Virus record (IMG/VR): IMGVR_UViG_3300005253_000018
Location: 1-49,225 of that record
Reading direction: 5' to 3' (one strand)
Source of the DNA: a virus
Length of the DNA stretch: 49,225 nucleotides
The notes below the pieces were generated by a model. It had not been told where the DNA came from. It worked only from the letters and a program-made list of their open reading frames with translations, and searched no databases. The position numbers and the translations under genes are program-made. Each line of letters opens with the position of its first letter. Position 1 is the first letter of the stretch. Below are positions 1-49,225 of the stretch, in pieces.

Positions 1-121
1 AGAACAAAGAGGGGAATAGTACACTTACACGCCGTCCCCTTACCCCCACGGGGGTTATCGGGTCGATATTTTAGGTTAAACATTAATTGGAACGTATAAT
101 CAGGAGATATATTATGAAAAC
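1..121. repeat. Left copy of the 121-bp terminal direct repeat
   Basis: Identical base for base to 49105-49225. It carries the last 19 bases of the gene that starts at 48944 (its TAG is 17-19 here), a GC-rich hairpin and the first codons of the gene at 114. The repeat shows that the two ends of the window join. Whether it is a true short terminal repeat or an assembly overlap from a circular or permuted genome cannot be told from the sequence. Confidence 0.95.
42..55 (+). terminator. GC-rich hairpin after the junction gene
   Basis: ACCCC (42-46) pairs with GGGGT (51-55) around a CACG loop, 23 bases after the stop codon of the gene that crosses the junction. A short T-rich stretch follows about 12 bases later (ATATTTTA). 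It fits a weak intrinsic terminator or an mRNA 3' stabiliser. The same hairpin recurs at 49146-49159 in the right repeat copy. Confidence 0.45.
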
Positions 122-260
122 TGGTAAAAAAAAATGTCCAGATTGTGATGCAACCATGATAATCGAATCCCATTCTGTATCAGTAGAATGTCAGGATATA
201 GAATTAGACTTTCCCACGTGTAAAGAATGTGGTTATGTCGAATACGATACTAATTATTAG
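114..260 (+). CDS. Small zinc-ribbon protein, 48 aa
   Basis: Reads from ATG after a strong ribosome site (AGGAG at 102-106) to TAG. The 48-residue product has two cysteine pairs, CPDC (residues 8-11) and CKEC (36-39), the spacing of a single treble-clef or ribbon zinc site. Many phages use such peptides as small nucleic-acid or host-protein binders early in infection, but no function can be assigned. The first eight bases lie in the terminal repeat, so the start occurs again at 49218. It is the first gene after the genome junction. Confidence 0.75.
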   Translation: MKTGKKKCPDCDATMIIESHSVSVECQDIELDFPTCKECGYVEYDTNY

Positions 261-261
261 G

Positions 262-300
262 CTAAAAACCCAGATGTTAAAATAGGGTAGCCGTTTTTAG
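262..300 (+). terminator. Possible terminator after the zinc-ribbon gene
   Basis: CTAAAAAC (262-269) and GTTTTTAG (293-300) are perfect inverted arms, with ACCC/GGGT able to pair inside. The arm ends in a T5 run, so an A-tract/T-tract terminator just after the stop codon at 260 is plausible. The GC core is short, so termination may be partial. Confidence 0.45.
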
Positions 301-330
301 GGCGTGCGTCCAATAAACAAGCAATACGAC

Positions 331-373
331 AAAAATGTAGCATTAATGGTCGAAAGTTACAAAATTGTAGCAT
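331..373. promoter_or_regulatory. Two direct repeats spaced 30 bp, operator-like
   Basis: AAAAATGTAGCAT (331-343) and AAAATTGTAGCAT (361-373) differ at one position and start exactly 30 bp apart, about three helical turns. They lie in the AT-rich leader of the gene at 445. The spacing suggests paired protein binding on one DNA face, but no protein is assigned and no good promoter consensus is visible next to them. Confidence 0.35.
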
Positions 374-444
374 AACTGATAGTTATTTGTTAAAGTTATG
401 ATAATATAAGCACAGCTAATAATAGACAGTAAAGGGGAAATAAA

Positions 445-588
445 ATGACGGCGTACCAAAAATTATTAAAGATACTCGAAATGTTAGGTAAAGAGGATAG
501 TGTACTAAGTAAACTCACAGAAGATGAGTGTGTAGGGGTTATCTATACTCTAAGTTTGACTGTGGACGATGCAATAGCTGATGCATAG
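445..588 (+). CDS. Small hypothetical protein, 47 aa
   Basis: ATG lies 8 bases after AAGGGG, a good ribosome site, and the frame runs to TAG. The acidic 47-residue product is predicted largely helical (TAYQKLLKILEMLGKED near the N-terminus, ending in VDDAIADA). I do not recognise the family. It is preceded by a 184-bp leader with a candidate terminator and two operator-like repeats, and followed within 11 bases by a 9-bp-stem hairpin, so it may be its own transcription unit. Confidence 0.7.
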   Translation: MTAYQKLLKILEMLGKEDSVLSKLTEDECVGVIYTLSLTVDDAIADA

Positions 589-598
589 TATGCTTATG

Positions 599-638
599 AG
601 ATACCCGTCCTAAAGGCGAAATGCTAAGGCGGGTATCT
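599..638 (+). terminator. Stem-loop with a perfect 9-bp stem
   Basis: AGATACCCG (599-607) pairs perfectly with CGGGTATCT (630-638); CCT/AGG can add pairs inside the 22-base loop. No T-run follows, so it may be a processing or stability element more than an intrinsic terminator. A related arm pair (ACCCGTC and GCGGGTAT) recurs around 48847-48892. Confidence 0.5.
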
Positions 639-667
639 GATAAATATATTATAAAAGGAGAATTATT

Positions 668-937
668 ATGAAACACAGAATGTATAGAGTAAGGGAACAT
701 CGGGGAGAACCAATGGATTATGACGTACTATCGTCTGAGATAACCGCCGTGGCTGCTAAGAATAGCTGTGTACGTGCTGGGGATTACCGGAATACGTGGT
801 GGGTTGATGTGCTGGAAGAGCTAGAACTGGATGGTACGCTGGATATAGGAGAAGTCGATACGATATGCTTAGAAGCAACAACACCGGATAAGGACACGTT
901 CTATAACCAGCAGTACATAGAGGACGATCAATGTTAG
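668..937 (+). CDS. Hypothetical protein, 89 aa
   Basis: Starts at ATG after AAAAGGAG and ends at TAG, overlapping the next gene's start by 7 bases, which argues for a shared transcript. The product has a basic N-terminus (MKHRMYRVREHRG) and an acidic C-terminus. The region reading EITAVAAKNSCVRAGDY looks like a small alpha-beta protein, but I do not recognise a family. The overlap with the HNH gene may mark the place where that mobile endonuclease inserted. Confidence 0.7.
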   Translation: MKHRMYRVREHRGEPMDYDVLSSEITAVAAKNSCVRAGDYRNTWWVDVLEELELDGTLDIGEVDTICLEATTPDKDTFYNQQYIEDDQC

Positions 938-1413
938 TACAACAGATAGAATTGAGTAATGGCATGTTCACTACAGTTGACGCTGGAGATTTTAAATGGC
1001 TAAACCAATGGAAATGGTCATTTAATAAAGGATACGTAATAGGAGGCCATAGGCCAGAGGGTAAAAACTCTTCACCTGTATTAATGCACCGTGTTATAAT
1101 GGATCCACCTAATGATAAATTTGTTGACCACACAAATCACGATACATTAGACAATAGGAGATGTAATTTAAGAGTATGTACTAAGGGGCAGAATCAGTTT
1201 AATAAGTTGCCACAAGGGGGAACTTCACGCTTTAAAGGGGTAAGCTGGAATGAGCAAACGAGTAAATACAAAGTACAAATACAGTTTCAGGATAAAAAGT
1301 ATTACCCAGGATATTTCATAAACGAGATAGAAGCAGCTATAACCTACGATTTATGGGCTATTAAACTATTTGGTGAGTTTGCTCACTTAAATTTTCTAAA
1401 CAAGGGCAGATAA
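931..1413 (+). CDS. HNH endonuclease with AP2-like DNA-binding domain (copy 1)
   Basis: A 160-residue free-standing homing-type endonuclease. The HNH nuclease fold shows H53, D66-H67, N69-H70 and N75-R76-R77. The C-terminal part from about residue 99 (RFKGVSWNEQTSKYKVQI, then an AAITYDLWAIKLFGEFAHLNF run) is an AP2-type three-stranded DNA-binding domain. In phages such genes make a site-specific cut and spread by copying themselves into the cut site. A relative is at 7046-7576. It overlaps the stop of the preceding gene and the start of the following one, so it is embedded in an operon. Confidence 0.93.
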   Translation: MLVQQIELSNGMFTTVDAGDFKWLNQWKWSFNKGYVIGGHRPEGKNSSPVLMHRVIMDPPNDKFVDHTNHDTLDNRRCNLRVCTKGQNQFNKLPQGGTSRFKGVSWNEQTSKYKVQIQFQDKKYYPGYFINEIEAAITYDLWAIKLFGEFAHLNFLNKGR

Positions 1414-1562
1414 TGAACCACGCTAGGCGATCCATACAATTTCCGATAATAATAACCCCGTGTATACTGTGGACACCTTTGATGTTATGGGGATTAGACG
1501 TAATAATTGGACATAAGATATTCATATGGTACTGGATATTAAAAATAGGCTGTAAATTATAA
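1413..1562 (+). CDS. Small membrane protein, 49 aa
   Basis: The ATG shares one base with the TAA of the HNH gene (TAATG), so translation is probably coupled. The product has a short basic start (NHARRS) and then a nearly continuous hydrophobic stretch with several Trp and Ile residues (FPIIITPCILWTPLMLWG, then a second segment IFIWYWILKIG), consistent with one or two membrane passes. No family recognised. Small early phage membrane peptides often target host envelope functions, but that is only a guess here. Confidence 0.6.
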   Translation: MNHARRSIQFPIIITPCILWTPLMLWGLDVIIGHKIFIWYWILKIGCKL

Positions 1563-1580
1563 TTTAAGGAGAATAGTAAA

Positions 1581-1751
1581 ATGACAGTAAAAGAATTAAA
1601 AGAGATTATAAATTTCTGCAACGAAAATATAGAGGTTTTTATCGCACTCACGGACGCAAGAGGTAACACGACCTATGAACCTGTGATACGCACTAATAGG
1701 ACCATTGCCGGATTGTACTTTTACGGGGATACTAGCTTTACACTGGAATAA
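1581..1751 (+). CDS. Small hypothetical protein, 56 aa
   Basis: Good ribosome site (AAGGAG at 1566-1571) before the ATG, then 56 codons to TAA. It begins MTVKELKEIINFCNEN followed by IEVFIALTDARGN, a pattern seen in small phage proteins where a helix (KELI..L) precedes a strand of the form D-A-E-V-x-I. The 51-residue product at 9493 (MRIGELIDHLSDWDQEAEVKI) has the same layout, so the two may be distant members of one family of unknown role. Confidence 0.7.
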   Translation: MTVKELKEIINFCNENIEVFIALTDARGNTTYEPVIRTNRTIAGLYFYGDTSFTLE

Positions 1752-2117
1752 ATCTCGATAACCAGTATCTTGGGGCGATTACTCACAACGTTGCTACTTA
1801 CCACCTATATAAGAAAATTATAGCTTTCAACTTATAGAAAAAGATATATTAAAATCTGTACGCAGCGTAGAAGGTACATTATTTTTTGTTAGAGTCACAC
1901 CTCGCACCTTATATAGGTAGTAAAATAGTATAAACAGAGCGTAGACTACTCACAAAACAGGTGGTGTTATTATTACATATAGAATCCAGAGTTACCATAG
2001 ATAGAGGATATTTAAGACGATCACGAACAAAGTTTAACAGGTTTCGTAAATAAGTACAAGTAGAAAGTGGTTTGAAAACCGGAATCTACGTGTAGTCTGA
2101 AATTTAGGAGATAAGGT
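1752..2117 (+). other. 366-bp gap with structured-RNA potential, no clear gene
   Basis: No ATG occurs on the + strand across the gap. ACCTATATAAG (1803-1813) and CTTATATAGGT (1908-1918) form an 11-bp inverted repeat that extends with mismatches to about 17 bp. At 2060-2089 a compact hairpin has GUAGA/UCUAC arms, a symmetric AAG/GAA internal loop and a U-GGUU stem with a UGAA loop. A GTG-started frame of about 30 codons ends in a TAA near 2050 but has no good ribosome site. The stretch could be a non-coding RNA or a long leader of the gene at 2118. Confidence 0.5.
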
Positions 2118-2504
2118 ATGCCCCAGAAAAGGATGAAATACGATCAATATTCAGCCCAGAATCAGGCCAAATGTGCTATAAAGAAAGCCGAGAAACTCAG
2201 AGTAACATCGCTCACAACAGCAGACAGTAGACCAGCAGACCTATACAAATTGGCCGAGTATATAAATGGTAAATGCACGCCCGAAGAGATTGAAAACCTC
2301 CGGAGCGTGTTAAAGATAACGACCCTGATTCCCGATGGTAGACTTTGCCCTTGGCTGGACTGTAAGTATCACTCGCCGAAGTTAAGCAGCAGACAGAGCT
2401 ATCGTGTATCCTCCGAGATGATATGCCACCGATGCAAGGGAAACGAAGCGAACAGGAACCGAAAGAAACTTAAAGATAATTTTACGATGGAAAGAACACA
2501 CTGA
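2118..2504 (+). CDS. Zinc-binding hypothetical protein, 128 aa
   Basis: ATG follows TTAGGAGATAAGGT, a strong ribosome site. The 128-residue basic product begins with a Gln/Lys-rich segment and has a C-terminal zinc site formed by LCPWLDC (C77 and C82 region) and MICHRCKGNEANRNRKK. The layout of two separated cysteine pairs followed by a basic tail suggests nucleic-acid binding. It stands after the unusual 366-bp gap, which would be its 5' leader. No family recognised; it ends in TGA. Confidence 0.7.
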   Translation: MPQKRMKYDQYSAQNQAKCAIKKAEKLRVTSLTTADSRPADLYKLAEYINGKCTPEEIENLRSVLKITTLIPDGRLCPWLDCKYHSPKLSSRQSYRVSSEMICHRCKGNEANRNRKKLKDNFTMERTH

Positions 2505-2553
2505 TTTATTAACCGTATAGAGTTTAGAGATTTAATATAAAGGGAATAAAATC

Positions 2554-2871
2554 ATGGAATGGAAATTGATTGAATGTGAAGATGTACCGTGTATTATTGA
2601 TAATAGCGGAGTGTATACTGTTATTAACAGACTTATCGAGACTGAGTACGGTAAGGGTGCTGGTGTTACTTATAAGGGTATCAGGGTCGATATTATGTCA
2701 TCGGCTGATAATCCACTGGTGAGTATACAAGGCGAAGCAAACGCTGTGCGTAAGTCCGTTATCACTTGGCTAATCTTGCACGCTGTGATGCCCGTATCGA
2801 CGGAGCACGCATCGTATATCGGCTATGAAATAATGAGAGCACGAAGCGAAGCAAACTACGTTCAGGCGTAG
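2554..2871 (+). CDS. Hypothetical protein, 105 aa
   Basis: ATG after AAAGGGAATAAAATC, in the style of several leaders in this arm (TTTAATATAAAGGG). The N-terminal half (MEWKLIECEDVPCIIDNSG then YTVINRLIETEYGKGAG) looks beta-rich and the C-terminal half helical (ANAVRKSVITWLILHAVM). No known domain is apparent. It is the first of a run of three closely spaced small genes (2554, 2889, 3033). Confidence 0.7.
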   Translation: MEWKLIECEDVPCIIDNSGVYTVINRLIETEYGKGAGVTYKGIRVDIMSSADNPLVSIQGEANAVRKSVITWLILHAVMPVSTEHASYIGYEIMRARSEANYVQA

Positions 2872-2888
2872 GGAAAGACGGGGTAATT

Positions 2889-3029
2889 ATGCCTAGTAAA
2901 TGCCACAATAAGCATGCAGACGGTAATTGTGGTGATTGCATTATTTGCAAGGATCAGGAAAAATTCGATTCAGAAGCACGCAAAGCCACTGAACAGGAAA
3001 ATCTTAAACCGGAAGAAGAAACGGAGTAG
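2889..3029 (+). CDS. Small Cys/His-rich protein, 46 aa
   Basis: A 46-residue product with C5, H6, H9, C14, C17 and C20 (KCHNKHADGNCGDCIICKD) and then a highly charged tail (EARKATEQENLKPEEETE). The dense ligands suggest one zinc site. The ribosome site is weak (GACGGGG). It lies 17 bases after the preceding stop and 3 bases before the next start, so it reads as part of one operon. Function unknown. Confidence 0.65.
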   Translation: MPSKCHNKHADGNCGDCIICKDQEKFDSEARKATEQENLKPEEETE

Positions 3030-3032
3030 ACG

Positions 3033-3314
3033 ATGTTAAAACTGATAAAAATAACCGATAATGGCGGCAAAACAATGGATAGATACACTGCCTATTTCAA
3101 AGGCGATGGAGAGATCGACGGCGATTATACGCTGTGCATGTCGCATAATTGCAAGTCTCCGCAGGGAGTCTGCATGTCGGATACTACCAAACCAGATTGG
3201 ATCGAGGCCGATGATGGCAAAGTTATGGTGTTCACAGATTGTCCTTACGATGTGCAGGTGGCAATAGTACAATTCAGGGACGGTGATGATAGTCTGAACA
3301 AGATGACGTTATAA
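3033..3314 (+). CDS. Hypothetical protein, 93 aa
   Basis: Starts 3 bases after the previous stop with GGAG inside the preceding codons as ribosome site; a second in-frame ATG (3075, MDRYTAYFKGDGEIDGDY) is a possible alternative start. The product is acidic with a beta-rich look and Cys residues near CMSHNCKSPQGVC, which may bind metal. No family recognised. A strong hairpin follows 3 bases after the stop. Confidence 0.7.
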   Translation: MLKLIKITDNGGKTMDRYTAYFKGDGEIDGDYTLCMSHNCKSPQGVCMSDTTKPDWIEADDGKVMVFTDCPYDVQVAIVQFRDGDDSLNKMTL

Positions 3315-3317
3315 AAC

Positions 3318-3359
3318 AGGGGCTGGGTTAATCCGAATGAGAACTAAAGCTCAGCCCCT
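3318..3359 (+). terminator. Stem-loop at operon end
   Basis: AGGGGCTGGG (3318-3327) pairs with CTCAGCCCCT (3350-3359) over 10 bp with one G-U pair and a 22-base loop. It sits directly after the stop of the gene at 3033. No T-run follows, so it may act as an mRNA 3' barrier or a partial terminator. Confidence 0.55.
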
Positions 3360-3397
3360 ACCGACTATTAATTAGAATTTAATTTGAAGGGAATAAG

Positions 3398-3556
3398 ATG
3401 AGTACTGGACTGAAAGTAGTATTGATATTGGTGTTAATGGCTATTGGTTTTTTATTCTTCAACATATGTTACGGATGGATGGTTTTGGTTTACCCGCCAT
3501 TTGTGGCATTTCCTAAATGGGGATTCATAATACTCCTGTATGCGTTGGTTAAGTAA
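3398..3556 (+). CDS. Small membrane protein, 52 aa
   Basis: Ribosome site GAAGGGA precedes the ATG. Residues 5-24 (LKVVLILVLMAIGFLFFNI) form a clear transmembrane helix and residues 28-50 a second hydrophobic stretch broken by YPPF and FPKW. Two membrane passes with a short Pro/Trp-containing turn are likely. It is flanked by hairpins on both sides (3318-3359 and 3567-3594), as though it were its own cistron. Family unknown. Confidence 0.65.
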   Translation: MSTGLKVVLILVLMAIGFLFFNICYGWMVLVYPPFVAFPKWGFIILLYALVK

Positions 3557-3566
3557 AATCTTCACT

Positions 3567-3594
3567 CGGCTGCACTCGTTCGTGGGTGTGGCCG
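3567..3594 (+). terminator. Likely intrinsic terminator
   Basis: CGGCTGCAC (3567-3575) pairs with GTGTGGCCG (3586-3594) in a 9-bp stem with two G-U pairs. A T-rich tail (TGTAAATGTTTTATTA) follows. It lies 10 bases after the stop of the small membrane gene. Confidence 0.5.
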
Positions 3595-3634
3595 TGTAAA
3601 TGTTTTATTAATATAGATAAGGAGAAATCTGATT

Positions 3635-3874
3635 ATGACGATTAGAAAGAGACAGGTAAACAGGATAGTCGACGAGCTAAAAGAGATACGCAGAATATCA
3701 ACTATGGATTCTGCTGATTTCAGTAACAGCACTGATAAACCTATGGACTTACCAAAAGAACGTAAGGGTGTTACTGCTTACGTAAAGCGGTTAACGAGAT
3801 TATGGCGGTGGACATGGTTAACAGAACCACTTGACAGGGCCATTGACCAGTTAGAGCATGAATTGAACCGTTGA
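3635..3874 (+). CDS. Hypothetical basic protein, 79 aa
   Basis: ATG after AAGGAGAAATCTGATT. The product is basic and helical (MTIRKRQVNRIVDELKEIRRI near the start is longer in the gene; LDRAIDQLEHELNR at the end), with an ARG/TRP-rich middle (KRLTRLWRWTWL). It could be a small nucleic-acid or membrane-surface binding protein, but no family is recognised. Its TGA overlaps the ATG of the next gene by one base. Confidence 0.65.
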   Translation: MTIRKRQVNRIVDELKEIRRISTMDSADFSNSTDKPMDLPKERKGVTAYVKRLTRLWRWTWLTEPLDRAIDQLEHELNR

Positions 3875-4356
3875 TGAACCTAATCGGAGCAACCTGTGGT
3901 CGTCTGAAAGTAACTAGACGGGCAAATGTATATTCCAAAAGACGGAAATGCCCATACTGGGAATGCGTTTGCGGATGTGGTGAAACCAAGATTATCCGAG
4001 GATCGAATATCACAGCCCGATCACAATTATCCTGCGGATGCCTAAAAGGGTACCACGATACGAAGCACGGTAAATCATACGCTGCCAGATCATTGGCCCT
4101 GTATTTTCTGCGGGATCATATCGAATCGACGCTGGAGTTTACAGATTCGATCCACGCTGATCGGTTAAGTTTCGATGTTTGCGAATTTGCCGCTGGATTC
4201 CCGGGCACTAGCACTGTAGACTATCCCGATATTTATGACCTGATCGCAGTTATGGGGGTGTTCAATCAGGAATTGGCTGATATGCACCATCAATTATACG
4301 GATTATATCTGCCTGAAGATATGAATTTCGAAATATATGGAATAAAATATAAATAA
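3874..4356 (+). CDS. Zinc-domain protein related to HNH/AP2-associated DNA-binding proteins, 160 aa
   Basis: The ATG at 3874 shares a base with the preceding TGA; a TTG three bases upstream is less likely. Residues 1-57 show the pattern G-x-x-x-GRL-x-V ... W-x-C-x-C-x-CG ... RGSN ... S-CGCL (C31, C33, C35, C54, C56). This zinc module is common in phage AP2/HNH-type proteins, where it recognises DNA. The C-terminal 100 residues (from HDTKHGKSY) show no HNH residues, so it may be a DNA-binding protein or a homing endonuclease that lost its nuclease part. Confidence 0.65.
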   Translation: MNLIGATCGRLKVTRRANVYSKRRKCPYWECVCGCGETKIIRGSNITARSQLSCGCLKGYHDTKHGKSYAARSLALYFLRDHIESTLEFTDSIHADRLSFDVCEFAAGFPGTSTVDYPDIYDLIAVMGVFNQELADMHHQLYGLYLPEDMNFEIYGIKYK

Positions 4357-4408
4357 TATTGAACACCCCCGATGGATCAGCGTATGGGGAGTAGAAAGTG
4401 AGGACGCA

Positions 4409-4615
4409 ATGGAAATAATTGGAAGCCAGACACGAGAAGATATAAAGGATGCCCCGTATGTCTTTAAGGAATACTTGGAGGATCAAGATGTGGTGCTGTT
4501 TAACTGCGTAACAAGTAAAAGGGAGCTATGGACGCGTAATGACAGCTACGCCGGGTATGTCGTCGTGATAGAGGGTATTGGTTACGAGTTTTGCAAGACG
4601 CTAAAGGGTAAATAA
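4409..4615 (+). CDS. Hypothetical protein, 68 aa
   Basis: ATG follows GTGAGGACGCA. The product starts MEIIGSQTREDIKDAPYVF and has a beta-rich C-terminal half (YAGYVVVIEGIGYEFCKTL). The C-terminal pattern resembles small single-domain phage proteins, but I cannot name a family. It lies 52 bases after the preceding gene and 13 before the next. Confidence 0.65.
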   Translation: MEIIGSQTREDIKDAPYVFKEYLEDQDVVLFNCVTSKRELWTRNDSYAGYVVVIEGIGYEFCKTLKGK

Positions 4616-4628
4616 ATCAGGATATGTT

Positions 4629-4820
4629 ATGTCCTTATTAAACAAAAAGCACGTTCGAAGCTATATATTAGAGCGGGTAAAGAAAACCCGGCCCGGTTTT
4701 AACTGCACCCGTGTATCACCCGATGCGTTAACTGCCATAGAATATAAACTTACTGCGATGATAAACAAGATTGTTCACGCCCACCCGTCTAAAGGGCAAA
4801 CTTTTCGTGATATATTATAA
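4629..4820 (+). CDS. Candidate histone-fold protein, 63 aa
   Basis: A 63-residue basic protein. From residue 28 it reads TRVSPDALTAIEYKLTAMIN then KIVHAHPSKGQTFRDIL. Archaeal-type and bacterial or phage histone-fold proteins share the order R-V-S-x-D/E-A-L, a long central amphipathic helix, a short turn with G-(R/Q)-(K/T)-T, and a final D-(I/L). The match is by pattern, not by alignment, and the N-terminal helix is less clear. If correct it would bind or wrap DNA. ATG is preceded by CAGGA; the gene sits among unknown small early genes. Confidence 0.45.
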   Translation: MSLLNKKHVRSYILERVKKTRPGFNCTRVSPDALTAIEYKLTAMINKIVHAHPSKGQTFRDIL

Positions 4821-4853
4821 AATAATATCGAACATAAATCGAAGGGGAACGCA

Positions 4854-5000
4854 ATGGAAGAGGCTATTAAAATATTAGAGAGCATGGGAATTATAGTGGA
4901 GATAACGAAATGAGCAAGAAAAAACGAATGTCGCGAAATTTTAGGATTAAAATTAGAATATTGCGAACATCTGCGTGATGAGGTCGTAATGTATAAATAG
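4854..5000 (+). pseudogene. Small gene interrupted by an in-frame TGA or 1-nt shift
   Basis: From ATG 4854 (ribosome site GAAGGGGAACGCA) 19 codons read MEEAIKILESMGIIVEITK and stop at TGA 4911-4913. The same frame continues at once as protein-like sequence (ARKNECREILGLKLEYCEHL and on) to TAG at 4998-5000. An ATG at 4910 overlaps the TGA, but its own frame gives a 22-residue basic peptide only; one A fewer in the A6 run at 4919-4924 would join that ATG to the long frame. So this is a two-gene ATGA overlap with a 1-nt lesion, a gene with a nonsense codon, or a recoded gene. Confidence 0.5.
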
Positions 5001-5034
5001 ATAATATTAACTTTTTGTAACAAGGAGATTTAAA

Positions 5035-5244
5035 ATGGACACAGAACAAAGGGCAGAAGCAAAAGTCAAGAAAACCCCGTTCCACTACATCGTAGTGGAT
5101 AATGCGACCAATGAGATCATCGAAGAGGACACAATGCTCTTCGATTCACAGGCCGATGCTGATCGCTCGCTGCTGATCGCCATAGCCCGTGAGAATCTTG
5201 ATCTGGATATGTCTGCCGTGGAAATCACAGCCAAGCCCTTTTGA
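5035..5244 (+). CDS. Hypothetical protein, 69 aa (possibly first part of a recoded gene)
   Basis: ATG after CAAGGAGATTTAAA. The product has a beta start (FHYIVVDNATNEIIEEDTM) and a helical end (DADRSLLIAIARENLDLD), finishing VEITAKPF. It could stand alone. However, it ends CCC TTT TGA in a run of four T, where a +1 slip on UUU would enter the open frame that continues to 5587 and has no good start of its own. Hence it may be the N-terminal part of a longer protein. Confidence 0.65.
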   Translation: MDTEQRAEAKVKKTPFHYIVVDNATNEIIEEDTMLFDSQADADRSLLIAIARENLDLDMSAVEITAKPF

Positions 5245-5587
5245 TTGGCTAATCCGCGAGAATGAATGGTCCGATAATTTCAAGATCGGCATTCCCAAGT
5301 GGATCACTAATTGTGTATCAGGGTATGATAGGGTTGTCAATGATTTTGGCGATTTTGATAACCTCAAGCTAGGTATGCAGCTTCATCAGCAGGTCGAGGA
5401 TAAGTTCTTCGAGTACAACAAGATTAACGATGGCACCAGAGACCCAGATTTACTGAAGCGTATAGCTGGAGTGTTTGCTGAAGCTGAGCTTAAACCACCA
5501 GGCAAGAAGCCGTTTCCGAAGCTGGTCAACGAGTGTGTTGTCGAAAAGCACAACGGGGATATATTTATAGCCACGTGTGCTCATTGA
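5189..5587 (+). pseudogene. Start-less open frame overlapping the 5035 gene, part 1
   Basis: The frame is open from a GTG at 5189 (no ribosome site) to TGA 5585-5587. Protein-like sequence begins where the preceding gene ends (FDWLIRENEWSDNFKIGIPK) and continues through VVNDFGDFDNLKLGMQLHQQ to KHNGDIFIATCAH. With no credible start codon, it is either reached by a +1 frameshift at CCC-UUU-UGA (5238-5246) or is a decayed gene. It has no recognised domain. After the TGA the same frame stays open for another 69 codons. Confidence 0.5.
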
Positions 5588-5797
5588 AAACGTTGGGAGC
5601 ATGATGGTTACGAGATTCTACTCTACAAGGGTAGTAGATTTTTTAAGGCCAGTAAGAATGTTGACCGTGAAGTATTGCGTGATAACTTGGTGATAAGGTT
5701 ATTTGATCAGCATCGTCCAGGTGAGCGATACAATGATGCCCTTAAAAGGTGCGAGGATCATTTCAAGAGAGTCTGGCCCGACAAGGTACTTTATTGA
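5588..5797 (+). pseudogene. Continuation of the same frame after an in-frame TGA, part 2
   Basis: Sixty-nine sense codons in the same frame as the preceding piece, starting KRWEHDGYEILLYKGSRFFK and ending EDHFKRVWPDKVLY before a second TGA (5795-5797). The composition is that of a real protein and there is no in-frame start with a ribosome site, so the piece is probably the C-terminal third of one ancestral gene of about 254 codons that began at 5035. UGA is used as an ordinary stop elsewhere in this genome (for example in ATGA overlaps at 13524 and 19894), so general reassignment is unlikely. Confidence 0.5.
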
Positions 5798-5800
5798 GTC

Positions 5801-5982
5801 GCGTCCGTATAAATAAATAATCTTTCCTCGAACATCTGCTGATCGGGTACGTAGTATAGGTAACAGTAGCATGGTCGGACGCTTGGGATAGCAAGCGTTG
5901 ATCGAACTGTATAAAGGACCGAGCGAATTTGCCAAGCATCCGCATAAGCCGTTGACGAGCACAAGTGCTCGGTCCAGTTTTT
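5801..5982 (+). ncRNA. Structured intergenic RNA candidate with competing hairpins
   Basis: Four pairings are visible. GCGTCCG (5801-5807) pairs with CGGACGC (5876-5882). ACGCTTG (5879-5885) pairs with CAAGCGT (5892-5898), sharing bases with the first. GGACCGAGC (5916-5924) pairs with GCTCGGTCC (5967-5975). CGAGCA (5956-5961) pairs with TGCTCG (5966-5971), sharing bases with the third. The last is followed by T5 and is a terminator. Pairs that exclude each other, ending in a terminator, are the layout of an attenuator or a small regulatory RNA. Confidence 0.45.
5956..5982 (+). terminator. Intrinsic terminator
   Basis: CGAGCA/TGCTCG stem with a CAAG loop (5956-5971) followed after six bases by TTTTT (5978-5982). 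It lies just before the ribosome site of the gene at 6000, so read-through would be needed to express that gene from upstream. Confidence 0.6.
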
Positions 5983-5999
5983 GAAAGTGAGATAACAGA

Positions 6000-6515
6000 A
6001 TGAATAATGGACAACTTCAATACATGAACGGCGAACTCCAATCCCGTATCACCGACCTTGAGCAGCAGCTTGAAGCGGCGGAGAAAGAAACTAACCTGTG
6101 GAAGCTGCGTGTTGATGAAGCTGGTGATTATATCAACGATTACGAGGAGATTCAAGCCGACCTCGCCGCCAAGACAGATGCGTTGGAGAAGATAAAGCCT
6201 TATTTACTAGAATGCCAAAGCTGTTTTATAGCATATGCTAAAGAGGGGACACATCATGGCAGTCGAGATACCACCAAGTTTTGGGAGACTAAAGCAAAAG
6301 CAATAGGGCTTATAATAAAAGCCACCGCAGCCCTCGCCCCCTGTGAGACTTGCGGGGGAAGTGGATTTAAACCTAGAGAAAAGCATTGTTCATATAAATC
6401 AAGGCTATGTCATAAGATACATGATGGAATAACTTGTAAGCCCAACGGTGTGTGGTGTGAATATTACATTCATTCTGAACTTTGCCCCGCCTGCACAGAT
6501 AAGGAGAATCAGTAG
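6000..6515 (+). CDS. Coiled-coil and zinc-finger hypothetical protein, 171 aa
   Basis: ATG after GAAAGTGAGATAACAGA. Residues 5-65 form a heptad-like coiled coil (LQSRITDLEQQLEAAEKE and on). The C-terminal half has cysteine pairs C73-x2-C76 (ECQSC), C114-x2-C117 (CETCGGSG, a DnaJ-like knuckle), and further Cys/His up to CPACTDKENQ, so one or two zinc sites. Long coiled coils with a CxxCxGxG knuckle are frequent in phage hypothetical proteins of unknown function. It follows an intrinsic terminator. Confidence 0.7.
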   Translation: MNNGQLQYMNGELQSRITDLEQQLEAAEKETNLWKLRVDEAGDYINDYEEIQADLAAKTDALEKIKPYLLECQSCFIAYAKEGTHHGSRDTTKFWETKAKAIGLIIKATAALAPCETCGGSGFKPREKHCSYKSRLCHKIHDGITCKPNGVWCEYYIHSELCPACTDKENQ

Positions 6516-6517
6516 CT

Positions 6518-6694
6518 ATGAGATTTTTACCAAATGTATTATCAGTCCACATAAACCTGCTGTGGTTTAAGATCGGCATCGAAACGCTGGTTTATTACCA
6601 TCAGCTAAAGTACCTAACCCATCTGAAGTTTTACGTATCACTCTTCGGTATTGGGTTTTCATATAACATAGGGAGGCGTAAGTTAAATGACTAA
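6518..6694 (+). CDS. Small membrane-associated protein, 58 aa
   Basis: ATG two bases after the preceding TAG, with AAGGAG at 6501-6506 as ribosome site. The product alternates hydrophobic and aromatic residues (LPNVLSVHINLLWFKIGIE, then LKFYVSLFGIGFSYNIGRR), and ends in a basic tail. It resembles small amphipathic membrane-associated phage peptides of the form V-S-L-F-G-I. It overlaps the next gene by 8 bases. Confidence 0.6.
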   Translation: MRFLPNVLSVHINLLWFKIGIETLVYYHQLKYLTHLKFYVSLFGIGFSYNIGRRKLND

Positions 6695-7046
6695 CAAACA
6701 ATCTCCATCCAGGCATCTTAACACAGACAGATTTAACTCCAGGCCATCACAGGTCAGGCATAGAGAAGCTGATCTGCGTCATACTTTAAAGAAACTTCTG
6801 TTGGCCCCGCTGGTAGCATTATATATGCTGTTCCACAGGAATAAGCCCACGCCGAAACTTGTATCCCATCGGCTGGGTAAACAACGAAATCAGCCGTGTC
6901 CGTGTGGTAAGCATAAAACAGTAATAAAGCCCGTAGTTCGCCCAACGTTTGGCTATCTCAAGAGTGAGGTTACTATGGGGCCAGTAAGCGTACCTGTTAA
7001 GTATAAAAAATGCTGCTGGAATAGTGACTATGAGGTAGCTGTGTAA
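6687..7046 (+). CDS. Protein with an interrupted SEC-C zinc motif, 119 aa
   Basis: Residues 65-76 read GKQRNQPCPCGK and, after about 30 inserted residues, VKYKKCC. The normal SEC-C motif is N-x-P-C-P-C-G-S-G-K-K-Y-K-K-C-C without a gap, so here the first and second cysteine pairs appear separated by an insert (PTFGYLKSEVTMGPVSVP). The N-terminal part is basic and hydrophobic at residues 38-48 (LLLAPLVALYM). SEC-C is a zinc-binding tail found on SecA and many unrelated proteins. Function unknown. Confidence 0.65.
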   Translation: MTNKQSPSRHLNTDRFNSRPSQVRHREADLRHTLKKLLLAPLVALYMLFHRNKPTPKLVSHRLGKQRNQPCPCGKHKTVIKPVVRPTFGYLKSEVTMGPVSVPVKYKKCCWNSDYEVAV

Positions 7047-7576
7047 TGAACTGTGGCCTCGATAAATGCCCAGTAGAAAGTGTAACCCTGATTAAGCTAA
7101 CCAAGGGTAAGTACACCATAATAGATACAGCCGACTGCTGGCTGTTCAAGTATAAGTGGAACGTCACAGGAGTAGGAAGGTATCTATATGCAGCCAGGGG
7201 CAACCTGCAAGATAATGGCAAGAGAAGGTTAGAACTTATGCACCGTAAGATCATGGATGCACCCAAGGGTATGGTAGTAGATCATATAAATCACAACACG
7301 CTTGATAATAGACGAGCCAATATGAGAGTGTGCACCAATAGTCAGAACAGTTGCAACAGCTTACCCGTTGAAGGGTCGTCTAAGTATAAGGGTGTGCACT
7401 GGAGTGAGTATCAGGAAAGATGGGTAGCCCAGATAAAGTTAGATTACAAATACCACAACGTGGGAGTTTTCAAAGACGAAATTAAAGCAGCTGAGGCTTA
7501 CGATGAGAAGGCCATTGAATTATTCGGAGAATTTGCGTATCTAAACTTTAGCAGGGAGAAATGTAATGTCAGATAA
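7046..7576 (+). CDS. HNH endonuclease with AP2-like DNA-binding domain (copy 2)
   Basis: A 176-residue homing-type endonuclease with the same layout as the one at 931. HNH residues are H66, D79-H80, N82-H83 and N88-R89-R90; the AP2-like part starts about residue 112 (SKYKGVHWSEYQERWVAQI) and ends EAYDEKAIELFGEFAYLNF. The ATG shares one base with the preceding TAA. The two copies are clearly homologous in protein, but their DNA has diverged, so they are not a recent duplication. Confidence 0.93.
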   Translation: MNCGLDKCPVESVTLIKLTKGKYTIIDTADCWLFKYKWNVTGVGRYLYAARGNLQDNGKRRLELMHRKIMDAPKGMVVDHINHNTLDNRRANMRVCTNSQNSCNSLPVEGSSKYKGVHWSEYQERWVAQIKLDYKYHNVGVFKDEIKAAEAYDEKAIELFGEFAYLNFSREKCNVR

Positions 7577-8018
7577 TAAAGGTGAGAATCCTAAAGAAGC
7601 GTGTGGATTAGCTAAGAATCCGCATTGCTGCGTATCACAGGCTGTGATGGCCGAGGTAGGACTCGGGATGTTCGAGGGTGCACGTAAGTATGGCCGGTAT
7701 AATTACCGAGTAACGAAGATCACAGCATCTATATACTATGATGCTTGCCGTCGTCATTTGGATATGTGGTGGGAAGGTGAGGACATCGACCCTGATAGTG
7801 GTGTGCACCACATCTCAAAGGCTATCGCGTGTCTTACAGTCCTACGTGATGGTCAGATTCAGGGTATGACTTACGATGATCGTCCACCGAAAACTCCACC
7901 CGAGTTTTGGGAGAATATAAAGAAGATCACGGGTGAGATTATAGCACGCCACCCGGAACCGAAGGAACCGTTTACGGAATTGAACAAGAAAGCAGAACAG
8001 GAGGCCAATAAAAAGTGA
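7566..8018 (+). CDS. DUF5664-like dNTP diphosphohydrolase (MazG-like), 150 aa
   Basis: Contains GARKYGRYNYR (38-48), RRHLDMWWEGEDID (62-75) and GVHHISKAIACLTVL (79-93), the conserved blocks of the phage family DUF5664, related to all-alpha MazG-type dATP/dGTP diphosphohydrolases. Such enzymes hydrolyse (d)NTPs to monophosphate and pyrophosphate, trimming or biasing the nucleotide pool. It overlaps the HNH gene by 11 bases and the next gene by 4 (GTGA). The neighbour encodes another nucleotide enzyme, which supports the assignment. No PurZ, the partner in the 2-aminoadenine pathway, is present. Confidence 0.75.
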   Translation: MSDNKGENPKEACGLAKNPHCCVSQAVMAEVGLGMFEGARKYGRYNYRVTKITASIYYDACRRHLDMWWEGEDIDPDSGVHHISKAIACLTVLRDGQIQGMTYDDRPPKTPPEFWENIKKITGEIIARHPEPKEPFTELNKKAEQEANKK

Positions 8019-8452
8019 ATAAAATAACAGCATATATGTCTCATCACATCCGAGGCCCGGAAGGTGACAAGGCCACGATGGAAACTATCGAGGCTAACAA
8101 CAAGGCTGCCCGATTAATGGGAGCTAAGATCAGAGAACTAATACCAGAACTTGACCTGTACGTGCCGGGAGATCAGGACCAAGTAATTATGTATCTGTGT
8201 AAGAAGGGGTATGTAACTACCGAGCAGATACTCGAAGCCGACTGTGTTATCATAAGCCAGTGTAAGTTTATGATAGTTTTTAATAGATATGATAGTATCA
8301 GCGGTGGTATGCAGACCGAAGTGGATCACTGCATGTATAATTGTATCCCGTTTATCTATATCACTGATCTTAACGAGCGTGAGCTTGCAGGTCTTAGAGA
8401 TTTAGTTAAACATTTTCAGGAGATTGCCAATGTCACTATCACATCAGACTAA
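8015..8452 (+). CDS. Nucleoside 2-deoxyribosyltransferase-like protein (DUF4406-type), 145 aa
   Basis: GTG start overlapping the previous TGA (GTGA), with AGGAGG at 8000-8005 as ribosome site. The fold signature is an opening strand YMSHHIRGPEGD, LYVPGDQDQ in the middle, ADCVIISQCKFMIVFN and SGGMQTEVDHC near the end. The arrangement D-x-x-(F/I)-x-N-x-Y and S-G-G-x-x-x-E is that of the nucleoside 2-deoxyribosyltransferase/DUF4406 family, which exchange or hydrolyse bases on deoxynucleosides. With the DUF5664 gene it probably forms a nucleotide-salvage pair. Confidence 0.72.
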   Translation: MNKITAYMSHHIRGPEGDKATMETIEANNKAARLMGAKIRELIPELDLYVPGDQDQVIMYLCKKGYVTTEQILEADCVIISQCKFMIVFNRYDSISGGMQTEVDHCMYNCIPFIYITDLNERELAGLRDLVKHFQEIANVTITSD

Positions 8453-9344
8453 AAATAATATACTACGATCCCTACGGAGTGGGCTCAACCACCAGCAGAC
8501 CTGTGAATTGGTTGGCATTTCCAGGAATACTGTCGTAAAGTTGCTGAAAACTCGTAAGCGTGTAATGTCAATCACTGACATACATGGTGGTCACGTTGCA
8601 GGGCTGACTCCACCCGATTATCAGAAGTATAACATTGGCATGAAGAAGTTTGAGGACCAGCAACACGAGGCATGGGCTTGGTACGATAGAGTGTGCAAGA
8701 TATTGAAGCCCAATGTACTCTTCGTTACTGGTGACATGACAGAAGGCAAAGGTAAACGATCTGGTGGATCAGAGCTTATCACTACTCTGTGGGAAAAGCA
8801 GTGTGACATAGCTTACCAGGTTATAAAAACTACCGGTGCCAAAGAGATCGTGGCTGTCTACGGTACGCCATGTCATACCGGCGATGAGGATGACTATGAG
8901 AACTTCATAATTGGCAGACTCAAATCAGATGGCATTCGATGCAGGATAAGTGGACATGAATTTCCACGTGTGCATCAGATACAGTTCGATCTTAAACATA
9001 AGATCGGGAGTTCGGCGATACCACACGGCAGGGCTACTGCTATAATGAAATCAAAGCTGTGGAATATCATGTGGGCCGAAAGAAATCAACAACCTGATAG
9101 TGACGTGCTGCTTCGTGGTCACGTGCATTATTTCAATTACGTGGGGAACTCACGGTGGCTTGGCATCGTCCAGCCGGCACTTCAAGGCTGGGGTAGCAAG
9201 TATGGAATACGACAATGTGAGGGCATCGTAGACTTTGGACTGATCTGGTTTGACGTGTATGACGGTGACACACTCGATACTTTGCAGTGGCATTATGAGA
9301 TACCACAGCTTGAATCTCACAAGGTTAAGATTGCACAGCTATAA
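8430..9344 (+). CDS. HTH-calcineurin-like metallophosphoesterase, 304 aa
   Basis: ATG at 8430 with CAGGAGA as ribosome site; an upstream TTG (8424) is less likely. Residues 8-42 form a helix-turn-helix (LNHQQTCELVGISRNTVVKL). The rest is a metallophosphoesterase: D50-x-H52 with H55 (DIHGGH), D102 (GDMTEG), H149 (GTPCHTG in place of the usual GNH), H199 and GHVH at 230-233. The family cuts phosphodiester bonds and includes Mre11-like nucleases. The HTH suggests DNA targeting. It overlaps the preceding gene by 23 bases. Confidence 0.82.
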   Translation: MSLSHQTKNNILRSLRSGLNHQQTCELVGISRNTVVKLLKTRKRVMSITDIHGGHVAGLTPPDYQKYNIGMKKFEDQQHEAWAWYDRVCKILKPNVLFVTGDMTEGKGKRSGGSELITTLWEKQCDIAYQVIKTTGAKEIVAVYGTPCHTGDEDDYENFIIGRLKSDGIRCRISGHEFPRVHQIQFDLKHKIGSSAIPHGRATAIMKSKLWNIMWAERNQQPDSDVLLRGHVHYFNYVGNSRWLGIVQPALQGWGSKYGIRQCEGIVDFGLIWFDVYDGDTLDTLQWHYEIPQLESHKVKIAQL

Positions 9345-9496
9345 TGTGCGGCAAAGGTGATGACTACAGAAAAGTAGACAGGAGTAAGTACGATAAAAAT
9401 GCTAATAGAATTTTTGGCGAACAAAAGTTAAACATCTGGCGTAGAGATGATAACGGTAATTTAATAGACGAAGAAGATAAAGGAGAATCGAAGTGA
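9344..9496 (+). CDS. Small charged protein, 50 aa
   Basis: The ATG shares one base with the TAA of the phosphoesterase gene, and the TGA overlaps the GTG start of the next gene. The product is hydrophilic (MCGKGDDYRKVDRSKYDKN, ending GNLIDEEDKGESK) with one Cys and one Trp. Its existence rests on the overlaps at both ends and the open frame. No family recognised. Confidence 0.6.
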   Translation: MCGKGDDYRKVDRSKYDKNANRIFGEQKLNIWRRDDNGNLIDEEDKGESK

Positions 9497-9648
9497 GAAT
9501 CGGCGAGTTAATAGATCATCTTAGCGACTGGGACCAAGAGGCCGAAGTTAAAATAAGCGGCGAAGGTACGGTCATAACATTGGAACCAGGAAGGCGTAAT
9601 CAGGTCGTGCTTACCGGTGAGGAAGAGAGCATGTATAATGCCGAATAG
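9493..9648 (+). CDS. Small hypothetical protein, 51 aa
   Basis: GTG start within GTGA, with AAGGAGAATC upstream as ribosome site. The product reads MRIGELIDHLSDWDQEAEVK then ISGEGTVITLEPG, a helix followed by a two-stranded sheet. Small phage proteins of this layout (helix, D-x-D/E-A-E-V-x-I) are common, and the product at 1581 looks similar. The last 11 bases overlap the next gene. Confidence 0.65.
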   Translation: MRIGELIDHLSDWDQEAEVKISGEGTVITLEPGRRNQVVLTGEEESMYNAE

Positions 9649-10309
9649 AAAAAAATACAATAAACTAAAGCTCGGTAACAAGGATGCCCGTGCAGAATTG
9701 CAACCGATCAGTATCAGGTTGAAAAAAGTGTTCTGGGATGCCCGGAATTTGGTTACTCAGCACGATCACAGGCACGTAGAGAAATTCCGTGATGTGTCTG
9801 AGTGGATACCGGGTACTGACAACGAACACCGGCTTCCGTTCTTGTTTAAGAAAGACGTAAAGCGGAACCACGCTACGCTCGTCAGTAAGAAATTTCCTTG
9901 CTCGATATGTGGTGGTACTGAAGAGTGTGTATACTTTGAGAGAAGCACCAGGGAGCGAACCGTGATTTTATGCTCTGACACACCGGGACCGAGCGATGCA
10001 GAGGTACCAGGGTTTGTTAAGTTTATGAGCATGTATACGCTCTATCAGGGGGGTCCACTTGCCGAAGAGGAAACGTTTGAGTCACTCCCGATTTCCAAGG
10101 ACAGGGACAAGATCAGATGCCTATTTGCTATCCTCAGTTTCCTGATCCAGCAGTGGTGGATTGTGCAGGATAAAGGACCTGACTGCATCGAACGTGTCGT
10201 CACCGAGATACAGCTTGACAGACTCGAACGGATGGTAGCACTGGGTATGAAAAAGTACGAGATTGCCGGGCATATTAAGATCGGTTACTGGTTGAGGGAG
10301 GTTAAGTGA
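9638..10309 (+). CDS. Hypothetical protein with CxxC knuckle, 223 aa
   Basis: ATG 9638 is preferred, as GGAAGAGAG lies at the right distance; a GTG at 9617 opens the same frame. The N-terminus is very basic (PNRKKYNKLKLGNKDARAEL). A zinc-like pair is at FPCSICGGTEEC, and a C-terminal helical part (VTEIQLDRLERMVALGMKKY) resembles an HTH. The gene lies directly upstream of the polymerase in the replication cluster, so a replication accessory is possible, but no family is recognised. Confidence 0.7.
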   Translation: MPNRKKYNKLKLGNKDARAELQPISIRLKKVFWDARNLVTQHDHRHVEKFRDVSEWIPGTDNEHRLPFLFKKDVKRNHATLVSKKFPCSICGGTEECVYFERSTRERTVILCSDTPGPSDAEVPGFVKFMSMYTLYQGGPLAEEETFESLPISKDRDKIRCLFAILSFLIQQWWIVQDKGPDCIERVVTEIQLDRLERMVALGMKKYEIAGHIKIGYWLREVK

Positions 10310-10491
10310 GTAGAGCTAGTAAAAAGAAGGTACACTACAAGCACGCGGGTACTCTACGCATGGGAATATGTGGTAGGATGGTGGACATATTGTTCGTATC
10401 CTCTGTTAAGTCTCAGATTTCCTGTAAGGATTGTCTAAAGGCCCTGAAACGGGGGGTCTATAAAAACCAGAATCGACAGAAAAGTAGATAA
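10306..10491 (+). CDS. Small basic protein, 61 aa
   Basis: GTG start overlapping the previous TGA (GTGA). The product starts MSRASKKKVHYKHAGTLRMG and ends LKRGVYKNQNRQKSR, strongly basic, with two cysteines in QISCKDCLKAL that could bind metal. The ribosome site is GGGAGG inside the upstream gene (10294-10299). It sits one base before the DNA polymerase gene. Function unknown; nucleic-acid binding is plausible from charge alone. Confidence 0.65.
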   Translation: MSRASKKKVHYKHAGTLRMGICGRMVDILFVSSVKSQISCKDCLKALKRGVYKNQNRQKSR

Positions 10492-10492
10492 T

Positions 10493-12526
10493 ATGAACTG
10501 GCAGAACGTACTACATAGAATAGGCTACCCGGGTACAGCATTGGTGCTGGATTTCGAGACATTCTTCGACGTGGGATACACGCTCAAGACTATGCCTGTA
10601 ATAGAGTTTTTATCCGATGAGCGTTTTGAGTTCACAGGTCTGGGTGACTTTACTATGAAGCATCCGTTCGACGACCCGATTAACGCTGGATTCTCACCAC
10701 CTGATAAGATACAGTACAAGCTTGATTACTTCCAGGAAGAGTACGGCGAAGAGTTCGAGGACTGCACCTTAGTGGGTGCAAATTTACCATTCGATGCCAT
10801 GATCCTGGCTATGAAGTTTGGAATATACCCACGATATACCATCGACATCCTCGATCTCGCCAGATACTTCGATCCGAAGCAACTGGTATCAGTAGCCGAG
10901 CAGGCTAAACGTGCTGGCATGGAACCGAAGGGTGACACTAACGCGTTTAAAGGTTTACATTGGGAGGATATGACGTATGAACAAAAAATTGCCATGTTTA
11001 AATACTGTCGGCACGACATCTACCTCGAAGCAGAATTGTTCAAAACTGAGTTGCCAAGACTTACCAATCCCAAGGTTGAGCTATACCTGGCCCACCACAC
11101 TCTGGAGTTGTTTTCTAAACCCAGGCTTGCCTTTGACTTTCCCCTCGCTCGTGAGCTCCATTATGGCATGACCAAAGAAAAAAACATTGTACTTGCCAAG
11201 ACGAGCTATACTCAGAAAGAACTCAGCGGGACCATTAGTTTCGCCCAGATACTTACAGACAACCTACCCGAGGGCGAGGTCCCGCTGAAGTTCGGCAAAC
11301 CTACCAAGAATCTGATACCTATTACTGGTGAGCATAAGATTATAGCATGTGCTGCTGACGATGAGGGTCGTAAGTTTCTAATGGAACATCCTGATGAGAA
11401 TATCAGGAATATAATCGAAGCAAAGATCGGGATAACATCCTGGCCTAAGTGGGCTAAACGTGTCAAGCGTATGGCTATGATGGCTAAAGCTTTCGACGGT
11501 AAGTTTCCCGTGCCGCTTCGATATTGCGGGGCCCATACGAAACGATGGACTGGTACTGGTAAGGTTAATCCGCTGAATCTCGGTGGTGCCGGACGTGCAG
11601 GATCAGGTACGCATCCGTTGTTATCACAGGTTAGACACTTGCTATTGGCACCTGAAGGTTTCGTACTCGGAATTGTTGATGCTGCACAGATCGAGTGTCG
11701 ATTGCTGGCATGGTTTGCTGGTGAAACTCAGTTATTAGAAGGATTCGCCGAGAGTGATAAAGATACAGAGTATGGAACTCCCGACGTATACAGTAAATTA
11801 GCCATGGACCTGTTCGGAGGGATAATCTATAAGGCTGATAAAGATAGGGAAACCCCAGAGGATTACAAGCAGTTAGTAATCAGGCGTGGCTTTGGTAAAG
11901 ACGGCATTCTCGGATGTGGCTACAGTCTCGGTGCTGACACGTTCTTCGATAGGTGTTATTCTAATCCCGTTCTTCGTCCTATGTTCGATGACGGAACCTT
12001 TACACGTGCATTTATAGAACGATTGATTAAGACGTACCGTACCAAGTATACCCAGATTGTAAAACTCTGGGGTGATTTGGAGAGAGCCTACAAATTTGTA
12101 ACGCGGTATAAAAATGAACCAGTAGAATTAAACCGGGGCCTGAAGTTCTTTGCCGAAGGCCACACCACTGTGATCGAGCTACCATCAGGCAGTAGATTAT
12201 ATTATCCTCATGCCAGCGTATCAGGTACCGGAAAGTGGAGTGATGCTGGTTACGAGCATGGTAAAGTTTACGGTGGTATGCTGGCAGAAAATATTATGCA
12301 GAGTGTATCACGTGAACATCTCATCGGTGTGATAATGGAATGCGAGTCACTACTGCATCACGTGGTTCTGCATACTTATGATGAGGTATGTTGTCTAATA
12401 GACGAGGGTAACGAGAAACGTGCTATGAAAAGTATTATTGCTGCAATGTGCAGAGTTCCGAAGTGGGCAGACGGTGATCTCCCACTTGGGTACGACAGTT
12501 TTACGAGTAAATGTTTTAGGAAATAA
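10493..12526 (+). CDS. polA: DNA polymerase, family A, with 3'-5' exonuclease
   Basis: The 677-residue product has a DnaQ-like proofreading exonuclease (D20-x-E22, D101, Y171/D175), no 5'-3' exonuclease, and the family A polymerase core. Motif A is VDAAQIECRLLAW with D396; motif B is RRGFGKDGILGCGYSLG with R465, K469, L473 and Y477; motif C is HTYDEV with D630-E631. L473 lies at the position equal to Phe762 of E. coli Pol I, and motif C has Tyr where HDE is usual. This is the replicative polymerase of the phage, next to its primase-helicase module. Confidence 0.96.
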   Translation: MNWQNVLHRIGYPGTALVLDFETFFDVGYTLKTMPVIEFLSDERFEFTGLGDFTMKHPFDDPINAGFSPPDKIQYKLDYFQEEYGEEFEDCTLVGANLPFDAMILAMKFGIYPRYTIDILDLARYFDPKQLVSVAEQAKRAGMEPKGDTNAFKGLHWEDMTYEQKIAMFKYCRHDIYLEAELFKTELPRLTNPKVELYLAHHTLELFSKPRLAFDFPLARELHYGMTKEKNIVLAKTSYTQKELSGTISFAQILTDNLPEGEVPLKFGKPTKNLIPITGEHKIIACAADDEGRKFLMEHPDENIRNIIEAKIGITSWPKWAKRVKRMAMMAKAFDGKFPVPLRYCGAHTKRWTGTGKVNPLNLGGAGRAGSGTHPLLSQVRHLLLAPEGFVLGIVDAAQIECRLLAWFAGETQLLEGFAESDKDTEYGTPDVYSKLAMDLFGGIIYKADKDRETPEDYKQLVIRRGFGKDGILGCGYSLGADTFFDRCYSNPVLRPMFDDGTFTRAFIERLIKTYRTKYTQIVKLWGDLERAYKFVTRYKNEPVELNRGLKFFAEGHTTVIELPSGSRLYYPHASVSGTGKWSDAGYEHGKVYGGMLAENIMQSVSREHLIGVIMECESLLHHVVLHTYDEVCCLIDEGNEKRAMKSIIAAMCRVPKWADGDLPLGYDSFTSKCFRK

Positions 12527-12543
12527 TTTTAAGGAGACCACGT

Positions 12544-12642
12544 ATGCCAATAGAGATAGGCAATAATTTAGCATTCACCATCTGTATGATAGTCGTAGCT
12601 TTAGCAGCAATATCGTTTTTCTGGGGTGGTGGCAAACCATAA
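12544..12642 (+). CDS. Tiny membrane peptide, 32 aa
   Basis: A strong ribosome site (AAGGAG at 12531-12536) precedes ATG by 7 bases. The product has a 16-residue hydrophobic helix (FTICMIVVALAAISFF) followed by WGGGKP. A single-pass membrane peptide is likely; its role is unknown. It fills the space between polymerase and the VRR-NUC gene. Confidence 0.6.
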   Translation: MPIEIGNNLAFTICMIVVALAAISFFWGGGKP

Positions 12643-12662
12643 CTAAACGTAAGACTAAAGCA

Positions 12663-13091
12663 ATGAAGTACCATGAGCTATTCGATGCGTTCAAAGAAGC
12701 AACTGGTACACCTAAGACGGGCAGGAAAGATGACAGCATAGGTACTAAGCCGACGATACCATGCCCTGATGTGCCGGAGAGTGTGGTCCTAAAGAATTGC
12801 CTGGAGTGGCTACATAAAAGGGGCATCGTATGTGATAGGAATAATACCGGACTGATTGACGTGCGGGGCGGTAAAATGTTATTTGGCATCAAAGGTGCCG
12901 GCGATATTGTAGGGTGCCTTCCGAGTGGCCGTCACTTCGAGATCGAGGTAAAGCGTGGACGTGGTGGATCGCTGAGCAGTGGGCAGCAGAAAAGAAAAAG
13001 AAAGATTATGTCGAACAACGGAGTGTATTTGATCGTACATAGTGTAGGAGAGTTAGAAAAATTGTTAATGTCAATATTGAAAAGGAGATAA
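12663..13091 (+). CDS. VRR-NUC domain nuclease, 142 aa
   Basis: Residues 39-140 match the VRR-NUC variant of the PD-(D/E)XK nuclease fold: SVVLKNCLEWLHKRGI helix, GAGDIVGCLPSGRHFEIEVK with catalytic D81, E95 and K97, then GQQKRKRKIMSNNGVYLIV. Stand-alone VRR-NUC proteins in phages are thought to cut branched DNA and may resolve replication intermediates. An N-terminal 38-residue segment is phage-specific. It lies between the polymerase and the RecB-like nuclease. Confidence 0.9.
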   Translation: MKYHELFDAFKEATGTPKTGRKDDSIGTKPTIPCPDVPESVVLKNCLEWLHKRGIVCDRNNTGLIDVRGGKMLFGIKGAGDIVGCLPSGRHFEIEVKRGRGGSLSSGQQKRKRKIMSNNGVYLIVHSVGELEKLLMSILKRR

Positions 13092-13095
13092 TCAG

Positions 13096-13293
13096 GTGCT
13101 CACCACTAAGGACAAGCTGGAAAAAGAAGTTACTATTGGTGACATGGTGTGGTTAGAGACCAAGCTTGACATCTTTAAGGGTGGCTGCAACTACTACGCT
13201 GATATAGTAGAGGTTGATAGTGAACTAAAGTGTAGCGTAGAGGGTGTTATCTATGACTTTACACCCGATGAGATTGAACTTTTAACAGATTAA
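13096..13293 (+). CDS. Hypothetical protein, 65 aa
   Basis: GTG start 4 bases after the previous stop; the ribosome site is AAGGAGATAATCAG. The product shows a small beta-barrel look (VTIGDMVWLETKLDIFKGG then YADIVEVDSELKCSVEGVIY and a final DFTPDEIELL). Such sequences often fold as SH3-like or OB-like domains, but I do not recognise a family. Confidence 0.65.
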   Translation: MLTTKDKLEKEVTIGDMVWLETKLDIFKGGCNYYADIVEVDSELKCSVEGVIYDFTPDEIELLTD

Positions 13294-13302
13294 GGAGATA
13301 AT

Positions 13303-13527
13303 ATGGAACGTCCAGTAAGGTTATGCACAAAAGATGGACGCAAGGTTGGTAATGCCTTCTGCATAACATGGGTGGCCCGTAAGCCTTTGAAATACGAGGT
13401 CGAGACAGACTTTGGTAACACGCTGATGGTTACTGAGGAGGAGATGCTAGAATTGTGGCGGATCATGAACGACGAGCCGCTTATAACCTATGACCAATGG
13501 AAGAATAGCAAGGAGACGAAGCAATGA
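13303..13527 (+). CDS. Hypothetical protein, 74 aa
   Basis: ATG after AAGGAGATAAT. The product begins MERPVRLCTKDGRKVGNAFC and has a beta-rich first half followed by a helical end (EEMLELWRIMNDE). It overlaps the next gene by four bases (ATGA), so it is translated with the RecB-like nuclease. No family recognised. Confidence 0.65.
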   Translation: MERPVRLCTKDGRKVGNAFCITWVARKPLKYEVETDFGNTLMVTEEEMLELWRIMNDEPLITYDQWKNSKETKQ

Positions 13528-14651
13528 CACAGAATAAACGAGATCACTGGAAACTGTCAGCATCCTGGCTCAAGGCTTTGAAGTCTTGCCCGATGAGATG
13601 CTACTACAGCTACATCAAAGGTATACGTCCGATAGAAGAGACCGAAGCTTTGCGTATGGGAACGAATTGGCATGAGCTACTCGAAGTTTACAGCTTGAAT
13701 AACGATCTCGATGAGGCTGTCGATGCCCTCAACGTAGCATACGAAAACAAGCCGATGTCCAAGACACTGGAAGAGTGGGCTGCTGAACGTGCTAAGCTGG
13801 CGTACAGTTTATCAGGTTACATCTGGAACTACTCAGATGTGGATATGGAAGTCGTAGCCCGTGAGATTCCATTCTCTCTGAAGATTATCAACCCTGATAC
13901 TGGTGCTACCCTGCCCAACGTAGAGATCGTGGGTAAGATAGATAAAATCGTAAAGGTAGATGGCAAGTTTATGATCTGCGAGCACAAGTCCACGAGTAAA
14001 GATGTCAGTGATAGCTCACAGATGTGGGCACACTTACGACTCGACACGCAGACCACATTGTATCAGTATGCCGCGATGCAGTTGAAGATGTCCGGCGAGC
14101 TCGAGCAGTTCGGCATCGGCAAGGATGCTGAGCTAAGTGGTGGACTCTACGATGTATGGCGTAAACCTACGATCAGTCCTAAGATGCTGACTCAGGGTGA
14201 TAGTAAGAAGTTCTTGGAAGATGGCATGTATATGGGTCAGGAGTTTTTTTCCGTACGTATTAAAGATGAGATCAGCGTGGATAGTACACTCGTCGAGTAT
14301 AAACCTGGAGCTAAAGAGGGTACCTTCGCCATCCGCGAGACTGCCGAGATGTACGGTGCCCGGTTGCTGCATGACATCACAGAACGACCAGAGCATTACT
14401 TCGCACGTAAGCCGCTGAATAGAAGCGTCGCTGATATGAAACGGCTGGAGCGTGAACTGTATAGCATCTACCAGAATGCCAGGACCATGAATAAGAACGA
14501 CTCGTGGTATACCTGCGAAGATCAGTGCGAGGCAACGTTCCACTGCTCGTATATTCCGATCTGTTATAATAATGTTAACGTGGATGAATATCTGCCAGAA
14601 GGGTTTAAGAATATCAAAGAGGAAAAGAAAGATGCAGAAAGTAAAGCTTGA
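13524..14651 (+). CDS. RecB/Cas4-like PD-(D/E)XK nuclease, 375 aa
   Basis: RecB-family exonuclease fold: an N-terminal SCPMRCYYSYIKGI block, H50 (GTNWHELLE), D140 (VGKIDKI) and E153-x-K155 (CEHKST), then QTTLYQYAAMQL. The end carries a cysteine group (C-EDQ-C-EATFH-C-SYIPI-C) which, with C22, has the layout of the iron-sulfur cluster of Cas4/AddB-type nucleases. Phage members process double-strand ends for recombination and often sit next to a Sak4 or Redbeta-like protein, as here. Confidence 0.88.
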   Translation: MTQNKRDHWKLSASWLKALKSCPMRCYYSYIKGIRPIEETEALRMGTNWHELLEVYSLNNDLDEAVDALNVAYENKPMSKTLEEWAAERAKLAYSLSGYIWNYSDVDMEVVAREIPFSLKIINPDTGATLPNVEIVGKIDKIVKVDGKFMICEHKSTSKDVSDSSQMWAHLRLDTQTTLYQYAAMQLKMSGELEQFGIGKDAELSGGLYDVWRKPTISPKMLTQGDSKKFLEDGMYMGQEFFSVRIKDEISVDSTLVEYKPGAKEGTFAIRETAEMYGARLLHDITERPEHYFARKPLNRSVADMKRLERELYSIYQNARTMNKNDSWYTCEDQCEATFHCSYIPICYNNVNVDEYLPEGFKNIKEEKKDAESKA

Positions 14652-14841
14652 TAACAATGGTGATATAGTTGATACCAGTAATGAGCGTATCATCCTTTGT
14701 TGTAACGGAACTGGAGCATTCTGTAACACGGACTGTGCAGCATACAGCGAGGGTACCAGAGTTATAGATAATGAGGGTACACGTGCTAAAATAGCAAACT
14801 GTAACGCGTTCAAATTTACGATAGGAGAACTACAATTATGA
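14632..14841 (+). CDS. Small Cys-rich protein, 69 aa
   Basis: ATG 14632 lies inside the last codons of the nuclease gene, with GAGGAAAAG as ribosome site. The product has cysteines in ILCCNGTGAFCNTDC and at NCNAF and a regular beta character, which suggests a metal-binding domain. Co-transcription with the nuclease and the ATPase (4-base overlap) argues for a recombination accessory, but no family is recognised. Confidence 0.6.
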   Translation: MQKVKLDNNGDIVDTSNERIILCCNGTGAFCNTDCAAYSEGTRVIDNEGTRAKIANCNAFKFTIGELQL

Positions 14842-15743
14842 ACACAACCAAAGCACCACCACCAAATTCAGTATCAAAAAAAGGACCACCGGCTAAGCCA
14901 ACAGTGAAGTCCTTGCCCCCGAAGAATAAGGAGAAACTCAGGCCCAAGAAAACGTTTAGCGTATCCAGTTGGAACAGTGATGGAGAAGGTAAACGGGTCG
15001 GTATCGTAGCTGATTCTGGCCTGGGCAAGACTACACTCGCGAGCACGGCACCTACGCCAGTGTTCGTTGGGCTCGACGAGGGTGGGCGTGAGATTAAAAA
15101 CCCATTTACCGGTGAGGACCTGAAGTATATCGCTGGTGTCGAAGATTACTACGATGTCAAGCAGGTTATGAAAGATCACAGCTTGTTCAAGGACTATGAG
15201 ACAGTAGTGGTCGATACTGTTACGATGGTCGAGTCCGTGTCGATACCTTGGATCGTAGAAAATATCAAGACCGAGAAGGGTGCCACTGTTGAAAATATTA
15301 TAGCCTATGGTTATAATAAGGGCTTTCGTCATGTCTATGATACATTTGCTAGTTTCTTACGCAGTGACTGTGATAGCCTGATCCATGCTGGTAAGAATGT
15401 AATCCTAATTGGCCAGAGTACCCAAGCTAGAGTTGCTAATGCTGCCGGTGAAGATTTCATACGTGATGATGTGAGACTTCAGCATCAGAAAGAATGGTCC
15501 AACTTAGCACAATTTAATGAGTGGGCCGATCATATCCTGCGTATCAGGTATGTCGATATGATCGTAGACGATAAGAAGGTAAGTGGTACCACAGAGCGTG
15601 GTATATTCTTCAAGCCTGAGTTGCACTACTTTGCCAAGTCTCGAACGATAAAACTTGATGGTGATTACATACCGTATGAGTCACCCGAGGACAACACTCT
15701 GTGGGATATTCTGTTTCCTGACACAGCGGAGATACCGTTTTAA
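14838..15743 (+). CDS. RecA-like AAA ATPase, Sak4-type single-strand annealing protein
   Basis: A 301-residue P-loop protein. After a Pro/Lys-rich 45-residue start comes Walker A GIVADSGLGKTTLAS (K64-T65) and Walker B DYETVVVDTVTMVE (D126), then the sensor strand KNVILIGQSTQA. This arrangement, with a LDEGG strand between the Walker motifs, belongs to the phage AAA_24/Sak4 group of recombinase-like ATPases, which with an SSB protein anneal complementary strands. The next gene encodes a likely SSB. Overlaps the previous gene by four bases. Confidence 0.85.
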   Translation: MNTTKAPPPNSVSKKGPPAKPTVKSLPPKNKEKLRPKKTFSVSSWNSDGEGKRVGIVADSGLGKTTLASTAPTPVFVGLDEGGREIKNPFTGEDLKYIAGVEDYYDVKQVMKDHSLFKDYETVVVDTVTMVESVSIPWIVENIKTEKGATVENIIAYGYNKGFRHVYDTFASFLRSDCDSLIHAGKNVILIGQSTQARVANAAGEDFIRDDVRLQHQKEWSNLAQFNEWADHILRIRYVDMIVDDKKVSGTTERGIFFKPELHYFAKSRTIKLDGDYIPYESPEDNTLWDILFPDTAEIPF

Positions 15744-15779
15744 TACTAATTTTCAGAGTTTAATTTAAGGAGAATCAAA

Positions 15780-16562
15780 GTGCCAAAATGTGAACGAGAA
15801 GAATGGTTTAAAGCCATAATGACAGACGGTGGTGTGGGTACCACCAAGGAGAGCGAGCTACCCCAGATAGTAGGGTCGTTCTTAATGCAGGAATTGTACG
15901 ACGATACAAGCGGTACGTTTCAGGATTGTTCAGAGTACAATGAAACAATTACTGGTTATCTCGTGCTCGTAGGTAAAGAAGGTCAGGACCTGCTCAACTG
16001 CGATCAGGCTAAAAAAGTATTTGACTGGGATGGCCAGTCATTTGCCGACCTCGATGCCAAACTCATCGAAGCAGTTAATAATAAGCAGATTGTATTGATC
16101 CACTGCGAAAATGACACCTACAAGGACAAGACCAGCTTGAAAGTACAATGGATTGATACTGGTGATGCACAGCCAGGTGGCTCGATCAAGAAACTCGACA
16201 GCAGTGAGCTCAAGAAACTCGACGCTAGGTTCAAGAGAAAAGCCAAGCCTAAAGCTGCTACCGCTGCTAAACCTGCTGCTAAACCTGCTGCTAAGGCCAA
16301 GCCAACGACTCCTAAGAAACCAGTTACTCCTAAGAAAGCTGCACCGGCGAAGGCTGAAGCTGCACCAGGATCATGCAGTAAAGACGATGTTTGGGAGTTT
16401 GTATGCAACGAAGAGCTCTGGAATGAAGGTGTAACGATAGACACCGTGAGCGAAGCGTGGACTCAGGCTATCGAAGAGATGGGACCTGATGAGGATAAGT
16501 TCTCAGTCGAGGACTGGTTCGTAATCAGGGACGCTATCTGCAAAAAAGTATTTGCATTCTAA
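15780..16562 (+). CDS. Putative single-stranded-DNA-binding protein with KPA-rich linker, 260 aa
   Basis: GTG start after AAGGAGAATCAAA. Residues 1-150 look like an OB-fold (GYLVLVGKEGQDLLN, KQIVLIHCENDTYKDKTSLK). Residues 154-198 are a Lys/Pro/Ala linker (AAKPAAKPAAKAKPTTPKKP) and the end is a small acidic helical domain. The place directly after a Sak4-type ATPase matches the usual SSB partner. An acidic C-terminal domain on an SSB is a common protein-docking device. The linker DNA contains a 12-bp repeat (AAACCTGCTGCT twice). Confidence 0.72.
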   Translation: MPKCEREEWFKAIMTDGGVGTTKESELPQIVGSFLMQELYDDTSGTFQDCSEYNETITGYLVLVGKEGQDLLNCDQAKKVFDWDGQSFADLDAKLIEAVNNKQIVLIHCENDTYKDKTSLKVQWIDTGDAQPGGSIKKLDSSELKKLDARFKRKAKPKAATAAKPAAKPAAKAKPTTPKKPVTPKKAAPAKAEAAPGSCSKDDVWEFVCNEELWNEGVTIDTVSEAWTQAIEEMGPDEDKFSVEDWFVIRDAICKKVFAF

Positions 16563-16574
16563 AAGATCACGTGG

Positions 16575-16611
16575 TCCTGGGTAGTATATATACTTCCCAG
16601 GATCGTATTTT
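16575..16611 (+). terminator. Intrinsic terminator of the recombination operon
   Basis: TCCTGGG (16575-16581) pairs with CCCAGGA (16596-16602), and the interior AGTATATATACT is itself palindromic, giving a very long stem with one T-T mismatch. GTATTTTATTA follows. It lies 13 bases after the stop of the SSB-like gene. Confidence 0.75.
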
Positions 16612-16638
16612 ATTAACCCTTATTTAACAGGAGATATT

Positions 16639-16953
16639 ATGTCGTACGAAGATCAGGACAAAAAAGAAGATGACCAGTTGGATGGCAACAAGGCAAGTAA
16701 AAGGAGCTCTAAGAGCTTCGCGGTTGGCGGTGTCGGACAAGAAAAGCCCACGAGCGTAGAAGATGGTCACGCAACAGCATCTGAAGGGGCAGTTGAAGAT
16801 CAGTTTAAGGGAGAAGAGCCGGCTCAGTTCGATGACAGTGGCAACATCATTCTACTCGATCCTGATGAGCCAACGATGTCAGTAGTAGTAGCCAAGGTTA
16901 ATGCTATCGTACACATCTGCAATAAGATTATCAGGGTCTACAACAACAGCTAG
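16639..16953 (+). CDS. Acidic hypothetical protein, 104 aa
   Basis: ATG after CAGGAGATATT. The first 75 residues are low-complexity and acidic (MSYEDQDKKEDDQLDGNKAS, EDQFKGEEPAQFDDSGN), probably disordered, and the last 25 form a helix (VVVAKVNAIVHICNKIIRVY). The end sits directly before the primase-helicase start with no gap. It may be an adaptor for replication proteins, but no family is recognised. Confidence 0.7.
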   Translation: MSYEDQDKKEDDQLDGNKASKRSSKSFAVGGVGQEKPTSVEDGHATASEGAVEDQFKGEEPAQFDDSGNIILLDPDEPTMSVVVAKVNAIVHICNKIIRVYNNS

Positions 16954-19233
16954 ATGTCACAAAAACCAAAAGCAGCATTAGCCGATCAGCATGACACATA
17001 CCGGGGCAATATGTTCCCCGGTATGTTTGTCTTGCTATCTGAACAACTGGGGGTCAGCGAGGAATCGCTTGTCCGACTGGGCTTGGGGTACAATCCAGCT
17101 AGAAACTGCTGGGTTTTCCCTGAGCGTGATGCAACCGGTGAGATAGTAGGACTAACATACCGGGCCCACGATGGGTCGAAGTTTATGGAACCAGGTAGCA
17201 AGAGAGGACTGACTTATGCGTTCAACCAAGATTTTGAAGTTGGCGAACGGAGATATTCAAGTGGAAAACACAACTGGATTAGAGTCGCCGAGGCTGGTGT
17301 GCTATGTCCTGTCTGTGGACGACCCGATTGGTGCCTCGTGTCTCGGGACGATCCAGCAGACCCCGCAGCAGTTACCTGCACCCGGAATTCTGGAGGTTCT
17401 AAACGCGAACTCAAAAACGGTTATCTACACATACTTAAAGATTCCGGCAACCTTGGCGGCAGAGGTCGAGTCATCTGTGATTCAGAACTTCCTGTTCTCA
17501 TCGTCGAAGGTCAGACTGATACTGCGGCTGCTTTGGATATGGGTTTTGAAGCCGTTGGTAGACCTTCTGCTATCTGCAATACAAGCGAGCTTGAGAAAGT
17601 TGTCAACGGCAAAGACGTAATAATCATTGGGGAGAACGACGAGACCGTTGGCATCCCTGGCATGGAAAAAACGTTTATAAACCTGGAGGGTAAATGCAAA
17701 TCGGTAATTAAGATTCTGCCGCCTGATGGATCGAAAGATTTACGGTCATGGAAAAACCGATTCGATCTCACTGCCGATCAGTTCCTTGAGTACGTAGAAG
17801 AACACGGTGATAAAGGCGTACCCTCTGATATACTACCTGATGCTACTGGTATAACAATCGCAAAGGCATGGATACAACGAGAGCGTACAGTGGATGGATA
17901 CCCGACAGTGCGTAGTTATAAAAATACGTGGGTAGAGTTTAATGATGGTAAGTATAAGCTCGTAGAAAAGGAGATTCTACGTGGTGAGGTCTATAGATTC
18001 TTGGACGATAAATTCTATGTCAATGAGACTAAGCAGGTAAAAGAGATCGTACCGTTCAAATCCAGTAGCAGGTTGGTATCGGACGTGCTCGACGCTTTGT
18101 ATTACTTTGGCCCGATAACCAAGGACCCACCGCTATGGCTAAAGCATAATCGCAGTTTACCTAACCCAGTCGATCTGATACCATTTAAAAATGGCATACT
18201 CGACGTAAGAAAGTATCTGGATGGCGAGATCGAACTGTACGATACCACACCGAACCTGTTTACGTTTACCGCGATACCTTATGAGTTTAATCCCGATCAG
18301 GAATCCTCGATGTGGCTGGATTATCTCGACGATATATTCGATGGTGACGAAGAGAAGATAAATCTGCTTCAAGAATGGTTTGGTTATAACCTGGTTCCTG
18401 ATATGAGCTACGAGAAATTGATGATGTTTATAGGCCGGCCACGTTCGGGTAAAGGTACTGTGCTTCATGCACTTTCAGCTATGCTGGGCAACGAGCAGGT
18501 GTGCAGCACAAGTTTTAAGTCTCTGTGTGGGGATTTTGGATACGAGCCACTGATCGGGAAGTTAGCTGCTTTGCTGGGCGATGCTAAGGTTCCACGCAGT
18601 GCTGATTCTGCTCAGGCCCTGGAAAAGATATTGCAAATAACTGGTGCTGATCCGGTAGGAGTGAATCGCAAAGGGGTACGAGCTCTGCCCCAGGTATACC
18701 TGTCATGTCGATTCACAATGGCGATGAACTTGCTGCCAAACCTACCGGATCAGGCCAATGCTCTGGAACCACGTACTAATCTGATATACTTTAGCAACAG
18801 TTATATAGGTAGAGAGGACCGGACTTTAAAACGTAGGCTACAGAATGAGGCATCGGCTATAGTTCCCTGGGCACTGGAGGGCCTTAGACGGCTCAGGACG
18901 ACCACGGAGTTTACTGTCCCTGAGACATCGGCTAAGACAATGGATGATCTCAGAACCATGACCACACCTGCTTATAGCTTCGTAAAGGAATGTTGTGTTG
19001 CTGAGGGTGAGAACCTGGTGGTACAGCAGGATCAGGTATTTGATGCGTGGGTGGTGTTCTGTGCCAGTCGTAATATGCGAGCCGGATTTAGGCCGTCGTT
19101 TTCTCAAATGCTAATGAGCGTGTGTCCTAATGTGATGACGGATACTATTATAGATAAGAACCGGAGCATACCCGTGTATCGGGGTATAGAATTGTGTGAG
19201 TGGGTTGTTAAAGAAGTTTTAGGGAGGCCATAA
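16954..19233 (+). CDS. TOPRIM primase fused to SF3 (D5-like) helicase, 759 aa
   Basis: Residues 110-145 carry cysteine ligands (CPVCGRPDWC and AVTC), a zinc-finger-like element. A TOPRIM domain follows (LPVLIVEGQTDTAAALD with E185, IIGENDE with E227). The C-terminal half is a superfamily 3 helicase with Walker A FIGRPRSGKGT (G494, K500), a D5-like upstream domain (LIPFKNGILDVRKY, FNPDQESSMWLDYLDDIF) and FTMAMNLLPNLPD motif C. One polypeptide would prime and unwind. It is the core of replication with PolA at 10493. Its first base follows the preceding TAG directly. Confidence 0.95.
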   Translation: MSQKPKAALADQHDTYRGNMFPGMFVLLSEQLGVSEESLVRLGLGYNPARNCWVFPERDATGEIVGLTYRAHDGSKFMEPGSKRGLTYAFNQDFEVGERRYSSGKHNWIRVAEAGVLCPVCGRPDWCLVSRDDPADPAAVTCTRNSGGSKRELKNGYLHILKDSGNLGGRGRVICDSELPVLIVEGQTDTAAALDMGFEAVGRPSAICNTSELEKVVNGKDVIIIGENDETVGIPGMEKTFINLEGKCKSVIKILPPDGSKDLRSWKNRFDLTADQFLEYVEEHGDKGVPSDILPDATGITIAKAWIQRERTVDGYPTVRSYKNTWVEFNDGKYKLVEKEILRGEVYRFLDDKFYVNETKQVKEIVPFKSSSRLVSDVLDALYYFGPITKDPPLWLKHNRSLPNPVDLIPFKNGILDVRKYLDGEIELYDTTPNLFTFTAIPYEFNPDQESSMWLDYLDDIFDGDEEKINLLQEWFGYNLVPDMSYEKLMMFIGRPRSGKGTVLHALSAMLGNEQVCSTSFKSLCGDFGYEPLIGKLAALLGDAKVPRSADSAQALEKILQITGADPVGVNRKGVRALPQVYLSCRFTMAMNLLPNLPDQANALEPRTNLIYFSNSYIGREDRTLKRRLQNEASAIVPWALEGLRRLRTTTEFTVPETSAKTMDDLRTMTTPAYSFVKECCVAEGENLVVQQDQVFDAWVVFCASRNMRAGFRPSFSQMLMSVCPNVMTDTIIDKNRSIPVYRGIELCEWVVKEVLGRP

Positions 19234-19234
19234 G

Positions 19235-19399
19235 ATGCTATACTTAGAGTATCACAGTTTAGATCAGTGTAGATGGGACGCTTGGATATTTCATGCCTGG
19301 AGCTTCCGTAACAGATTTGGTTTCAATGAATGTGGCCTGAGAATATTCGACTGGGCTATTTCTAATTTTAAAGAGAACAAATCTAACTCGGGGGCGTAG
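19235..19399 (+). CDS. Small aromatic-rich protein, 54 aa
   Basis: ATG one base after the primase-helicase stop, with AGGGAGG at 19221-19227 as ribosome site. The product is rich in Trp, Phe and His (LDQCRWDAWIFHAWSFRNRF then GFNECGLRIFDWAISNF). This looks like a small folded domain that resembles duplicated W-x-x-x-x-F segments. Family unknown. Confidence 0.6.
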   Translation: MLYLEYHSLDQCRWDAWIFHAWSFRNRFGFNECGLRIFDWAISNFKENKSNSGA

Positions 19400-19406
19400 T
19401 ATAGAT

Positions 19407-19649
19407 ATGGATATTATAACAACCTTAGTAGCAGCCATAAAAGAACAGGAAGCGTCCTCTAAAAAGAACGTGGATAATCTAAAGCATCAGCTTGATTGTG
19501 AACTGGATAAACAGATGGTACCTTTTGGCAAGATAAAGACTATTCTAAGATTACTAGGTTCACATAGTTCACATAGTTCACATAGTTCTTCAACCACTGC
19601 GTATCAGTTGGTACAAATGATCGAGGCCGACTTAATTAAAGGAGCGTAG
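19407..19649 (+). CDS. Hypothetical protein with HSS tandem repeat, 80 aa
   Basis: The product has a coiled-coil-like first half (MDIITTLVAAIKEQEASSKK) and a three-fold HSS repeat (SHSSHSSHSSS, residues about 52-62) followed by TTAYQLVQMIEADL. The repeat is encoded by three perfect 9-bp units. The linker-like repeat separates two helical parts. Ribosome site is weak. Function unknown. Confidence 0.62.
   Translation: MDIITTLVAAIKEQEASSKKNVDNLKHQLDCELDKQMVPFGKIKTILRLLGSHSSHSSHSSSTTAYQLVQMIEADLIKGA
19559..19585 (+). repeat. 9-bp tandem repeat, three copies
   Basis: TTCACATAG occurs three times without change (19559-19567, 19568-19576, 19577-19585), followed by a partial TTC. It keeps the reading frame and encodes Ser-His-Ser. 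Such a unit can gain or lose copies without breaking the gene. Confidence 0.9.
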
Positions 19650-19657
19650 TAGATAAT

Positions 19658-19897
19658 ATGAAAGATAGAGAAAAGTTTAGAAAATATCGGGGGGCCAAGC
19701 ACACGTGCTATTCTAAGAATAAAAAGAACGCCTGGGTTATACGAGAGAAAACTTACTGGCTATGTAATAGTATATTCTGGAGTTTTGTCCTGGGGCTAGT
19801 GATCTTAGCATTATGTATACTATTATCAGGATGCTCCCAGGAAATGGGATCACGATATGAACTTCATATCATAGATTTAGTGGAGATACTGCAATGA
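19658..19897 (+). CDS. Small membrane protein with lipobox-like Cys, 79 aa
   Basis: The basic N-terminus (MKDREKFRKYRGAKHTCYSK) is followed by one long hydrophobic helix (SIFWSFVLGLVILALCILL) ending LLSGC, which resembles a lipoprotein box, though the signal would be unusually far from the start. The remainder is 24 residues. It overlaps by 4 bases with the papain-fold hydrolase at 19894, so a role in the same process, perhaps lysis, is possible. A spanin-like or membrane-anchor function is a guess. Confidence 0.6.
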   Translation: MKDREKFRKYRGAKHTCYSKNKKNAWVIREKTYWLCNSIFWSFVLGLVILALCILLSGCSQEMGSRYELHIIDLVEILQ

Positions 19898-20682
19898 GCA
19901 AGTACCCACCGTTAGATGTGGAGAGGATTACCAGGGAACTGTATAGCCCGTTTCCTGCTGATATACCAATTAGGATAAAAAACTGGACATCAATTTACAA
20001 ACCGGAGGCCAAAATAATGAGCAAATTCATGGATAAACTATTGAAGCGTAAACGCGAGAAGATCGTGCCATACGAAGAGATCAGAGACTCGCTTCAGACT
20101 TTCGACATAATTAACTGCGTACCATCAGGTGGATTACTGGGATGGCTCTGGGCTCTGATAGGCCACACTGCCATGGTCTATGTATGCAAAGCTACCAGTC
20201 AGGTTATGGTGTACGAGTCCACGCAGACAGGCCGCGGGGATAATAAATCAGGTGTTCAACTTCGTCCGATGCGAGAGTGGGTGGAGAACTATAAGGGTAA
20301 GATTTATATCAGCCAGACCGAGATCATCGGTGATACTCTACGCTGCATAGCGGAAGATAGATGCGGGTGTCATATCAGAAAGTATCGCGGCACGGCATAT
20401 CCGAACCTGAAGAAAGCCAAGGGTCTGTGGTTTGTCATCAACTCTGCTATCGACTTACCGTTCGATACAGGACTAGAAAATCCTGATGTAGACTTCTGGT
20501 TCTTCTGTACGCATTTAATCGGTGACGTATTCAGGTGGTGCCTGCTTATCAGTGATGCTTATAAACTTAACCCGGCGGAGTTAGAACCTGATGATACCAG
20601 GAAAAACTTTTATGGAGTGAGCAAGTTTGAGAAGAGCATGAGGCCAAGTGTGAGTTCTAAAGTAGAGATTAGGATTAAATAA
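19894..20682 (+). CDS. YiiX-like permuted papain-fold (NlpC/P60-type) hydrolase, 262 aa
   Basis: The order is that of permuted NlpC/P60 proteins such as YiiX: a small N-terminal part, GHTAMVYVC with catalytic-type H91, a VYES strand with E108, then a late WFFCTHLIGDVF with C205 and H207. These enzymes hydrolyse amide or ester bonds in cell-wall or lipid substrates. The start ATG overlaps the preceding membrane/lipoprotein gene by 4 bases. It may be the lysis enzyme, as no other endolysin is evident, or an envelope-modifying enzyme. Confidence 0.68.
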   Translation: MSKYPPLDVERITRELYSPFPADIPIRIKNWTSIYKPEAKIMSKFMDKLLKRKREKIVPYEEIRDSLQTFDIINCVPSGGLLGWLWALIGHTAMVYVCKATSQVMVYESTQTGRGDNKSGVQLRPMREWVENYKGKIYISQTEIIGDTLRCIAEDRCGCHIRKYRGTAYPNLKKAKGLWFVINSAIDLPFDTGLENPDVDFWFFCTHLIGDVFRWCLLISDAYKLNPAELEPDDTRKNFYGVSKFEKSMRPSVSSKVEIRIK

Positions 20683-21338
20683 TGCCCCGATGTAATCTTA
20701 GAACTCGTAATGATATAGTAAAGTTCGTAGAGGACTATCCACCACTACCACGGATAGGCAGAGCTATTGTGATGGGTGAGACTGAGTTACTAGGTGGGTT
20801 TACTGATACCGGGTTTGGACCTGGCTGGATACTCAGAGTGACATCGCCGCATAAAGTATCGTGGAACGTTGTTATATCTCCGCAGGGAATGGGTAGTGCT
20901 ATCCTTAGAATAACCAACAGGATACGATGGAAAAACTGGTCCGGTAAAATAGATCGTGAAGTTCCGAGTATCTACGATGGTGATAATCCTACGAAATATA
21001 TGGAGGCTAAGATGAAAGCCAGTGATATAGAGATATGTAATATTAGTAGCAAGAACAATATTATTCTGTTCGACTACGACGTTCGTGTGGATCGTGAGAG
21101 TCCACTTGGTAATCCATTTCCTATGGGCGGTGTTAACACGAGGGATGTGGTATGCGACAAGTACGCAACGTGGCTAAAGAATCTTACCTCATCCGGTCCG
21201 GCTGTGAAGGTGCTGGATGAGCTTTTAAGGCTACAGGAGCTCTATAAGAAGCATGGTAAGCTTAGACTGTTCTGCTGGTGTGCCCCTAAACGATGTCATG
21301 CTGAAACTATCAGATTGTACATTCTAGGAGAACTCTGA
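20682..21338 (+). CDS. Protein with C-terminal DUF4326 domain, 218 aa
   Basis: The C-terminal half matches DUF4326: ILFDYDVRVDRESPLGNPF, then KYATWLKNL, and LFCWCAPKRCHAETIRLYI near the end with the conserved C-W-C-x-x-x-x-C-H. DUF4326 is widespread in phages and its chemistry is not settled. The N-terminal 120 residues (LRTRNDIVKFVEDYPPLPRI and a VSWNVVISPQGMGSAILR strand) have no known domain. The first ATG overlaps the preceding TAA by one base, and the stop overlaps the next ATG. Confidence 0.8.
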   Translation: MPRCNLRTRNDIVKFVEDYPPLPRIGRAIVMGETELLGGFTDTGFGPGWILRVTSPHKVSWNVVISPQGMGSAILRITNRIRWKNWSGKIDREVPSIYDGDNPTKYMEAKMKASDIEICNISSKNNIILFDYDVRVDRESPLGNPFPMGGVNTRDVVCDKYATWLKNLTSSGPAVKVLDELLRLQELYKKHGKLRLFCWCAPKRCHAETIRLYILGEL

Positions 21339-21721
21339 TGCAACCAAAACCTGATGCAGTGATGTTCTCACTGGCTGAGATAAAACGGGCCAAGAATAAA
21401 CTAGACCTGGCGTTCGCTTCAGCTATAAATCTGATAGGATACCTTGAAGAGATCGCCAAGGGTAGGATTAGACGTGGCGAATCCCGTGGCGTAACAGAGA
21501 AGTATGATTTCTTGAGACTCTGTGATGTCGGTAAGTTCGTAGCCGAGCTAGAAGGCGGCAAGCCTACCACCAGGCAAACTATCTATCGGTGGATTAGGAA
21601 GGGTCGTCAGGATGGTGAGGGTAAATGGATCAAGCTGAACTGGCTACGCAGAGAGGGTAAACGTGGATGCACGAAATTTCAGATCAGGAAGTTTTTAGAA
21701 CTCACTAAGGATAAATGGTAA
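21338..21721 (+). CDS. Winged-HTH/MerR-like DNA-binding protein, 127 aa
   Basis: Residues 60-120 read LCDVGKFVAELEGGKPTTRQ, TIYRWIRKG, GKWIKLNWLRREGKRGCT and KFQIRKFLELT, the pattern of a MerR/DUF1580-type winged helix where R-W-x-x-x-G precedes a short wing. The N-terminal third is a helix (IKRAKNKLDLAFASAINLIG). It is the only clear small DNA-binding regulator candidate on the early strand. A role in switching early to late transcription is an inference. Confidence 0.68.
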   Translation: MQPKPDAVMFSLAEIKRAKNKLDLAFASAINLIGYLEEIAKGRIRRGESRGVTEKYDFLRLCDVGKFVAELEGGKPTTRQTIYRWIRKGRQDGEGKWIKLNWLRREGKRGCTKFQIRKFLELTKDKW

Positions 21722-22029
21722 TGAACAGTGCAGAGTTAAGAAGAATAGCAGAGCTAGACCTTCACGTAAATAGGCTGCTTGATGACAAAGCTGAGATGCG
21801 TGACGAGCAACTCAGGTTAAATGGTGAACTGATTAAGCTTCGGGGTACTTTTTTAGCCTGTGAAATGTATCTAACCAGAGTGGCATTTCAGGGTGCCAAA
21901 GCTGTAAAACAACTGGAGCGTGGCCTTACTTATAATACTATCAAGACTGCTTTTATAACAGCCGGTGGTACCATGCCAGAGATCGTAGAACCTAAGCCGA
22001 TAGAGCATAATCAGGAGATTACGATATGA
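21721..22029 (+). CDS. Coiled-coil hypothetical protein, 102 aa
   Basis: ATG 21721 overlaps the preceding TAA (TAATG); an in-frame ATG at 21715 is also possible. Residues 1-45 are a strong coiled coil (NSAELRRIAELDLHVNRLLD and AEMRDEQLRLNGELIKLRG). The end is mixed (GGTMPEIVEPKPIEHNQEI). Overlaps the next gene by 4 bases (ATGA). No family recognised. Confidence 0.65.
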   Translation: MNSAELRRIAELDLHVNRLLDDKAEMRDEQLRLNGELIKLRGTFLACEMYLTRVAFQGAKAVKQLERGLTYNTIKTAFITAGGTMPEIVEPKPIEHNQEITI

Positions 22030-22250
22030 ACTACATCCTCATCCGATCAAATGGCCCGATGCTCAAGCTGCCCGATCTCGATAAGCCAGTTACTATTATC
22101 TGGATGAACAACGGAAACTGCGGGATCATCAGTGCTGATAAGGTCGAGAATCTTATGCAAATAGCCAACGATCATGCTGATAATAATGACAGGGTAACAC
22201 CTAAGCTGGCTTTCTTCTGGGACGATGTTGAGGAAGTGAGGGAGATATAA
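22026..22250 (+). CDS. Hypothetical protein, 74 aa
   Basis: ATGA overlap with the preceding gene. The product begins MNYILIRSNGPMLKLPDLDK and ends AFFWDDVEEVREI, with a beta-rich N-terminal half and helical middle. It looks like a small globular protein of unknown family. Its TAA overlaps the ATG of the next small gene by one base. Confidence 0.65.
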   Translation: MNYILIRSNGPMLKLPDLDKPVTIIWMNNGNCGIISADKVENLMQIANDHADNNDRVTPKLAFFWDDVEEVREI

Positions 22251-22423
22251 TGGCTATTGCACGGGAAGAATTGCTTAGGCTAACCCAGCTACCCTATCTC
22301 CCTGATTTACCGAACTCACTACCATCTATACAATCAGCTTGGCTTACCGAACAGCACGAAGCAAAGCTTCAGCCCACCACCCAGGACGACGATAGTAAAG
22401 AAGCTCCCTCCGATCCAGCATAA
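22250..22423 (+). CDS. Small Pro-rich protein at the operon end, 57 aa
   Basis: ATG shares a base with the preceding TAA, which supports translation. The first part is helical (MAIAREELLRLTQLPYLPDL) and the last 25 residues are acidic and Pro/Gln-rich (AKLQPTTQDDDSKEAPSDPA). The last 90 bases overlap, on the opposite strand, the end of the holin-like gene. GAAGC/GCTTC (22358-22370) is a small hairpin inside this overlap. Function unknown. Confidence 0.55.
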   Translation: MAIAREELLRLTQLPYLPDLPNSLPSIQSAWLTEQHEAKLQPTTQDDDSKEAPSDPA

Positions 22424-22552
22424 CACTCTCTTGAATCCTTCGAGTCTATCCAGTCGTACAGTAGCAGGAGGTATGGCACTATTCCCGGTAAATATCCATT
22501 CGTGAATAGCTGTTACCATCTTTTCGATTCGCTCTTCTCTATCGGGTGCCAT
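22334..22552 (-). CDS. Holin-like small membrane protein, 72 aa
   Basis: The product has a charged N-terminal helix (MAPDREERIEKMVTAIHEW), then VRLDRLEGFKRVLCWIGGSF and a single C-terminal membrane helix (FTIVVLGGGLKLCFVLF). This order, N-terminal soluble helix and C-terminal membrane anchor, matches XhlA-like phage membrane proteins placed near lysis genes. The ATG overlaps the stop of the 1441-residue protein (TAATG). It is the last gene of the late strand. A holin role is likely but not proven. Confidence 0.55.
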   Translation of the reverse strand: MAPDREERIEKMVTAIHEWIFTGNSAIPPATVRLDRLEGFKRVLCWIGGSFFTIVVLGGGLKLCFVLFGKPS

Positions 22553-25500
22553 TATCTTTTCCTTCTTCTTCCGGTTGTTCTGGTTCGTCTACCTTTGCCA
22601 GCGTTATTCTTAGATTCTAATGCCCACTCGCTGTAGATTAACCTACGCCAATCTTCCGTGTCACCTTTGTATAAGTCAATAGAGCCTTCCACAAAATCTA
22701 TCGGTGCATCGGGGATACGACCGGTAGCTGCTCCGATAGCACGGATTCCATGTTTTACTACGCCAGGTATATTCCTAGACTGTGCTGCTTTACCGAACTC
22801 GTCGAACGATATACCAGCTATGCTACTGAGTCCACCGTACCCGCGTATCGCACTGTCCACTACTCTGCCGGCTACGAATAATGATCCAAGCGGATAGGTT
22901 GCAAGATCGAATGCTACATCCCCCCAATCCTCTGGTGGTCCACCGCGACCAATAAATCCATAGGCCATGGCTGGAATAATATATGAGAACGCTATCCGGT
23001 GTGACATCAGGCCGATACCGATCTTCTTATTCTTAGCTTCGCCGAGAACGTTAACCCACCAGAAATTACCGTTCTTATTAACCTGGTTCTGAAATGTCGT
23101 TAGAGTTTTTGCTACTGTACCGCCGCGGAAAAATGCCGGCAGGTCCTTAGCGTTTGCAGACGGCTGAGTTTTCCTGGTCCACTCGTCAGCATAGGCTAAA
23201 GCTTCAGTTTCATTTAACCTGGTCTTTACACCGTTGATATAGACACCTGATTTAGCTGAGTCATACAGGGATTTCCACGCTATGGTTGTGGTGTGCCTGT
23301 CCATCCATGATACCCATCCTAGAGCTTTCTCATCGAATACTTTATTACGCAGTATTTTATCTTTGGATGATTTCTTTATCCTTCTAAGATCACGGTCGAA
23401 ACTACGATTACGCATCTGATCGGACCTGCTGAATACGAACTCTTCCATAGTTTTGTAGCCGCCGTCTTTGCCGAAACTTGCCAGGGCTATGTTCTTCGGT
23501 ACCATGCTCATCATAGCAGGATCGACAGAAACAGCGTTGGACATCGAGAGTGTTTGCCTGGCTACCGATGGAATTTTCCAGCCGATGGCGTACACGATAC
23601 CATTCTTCCTGAGCCCTAGCATCAGACGATCTATGCTGGATGCCATGGATTTATTATCTACAGTAGGAGCAAAACCCATAGCAGTATGGCGAATCCAATC
23701 TTTAACCAGACCCACACCACGTCCATGGGTCTTGTCATTCAGGTTTTTCTTGAATCCCTTGTCGTTGAATATCTTACCCAGCTTCGATACCGTAGGTGCG
23801 AAGTGGATGTACCGTTCCACACGCGGCATGTTATACATGAACACATCGAACGCATTAATCCTTACTGGCTGAGCCGCACCTTCGGTACGTTCCATAACTT
23901 CCTGCGGAGTGGTAAGAACAGGTACCTGATTCTTCTGGCCGACTGTATCTTCTGTGAACTGTGTCAGGAAATCAGTAGCTTCTTCAAGCTGACCTGATAG
24001 CGAATACAGTGGAAAATAATTTTTCTCTATCTTCATGTCCCTGCCGGCTGCTAAGAAGTATGACTGGGCAAGTCGTTCACCCTGAGCTTTGTATTTGTCC
24101 ATCATAAACTGGCCGATCTTCTTTTCCTGCTCAGTCATCAGGCCGATAGCTTCGTTTACAGCGGCTTCAGGATCAGCGAACTTTGCAAAATTACCACCGA
24201 TCAGATGTCTCAAACCGTTAGGATTTTGACTTAGCATCCAGATACCGATCCGATCTCCAGGTGTTACACCCAACTGTTGCTCTTTTTGCAACTGTTGTTC
24301 TTCAGCCAGTAACGTAGCTGGTTCGGTCATCATGCGTTTAAGATCACGGGTACCGATTTCTTTATTCATAAATGCTATCAGGTCCTCGATCTGTATATTA
24401 CCGTCTACACCGGCAGCGGCATCGGCCTGATTCATAGGGTCCCAGAATGTCTTGGTAAATTCAGGACCCAGTGATGCAAAGATATTCTCTGGTAAGAGCA
24501 GTCCATCACGGTACCATGATAGACCTTGCTCTACTAATTGCTTGAGTGACCTGCCGCGATCCACGCCGTCTATAAGTGTCTCCAACTGGCCAGTAGCGAT
24601 CTTATCCAATGCGATGTTTAAGTCATCGGTTGCTAATTCTGTAGAATTAAGCGAGCTAACACGATCAGCGTTAAATCTTTTGTCATTGGTTGTCCTAACA
24701 TTGCCCTTCTTATCTACGCTGCGTACAGTTAGCGGACGCTCTACACCTTTGATCTTTACCCGCTGCCCGGCTACAGGTTTCTTAGAATTTATTGCCAATA
24801 CGAGCTCGCTGATAAACGACGATACCTCAGCCTTATTCATCTGAGTTGTCGATCCTTTACCGGTAACTTTCTTAGCAAGGTCACTCTTAGCCTTACCATC
24901 CATACCTAACTGCTTGGATAGGATAGCTGCACGAGCTTTCTGTCCGTTAGCAGCAGGTTCTGCCGCCCATACTTCGGCTGCTACACGAGCACCCTCACCC
25001 TCAGCGGCGAAGAGTATCTTACCATCCGGCGATATAACTTTAGAGCTCGTAAACATACCACGCTCTTCACCGTCTATTATTAGATTTGTCGCAAAATCAA
25101 CGGCTTGCTGTCCGTCTACTGCTTTACCCTGTGGGGGTTGGGCGAGAAACAGGGCTTCGTCTTTCACTTTGAACGCCACATTTTTGCCCATTCTATCCGT
25201 CGAAAAACTTACAGCATTAGGATTGCGTTGTTGAATAGCTTTAAGTTGGCTGGCAATAACTCCCACATCAAGACCTGTTTCCTTTGACGTAGTATCATAA
25301 TTAAGAAATCTAACTGCACCACTTGTTTTTGTTTTCCAAACATCCAATAATGATTCTGGTGTACCGCTTGTGTCAGCAGGTATTACTGCTGGCAAATGAA
25401 TAGCACTTTGAGTAACCTTTTTTCCTCCAACTGACTGAGTAGATTGAAAAACAGCACCCTTCCCAGATGGTATCACTTCCCCTGTAACGGCCTCAGCTTC

Positions 25501-26877
25501 AGGCGGTTTCTCTACTTCGACTTCAGTAACTCTCGTCGGAGTAGCCAGGTCCTCAGCATCAGCAGCATCCATCAGGTCTTTCTCTTCGGGCTGTAGCTGT
25601 GTATTTAAATCTTCTTTAGATACCTGGTCTACAACTGCTTGCTGTTTCTCTTCCGGCGTGGCAGCTTCTTCTCCTTCAGGTCGTGTTTCCTCTGCCTTTT
25701 TATCGGCTATACCTTCAACACCGTTTACTGTAACATTACTACGCTCGGCCTGATCTACAGCAAGGGCAATCTCTTTATCCAAGCGTACATCAGGATTCTT
25801 TTCTTTCTTCTTTACAGCCTTGTCTACTACCTTACGAGCCTGTTCTTCAGTGAGTGATGTCGTAGAGGTAACTCGATCCACCACGACACCGACACGTTTA
25901 TTATATTCCTGTACTCCCATACCGCCACGGCTTACATCTATTACAGCACCCGGTGCCGGTAACAATACCATGGATTGTACGGATTCTTTGAACGTATCGC
26001 CAAGCCTTGTGAACCTTTGCAGGAAGGCTTCTTTGTCAAACTCTACACCCTGATCGCTCATGTATGATGCTACGTCCTCTGCTGCTATCTGGATGCCTTC
26101 TTGTGCTACTTCTTCTAATACCTCTGATGTAAGCGTGCCGCCGAATTTCTTAGCCGCCATGCCTAAAACTTTAAGTATGGACTTTTGTACGATCTTCTGG
26201 GCACCCTTACGAAGCCCCGGTGTAGCCTGTCCCACCTGTAACATCTCGATCAAGGCGTATGGCATGGCCGCGATGCTGGCCACGGTCTTGGCTATCTCTG
26301 GATCGTTACCAGCTTCCATCATGTTCATCATCATATTACCAGCACCCTGCTTATACCAGAAATCAGTCATGCCAACTTTGAATCCAAACCCAAGTCCAGC
26401 TACTGCACCTGGTGCTGCACCAGCACCACCGGCTAGAGAACCAAGTCCAGCACCAGCCAGCATACCTACCATGCCCTCTAGTGAACCTTCTTGCAATCCA
26501 CGCAATACAGATTTAAGAGTGCCAGCATTCTTTGCTATGGTCTCCATGATAAGACCACCATCAAGCGGGTCCTCCCTGGCTTCTTCCCGCATGGCTGATC
26601 GTTGCTGCATGATACTCTTTAGTTTATTCATGTCACCTTGAATAAATGCTGCATCATAAGCTGCTATATCAAGGTCTATGTTCTGTCCACTACGTTTATA
26701 CGATTTAGTTATATCCTTGAAGCCGGCTTTAAGATCAGTAGGACTATCAGCAAACAGTCGTGATACGAATGATTCACTCTCAGCTTCGATCTTCTCATCG
26801 TTATCGGCTGGACCTATCAATCGTAAACTAGGTCCTTTTGGTATTCCATTTTTATCTAGCAATCTGAGCGTTGCCAT
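22552..26877 (-). CDS. Very large internal virion/ejection protein, 1441 aa
   Basis: The largest gene. Residues about 125-180 are a Gly/Ala-rich membrane-active stretch (MVGMLAGAGLGSLAGGAGAA then PGAVAGLGFGFKVGM). Residues 330-470 are charged and probably disordered. The C-terminal 600 residues resemble the large polyvalent-protein-associated domain at the end of big podovirus virion proteins (DVAFDLATYPLGSLFVAGRV, GYGGLSSIAGISFDEFGKAAQ). Such proteins are ejected with the DNA. The tail is basic (GRRTRTTGRRRKR). TAATG overlap with the previous gene. Confidence 0.72.
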   Translation of the reverse strand: MATLRLLDKNGIPKGPSLRLIGPADNDEKIEAESESFVSRLFADSPTDLKAGFKDITKSYKRSGQNIDLDIAAYDAAFIQGDMNKLKSIMQQRSAMREEAREDPLDGGLIMETIAKNAGTLKSVLRGLQEGSLEGMVGMLAGAGLGSLAGGAGAAPGAVAGLGFGFKVGMTDFWYKQGAGNMMMNMMEAGNDPEIAKTVASIAAMPYALIEMLQVGQATPGLRKGAQKIVQKSILKVLGMAAKKFGGTLTSEVLEEVAQEGIQIAAEDVASYMSDQGVEFDKEAFLQRFTRLGDTFKESVQSMVLLPAPGAVIDVSRGGMGVQEYNKRVGVVVDRVTSTTSLTEEQARKVVDKAVKKKEKNPDVRLDKEIALAVDQAERSNVTVNGVEGIADKKAEETRPEGEEAATPEEKQQAVVDQVSKEDLNTQLQPEEKDLMDAADAEDLATPTRVTEVEVEKPPEAEAVTGEVIPSGKGAVFQSTQSVGGKKVTQSAIHLPAVIPADTSGTPESLLDVWKTKTSGAVRFLNYDTTSKETGLDVGVIASQLKAIQQRNPNAVSFSTDRMGKNVAFKVKDEALFLAQPPQGKAVDGQQAVDFATNLIIDGEERGMFTSSKVISPDGKILFAAEGEGARVAAEVWAAEPAANGQKARAAILSKQLGMDGKAKSDLAKKVTGKGSTTQMNKAEVSSFISELVLAINSKKPVAGQRVKIKGVERPLTVRSVDKKGNVRTTNDKRFNADRVSSLNSTELATDDLNIALDKIATGQLETLIDGVDRGRSLKQLVEQGLSWYRDGLLLPENIFASLGPEFTKTFWDPMNQADAAAGVDGNIQIEDLIAFMNKEIGTRDLKRMMTEPATLLAEEQQLQKEQQLGVTPGDRIGIWMLSQNPNGLRHLIGGNFAKFADPEAAVNEAIGLMTEQEKKIGQFMMDKYKAQGERLAQSYFLAAGRDMKIEKNYFPLYSLSGQLEEATDFLTQFTEDTVGQKNQVPVLTTPQEVMERTEGAAQPVRINAFDVFMYNMPRVERYIHFAPTVSKLGKIFNDKGFKKNLNDKTHGRGVGLVKDWIRHTAMGFAPTVDNKSMASSIDRLMLGLRKNGIVYAIGWKIPSVARQTLSMSNAVSVDPAMMSMVPKNIALASFGKDGGYKTMEEFVFSRSDQMRNRSFDRDLRRIKKSSKDKILRNKVFDEKALGWVSWMDRHTTTIAWKSLYDSAKSGVYINGVKTRLNETEALAYADEWTRKTQPSANAKDLPAFFRGGTVAKTLTTFQNQVNKNGNFWWVNVLGEAKNKKIGIGLMSHRIAFSYIIPAMAYGFIGRGGPPEDWGDVAFDLATYPLGSLFVAGRVVDSAIRGYGGLSSIAGISFDEFGKAAQSRNIPGVVKHGIRAIGAATGRIPDAPIDFVEGSIDLYKGDTEDWRRLIYSEWALESKNNAGKGRRTRTTGRRRKR

Positions 26878-27710
26878 TACGGTATTACCTCATGCTTTTG
26901 ACCGCCTCTTATCACTATCCATCGTCCACTTTCTACGAACGCATCGGGAAAATCTGGGAACGGAGACACTGCACCCGGTTGTGGTGCTGATACCTGACTA
27001 TCGCCTGGTATAATCGGTGCCGGAGCAAACGTACTTAGCAGTTCGTCCATAAATTTAGCCAACGGACCCTTAGTTTTTATTTGATCTGCTACATCCAGCC
27101 CTATGGCCAGTGGCCTGGCACGTCGTTCTTCTTTAGCAAGCTGATCTGTTTTTAACGATAATTCTGTGACTAATCCTCGATGTAAAACTTTCTCAGACGC
27201 GGTGGCTGGAAATTCTTTACCCTTGCTGTCAACTGTAACCAGGTTTCCTTTACGATCAGTGCTGAATCCTATTAGTTTTCCAGTAAGTTTATCCACGCGG
27301 TCACTAAGCTTCTCTATATTCTTACCGGTTCCCAGGGCTTCCTGCATCTGAGTAGCTTTAAATATAGCCTTCTTTTTGCGTTCTTCTTTTTCCTGGGCTA
27401 CAGCAGCCCTACCAGCAAGATCGTTCTTATCAAGAAATGCCTGTATGCTGTCAGCCTCATCCAGATTACGAGCAGAACTTAGAAGATTGGACCGGACTGC
27501 TGCGGCTTCAGCATCTACTTCCTGATCTATACGACTCTTCATGGCACCGGTTAAACGAGAGCCTATAGGAGTAGGTTTAAAGAAACTACGTTGGGCCGGG
27601 GCTACGATGTTGGGCTTTTCATTGGTTCGTACTATATGCCCAGTGTCAGAATCAGCCACTAGGAATGATCCATCCTCTGCTTGTAAAAATCCTGCTGCGT
27701 TTAACGGCAT
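26877..27710 (-). CDS. Putative virion-associated protein, 277 aa
   Basis: Lies between the fiber and the large ejection protein and shares their strand. The central part is helical and charged (AAVAQEKEERKKKAIFKATQ, KLSDRVDKLTGKLIG) with a KGNLVTVDSKGKEFPATASE segment in the middle; the end is Pro-rich (STFAPAPIIPGDSQVSAPQP). The layout resembles small internal virion proteins of podoviruses, but no family is recognised. The stop overlaps the ATG of the next gene. Confidence 0.65.
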   Translation of the reverse strand: MPLNAAGFLQAEDGSFLVADSDTGHIVRTNEKPNIVAPAQRSFFKPTPIGSRLTGAMKSRIDQEVDAEAAAVRSNLLSSARNLDEADSIQAFLDKNDLAGRAAVAQEKEERKKKAIFKATQMQEALGTGKNIEKLSDRVDKLTGKLIGFSTDRKGNLVTVDSKGKEFPATASEKVLHRGLVTELSLKTDQLAKEERRARPLAIGLDVADQIKTKGPLAKFMDELLSTFAPAPIIPGDSQVSAPQPGAVSPFPDFPDAFVESGRWIVIRGGQKHEVIP

Positions 27711-27719
27711 AATTGCCTC

Positions 27720-28841
27720 CTATTTAGTTACCCACGCTCCGTTTTCATAAAAGTCAAACGCATTGGTTGTGCTGTTATAGACTATCATACCATTAACACC
27801 CGTCACGGCATCGCGTTGTGCAGTAGTTAGCCTGGTTATTAGCAACGCACCATTATTGGAATATAACTCTAGCAACGCATCCTCTGTCAACGGGGTGTTG
27901 TACCCCCCGCCTATTCTTAGTCTTGAAGAGGTGGCATGATATTTGCCATATAACACTTTGCCAATATTAATGCAATTACTCGGTTGGCCGTTAACATGGT
28001 CCACACCATTACCAATTAGGATGTTATCATCTCCCATGGTAACAGCATTGCCACAGTTGTACCCTATTAGAATGTTGTCATCATTGCTTACCATATTATT
28101 ACCGCTGTAGGCACCAATGATAATATGTTGACTCCCATAAGTAAGACTGATTCCGCTGTTGCATCCTATAATAGTAGAAGCAAAGCTAGACAACGCTGAC
28201 TCTGATCCAACTTGATCGCCTATCATTACGCAATCATACGGGGTAGTCGATGCTGCTCCAGCACCATAACCTATGAATACATTATTCTCACCTGTCGCGG
28301 ACAGGGCATCCCCTATTGATATGTTGTCCTTAGTAGTATCGGCATCTATGATCACACCAGCTATAATAACAGTACCCGTAAGTGTTGGTGATGCTAATGG
28401 GGCCTTTAGGTCAAGTGCTGTCTGTGTAGCCGTGCTGACTAGTTTATCAAGATCACTGGTATTGTCAGCGTTTCCAAGTCCAACATTAGCAGATGTTACA
28501 CTATGCGGATTACCAGTAATATCCCCGAGATGAGAGTCGATGCTGGCATGTGAAGTCTCTGATGTTAAGTAACTCTGTAAGTCACTGATCTGAGATTCCG
28601 TTATGCTCACGCCAGTAGACTTATCCCAAGCTGTAAACACTGGATCAGACTCTGACCCACCAGCTGGCAGATTAGTTAAACCACTACCGTCACCTATAAA
28701 TGCCGTTGCAGTTACGTTTCCACTTTCATCTAAAAGAAACGTATCAGGTATGACAAATCGAGTTTCATCTGCCTTAACGCAGAGTATCCGTCCCGCACAA
28801 CCGGCCAACCCTTGACCACAGGCTACATTTATTCCACTCAT
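27720..28841 (-). CDS. Tail fiber with YadA-like beta-roll repeats, 373 aa
   Basis: Residues 49-60 carry FIGDGSGLTNLPAG, a common fiber motif. Residues about 170-290 hold repeats of the trimeric-adhesin head type (NNVFIGYGAGAAS, STIIGCNSG, QHIIIGAYSGN, DNILIGYNCGN, DNILIGNG). The end reads LLITRLTTAQRDAVTG then YNSTTNAFDFYENGAWVTK, common at the C-terminus of receptor-binding fibers. It would be a trimer that recognises the host surface. The ATG overlaps the stop of the preceding fiber gene. Confidence 0.82.
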   Translation of the reverse strand: MSGINVACGQGLAGCAGRILCVKADETRFVIPDTFLLDESGNVTATAFIGDGSGLTNLPAGGSESDPVFTAWDKSTGVSITESQISDLQSYLTSETSHASIDSHLGDITGNPHSVTSANVGLGNADNTSDLDKLVSTATQTALDLKAPLASPTLTGTVIIAGVIIDADTTKDNISIGDALSATGENNVFIGYGAGAASTTPYDCVMIGDQVGSESALSSFASTIIGCNSGISLTYGSQHIIIGAYSGNNMVSNDDNILIGYNCGNAVTMGDDNILIGNGVDHVNGQPSNCINIGKVLYGKYHATSSRLRIGGGYNTPLTEDALLELYSNNGALLITRLTTAQRDAVTGVNGMIVYNSTTNAFDFYENGAWVTK

Positions 28842-31129
28842 TACGTGCCTTCCCCTAGTTTATTTGCTGTGTATTCTATTTCTACCAAGATCAATGATGC
28901 TGCCGCACCGTAAGTATCTGCCGCATCATTTGTATCTCTGGATATTTTCAGGCCAATTGTATCTTCTAAAGCGATTGATGCCGCTGTTATTACCATGTTG
29001 GCTGTTTCTAATAGTTCGTCTTGCCGTGATTGTGTCGAATCGGTAACAGTTAAGTTGATTCCTGCCCCGCTTATTACTTCATCGGCTTCGCTTGCTACAG
29101 CTGCATAATCAATATCCCAGACAACATCGCCCGCCGCACCTGTTGCCGGTGCCCAGTGTATATGAATATCAATATCTGTTGACGAATCCCAGTCCGTAGG
29201 AATGTGCCATGTCATGTGTATCGATTCCATTGGTGGCGTAGGAGAAAACTGGTTAACAAAGAAATTACCTATCACAGCTTGCGATGGCGATGATGCTCCT
29301 AATCCTGCTGATTCTACACCTATGATAACATGCCTTCTTACCCTTGCTGTACCAGCCATTGTCTGTAAGCCAGTGGCAGAAACCTGCGTATAATTTGCCA
29401 CGCCACCATCGCCAAGAGTTGTAACGCCATCAGGAACAAGGTTTATATCCCCCGCTGCACCATCAGAGTCTACGGTAGCGATTGTAAGGTCGCCATCTGA
29501 GCCTGTGGCAAAAGTAGTATGGTTACCAGCGTCATAGCTTAATTTGAGCTGAGTTCCTGTATCAAAGATTTCAAGTTTAACGTCAGGATCAATTACGCCC
29601 ATGCCTACTTTACCATTCAAAAAGTTAAATTCAGAAGCATAAAATCTCATTGGAATATTAGCAGATATAGCATCATTAAATGCTGCAATCGCCAACTCAG
29701 AACTTTGAAGACCAATACCAAAATTTACGTCAGCTGCTCGCCTGACAATAAGTTTATAATTGGCATCTACCGTAGTAAGTCCTATGCCCACGTTACCTGA
29801 AGCATCAATAATCATCTTGGACGCATTATTTGTGCTGAAGTGCATTGCTGCATTTTGGCGGTTTATGAAGGCAATGTCATCATTGGAACTTGACATACTT
29901 CCGAGATACCAAAGCTGTGTATTTGTGTTAAAGGCATTATGCCCCGTAATAACTGAGTTAGAAAATTGAGCAGTCCCTGAACCAGTTACATGAAGCATAC
30001 CACTTTGAAAACCACCGATACTTCCTGGCTTGGGACCTTTAACTTCTAACGGAGCGTTTGGATTCGTTATCGTCCCAATACCAACCCTCCCAGTTATAAT
30101 AGTATTCCCTCCAGCGGGAGTTATCGTAAGATTGCTGCCATCTGTTGTGCTTAAAGTCAAGTCTGTCAAGTTAGAGTTGAACTTAAAGAAATTTGCTGTA
30201 TCTTCGCCGGGTTTAAGTGTTATCTCGCTTAATGCTTTAAGATCAAGGATACCGCTTTCTGCATTTATAATAATATCGTCTGCTGTTAATATTGCAGGGT
30301 CAGAACTGACTTGAATAAGAGTAAAGCCACGGATGATTAAATTATTGGCTGAAAAAGCATCATCTGTTTTTAAAGTGTCTGCTGCACTTCGGTATAGGTT
30401 TGTATCTCTGATAACATCGTCTACCAGCACGCCAATACCCCATTCCATTTTGCCGTCAGCCGTTATTTTAAGTCGGGCGTATGGGTCTGCGTCTACCCCT
30501 ATTCTAATCATAGATGCAGTACTGTTTGGGGCACATAACTGCAACCATCCAGGGTCGCCGTCCCCACGTTTTATCATTCCACTATTTAAAGGTTGAAAAG
30601 CTGCAAACTCTGTTACGTCCAAAGTGCAAGCGTCAAACTTTATAATATTTTGAAGTGCAGGGGTTACGGTTATGGCTGAAACATCTAGTAATGAATCCAA
30701 ACCTGATATGATAGTATTAAAAAGTGAAGTATCCCCCCCGGATGAAGTGAATCCATCGGAAGTAGTTAGTCCGGTTACGTCAAGAGCACCGGCTACATCA
30801 AGTTGGTTTGATGTTAATGTAAGCAGGTCAGTATCGGATGCTATACCAATATTAGCACCGTCTGGTAATTTAAGGTCAGAGCGATTCTCCCACTTACCAG
30901 CAGCGTTAAGCTGGAACACATCGTTCTCTGCACCACTTGTTATGTCGGCAGCGAATGTTTCAGCAGAATCGGTAAACTGTATACTCTCCATAGTAGGACT
31001 ACCAAACACAGGATCAGAGCCTACAGAGATTTCCTGATCTATGATCCTGTGGCTAAGATCATTTATGATATACTCAAGGTGAGGCCAGTCACCCGACATC
31101 ACACTATATTCTGGTCCCGGTGTAGCCAT
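28841..31129 (-). CDS. Large tail fiber/structural protein, 762 aa
   Basis: Begins MATPGPEYSVMSGDWPHLEY and continues with beta-rich repeat sequence (LLTLTSNQLDVAGALDVTGL, NTIITGRVGIG, NPNAPLEVKG) that is typical of long fiber shafts. The C-terminal 190 residues (VIIGVESAGLG, FFVNQFSPTPPM, DIDIHIHWAPATGAAGD) look like a jelly-roll-type domain that could bind carbohydrate. The following gene is the second fiber. The gene order of long fiber then short fiber is common. Confidence 0.78.
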   Translation of the reverse strand: MATPGPEYSVMSGDWPHLEYIINDLSHRIIDQEISVGSDPVFGSPTMESIQFTDSAETFAADITSGAENDVFQLNAAGKWENRSDLKLPDGANIGIASDTDLLTLTSNQLDVAGALDVTGLTTSDGFTSSGGDTSLFNTIISGLDSLLDVSAITVTPALQNIIKFDACTLDVTEFAAFQPLNSGMIKRGDGDPGWLQLCAPNSTASMIRIGVDADPYARLKITADGKMEWGIGVLVDDVIRDTNLYRSAADTLKTDDAFSANNLIIRGFTLIQVSSDPAILTADDIIINAESGILDLKALSEITLKPGEDTANFFKFNSNLTDLTLSTTDGSNLTITPAGGNTIITGRVGIGTITNPNAPLEVKGPKPGSIGGFQSGMLHVTGSGTAQFSNSVITGHNAFNTNTQLWYLGSMSSSNDDIAFINRQNAAMHFSTNNASKMIIDASGNVGIGLTTVDANYKLIVRRAADVNFGIGLQSSELAIAAFNDAISANIPMRFYASEFNFLNGKVGMGVIDPDVKLEIFDTGTQLKLSYDAGNHTTFATGSDGDLTIATVDSDGAAGDINLVPDGVTTLGDGGVANYTQVSATGLQTMAGTARVRRHVIIGVESAGLGASSPSQAVIGNFFVNQFSPTPPMESIHMTWHIPTDWDSSTDIDIHIHWAPATGAAGDVVWDIDYAAVASEADEVISGAGINLTVTDSTQSRQDELLETANMVITAASIALEDTIGLKISRDTNDAADTYGAAASLILVEIEYTANKLGEGT

Positions 31130-31135
31130 ATTATC

Positions 31136-31879
31136 TTAAAGGTTAAAATTAAACGAGTTTAATAATGCCTGACTTAAACTAGCCGAAGTCTGTGCAGCCT
31201 GTGCTCTAACAGTAGCTATCCCAGTTTGTAATCCTGCAACACCAGCAGCCTCTGTAGTGGAAGTACGCTCTTGCAATGCGGATAATCCAGTGAGTGCAGT
31301 AGCCAATTTACCGGTACGCTCTTCTTCTATGCCAAGCTTGGCAGTGGTAAGATCGCTGGCTACTCTGGTTTTCAATCCGATAGCAGCCGTACTTGAACTC
31401 AAGCCGCTCGCTACTAATCCAGCACGCCCGGCAGCTTCAGTTTTACGTGCCTGCTGCTCTGCTATGGCTATGCTTCCTTTACCAAACTCTCCGCCCCGTC
31501 TGAATATATCAGCCACTTCTCTTGAGGTTCCGATAGCTTCTTTTCCCACGCCTCGAAATTCTTGTATAGCAGACCGCAACGGTGCCTCAGCCGATGTAAA
31601 ATCACCGGCACCCGGTACCCCGCCGGAGAAAAACTTTTGCAAGGTAGAACTTAACAGGCCAAACTTTTTTTCTTGCAGGCCCAGAGTTCTCTCTGCTAAT
31701 GATGTCTCTGTGGCAAGCTGCTCCTCTGCCAAATCCTGTCGCCTGGTACCTAATATCCTGGCAGTCCTGGTCGATGGTGTCTCTACCACTCTGCTGCCTA
31801 TATTACTAAACGATGATGATCGTAAATTAGAAGTTGGTTCACGTATCGCTCTACCTCTTGAATCAAAACTTACCGCCAT
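31136..31879 (-). CDS. Internal virion/tail assembly protein, 247 aa
   Basis: Mainly helical and Ala/Ser/Thr-rich: RRQDLAEEQLATETSLAERT, FRGVGKEAIGTSREVADIFR, AEQQARKTEAAGRAGL and LTTAKLGIEEERTGKLATAL. The repeated Ala-rich helices and the place directly after the nozzle gene resemble the short internal virion protein of T7-like podoviruses (gp14 type), which forms part of the ejection channel. No strict motif is available, so the name rests on place and composition. Confidence 0.6.
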   Translation of the reverse strand: MAVSFDSRGRAIREPTSNLRSSSFSNIGSRVVETPSTRTARILGTRRQDLAEEQLATETSLAERTLGLQEKKFGLLSSTLQKFFSGGVPGAGDFTSAEAPLRSAIQEFRGVGKEAIGTSREVADIFRRGGEFGKGSIAIAEQQARKTEAAGRAGLVASGLSSSTAAIGLKTRVASDLTTAKLGIEEERTGKLATALTGLSALQERTSTTEAAGVAGLQTGIATVRAQAAQTSASLSQALLNSFNFNL

Positions 31880-31880
31880 A

Positions 31881-33920
31881 TTACTTTCTCCTTCCAGATT
31901 TTGCTATATCAACTTGTATACTTTCTATGCTAAAACTTTCATCCACGTTTTCATTTTTTAGCTTCAGACCTATCGCCCCGCCTTGAATTTTCTGTCGTAG
32001 CGAAGATTTTAATCCATCATTAGTATAAACTTTTGAAACAATAGGATCGGCCCCGGCCAGTATATTATCGACCACCCTCTCAGATGTCTGATCTTTAAAT
32101 ATATCTACCGTTATACCGTCTGTACCAGTACCCATCTTCAGCGATAACTCGTTTAACTTTAACTGCTCTCTGGCACTTTCTCCAAGATTAAGGGGGCCTA
32201 TGGTGAACCAGCTATTTATAGCGTTACTTCCATCGTCGGATTTAGCTGAGTCATCAAACTTCCTTATGAATCCATCTTTACATCCAAGTAGCAATCCACG
32301 ATCATCAGCTTCTCTTCCGTTGTAGTACAGGGCTGATGTAGTAACGTGGTCGTCGATATAATCCTCCGGGAAGATACTCCCGGTTCTTAGATCAATCCAT
32401 AGCGTGGTTTTCCATAAGCCGTCAAGCTGTGAAGCCGTAAGTGAAATCCCATTTCTTAACTTATCGAAGGCCATAGTTATTCTATCGGTCCTTCTGTTTA
32501 GTTTCAGGTTGCTTATCAACTTAGGTATGCTGTCCTTGGTCAAATTAGTAGGTGGTGCGGCACTGACTATAGCCTCGGATGATAAACCATAGATACCATC
32601 CATTCCTACGAAGTATAGATTATTGCTGTCATCGTAACACCATGCCGTGTTACTGAATATTCCAGTTGACTTAGACAAGTTTGTAAGCACACCGCCAGCA
32701 GCAGGATCGGACCGCATGACCCATACCTGGTCCAGAGTACCGAGCACCTGATAGTAATCCTTGTACGGTGTGAACGCTGTTAATTCATCACCTATCAAAC
32801 CAGCTTTAGTAGTAGCAGCAGATATGGGAGTCTGATTATCATCCTGGTTTACCAGCCAATCCAGCGGATCACCTGATCTGGATGCGAACCACAAGTGTGG
32901 GTTTTCCACGCTATTCAAGAATATCCTACCAAATGATAACGAACTTATGTTGGCACCACCGCTCGGTAGTCCGGTCTTACCGGCAGTTTCTGTCCATGGC
33001 AACCAATGTGGCGGTGCCTGAACTCCGGGAAACCCTTTGGTAGTTTCTGTAACCGTAACTGTAGTTACACCAGTTAAAGCTGATACATCGAACACCGCTG
33101 TAGCAACATCGGATAGCGATGAGTCAAATGTAAACGTTAATCCGCCAACTCCGATGTCGAATGTAGTCCCGCCGACTGTTACGTTGCCAGTCCCTATCAG
33201 GCTCAGTAATTCTAATGCTGCCTCGATGTCACCCGTGGTAGCTTCCCAGTCCAGATCAGATGTTTCTTCACCCTCTATGGTTATCGTGAACGTTCCAGCA
33301 GATGATGTAGAATCAGGTACACTGGTCTGTATCTCATCTACCACTGTGGGGGTCATGGTTCCACCATTCTCCCCGGTTATTACGTCGGTGGTATTAAACT
33401 CTGTAGTGGTAGTCCTATAGAATAGCTGTATTATACCACTACCTACAGCGGATGGTGTCATGGTAGCACCAGACGTAACTCCTACCACCGGATTTACAGC
33501 ATTAAACGTAGTACCCTTAACTGGGAACACGTACAGTGCTTGCTGAGTCTCGGTTCGTTGCACGTATACGAATCCTTCAGCGTTGCTTCCAGCCTGAGTG
33601 ACACGTTCACCCTCCTGATATGTGCCGACTATCGTTGCGTTGCCATCGTACAATCGTTTGTCAGGATTCTCATCGAATACACCCACGGCTTCGGTAGTAG
33701 CCTGAGCTACGAGCTCACCTTGAACGTATGCTACGGTGGGGGTACCGTTAATCTTAGTATTAATCATGTCGAGCTTGTGGTACCCGTTGTTAAGTATCGA
33801 CCTGCCATCGGTGAAATATACTTTTTGATACGCCGGTTCTACTGCTATCAGTCCGTCAGTATCGAAGTCTCCGACTGTAAATCCATGCTTTGTTATAAGC
33901 CTCGTAAGGTCAATAGCCAT
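31881..33920 (-). CDS. Tail nozzle-like protein with inserted beta domain, 679 aa
   Basis: Starts MAIDLTRLITKHGFTVGDFD; residues 310-420 (SSLSFGRIFLNSVENPHLWF, ASRSGDPLDWLVNQ) match the signature of podoviral tail nozzle/stabilisation proteins, where the chain forms a beta-propeller at the tip. Residues about 204-301 are a separate domain (AGTFTITIEGEETSDLDWEA then EAALELLSLIGTGNVTVGGT) that is also found in the adaptor at 37034-38158. The insert would be displayed outside the tube. Assignment as nozzle is by pattern. Confidence 0.75.
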   Translation of the reverse strand: MAIDLTRLITKHGFTVGDFDTDGLIAVEPAYQKVYFTDGRSILNNGYHKLDMINTKINGTPTVAYVQGELVAQATTEAVGVFDENPDKRLYDGNATIVGTYQEGERVTQAGSNAEGFVYVQRTETQQALYVFPVKGTTFNAVNPVVGVTSGATMTPSAVGSGIIQLFYRTTTTEFNTTDVITGENGGTMTPTVVDEIQTSVPDSTSSAGTFTITIEGEETSDLDWEATTGDIEAALELLSLIGTGNVTVGGTTFDIGVGGLTFTFDSSLSDVATAVFDVSALTGVTTVTVTETTKGFPGVQAPPHWLPWTETAGKTGLPSGGANISSLSFGRIFLNSVENPHLWFASRSGDPLDWLVNQDDNQTPISAATTKAGLIGDELTAFTPYKDYYQVLGTLDQVWVMRSDPAAGGVLTNLSKSTGIFSNTAWCYDDSNNLYFVGMDGIYGLSSEAIVSAAPPTNLTKDSIPKLISNLKLNRRTDRITMAFDKLRNGISLTASQLDGLWKTTLWIDLRTGSIFPEDYIDDHVTTSALYYNGREADDRGLLLGCKDGFIRKFDDSAKSDDGSNAINSWFTIGPLNLGESAREQLKLNELSLKMGTGTDGITVDIFKDQTSERVVDNILAGADPIVSKVYTNDGLKSSLRQKIQGGAIGLKLKNENVDESFSIESIQVDIAKSGRRK

Positions 33921-34786
33921 TATTCAAAGTCCTCATAGTATACACTTCCCTCATCGCTTACCGCCACCAGTTTATTCCCGAATCTACCTGATCCCTTTTT
34001 AAGATTAACAGCACCGGTTGAAGTGTTAGGCTCGTACCATAACTTAGTTTCCTCATCCCATACTTTACTAGGGTCATAGTTAGCCGTTCTGTCTGACGGG
34101 AAAAAATCCGCCGGGTTCATAATCAGAGAATTAACACCACGGCCTTGAGCGTATAATGCTGCACGTTCCGACGATAATAACTCACGACTAAATACCATAA
34201 CCCCATCTATCAAGCCTTCAAAGTTTCTGCTCGATCCTGAGTCGGTTGCACCTATATGAAGATCATCTGTTAGACCAGCAAACCCCGTAGATAATACGCT
34301 TCCACCGAGAACGTTATCTACGTAAATTTTAGCGGTTCCATCTGAATCATTAGTTAGTATATACTGATGCCATACATCCCTTATTATGTTATTAACGTTA
34401 GGGATGGTTTTACCGTTTATCCTAATAGCAATATCCTCTACTGCCAGTGATGATCTCAAGAGCAAAAGCTGTAATATATTATCCTTGACTGCGAATATCC
34501 TGCCATCTTGATGAACAAATGTAGGATTATCCTTGGCCCATAAGACTATACTAAATTCTCCACTTGGTATTATGGCCTGTGGTGCTACCACAAAAGGTGA
34601 TCCATCAGAATAATCGAAGGCTCCGTTGCCGGTAAAACTGAGATCAGAGTGTAGGTCATCAGAGTTACCACCGGATACGGCGGCAACATTCTGGCTGGTG
34701 CCATCCAGCACGACAGTAGTAGCCAGGTCATCGTCTAATTTATAGAATGCAGTAGTTATGGAAGTTAGATCAATTTTATTAGCCAC
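33920..34786 (-). CDS. LamG/concanavalin-like tail protein, 288 aa
   Basis: Residues 30-210 form a LamG-type jelly-roll (FSIVLWAKDNPTFVHQDGRI, WHQYILTNDSDGTAKIYVDN, NFEGLIDGVMVFSRELLSSE, the canonical L-I-D-x-V-x-V end). The family usually binds sugar or protein surfaces. The C-terminus ends GSGRFGNKLVAVSDEG then SVYYEDFE and is nearly the same as the end of the neighbouring protein at 34786. Likely exposed on the virion. Confidence 0.78.
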   Translation of the reverse strand: MANKIDLTSITTAFYKLDDDLATTVVLDGTSQNVAAVSGGNSDDLHSDLSFTGNGAFDYSDGSPFVVAPQAIIPSGEFSIVLWAKDNPTFVHQDGRIFAVKDNILQLLLLRSSLAVEDIAIRINGKTIPNVNNIIRDVWHQYILTNDSDGTAKIYVDNVLGGSVLSTGFAGLTDDLHIGATDSGSSRNFEGLIDGVMVFSRELLSSERAALYAQGRGVNSLIMNPADFFPSDRTANYDPSKVWDEETKLWYEPNTSTGAVNLKKGSGRFGNKLVAVSDEGSVYYEDFE

Positions 34787-36213
34787 TATATATCCTCCAC
34801 GTATATAGCCCTGTGACCTACTGCTATAAGCTTGGAATTATATCTTCCACCACCACCTGCCAGAGAACCAAAGTCTAATCCCGATCCTATTAAACTGGCC
34901 CCGGCCAATTCGGTACCGGTTATCTCGAACTTTAATTCATCATCAATACCGCTGTCACTTTCTATACCAAAGGCTTGATCGGACCATACCAGGCCAAACT
35001 TGGACCCGACATCAGATCGTAACGGTGGGAATGTGTTGTCGGCGTTAAATGGCATACTGGTTGCAGCCATAAATATTGCCTCATCAGGAGCACCGACTTG
35101 TAACTGTTCGGTCCACTGCCATGTTGATCCAACTTTATTCATCAAGATATAGTTAAGATTCAAACTCGATCGATGGTCAGAATAAGTTATGGCCAAGTCG
35201 TCGTTGTCTAGCAATGTAAGTATAGGGAACGCCATAAATATACCGAAGGTCAAACCATTCATTACAGTGGGTCCAGTTATTTTGTTACCACCACTATCGT
35301 ATTCTACAAATGTTGTAACCTCCAATGCACTGTCAGTATCATTCGTTATAATAAGTATAGTGCCGTTAGCAGTTATAGAACCTGCCGGACCGCGTTCTCC
35401 TGTAGAATTGAATCCTTCCAAGTTGCTGCTAACAGCCGCTATAGTCTGCGTTATGGTCCCCGCCGAGTTTATATAGGATAGACGGGGAAACACAGGGTCA
35501 GTAATGTCTTGCTTGGAATATAACAGGACACCTGTACCGCCGCTAAATGCGTGACATTCCATTCTACCACCAGCAGGATTTAACAACGTAGCATCAGCCT
35601 TAACTATGGAAGTTAGATCGTTATTGTATACTCTATACTTCACGGTATCGTTGGTACCATTGGTAGTTATATCTATGGTGGAATATGGTATAACTATGTT
35701 ACCGCCTGTAAGCTGTGCTACTTTGAATCTCCCGTATGTTTCAAAAGAGTACCCACCATTGTCATCGCTAACATATAAGTCCGATGTTATATCCGTTGTA
35801 CTTAATAGCTTTAATGCTGGTGACAATATCTTGGCCCTAAGAGTAGCTGTTAACGCTTTATTACCAGGTGGTGGTGGAGTAGCTAGATTAGCCTTTGCAA
35901 ATATGGAATAAACTACGAGCAATCTGCCATCGTTCAGTATCAACATATCAGCCCACGATATACCAGCGTCTGTTAACGAGCTAACCAAACCTGACGTGTA
36001 TAATTCTTCGCCCAGGAAGTCCTCCAGCACTATCTCTTTCTTGAAAGTTCCAAAGAAATCATGTTGCCTAAGAACCAGCTTTCCACCTTCTGTAGTGTTA
36101 GGACTTGGTGACGCATCTGTAGCAGTGGTGGAATAGACCATGGCCAGACTGCCATCGTTCATACCGATAGCTGATAGGGCTGTCTTATCTGTACCAATAG
36201 TAACTTCAGACAT
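34786..36213 (-). CDS. Beta-propeller-like tail protein, 475 aa
   Basis: Repeats of the type DGSLAMVYSTT, DGRLLVVYS and DDLAITYSDHR (spacing about 90-250 residues) are those of a sialidase-like or Asp-box-less propeller blade. The C-terminal segment (GGGGRYNSKLIAVGHRA then IYVEDI) is shared with the next protein (33920). Together with the 77-residue gene before it, the gene may form a split version of a larger tail protein. Function is likely structural or receptor binding. Stop and next ATG overlap. Confidence 0.68.
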   Translation of the reverse strand: MSEVTIGTDKTALSAIGMNDGSLAMVYSTTATDASPSPNTTEGGKLVLRQHDFFGTFKKEIVLEDFLGEELYTSGLVSSLTDAGISWADMLILNDGRLLVVYSIFAKANLATPPPPGNKALTATLRAKILSPALKLLSTTDITSDLYVSDDNGGYSFETYGRFKVAQLTGGNIVIPYSTIDITTNGTNDTVKYRVYNNDLTSIVKADATLLNPAGGRMECHAFSGGTGVLLYSKQDITDPVFPRLSYINSAGTITQTIAAVSSNLEGFNSTGERGPAGSITANGTILIITNDTDSALEVTTFVEYDSGGNKITGPTVMNGLTFGIFMAFPILTLLDNDDLAITYSDHRSSLNLNYILMNKVGSTWQWTEQLQVGAPDEAIFMAATSMPFNADNTFPPLRSDVGSKFGLVWSDQAFGIESDSGIDDELKFEITGTELAGASLIGSGLDFGSLAGGGGRYNSKLIAVGHRAIYVEDI

Positions 36214-36214
36214 A

Positions 36215-36448
36215 TTATGCCACCGGTTCTACATAGGTTATAGCTATCTGTTTCATCAGTGTAACTGGATTATCCCCTACTATCCTGTCATCTGATGCCT
36301 TAGATAATCCTGGACGCTGGCCACCGCGTATGCGTTCTTCTTCCGTATCAAACGGTCTCACGTTACGCAAACTAGGTGAAGTAAGAGGGGGCTGACCCTC
36401 TACAGCCGCCCCCTCGTTCCATCCTTTTATGGGAAACTTAATCTCCAT
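36215..36448 (-). CDS. Short N-terminal-type tail protein piece, 77 aa
   Basis: The whole product matches, by memory, the start of larger phage tail proteins: FPIKGWNEGAAVEGQPPLTS, then PSLRNVRPFDTEEER, RGGQRPGLSKA and VTLMKQIAITYVEP. In relatives the sequence continues into a long tail protein, whereas here it stops with TAA, one base before the ATG of the 475-residue propeller gene. It is either a separate virion protein or the front half of a split gene. Confidence 0.6.
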   Translation of the reverse strand: MEIKFPIKGWNEGAAVEGQPPLTSPSLRNVRPFDTEEERIRGGQRPGLSKASDDRIVGDNPVTLMKQIAITYVEPVA

Positions 36449-36465
36449 GGTGCAACCTCGCTATA

Positions 36466-37032
36466 TTACCTCTCAGTATTCTCGAAGTAAACGAGATCAG
36501 AACGATAAACTACTTCCACGCCGTAGAAGTTAGCTGCATCAGTAGAATGAGCACTGGTAGTAAGATCAAAGTGTAACGCATCACCAGGTTTGCAACCAAG
36601 GTCGCTTGCGTCTATTTCGATGTAACCAGCTTTAGCCGTATTATTATTCATCGCAGCGGAGATAGTTGGATCGAGGTCAGATGTAAGTGCTACTCCGGCT
36701 CTCTTGCGGAACATGGCAGCGTCCATCGTGGGCGTGTTGGTATCGCCGGCAGAGTTACATAAGAACCTGATCTTTAACTCGTCGTTGTTTACATCATAGT
36801 CACGGGGCACATTAAATACCAGCGATCCGAAATCGGTAGTACCACTTGCACTCTGCACACCCTCGAAGTTTGTTTCCAGCGATGCACGCAGTGGTGCAGT
36901 CGATCCCGTAAGGATCAGACCACCTGATGTACGAAGAGTATTTAGATTTATACCCTGGATTACTCTCTTGAAACCGTTACCTGTGATAACTCCCTCAAGG
37001 TTCTTTAAAAATGTTGCACCATTTAAACTCAT
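36466..37032 (-). CDS. Structural protein, 188 aa
   Basis: Starts MSLNGATFLKNLEGVITGNG and is beta-rich, ending DAANFYGVEVVYRSDLVYFE. The middle part (FGSLVFNVPRDYDVNNDELK then IRFLCNSAGDTNTPTMDAAM) has the look of a jelly-roll head or neck protein. It lies between the adaptor and tail proteins, with a start two bases after the adaptor stop. The conserved LHFDLTTSAH strand near the end suggests an outer-capsid or neck fiber. Confidence 0.62.
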   Translation of the reverse strand: MSLNGATFLKNLEGVITGNGFKRVIQGINLNTLRTSGGLILTGSTAPLRASLETNFEGVQSASGTTDFGSLVFNVPRDYDVNNDELKIRFLCNSAGDTNTPTMDAAMFRKRAGVALTSDLDPTISAAMNNNTAKAGYIEIDASDLGCKPGDALHFDLTTSAHSTDAANFYGVEVVYRSDLVYFENTER

Positions 37033-37033
37033 G

Positions 37034-38158
37034 TTACGCTCCTGAATTAATGTTAGTTGTGTCTACGTTATTCCAGAACCTCGTAGGTCCGGTCTTTTTT
37101 AATGTATTCAAACTTCCCAATGTTCTCGGTGCCGATCTTAGATCAATCACTTGTGCATCAGGTAATGCTATCTGCCTGTAATATGCCACCCAGTCTGTCT
37201 CAGCAGTAAGTCCCTCGATCTCCATCATAGTACGAGCCTTGCACGCGGCAAGAACTACCTCGTCGAACCTATAACCTGCCGGATGAAGATCGGTACCAGA
37301 TGACAGTGCATCGAAGAAAATCGTGTGTGGAAATACCACGGTACGTATAGCCTGTGGATCAGGGTATACCAATATGTCAAACCGTCTAACGGTCTCACTT
37401 GGAATTATCGCAGCCATCCACGGATCAGCAGTAATGCTTGAGTTCTCTCTAGCCTGTCTGATGGTGGCTTCGTTGGTCCATTGCATGCGTGGCCCGACAT
37501 TGGTATTCTTAGCATACGTGATTTCGCCGTCCGGCGATCCACCGAACGTATCAGGTAGAATATATCGTGCCACTTCCAGTAAGCCCCGCTGAGTCTCAGA
37601 CACGGTTATAACGGTAGTAGTAGTAGTGCTTGTTACGTCGAAGGTGACATCAGCAACGTTACCGAGTGAATCATCGAAAGTCAGGGTTAATCCTGTGGTC
37701 GCGGTGTTAAAAGTCACCCCTCCTACTGTGATATTCCCGGTACCGATGCCTGTAAGTAGCTCCAGTGCCGACTGAATTGTGCCAGTTGTTGCATCAAATG
37801 CAAGGGCTGAAGTAGTCTCAGTCCCCAGGGTAATAGTATACGTACCAGCAGTAGCTACAAGATCAGGTATGCACAACTGGTTATCTTCTATGCTGCCTAC
37901 ACTGGTAGATGAGGAACCTGATGGATCAAGCTGCACGTATAGAAGCTGTCTCATCCACTGCCAACCCTTTGTAGGAGAATTGGAGATGAACATCCTGATG
38001 GCCCTGTTCACTATGCCCTGAGACAGATCAAGATCGTGGGCATCAGTGGGAGTGACAGCTATACCATCACCGCCAGTACCATAGCTCGCTATACCAGCAA
38101 GCCTGGCTACCTCAAGTGTAAGGTCATCAAACGTTAATGCTGTGTTCGGTTCGGCCAT
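37034..38158 (-). CDS. Head-tail adaptor with inserted beta domain, 374 aa
   Basis: The N-terminal 60 residues (MAEPNTALTFDDLTLEVARL, IVNRAIRMFISNSPTKGWQW) and the C-terminal half (LPDTFGGSPDGEITYAKN, RRFDILVYPDPQAIRTVVF, DEVVLAACKARTMMEIEG) are typical of podoviral head-tail connectors of the gp11 kind. Residues about 103-190 are a foreign-looking domain (AGTYTITLGTETTSALAFDA, QSALELLTGIGTGNITVGGV), closely matching the insert in the nozzle-like protein at 31881-33920. Overlaps the preceding stop by one base (TAATG). Confidence 0.75.
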   Translation of the reverse strand: MAEPNTALTFDDLTLEVARLAGIASYGTGGDGIAVTPTDAHDLDLSQGIVNRAIRMFISNSPTKGWQWMRQLLYVQLDPSGSSSTSVGSIEDNQLCIPDLVATAGTYTITLGTETTSALAFDATTGTIQSALELLTGIGTGNITVGGVTFNTATTGLTLTFDDSLGNVADVTFDVTSTTTTTVITVSETQRGLLEVARYILPDTFGGSPDGEITYAKNTNVGPRMQWTNEATIRQARENSSITADPWMAAIIPSETVRRFDILVYPDPQAIRTVVFPHTIFFDALSSGTDLHPAGYRFDEVVLAACKARTMMEIEGLTAETDWVAYYRQIALPDAQVIDLRSAPRTLGSLNTLKKTGPTRFWNNVDTTNINSGA

Positions 38159-38505
38159 TACAGGTTATCTACTTTCACCATGTCACCAGGATTAGCGTTC
38201 TTAATTGCTAGCCAATTTCTATAGGCTGCACTATCCTTATCCGATGGCTCTTCAGCATTAGTCTTTAGCCACGCTTCATAAGTGTCGATGCCATTACTGG
38301 ATTCTCTATACTTTTCAAGTTCTAGCGAGTCTGCTTTTTTTGCGGCTTCTATATCCTTCTTATCAGAGGCCATTACCACCACTGTAGCGTTAGTATAATC
38401 TGCCACTTCTTTCAACGCTGTCTGTATCCGGGTGTGCTCTGTAAGGTTCCCGTTATACTCGCGGCATACTGCACTGATAACTCCTAGTGCTTCGTCAATC
38501 TTCAT
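38158..38505 (-). CDS. Hypothetical protein, 115 aa
   Basis: Helical and charged: MKIDEALGVISAVCREYNGN, RIQTALKEVADYTNATVVVM and KKDIEAAKKADSLELEKYRE, with a C-terminal DSAAYRNWLAIKNANPGDMV. No family recognised. It lies between the small 67-residue gene and the adaptor, so a minor head or tail-completion role is possible. Confidence 0.62.
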   Translation of the reverse strand: MKIDEALGVISAVCREYNGNLTEHTRIQTALKEVADYTNATVVVMASDKKDIEAAKKADSLELEKYRESSNGIDTYEAWLKTNAEEPSDKDSAAYRNWLAIKNANPGDMVKVDNL

Positions 38506-38528
38506 CTGTCTGTCTCCTTATTAAAAAA

Positions 38529-38732
38529 TTATTTACCTAATGCTTTTAGATTCTTGCTGACTTTAGCTACTAGCAATGCAGCAGCGGAAGCCTTGGCTTG
38601 CTTCTCCAGTTCTTTAACTACCACTGCATGGAACTTGGGATCGGTCTCGATTTCCTGAACACGGATCATATCACGGGCACCCTGCTCTACATCCCAGCGA
38701 TCAAACCCACCTATCTTATCGGTATGTGGCAT
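38529..38732 (-). CDS. Small helical protein, 67 aa
   Basis: A short helical product (DRWDVEQGARDMIRVQEIET then VVVKELEKQAKASAAALLVA) with a start after GGGGGC. It lies after the strong hairpin 38750-38800 and before the 115-residue gene. It looks like a small structural accessory, but has no known family. Confidence 0.6.
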   Translation of the reverse strand: MPHTDKIGGFDRWDVEQGARDMIRVQEIETDPKFHAVVVKELEKQAKASAAALLVAKVSKNLKALGK

Positions 38733-38749
38733 AGTAGCCCCCGTAAATT

Positions 38750-38800
38750 AACTGGTCTTACCCCCGAAGTTTAAGGAGACTCAGGGGGCAGGGGCCAGTT
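38750..38800 (-). terminator. Stem-loop between decoration and small genes
   Basis: AACTGG (38750-38755) pairs with CCAGTT (38795-38800), and CCCCC (38761-38765) with GGGGG (38784-38788), with an interior loop. It lies in the space downstream of the decoration gene on the late strand. No T-run follows in that direction, so partial termination or mRNA processing is more likely than a full stop. Confidence 0.5.
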
Positions 38801-38809
38801 ATAGTTAAA

Positions 38810-40075
38810 TTAAGCAAGCTGTGCTACGCGAATCCAGTCTACTGAAAGACTAAAATCAGTTGCATCGCCAGCCTTCAGAGCTATCACAGGATTGAATACC
38901 TTAGCTGTTGGGAAATCAGCGGCGGCAATGTCCGCAGCGGAGATCGCCGTACCAAGTGCAACGCCATCTGCATAACCCTGAATGGTTGTACCATTAAAGT
39001 ACATGCCAAGAGTATTATACGTAGCGGCTACAGGTACCACGTAATCAGGATCGTGCTCATTCTGAGTCTGACCGGTCTCGTCATAAACGAAATCAATGAC
39101 ATCACCATCAGCTTCTTTTCGCTGGAAGCCGAGAGAACCTTCTGCCTGGAGGGTTGCACCGTCAGCTATTAGATCGCCAGCAAGTGCTGATGCCAGCATG
39201 AGCCCAACGAAGTTATTATTCGTAGTATCATCTACATTAAGTGGGGCCACTCTGATCTCGAACGCCCACTTTTTACCACCGGATACAGTGATAGGACATG
39301 GGAACATACACTCAGCACCCTGGTCATTAGTAGTTGTGAAGAATATCAACTCACCTATCGCGGATACACCTAATTTCATCTGCTCGGTAAGAGTTTTACC
39401 GGCAGCAGATGCGGCGTATGTTGCATCAATGAAGTTGTTGGCTGGGAACTCATTACCACGTTTGAAATCTGCTTCAAGTAGCGACCCGGCAAACGGATTT
39501 CTGCGAAGCTCTGCAAGAGGGAAGTTATCCCATATCGCGGCGGTAGGCAACGCTGTTACAGCCCTTGAATTAGCTGATACGATCTCAGCATTAAGTTCGG
39601 CGGGTCCGGTAAACGTAGCCTGAATTGACCCATTAGTGCTGGATCGGTCTATAGTCTGGATAGCTGTACCGATTCGTACAGAACCACTGGACTGGGCGAT
39701 AAAGCTGCCAGCTACCAGATACAGCGGTGTAACATTGATCGTGGCGTTGGCACTGGAAAATACGTTTATGGCCTGACCTCTACGTGTTGGGACATAAATC
39801 TCGATTGAACGAGGACCAGTTACGCCACCGAAATCTTCAGTTACAGTACCAGCGTAGTTTTTGAGATTCGCAGCCGTTGGCTTTTCTACACGTACTGCAC
39901 GTTCACCGTACTCATCAGCCGCTGTCTTGGCGGTTATATTCTGATTGGTGTCAGCGGCTCGTACAGCGTCTACGTTATAGCATAGCTGATAGCCGGCTTT
40001 TAGTTCATCAGTTCCTTCAAAGAACACTCGCTTTGTATTAGTTTTTTCACTTTGTTTTGTTACTTGACTGCCCAT
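38810..40075 (-). CDS. Capsid decoration protein with lectin-like C-terminal domain, 421 aa
   Basis: The first 210 residues (MGSQVTKQSEKTNTKRVFFE, RAVRVEKPTAANLKNYAGTV) look like the trimeric capsid decoration domain found after major capsid genes. Residues 235-421 are a concanavalin-like jelly-roll (GKKWAFEIRVAPLNVDD, NTLGMYFNGTTIQGYADGVA, KAGDATDFSLSVDWIRVAQL). Such added domains on a head protein may bind sugars in the habitat or host surface. A hairpin follows the gene and another lies between it and the capsid gene. Confidence 0.65.
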   Translation of the reverse strand: MGSQVTKQSEKTNTKRVFFEGTDELKAGYQLCYNVDAVRAADTNQNITAKTAADEYGERAVRVEKPTAANLKNYAGTVTEDFGGVTGPRSIEIYVPTRRGQAINVFSSANATINVTPLYLVAGSFIAQSSGSVRIGTAIQTIDRSSTNGSIQATFTGPAELNAEIVSANSRAVTALPTAAIWDNFPLAELRRNPFAGSLLEADFKRGNEFPANNFIDATYAASAAGKTLTEQMKLGVSAIGELIFFTTTNDQGAECMFPCPITVSGGKKWAFEIRVAPLNVDDTTNNNFVGLMLASALAGDLIADGATLQAEGSLGFQRKEADGDVIDFVYDETGQTQNEHDPDYVVPVAATYNTLGMYFNGTTIQGYADGVALGTAISAADIAAADFPTAKVFNPVIALKAGDATDFSLSVDWIRVAQLA

Positions 40076-40118
40076 TTTGTTTCTCCTAGAGGGGGTAGAC
40101 CCCTGAATAGTAGATTAA

Positions 40119-40143
40119 GGGACGACCCACAATGGATCGTCCC
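40119..40143 (-). terminator. Hairpin after the major capsid gene
   Basis: GGGACGA (40119-40125) pairs with TCGTCCC (40137-40143) with a short, partly paired loop, 13 bases beyond the capsid stop codon on the late strand. TTAATCT follows. It fits a partial terminator that raises capsid over downstream products. Confidence 0.6.
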
Positions 40144-40155
40144 CGGATACTCTTA

Positions 40156-41247
40156 TTAAGACGTATGTGCTTTATGCAATACAAAACCGCATGTACGCCT
40201 GTTTAAACACAGGTTGTTATGTGATCCATCAAGGAACACTGTGAACGTTGTATGCTGTCCACGGTCCGTCATAGCTTCGCCCTCTTCCATCCAGTAACCT
40301 TCGTGAGTTACAGGTATGAACTTAGCGAAGTCAACAAAGTATAGTGGATCATTGTCAGCGTTCTCAAGCTGTGGTACAAAAATTACTGGTGCTCTGTTAA
40401 GGAACACTAAAGCGGCATCCACGGTAAGCATACCCATGGCCTCTTTACCCTTATGGTTATCGTCCTTCTGATCGGCGAGGTCCATCAAATCTGCTGCTAC
40501 ATTTGAGCTCGTATACCATCTTTTCTGTGCGGTCCTGGTATTAGCTGGGTCGTTTATGATGATCGGTGGTTTAAAATTAGTCAACATCGCCGCGATACGT
40601 GCCTGTTTTAGCATGGCGTTGTCGATCTTGGTATACGCAGCAGCATAGTTACGCCACTTAGCTTCAGTAGCTGCATCAACACCAGCAGCGACAGTAGCTG
40701 TGGTACCATCTTGGAATACGATAGTCGTACCAGCAAAACCGCTAACTGTGCCAGCATCTGTTTGGGTCTTAGTAAGCTGCGTAATGTAATATGGAACACC
40801 AAACGGATTGAGATCATCGGCAGCCTTGTTAGGTGTCTTCCATGCACGGCTCTCGATCAAGTTAGCCAAAGAGTTCAAGCCGTCTACTCTACGAGATTGA
40901 AGCAAGTCAATGAAGCCCTTAGCGTTGCCCTTGTTACGCAGAATTTCCTGTTTATCCCACGAGTAGTTAGTGCCGATACTGGTCCAGGGAACCGTGATCG
41001 TGCTCATCTGGTTGCCTACACTTGGCTCATCCGTATCGAACAGTCTACGGTAGCGTGCATTTCCTGTTTCATCGAACATGATCTTACGCTCGATCTGGGT
41101 ACCGCCGTCTATCTTCATGCTCTCGTTATTATAGATACGAGTGAACTCAAAGTCCTGGTTATCCCACCCCACTTCAAACTCCTGATTCGGTAGATCAGGT
41201 AATGTGGTGTCAATTAAAAGTTGTAACTCGGAATTTTTAACTCCCAT
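40156..41247 (-). CDS. Major capsid protein (HK97-fold type), 363 aa
   Basis: By place (portal, scaffold, then this) and by sequence it is the major head protein: MGVKNSELQLLIDTTLPDLP, FEFTRIYNNESMKIDGGTQI, the Asp/Glu-rich E-loop region with YRRLFDTDEPSVGNQMS and the domain ending GSHNNLCLNRRTCGFVLHKA. A hairpin follows to shape its expression and a promoter lies upstream of the scaffold. Length (363) is usual for podovirus heads. The initiating ATG is preceded by GAGGAAATTAA. Confidence 0.82.
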   Translation of the reverse strand: MGVKNSELQLLIDTTLPDLPNQEFEVGWDNQDFEFTRIYNNESMKIDGGTQIERKIMFDETGNARYRRLFDTDEPSVGNQMSTITVPWTSIGTNYSWDKQEILRNKGNAKGFIDLLQSRRVDGLNSLANLIESRAWKTPNKAADDLNPFGVPYYITQLTKTQTDAGTVSGFAGTTIVFQDGTTATVAAGVDAATEAKWRNYAAAYTKIDNAMLKQARIAAMLTNFKPPIIINDPANTRTAQKRWYTSSNVAADLMDLADQKDDNHKGKEAMGMLTVDAALVFLNRAPVIFVPQLENADNDPLYFVDFAKFIPVTHEGYWMEEGEAMTDRGQHTTFTVFLDGSHNNLCLNRRTCGFVLHKAHTS

Positions 41248-41280
41248 TTAATTTCCTCTTTCTTACTTGTAAAACTCAGG

Positions 41281-42369
41281 TTACTTGAATATCTTGTCAA
41301 GACGCTCTTGTGCTCTGCTTTCTATTTTAGCCTGAGTCTTTGGTTTGTCATCTTGTTCATCTTGTTTTCTAGCTTGTGAATCAGGCTTGAATGTTATGCC
41401 GGCCTCCCTCTTTTTCAGAGTGGCCTTTATACCAATCTCTACAGCCTTTTTCAAAAACTCACTTGACACAATCGTATGTGCAGCTTCCATAGCTTCAGCA
41501 TTCGTTATGTCGTCACCTTGAAGAGCTTTACCAGCGGCGATCTGATCTGCTACTACCATGACTTTAGACCTGTTATCGAACTGGCCCCCAGTCAGGCTGT
41601 CCCAGTTGTTACCCTCGGACTTGCCGTAGAACTCTTCATAAAACTTGGTCTGGTCTGATGAGAAGAACCCTGAAATTTCAGATACCAAGGCTTCCTGTTC
41701 AGCTTTGCTAACTGGTGGTGCTTCACTCGCCTTCAGCTTTAACTCGGACAACTCTATTTTTAGGTCCTCGTTAGCCTGGGCTATGCTCTTGATTGTATCT
41801 ACAATGGGGTCGTCCTTGTAGGCTTCTTCAAGCTTGCTAAAGTCCACTGTTGGTTTGTTATCAACAGGTTTCTCTTCAGACTTTACAGCAGGTGCCGGCT
41901 TATCCATAGATTTACGTCCAATCTCAGCGAACTTAACGTTGAGACTGTTAGTAGAGTCATGGATTCTACCAAGCGTTTTGAGCGTGAGCTCCGGGTTAGC
42001 TTTGAACTGTTCAGCTATATCCTTTTCAGTCCAACCTTGATTGATGGCAGTTCGGCGGTAGGCTTCGGGTACTATTACTTCAGTATCCTTTTCCTCAGCA
42101 TCCTCTTTGTCATCAGTTTTATCAGGTTCTGGTTCAGCGTCTACATCAGTGTCCTCTGCTGCTGGAGTCTCCGGGGGAGTATCAGTATCTTCCGATGCTG
42201 CCGGTTCATCCAGGGTAGGAGAGGGATCATCACCTAATGCGTCTAGCCGATCCTCGACCTTCTTTAATAGTTCATCTTCACTTTTCACTGTTTCTTCTGC
42301 GGCTGCGGCTCTGGCTGCGGCTGTGGGTGATTCTACATCAGTGGCAATTTCGTCTGCTGTCTTTGGCAT
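41281..42369 (-). CDS. Scaffolding protein, 362 aa
   Basis: Strongly acidic first half (DEPAASEDTDTPPETPAAED, ETPAAEDTDVDAEPEPDKTD) followed by long helices (KLEEAYKDDPIVDTIKSIAQ, NEDLKIELSELKLKASE) and a basic C-terminal end (IESRAQERLDKIFK), the layout of podoviral head scaffolds. It lies between portal and capsid, with its own promoter 38 bases upstream. The basic end would contact the capsid. Confidence 0.85.
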   Translation of the reverse strand: MPKTADEIATDVESPTAAARAAAAEETVKSEDELLKKVEDRLDALGDDPSPTLDEPAASEDTDTPPETPAAEDTDVDAEPEPDKTDDKEDAEEKDTEVIVPEAYRRTAINQGWTEKDIAEQFKANPELTLKTLGRIHDSTNSLNVKFAEIGRKSMDKPAPAVKSEEKPVDNKPTVDFSKLEEAYKDDPIVDTIKSIAQANEDLKIELSELKLKASEAPPVSKAEQEALVSEISGFFSSDQTKFYEEFYGKSEGNNWDSLTGGQFDNRSKVMVVADQIAAGKALQGDDITNAEAMEAAHTIVSSEFLKKAVEIGIKATLKKREAGITFKPDSQARKQDEQDDKPKTQAKIESRAQERLDKIFK

Positions 42370-42406
42370 TTCGGTCTCCTTTTAAAAACTCTGATTCACG
42401 TCGTAC

Positions 42407-42435
42407 ATTATACCATAATACTACACGAAAGTCAA
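42407..42435 (-). promoter_or_regulatory. Sigma70-type promoter for scaffold and capsid
   Basis: On the - strand TTGACT (42435-42430), a 17-base spacer ending TATGG, then TATAAT (42412-42407), an extended -10 type. It lies in the 62-base gap between the zinc-ribbon gene and the scaffold start at 42369. Its -35, spacer length, TATGG and -10 are identical to those of the promoter at 48256-48284. Confidence 0.88.
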
Positions 42436-42806
42436 GTACTTTTTATAATTTTACCTCTCCTTTTTTTCCTCTGCGTACATTTTACAAACCCAGTTTTCTC
42501 CAGATAATCATCGTGTTGCTTGAAGTTATCAAACTGAGGTCGCCCATCTTTATGTACCTTTATATCAGGGAACAGCTTATTATGCTCAGCAATCTGACTC
42601 GGGTGCATAGCAAGGCTATCAGAGATCAGGGGTTTACCATATCTATCACCTGATGAATATTTAGCCTCGGCTGCTAAATTTCTATCCAGGATAGCCTTGC
42701 ATCCGCCGAATCCATTGCATCTTTCCAATTTATCATACTCAGACATGGGTTTAACAATATTCCGATGCAATCCGCACTCTGGGCATACGTAACAATACTC
42801 TGGCAT
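42432..42806 (-). CDS. FmdB-like zinc-ribbon protein, 124 aa
   Basis: The start at 42806 follows AAGGAGATAAAT and is preferred over an earlier frame opening. The N-terminus MPEYCYVCPECGLHRNIVKP then LERCNGFGGCKAIL is a FmdB-type zinc ribbon (C-x2-C ... C-x4-C). The rest is helical (AEHNKLFPDIKVHKDGRPQF). Many podoviruses have such a gene next to the portal, where its role is unknown. The last four bases overlap the -35 element of the scaffold promoter. Confidence 0.72.
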   Translation of the reverse strand: MPEYCYVCPECGLHRNIVKPMSEYDKLERCNGFGGCKAILDRNLAAEAKYSSGDRYGKPLISDSLAMHPSQIAEHNKLFPDIKVHKDGRPQFDNFKQHDDYLEKTGFVKCTQRKKRRGKIIKST

Positions 42807-42816
42807 ATTTATCTCC

Positions 42817-44613
42817 TTAAACTGCTCTCGCTGATTGTGACTGAGCCGCCACTGCCTGGCGATCAGAGTTTCTATCCTGTACCGGGGTGGTAGTTTTAGG
42901 GCCACCTGGGAACTCACCATTCTGCTGCACGCCGGCTGCTTTGCCCTTACCCTGGTTCTGCGGACCAAGCATTACCTGAAGTTTCAATCGCTGCTGAAAT
43001 TCAGGATCATCAAACATCGTTCTGATCCAATCACCAATGTCCATCTCTTCAGCCAGTCGTGTCAGATAATCCTGGACATTAAACGGTACACCAAGCTGTA
43101 ACATCGACTGTGCAGCTATGGAAACTTGCGGTAAAATCTTCGTTGTGAACTCGATAACACGTCTTGCTCTAATATTCGGATCGAGCCTACGCATGGACTT
43201 CTGTACCAGTTTGAAACTATACTCTAGGAAATCACCCCTACGCTGTTCTGGTGTAAGAAATACCTGAACATCCTTTGCACCCGTTGGCCTATGGATAAGT
43301 GGCAAGTTGATAAGCGGATCAGTATGCAGATACCAGGCGATTTTCTTGCTCACACCACTGGTGGTGTCATAGACCATATCAATAACATCGTTCATACTCA
43401 CACCAGCATTGGCCTGGAGTATTTCTGCCTGAGTAGCAGTCTCTGCATCCGAACTTACACCGGCAAGCTGATCCGGGTTTCCCGCCATAAAGTTGAACCA
43501 TACCTGTAATTGATTGGTCCACTGTATATTTTCGTTCCTTATACCACCATTGGATTTTACTTCTATGCCCTTCGGATCAGTCGATGCTATCATATCCCCA
43601 TCGACGGCATCTTTGAAATCCTGGGCCTCGTCAGCATTTGCAGGGTTATAAAATGTTACATCCTTCTGTCTGTCACCCTGTTCAGAGTTCTTTACAAACA
43701 TCCTGTTAGCCATTCTATGAAGATCGAATATTATACTAACCGGTGCCACTGGCAGTGGATTATTCGGGACTGGCTGCGTAAGGGACAGGAAATCATAAGG
43801 TCCCATATCCGGTCCGCCGTATTCAATATTCGCCAAAAACTTGGTGGATTTCTGCACAAACGGATCAGGCATCGTTATGATACTATCGGTGGGCTTAAAC
43901 CATATCTGCACAACATCAACGTAATCGAATATATCGTGCATTACATTACCACTAAGGTGCTTTTTAGTCATATTCTCGACTCTCGCACCAGGCCCGGCGT
44001 TAGTAGAATCAGTGGTATTACTCACGGACTTAGGAAGCTTCATAACGAGATCATGGTCGTAGGAGTCACTATCCAGCAGGACCTGTCGCGGGACCCGTGA
44101 TTTATCGCCGAGGAACGTGGACATATCAAAGCTCACAGCCAGCGGATCGAATGTGAAATTATCCAGGTCGACATGCTCAGAATATATCTGCCCAGGGTCG
44201 ATGTCTACATCCTGGAATGAAAAACACTGTCCGGTGCTGCACATCCCCGTTTTCATTATACCGAACGCGAACATAGCATCTACGATCAGAGTACGCAATT
44301 CCTTGTGAATCTTGATATCACGCTGAACGGAATCCACGCCAAGACTGAGTAATTCGGCGTAATCAGCATTCTGAACGTTATCAGTGGTGATCCTGTTGGT
44401 AGGGGATCGCATGATAATCTGGGGAACGATGGCCCGTATCGCGTTGAATATGAGATTAATGGGCTCTTCACCCATGATTCCGTGGTTATTACGGTAATAC
44501 TGGCCCACGTATTCCCTGATGAACAGTGCCCGGGCACGCCGATATGTGCGTAATCGCAAGAATCCCTGGCGTACTGCTTCCTGTAGCTTATCCGGGCTTA
44601 TGTTTAGTGCCAT
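42817..44613 (-). CDS. Portal protein, 598 aa
   Basis: Shows the layout of a podoviral portal: an N-terminal Leu/Arg-rich crown contact (LQEAVRQGFLRLRTYRRARA), LIFNAIRAIVPQIIMRSPTN, the wing and stem region (HRMANRMFVKNSEQGDRQKD) and a C-terminal Gln-rich tail (GPQNQGKGKAAGVQQNGEFP). It lies between terminase and scaffold as in most tailed phages. The size is usual. The dodecameric ring is the DNA gate and contacts the adaptor. Confidence 0.88.
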   Translation of the reverse strand: MALNISPDKLQEAVRQGFLRLRTYRRARALFIREYVGQYYRNNHGIMGEEPINLIFNAIRAIVPQIIMRSPTNRITTDNVQNADYAELLSLGVDSVQRDIKIHKELRTLIVDAMFAFGIMKTGMCSTGQCFSFQDVDIDPGQIYSEHVDLDNFTFDPLAVSFDMSTFLGDKSRVPRQVLLDSDSYDHDLVMKLPKSVSNTTDSTNAGPGARVENMTKKHLSGNVMHDIFDYVDVVQIWFKPTDSIITMPDPFVQKSTKFLANIEYGGPDMGPYDFLSLTQPVPNNPLPVAPVSIIFDLHRMANRMFVKNSEQGDRQKDVTFYNPANADEAQDFKDAVDGDMIASTDPKGIEVKSNGGIRNENIQWTNQLQVWFNFMAGNPDQLAGVSSDAETATQAEILQANAGVSMNDVIDMVYDTTSGVSKKIAWYLHTDPLINLPLIHRPTGAKDVQVFLTPEQRRGDFLEYSFKLVQKSMRRLDPNIRARRVIEFTTKILPQVSIAAQSMLQLGVPFNVQDYLTRLAEEMDIGDWIRTMFDDPEFQQRLKLQVMLGPQNQGKGKAAGVQQNGEFPGGPKTTTPVQDRNSDRQAVAAQSQSARAV

Positions 44614-44643
44614 ATTCTACTCCGTAATATTAAATTCTGGTAT

Positions 44644-44856
44644 TCACGCTATTTTTCGCCAGCATGTTTTATCCGGGCCCTCATATTCGTTCCCAGCCAC
44701 ACACCCAACCATTTCCTTGCCTTCTGTTTCAACAGGAAACTTCTTTTTGATTATGTCTTCGATCTCAGTGTATAATTGAAACTCCCTACGCTCCGAAAAA
44801 TCAAGTGTCAATATCGTGTCTGTCTCTTTAATTGTTTGTCTGAAATCTCTTGCCAT
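44644..44856 (-). CDS. Small hypothetical protein, 70 aa
   Basis: Between terminase and portal. The product is charged (MARDFRQTIKETDTILTLDF, YTEIEDIIKKKFPVETEGK) with two cysteines near the end (GCVAGNEYEGPDKTCW). No family recognised. Head-completion or portal-associated roles are seen for small genes in this place, but nothing in the sequence shows it. Confidence 0.65.
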   Translation of the reverse strand: MARDFRQTIKETDTILTLDFSERREFQLYTEIEDIIKKKFPVETEGKEMVGCVAGNEYEGPDKTCWRKIA

Positions 44857-44867
44857 CTCAGTTCTCC

Positions 44868-46793
44868 TTAAACAAAGCTATACGATTTTCTAAACGAACT
44901 CTTGTTCTTCTTCTTATCCTTATCTCGTCGCTTTTTGCGACCACCTGCGGAGTTCTCCGGGCAAGCCGGCTTATCGTGTTTCACACGCATCGTACCCTTT
45001 ATACCTTCAAGACTTAAAGCATCAGCGATAACTCTATCACCGTGAGTCTTTTTAGCTACAGAGGATTCCTCGTACAATGCTGCCGGACCCATGCCGCCGT
45101 CCTTATAATTTATGTAATATGTCGCTTCTGTAAGGGCTATTTCACTGTGGTTTATGTATCCACCCTGTGACAAGATGGTGTTATACTGACCAAGTAATAG
45201 AGGTTTAGTGCTGGTATTAGAGTGCCACCCGGGTTTCCTGGTCTTTTTAGCTACGACAGTTTTCTCATCCACATGCCTGTAATAATATGGATACCTCAGA
45301 TTAGTTACGATCTCGCGGCTGAAGTTCAAACCCGGATCGCCATTCATCTCCCAGATAACAAATGGTATACGCTTAGGACAGGCCCCGCCTACCCATAGTG
45401 CGATAGCGACGGCGATCCTCGCGGCCTCGTGCGGCGGCGTGTTCGCGTCGGCCCATTCTCCTACCTTCTCCCCGGTTTCGTTGCATAAGATCGAGAATAC
45501 GGTGTTGGACGCTCCCTGGCCCTTTGAGATGTCAATGCCTATCGTATAATGCTTGGTCTGGTCGAGCCGGCCATTTATCAGGTTTACCCAAAGTAACAGG
45601 GGGCCACCCACGGTACGGTGGGTTTTTATCTTGGACAGCCTACGTGATCGGATTATCTCCGGTATCTGAGCATTTGGTATCATACGATCAAATGCTACTT
45701 TCATCTTTATCTTAGGGGGCCTGGCGAACAAAGCTTTGTGATTCTCCACGATACGAACATCAAATACAGTCGATCCTGATTCAATATCGTTCATGTCGAT
45801 CTCCTGAGCCATCTCTTTGGGGGATCGCCGCTTCTGCTCATTCTCGTACCACGGAGATGTTATGCTATACTCACCGGTTATATCGTTCTGAATTACTCGC
45901 CGTCCCACACCCTTCTCCGGATGTTCATACCATGGGAGCCTGATAACTTTGATCTGGCCACTAGCCAGCCACCTGCTGTATTCGGTACCCGCACCACATG
46001 GAGTAGAATTAACTATACGACAGGGGGTTACGTCGGCTGTTGCTGATCGTATAGCCTGGCCATTATCGACCTTTGCAAACTCATCCAACAATACAGCTTT
46101 ACGCCTATCGCCTGATGCTGCGTTCGCTGTGGTGGCCTCGCCATCAATTACGCTCTTGTTAAGGGCATTTTTCATGTGCATCTTCTTGCGATGCTTCTCG
46201 CCTGGTCTGCATCCAGGGGGTACCATCCAGTCGGGTAGCCATTCATTGATGTAGTCATGTTTCTGGAACAGGGCCTTCATATTACCACGTAAATCAACAT
46301 AATCTTCCACGCGAGATAGCTCAAGCAGCATAGTATCAGGGTAGAATAGCCATTGATGGTGGAAAGTACCAAGGTCGATCCATGATGCACCCATATCACG
46401 ACTCTTCTTAAACCCTAGATCGTAACCTGAATTTATGGCATCCTCTATATTTAGGATGGACCCATCTTGAACTTCCCAGGTAATAAATGGCATGTTAGGC
46501 ATCTTAGCCGGAACTGGAGAATTGGTAATCGGGTCCACATCGAACTGTCTAAACGTCCATATGAACGCATTAAACCAGAAAAGTATAGACGCAGAACACG
46601 CAGCCATCAGATCATTCTGTAGGATCGGGTCCTTCTCTGCTCGCTTTATGAGGTTTATACGCCATTCCAGATTTTCATCCAAACATTTAGGAACTTTCAG
46701 GCCAGTAACCGGATCGGTCCATATCTTTGGAACATCAGGGAATGGTTCACTCAGCGTCGGACGTAGCTGACTCAATTCGCTTTTTTGCTGCAT
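44868..46793 (-). CDS. terL: Terminase large subunit, 641 aa
   Basis: ATP-driven packaging motor. Residues 127-138 form the Walker A-type loop (GFKKSRDMGASW), and AVLLDEFAKV holds Walker B D237-E238. The nuclease half has D421 (YTIGIDISKGQG) and a later HGDRVIADALS near residue 596, the acidic residues of the RNase H-like nuclease. The tail is basic (GGRKKRRDKDKKKNKSSFRK). ATG at 46793 is preferred over a GTG three bases upstream. The start lies 46 bases inside the small terminase gene. Confidence 0.93.
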   Translation of the reverse strand: MQQKSELSQLRPTLSEPFPDVPKIWTDPVTGLKVPKCLDENLEWRINLIKRAEKDPILQNDLMAACSASILFWFNAFIWTFRQFDVDPITNSPVPAKMPNMPFITWEVQDGSILNIEDAINSGYDLGFKKSRDMGASWIDLGTFHHQWLFYPDTMLLELSRVEDYVDLRGNMKALFQKHDYINEWLPDWMVPPGCRPGEKHRKKMHMKNALNKSVIDGEATTANAASGDRRKAVLLDEFAKVDNGQAIRSATADVTPCRIVNSTPCGAGTEYSRWLASGQIKVIRLPWYEHPEKGVGRRVIQNDITGEYSITSPWYENEQKRRSPKEMAQEIDMNDIESGSTVFDVRIVENHKALFARPPKIKMKVAFDRMIPNAQIPEIIRSRRLSKIKTHRTVGGPLLLWVNLINGRLDQTKHYTIGIDISKGQGASNTVFSILCNETGEKVGEWADANTPPHEAARIAVAIALWVGGACPKRIPFVIWEMNGDPGLNFSREIVTNLRYPYYYRHVDEKTVVAKKTRKPGWHSNTSTKPLLLGQYNTILSQGGYINHSEIALTEATYYINYKDGGMGPAALYEESSVAKKTHGDRVIADALSLEGIKGTMRVKHDKPACPENSAGGRKKRRDKDKKKNKSSFRKSYSFV

Positions 46794-47160
46794 CACTCAT
46801 CTTCTCTGATAGTGGTCGTTCTTTATTATCTTTGTCTGCCGTGTTTACTCTGCCTTCTAATCGGTCGAATAACATGCTGATCGCCCATCGTTCCGGTTTG
46901 TATTCTACTTTCTTGTTCGTATCCTTGTCTACCTTCGTATATCCAAGAGCCTTGTCCCACACCATTGCGGCCAGAACCTGCTGTTTCGTTAGGGGGTTGC
47001 CCTCGTCATCGACAGAATGTGCCAGATGTGCCAGCCGTTTTAGCTCTGTGGTCAGGAGTTTCCCGGTTATTTCACCCTTACGGCTATTTTCCGGCTTATT
47101 CTCGGGCTTATCCGGTTTCTTACGCTTCGGTGGGACTCTAGGGGGTTTTTTATCAGGCAT
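46747..47160 (-). CDS. Terminase small subunit candidate, 137 aa
   Basis: Lies just upstream of terL and overlaps it. Begins with a basic Pro/Lys-rich tail (PRVPPKRKKPDKPENKPENS), then LTKQQVLAAMVWDKALGYTK and ERWAISMLFDRLEGRVNT, a helical pattern common in phage genes at the small-terminase position. It should recognise the packaging site. ATG at 47160 shares a base with the preceding TGA (TGATG). Confidence 0.7.
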   Translation of the reverse strand: MPDKKPPRVPPKRKKPDKPENKPENSRKGEITGKLLTTELKRLAHLAHSVDDEGNPLTKQQVLAAMVWDKALGYTKVDKDTNKKVEYKPERWAISMLFDRLEGRVNTADKDNKERPLSEKMSDAAKKRIESATSDAE

Positions 47161-47687
47161 CAAATATCCACCCGGGCAACATCCACGCTGAACGACGAAC
47201 TATTCAGGGTCGAGGCACAGATCAGGATTCTATCATACCCACCGAGTTTCAGAATATACGATCCGATCCCATTCGCTGCATCGGAATTAGCTTTTCCTGT
47301 TTCAACACCCAATCCGGTGGTCTCAGTTACGGTATCAACGAACAAATCAGTGGCTGAGGATTTCTGACCAGTACCCACTATGGTAGCCAAATCAGCCAGC
47401 AGCCTATAAAAACCACCGAAATTAGCCCTATCCTTATCATCACCGGTACGGATACCATAGATCAGAGGTACATCGGTGACATCATTTAATGCTCCACGGA
47501 ATCTAAGTTCGATTGCCGGGGTCCCTTTATCCACGTTAAATACCATAATACCCGTAGCGGTCAGAGCTTCAGCTACTGCCTGTGCCAGAGCCGTGGTACC
47601 CAGTGCTGCCTGAGATGTGGTAAGCGTCCCTTTTTCCTCAAATTTATACGATAATACTTCTCTGCGGGTCATTACTGCTGACGACAT
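47160..47687 (-). CDS. Structural protein ahead of the terminase genes, 175 aa
   Basis: Beta-rich: ALTATGIMVFNVDKGTPAIE, DVTDVPLIYGIRTGDDKDRA, NGIGSYILKLGGYDRILICA and SSSFSVDVARVDI. It resembles small head or tail fiber-like proteins with a jelly-roll, often found in phages as a minor virion protein. It lies between the metallopeptidase and small terminase and shares a TGATG overlap with the latter. No family name is certain. Confidence 0.62.
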   Translation of the reverse strand: MSSAVMTRREVLSYKFEEKGTLTTSQAALGTTALAQAVAEALTATGIMVFNVDKGTPAIELRFRGALNDVTDVPLIYGIRTGDDKDRANFGGFYRLLADLATIVGTGQKSSATDLFVDTVTETTGLGVETGKANSDAANGIGSYILKLGGYDRILICASTLNSSSFSVDVARVDI

Positions 47688-47688
47688 G

Positions 47689-48096
47689 TTATTTCTCCCG
47701 TGCTTGCTTAATGCGATTTTCTTTACAATATAACCGATATATCATCGGTGAGATTACTCGTACAAGTGACTCATCTTCTGCATCCACACCGCGAGCCTCG
47801 ATCATTATGTGGCATAATTCATGAATCAGGCATTCAATCGGATTACGATTACTCTCTGCCATTCGTGCCAGGGGCACCCAGATTACCGCTTTTAGCGTAT
47901 CGGTGGAATATTCTACTCTGGCGTGAGCATCTTCCCCGTTATCGTCTCCATCCAACTTTACTTCAGGTGGTGCTGCTATCGAAGTATCCAGCTTTATCAG
48001 CCAGTCTCGCAGTTGCATCTGATTCTGGCACCAGCGTATACAAGCCGTGAGTTGCTCCATCGTGGCTGGCTGGTACTTATATTCGATCATCGCCAT
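47689..48096 (-). CDS. Zinc metallopeptidase-like protein, 135 aa
   Basis: Has CLIHELCHIMIE with the HExxH zinc site (H92, E93, H96). The rest is compatible with an SprT/gluzincin-like minimal protease (EQLTACIRWCQNQMQLRD and VEYSTDTLKAVIWVPLARMA). Its acidic third ligand could be in the later EDES segment. Small HExxH proteins at the start of late operons occur in other phages; a head-maturation role is possible. ATG at 48096 has AAGGAAGG upstream; ATG 48090 is an alternative. Confidence 0.7.
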   Translation of the reverse strand: MAMIEYKYQPATMEQLTACIRWCQNQMQLRDWLIKLDTSIAAPPEVKLDGDDNGEDAHARVEYSTDTLKAVIWVPLARMAESNRNPIECLIHELCHIMIEARGVDAEDESLVRVISPMIYRLYCKENRIKQAREK

Positions 48097-48109
48097 CAAT
48101 CAGCCTTCC

Positions 48110-48232
48110 TTAACATTCTTCGTGCCAGTTATAATCCCTCGGTGCCCCGTTATCCGGCAGCATCATCTCCAGCCATAGCCACCATAGCTGGTTCGTTTCA
48201 TACAGCATTATCTGTACCCCGTCACGTGTCAT
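48110..48232 (-). CDS. First late-strand small protein, 40 aa
   Basis: ATG 48232 follows GTGAGG at the right distance and begins about 17 bases after the predicted start of transcription from the promoter at 48256-48284. The product reads MTRDGVQIMLYETNQLWWLW then LEMMLPDNG, Trp-rich and amphipathic, ending APRDYNWHEEC. It is the leader gene of the late operon. Function unknown. Confidence 0.6.
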   Translation of the reverse strand: MTRDGVQIMLYETNQLWWLWLEMMLPDNGAPRDYNWHEEC

Positions 48233-48255
48233 TCGGGCCTCACTTCGCAGATTGT

Positions 48256-48284
48256 ATTATACCATAAACAAGGAGCAAAGTCAA
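48256..48284 (-). promoter_or_regulatory. Sigma70-type promoter for the late operon
   Basis: On the - strand TTGACT (48284-48279), 17-base spacer ending TATGG, then TATAAT (48261-48256). It matches the consensus at 11 of 12 hexamer positions with the extended -10 TG. It drives the terminase-to-portal genes. The twin at 42407-42435 has the same elements, so both are likely read by host RNA polymerase in the same way. Confidence 0.9.
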
Positions 48285-48306
48285 GGGGTTTCTCAGTTTT
48301 ATTCAC

Positions 48307-48328
48307 TTTCCTAAATAGGAAATATAAT
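48307..48328 (+). promoter_or_regulatory. Operator-like dyad against a -10 box
   Basis: The perfect dyad TTTCCTA-AA-TAGGAAA (48307-48322) is followed at once by TATAAT (48323-48328) on the + strand, where it occupies the spacer of a would-be promoter. The -35 (about TATTCA) is poor. A protein bound to the dyad would block or assist early transcription towards 48613. The controlling protein is not known; the winged-HTH protein at 21338 is one candidate. Confidence 0.4.
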
Positions 48329-48494
48329 AGGATATTCTGGATATATATTAGGGATGAGAGAATTTCACGTGTGCCGGACTGCTAGGATAGGGTGGTACCA
48401 CCCCTCGACCACCACGGCCGGAGGGTACTACCCCCGGGTTCGGGTTTCGAGAATCTTGAACGTTGTGAGTATGTTTTGAGATCCGTACAAAACT

Positions 48495-48510
48495 CGTAAG
48501 CTTGCTTACG
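48495..48510 (-). terminator. Stem-loop in the divergent region
   Basis: CGTAAGC (48495-48501) and GCTTACG (48504-48510) are perfect arms with a TT loop. Read on the - strand it is followed by AGTTTTGT, terminator-like. It also overlaps a second pairing TTACGT/ACGTAA (48505-48521), so the two structures exclude each other. Confidence 0.4.
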
Positions 48511-48612
48511 TGCTTAACGTAATAATAAAAATATAAAAGAATTATCGCACCATGTACCAATTATTGAGATATACTCTATATGTAGCAATGGTGCTACTGA
48601 AAGGGGTTTATA

Positions 48613-48837
48613 GTGAAAAACGTTTATGAGTACACCGAAACAATCAACTCAGCTATCCCAATGCGTCGCAACCGTCAACTGTTCAGCAGCAAAGTGAAAG
48701 CCAAAGGACATTTTCTTGATAAGTCTGGGATGCGTCTTGACCCTTTGGCTGATTCCAAAGTTTATCGTGAAGATAACATATGGTCAGTCACGATCGACAA
48801 TACAACGTATGAATGGATCGTTGTTGATTTGTATTAA
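48613..48837 (+). CDS. Hypothetical early protein, 74 aa
   Basis: GTG start after AAAGGGG. The product reads MKNVYEYTETINSAIPMRRN and later KVKAKGHFLDKSGMRLDPLA, ending in a strand-rich TIDNTTYEWIVVDLY. It is the first gene of the + strand arm and thus a likely very early gene. No family recognised. A GTAGCA/TGCTAC hairpin (about 48582-48597) lies just before its ribosome site and may control translation. Confidence 0.65.
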   Translation: MKNVYEYTETINSAIPMRRNRQLFSSKVKAKGHFLDKSGMRLDPLADSKVYREDNIWSVTIDNTTYEWIVVDLY

Positions 48838-48845
48838 ACCCTGTT

Positions 48846-48891
48846 TACCCGTCAAGGTGGTTATTAGCTGTTCGATTCAGTTAAGCGGGTA
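48846..48891 (+). terminator. Stem-loop between the first two early genes
   Basis: TACCCG (48846-48851) pairs with CGGGTA (48886-48891) around a 34-base loop. The flanking bases (ACCCGTC ... GCGGGTAT) repeat those of the hairpin at 599-638. No T-run follows. Confidence 0.35.
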
Positions 48892-48943
48892 TTGCGTAAC
48901 TATGCTAACAGTAATCAGGTAAAATAATTAAAGGGGTTAGACA

Positions 48944-49123
48944 ATGACAAAAGTTGATTTGATAGCGGTTATAACAAAGGCATACTTTCCCAAGAACTTT
49001 GATTATGACAATAACATGAAACAGGTTAAGCGGTTTACCAGTAAACAAAATCGCATGGTCAAGGCTGACCTGATAGACTTAGCTCGTACCGCCTGTGATG
49101 CGTTAGAACAAAGAGGGGAATAG
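48944..49123 (+). CDS. Small basic protein spanning the genome junction, 59 aa
   Basis: ATG after AAAGGGGTTAGACA. The product reads MTKVDLIAVITKAYFPKNFD and then MKQVKRFTSKQNRMVKADLI, ending ACDALEQRGE: mostly helical and basic in the middle. Its final 19 bases lie in the terminal repeat, so the same ending appears at 1-19. The frame runs cleanly across the repeat boundary, which supports joining the ends. Function unknown. Confidence 0.7.
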   Translation: MTKVDLIAVITKAYFPKNFDYDNNMKQVKRFTSKQNRMVKADLIDLARTACDALEQRGE

Positions 49124-49225
49124 TACACTTACACGCCGTCCCCTTACCCCCACGGGGGTTATCGGGTCGATATTTTAGGTTAAACATTAATTGGAACGTA
49201 TAATCAGGAGATATATTATGAAAAC
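49105..49225. repeat. Right copy of the 121-bp terminal direct repeat
   Basis: Exact copy of bases 1-121. It contains the end of the gene at 48944, the ACCCC/GGGGT hairpin and the beginning of the zinc-ribbon gene (ATG at 49218, cut at the window end). Removing one copy gives a unit of 49,104 bp. Confidence 0.95.

Follow-up and report, generated by a model that had tools for sequence, protein, structure and literature searches.

A promiscuous alpha/beta virion module in two predicted tail proteins, the adaptor and the nozzle, of an uncultured podovirus

Ig-like domains (Big_1, Big_2, I-set and FN3) are promiscuous decorations of phage particles with a proposed role in adhesion, and the five classes described, in tail fibre, baseplate, tail tube, capsid and Hoc proteins, do not include adaptors and nozzles (PMC9022992). 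In phage Douge, Ig-like domains on the capsid and the tail tube bind mycobacterial surface glycans (PMC13033339). In T7 (PMC6702177) and SU10 (PMC9509320) the adaptor touches the tail fibres through its fibre dock, and the nozzle, a propeller, carries inserted small domains that form the tip; those of the SU10 nozzle are Ig-like (PMC9509320). The long-tailed siphophage Bxb1 carries the module described here in its major capsid protein (PDB 9D9W/9D9X), in its tail tube protein gp19 (9D93/9D94) and, in three copies, in its tail tip cage protein gp23 (9D93). The virus analysed here resembles Bxb1 in having the module in several different proteins of one virion, and differs from it in being a podovirus with the module in the adaptor and the nozzle.

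The window, by which we mean the whole stretch of DNA analysed, is an entire virus record of 49225 bases. A first-pass annotation had proposed that the adaptor and the nozzle-like protein of this virus share a pattern of about 90 residues, and the pattern is real and lies where it was placed: the two copies are 57% identical over 89 residues without a gap (BLASTP E=6e-22), with a local alignment score of 253 compared with 49.7 +/- 7.8, and at most 86, for 1000 shuffles of one copy. The next-best score among all other ORFs of the window was 58, and when the module was searched against the whole record exactly two places came up, adaptor and nozzle (Table 1). The extent earlier derived from the motif was right as to location and wrong as to its start, the module beginning upstream of the quoted motif at a (D/N)E(I/V)Q strand. 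The label of a beta domain was also mistaken, since the module is alpha/beta, with roughly seven strands and one helix in about 90 residues, and the conserved ATTG..I..ALELL stretch is predicted as a nine-residue helix in both proteins (adaptor residues 125-133 and nozzle residues 229-237 of the AlphaFold2 models). The strands are in register between the two models at an offset of about 104 residues, with the same strand order and the one helix, and the module region is confident in both. Homology of the two modules, as first proposed, is supported by sequence, by the matching predicted secondary structure and by the match of both models to Bxb1 gp23.

Table 1. Positions of the adaptor, the nozzle and their module segments in the window.
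Feature	Position	Strand	Basis
Adaptor (head-tail connector) gene, 374 aa	37034..38158	-	AlphaFold2 model matches solved adaptors
Adaptor slot, about residues 78-196, other module in relatives	37571..37927	-	alignment of relatives and typing of slot content
Module copy in adaptor, core residues 104-192	37583..37849	-	57% identity to nozzle copy; strands and helix of model
Nozzle gene, 679 aa	31881..33920	-	model matches SU10, Pa223, VP1, A4 and T7 nozzles
Nozzle segment absent from L206, about residues 195-299	33024..33338	-	pairwise alignment with L206 nozzle
Module copy in nozzle, core residues 208-296	33033..33299	-	identity to adaptor copy; pLDDT ~78-97 across module
Two degenerate type C (GDILTQ-like) repeats, nozzle residues about 61-194	33339..33740	-	weak profile matches

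The earlier identification of the two host proteins as adaptor and nozzle was supported by predicted fold matches, using AlphaFold2 models built from alignments of relatives. The adaptor model is good (mean pLDDT 85.4); it has the helix bundle with a beta dock of a T7 gp11-like protein and matches the solved adaptors of cyanophage A4, Pa223, SU10 and VP1, and some of its BFVD matches carry the name tail tubular protein A. The nozzle model is weaker (mean pLDDT 70.2), residues 1-190 and 295-346, that is the N-terminal part and the surroundings of the module, being mostly of low confidence. Its best matches are the nozzles of SU10, Pa223, VP1, A4 and T7 (E 4e-11 to about 4e-7), and its beta-propeller core and platform are those of a T7 gp12 or SU10 gp17-like nozzle, so that the core of the window protein is predicted to share the nozzle fold of T7 gp12 and of the SU10 nozzle with its inserted Ig-like nozzle domains. 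By the predicted folds of adaptor and nozzle, the module would accordingly be carried by virion structural proteins. By sequence, a profile of nozzle relatives gave no match in the PDB, and the whole adaptor or the whole nozzle as query found nothing among cultured phages.

Several other genes of the record were noted. The product of the gene between the nozzle and a 475-aa protein (33920-34786, minus strand) contains a Laminin_G_3 domain (concanavalin A-like; Pfam, E 1e-13) and is another candidate surface-binding protein. A tail-fibre-like protein (27720-28841, minus strand) has many matches to tail fibre and minor tail entries of PHROG around the motif NPHSVTSANVGLGNADNTSD. A protein of 1441 residues (22552-26877, minus strand) matches phrog_9880, a large family whose function is not known, at its C-terminus; its match to DUF6861 falls short of the curated cut-off. 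On the plus strand, opposite to the structural genes, lie DNA polymerase, exonuclease and primase-like genes (10493-12526, 13524-14651 and 16954-19233).

The window copies matched Bxb1 tail tip cage gp23 in a single-sequence search, and a profile of related viral copies gave three matches in gp23, one in the major capsid protein and one in the tail tube. In Foldseek the adaptor model found the same Bxb1 chains as the profile search (probability 1.00) and the nozzle model found gp23 (E 4.7e-3, probability 1.00), and a Bxb1-type virion module of the same fold is thereby predicted in both proteins, each by its own structure search. The adaptor model also matched, less well than with Bxb1, a chain of the tail sheath-tube of the contractile-tail cyanophage A-1(L) (PDB 8KEE; rank 23, E 0.019, 21% identity); with 109 columns this match is about as long as the module, on which it would presumably lie. 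Designed pentatricopeptide repeat proteins among the PDB sequence matches were set aside, because they covered only query residues 20-55 around the helix, a helix-motif match, and because neither the profile search nor the structure matches listed contained an entry of this kind.

The module is like the Ig-like phage domains (PMC9022992) in being small, promiscuous and common to unrelated virion proteins, with weak adhesion as a proposed role. Unlike them it contains a conserved helix, found in both models where a classical Ig-like domain would be an all-beta sandwich, and no Ig-like Pfam or NCBIfam family matched the window proteins or the other carriers. Neither Pfam nor NCBIfam was found to hold any family for the module, in the window proteins or in other carriers. 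A profile search with the module did not recover the Douge domains as sequence relatives, so glycan binding by the window module would be an analogy with that phage.

With a related module sequence as query, 806 cultured-phage records matched, of which 745 bear names referring to Mycobacterium, and among the matches listed the module stood under major tail, minor tail and tail sheath genes and in some hypothetical proteins; the window's nozzle module alone as query found nothing among cultured phages. In uncultured viruses 46 ORFs besides the two window genes carried it in the fetched loci, some of these being the same record fetched twice, and the carriers match tail sheath, tail terminator, major capsid, head decoration and major tail families. 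Four of these loci (L086, L097, L111 and L123) have the module in two or three genes of one virus. The first-pass annotation had also pointed to a related pattern in bacterial proteins, and it was found in many large ones, with up to 11 copies, especially in Planctomycetota; in actinobacteria the module occurs in shorter proteins, which may be prophage genes. The module is a known, promiscuous and widespread virion module, and Bxb1 is an earlier case of a single virion with the module in several of its proteins.

For comparison of the two sites, relatives of the capsid protein were collected into 80 loci, many with adaptor and nozzle downstream as in the window, and a second search with the nozzle core as query gave 30 loci. 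In the capsid-derived relatives, the adaptor has some small module in the stretch that runs from the N-terminal helices to the LPxxFGG strand. By profile, the 61 readable relatives comprise 41 with type A (GTGxGExAxVTDYT), 19 with type B (SMExKxIxV) and a single one, L023, with type C (GDILTQxTSGA), the adaptor of L047 being cut off and left out of the typing; none of the 61 has the window's module at this place. In the nozzles of capsid-derived relatives, type C precedes the APPHW core in 27 of 38 and no recognised module does in the other 11, and the window's module is found in none of the 38. Both window copies had been described as inserted, and both are indeed added or substituted relative to most relatives; the adaptor copy, however, is a swap at a standing slot and not a simple insertion, since nearly every relative has a different module there. 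The relative nearest by nozzle core (56%), L206, has an empty nozzle site, and the degenerate type C repeats that lie upstream of the module in the window nozzle have the same doubled arrangement in L206. The window's module does occur in the nozzle of L228, at the same junctions and together with a type A module, and the L224 nozzle also has a type A module. Among relatives, neither copy is thus the common state, L228 has one (in the nozzle only) and the window alone has both.

Across all ORFs of the family loci, type A was found in 56 adaptors, type C in one and the window's module in one, and the corresponding numbers of nozzles are 2, 48 and 2; these counts are not independent because some loci are the same record fetched twice. 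No other family ORF matched type A, type C or the window's module in this profile scan, in which the 'other' matches of the window's module came from the unrelated loci L085-L088, and type B had one marginal match in another ORF (L071). A module search of the whole records of twelve relatives found none; it had no positive control, and the profile scan is therefore the stronger evidence. In L023 the type C modules of adaptor and nozzle are 53% identical over 77 residues, with 35% identity at third positions. That an unusual adaptor module would always be shared with the virus's own nozzle, as in the window and L023, was judged a weak regularity, as type C is present in most nozzles anyway. At the level of sequence, the comparison among relatives establishes the two slots and the exchange of their contents, and two podovirus slots with several module types exchanged between them appear to be new, none having been found described in a limited literature search.

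Some further arrangements were observed in the relatives. A type C-like stretch (SVGETVVQGTSNATG) seems, by eye and without profile support, to split the type A module of the L206 adaptor (L206:2219-3745), which suggests nesting of modules. Two nozzles (L049:10038-11834 and L050:14636-16432) have two tandem type C modules. A second adaptor slot, with a type A-like module, follows a YPxP...F strand in L003, L008, L014, L065 and others, and its module is missing from the window adaptor and from type B adaptors. A record of 39898 bases (L005), whose capsid protein, portal and scaffold are 100% identical to those of the window, is probably from the same species; it ends before the adaptor and has no match to the adaptor or nozzle gene.

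The first-pass annotation held that the module could have been copied recently within the virion, and the codons contradict this. Identity between the two copies is 53.6% for the DNA as a whole and 24.7%, the level of chance, for third codon positions, and of 51 identical residues only 14 are encoded by the same codon. Recent duplication was ruled out on this comparison, and with silent positions at chance the copies either diverged long ago or were acquired separately. An old duplication, in which the module was probably first taken up in the nozzle and subsequently reached the adaptor slot by recombination within the same lineage, comes somewhat short of an even chance in our judgement; it concerns origin and is compatible with the function proposed below. 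Each window copy has the other as its most similar sequence (55%, trimmed columns), and the two group together in two trees and with the L228 nozzle copy in a third. Support in these trees is weak, however (94/56 in one, SH-aLRT 64 in another, order unresolved in the tree with L228), and saturated silent positions have left no trace of copying in the DNA. The closest nozzle relatives of L228, moreover, are without the window's module, so the nozzle slot has gained or lost it more than once or has lost it repeatedly, which also speaks against a single old duplication.

The explanation that we consider probable as a whole is that both segments are copies of one promiscuous virion module, standing in two podovirus tail slots whose contents are exchanged and which serve to decorate the surface. 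The adaptor slot, flanked by the second N-terminal helix and the LPxxFGG strand, would by analogy with T7 and SU10 belong to the fibre-dock region. The nozzle slot, near the N-terminus and just before the APPHW core, would be analogous to the tip domains inserted in the beta-propeller of T7 and SU10, and the insertion sites may be equivalent; the tip position is drawn from this analogy, in a part where the nozzle model is of low confidence. Filled by types A, B and C in relatives, the slots would receive modules from each other and from outside by in-frame recombination. With a dodecameric adaptor ring on the portal, a stoichiometry taken from T7, the neck would bear about 12 module copies and the surroundings of the tail tip 6, none of them part of the DNA-conducting core. 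Their role may be weak extra adhesion to host-surface polymers, shaping of the fibre dock and tip, or both. We infer in this way their exact structural position, surface exposure, copy number and recombination route as well as adhesion.

It is possible, though we are inclined to doubt it, that the role is mainly architectural, the modules building the tail-fibre dock and the nozzle tip, for instance to hold appendages, with no receptor role. Docks of adaptor and nozzle do hold fibres in T7, SU10 and P-SCSP1u, an insertion domain of the baseplate wedge holds the long tail fibre in phage A-1(L) (PMC10966104), the module is part of the tail-tip cage in Bxb1, and none of the 61 readable relatives has an empty adaptor slot; yet unrelated modules swap at the slots, and no recognised module is present in that of 11 of the 38 nozzles, which argues against a specific fitted interface. 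The modules could also be tolerated passengers, small domains able to fold on their own that recombination has carried into permissive loops and from which the virus gains little. This agrees with the several unrelated modules in the same loops and with the duplicated type C copies, but is improbable given a recognised module in the adaptor slot of 61 of 61 readable relatives and a motif kept across widely diverged viruses, both of which suggest selection.

Within the preferred reading of a promiscuous module in two standing slots, a narrower proposal is that the adaptor and nozzle genes form a two-slot display system, between which at least three unrelated module types (A, C and the window's) are specifically exchanged, type B being confined to adaptors; to this we would give even odds. 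If true, the virus could re-dress the surfaces of the neck and the tail tip and leave the DNA-conducting core as it is. Pfam and NCBIfam have no family for the module, although cultured phages carry it widely and three solved Bxb1 proteins include it; naming it would annotate parts of many virion proteins. The exchange of this and other modules between two defined podovirus tail sites is a testable system, and natural variants with one, both or neither copy would allow the contribution of tail decoration to adsorption to be compared on a common core.
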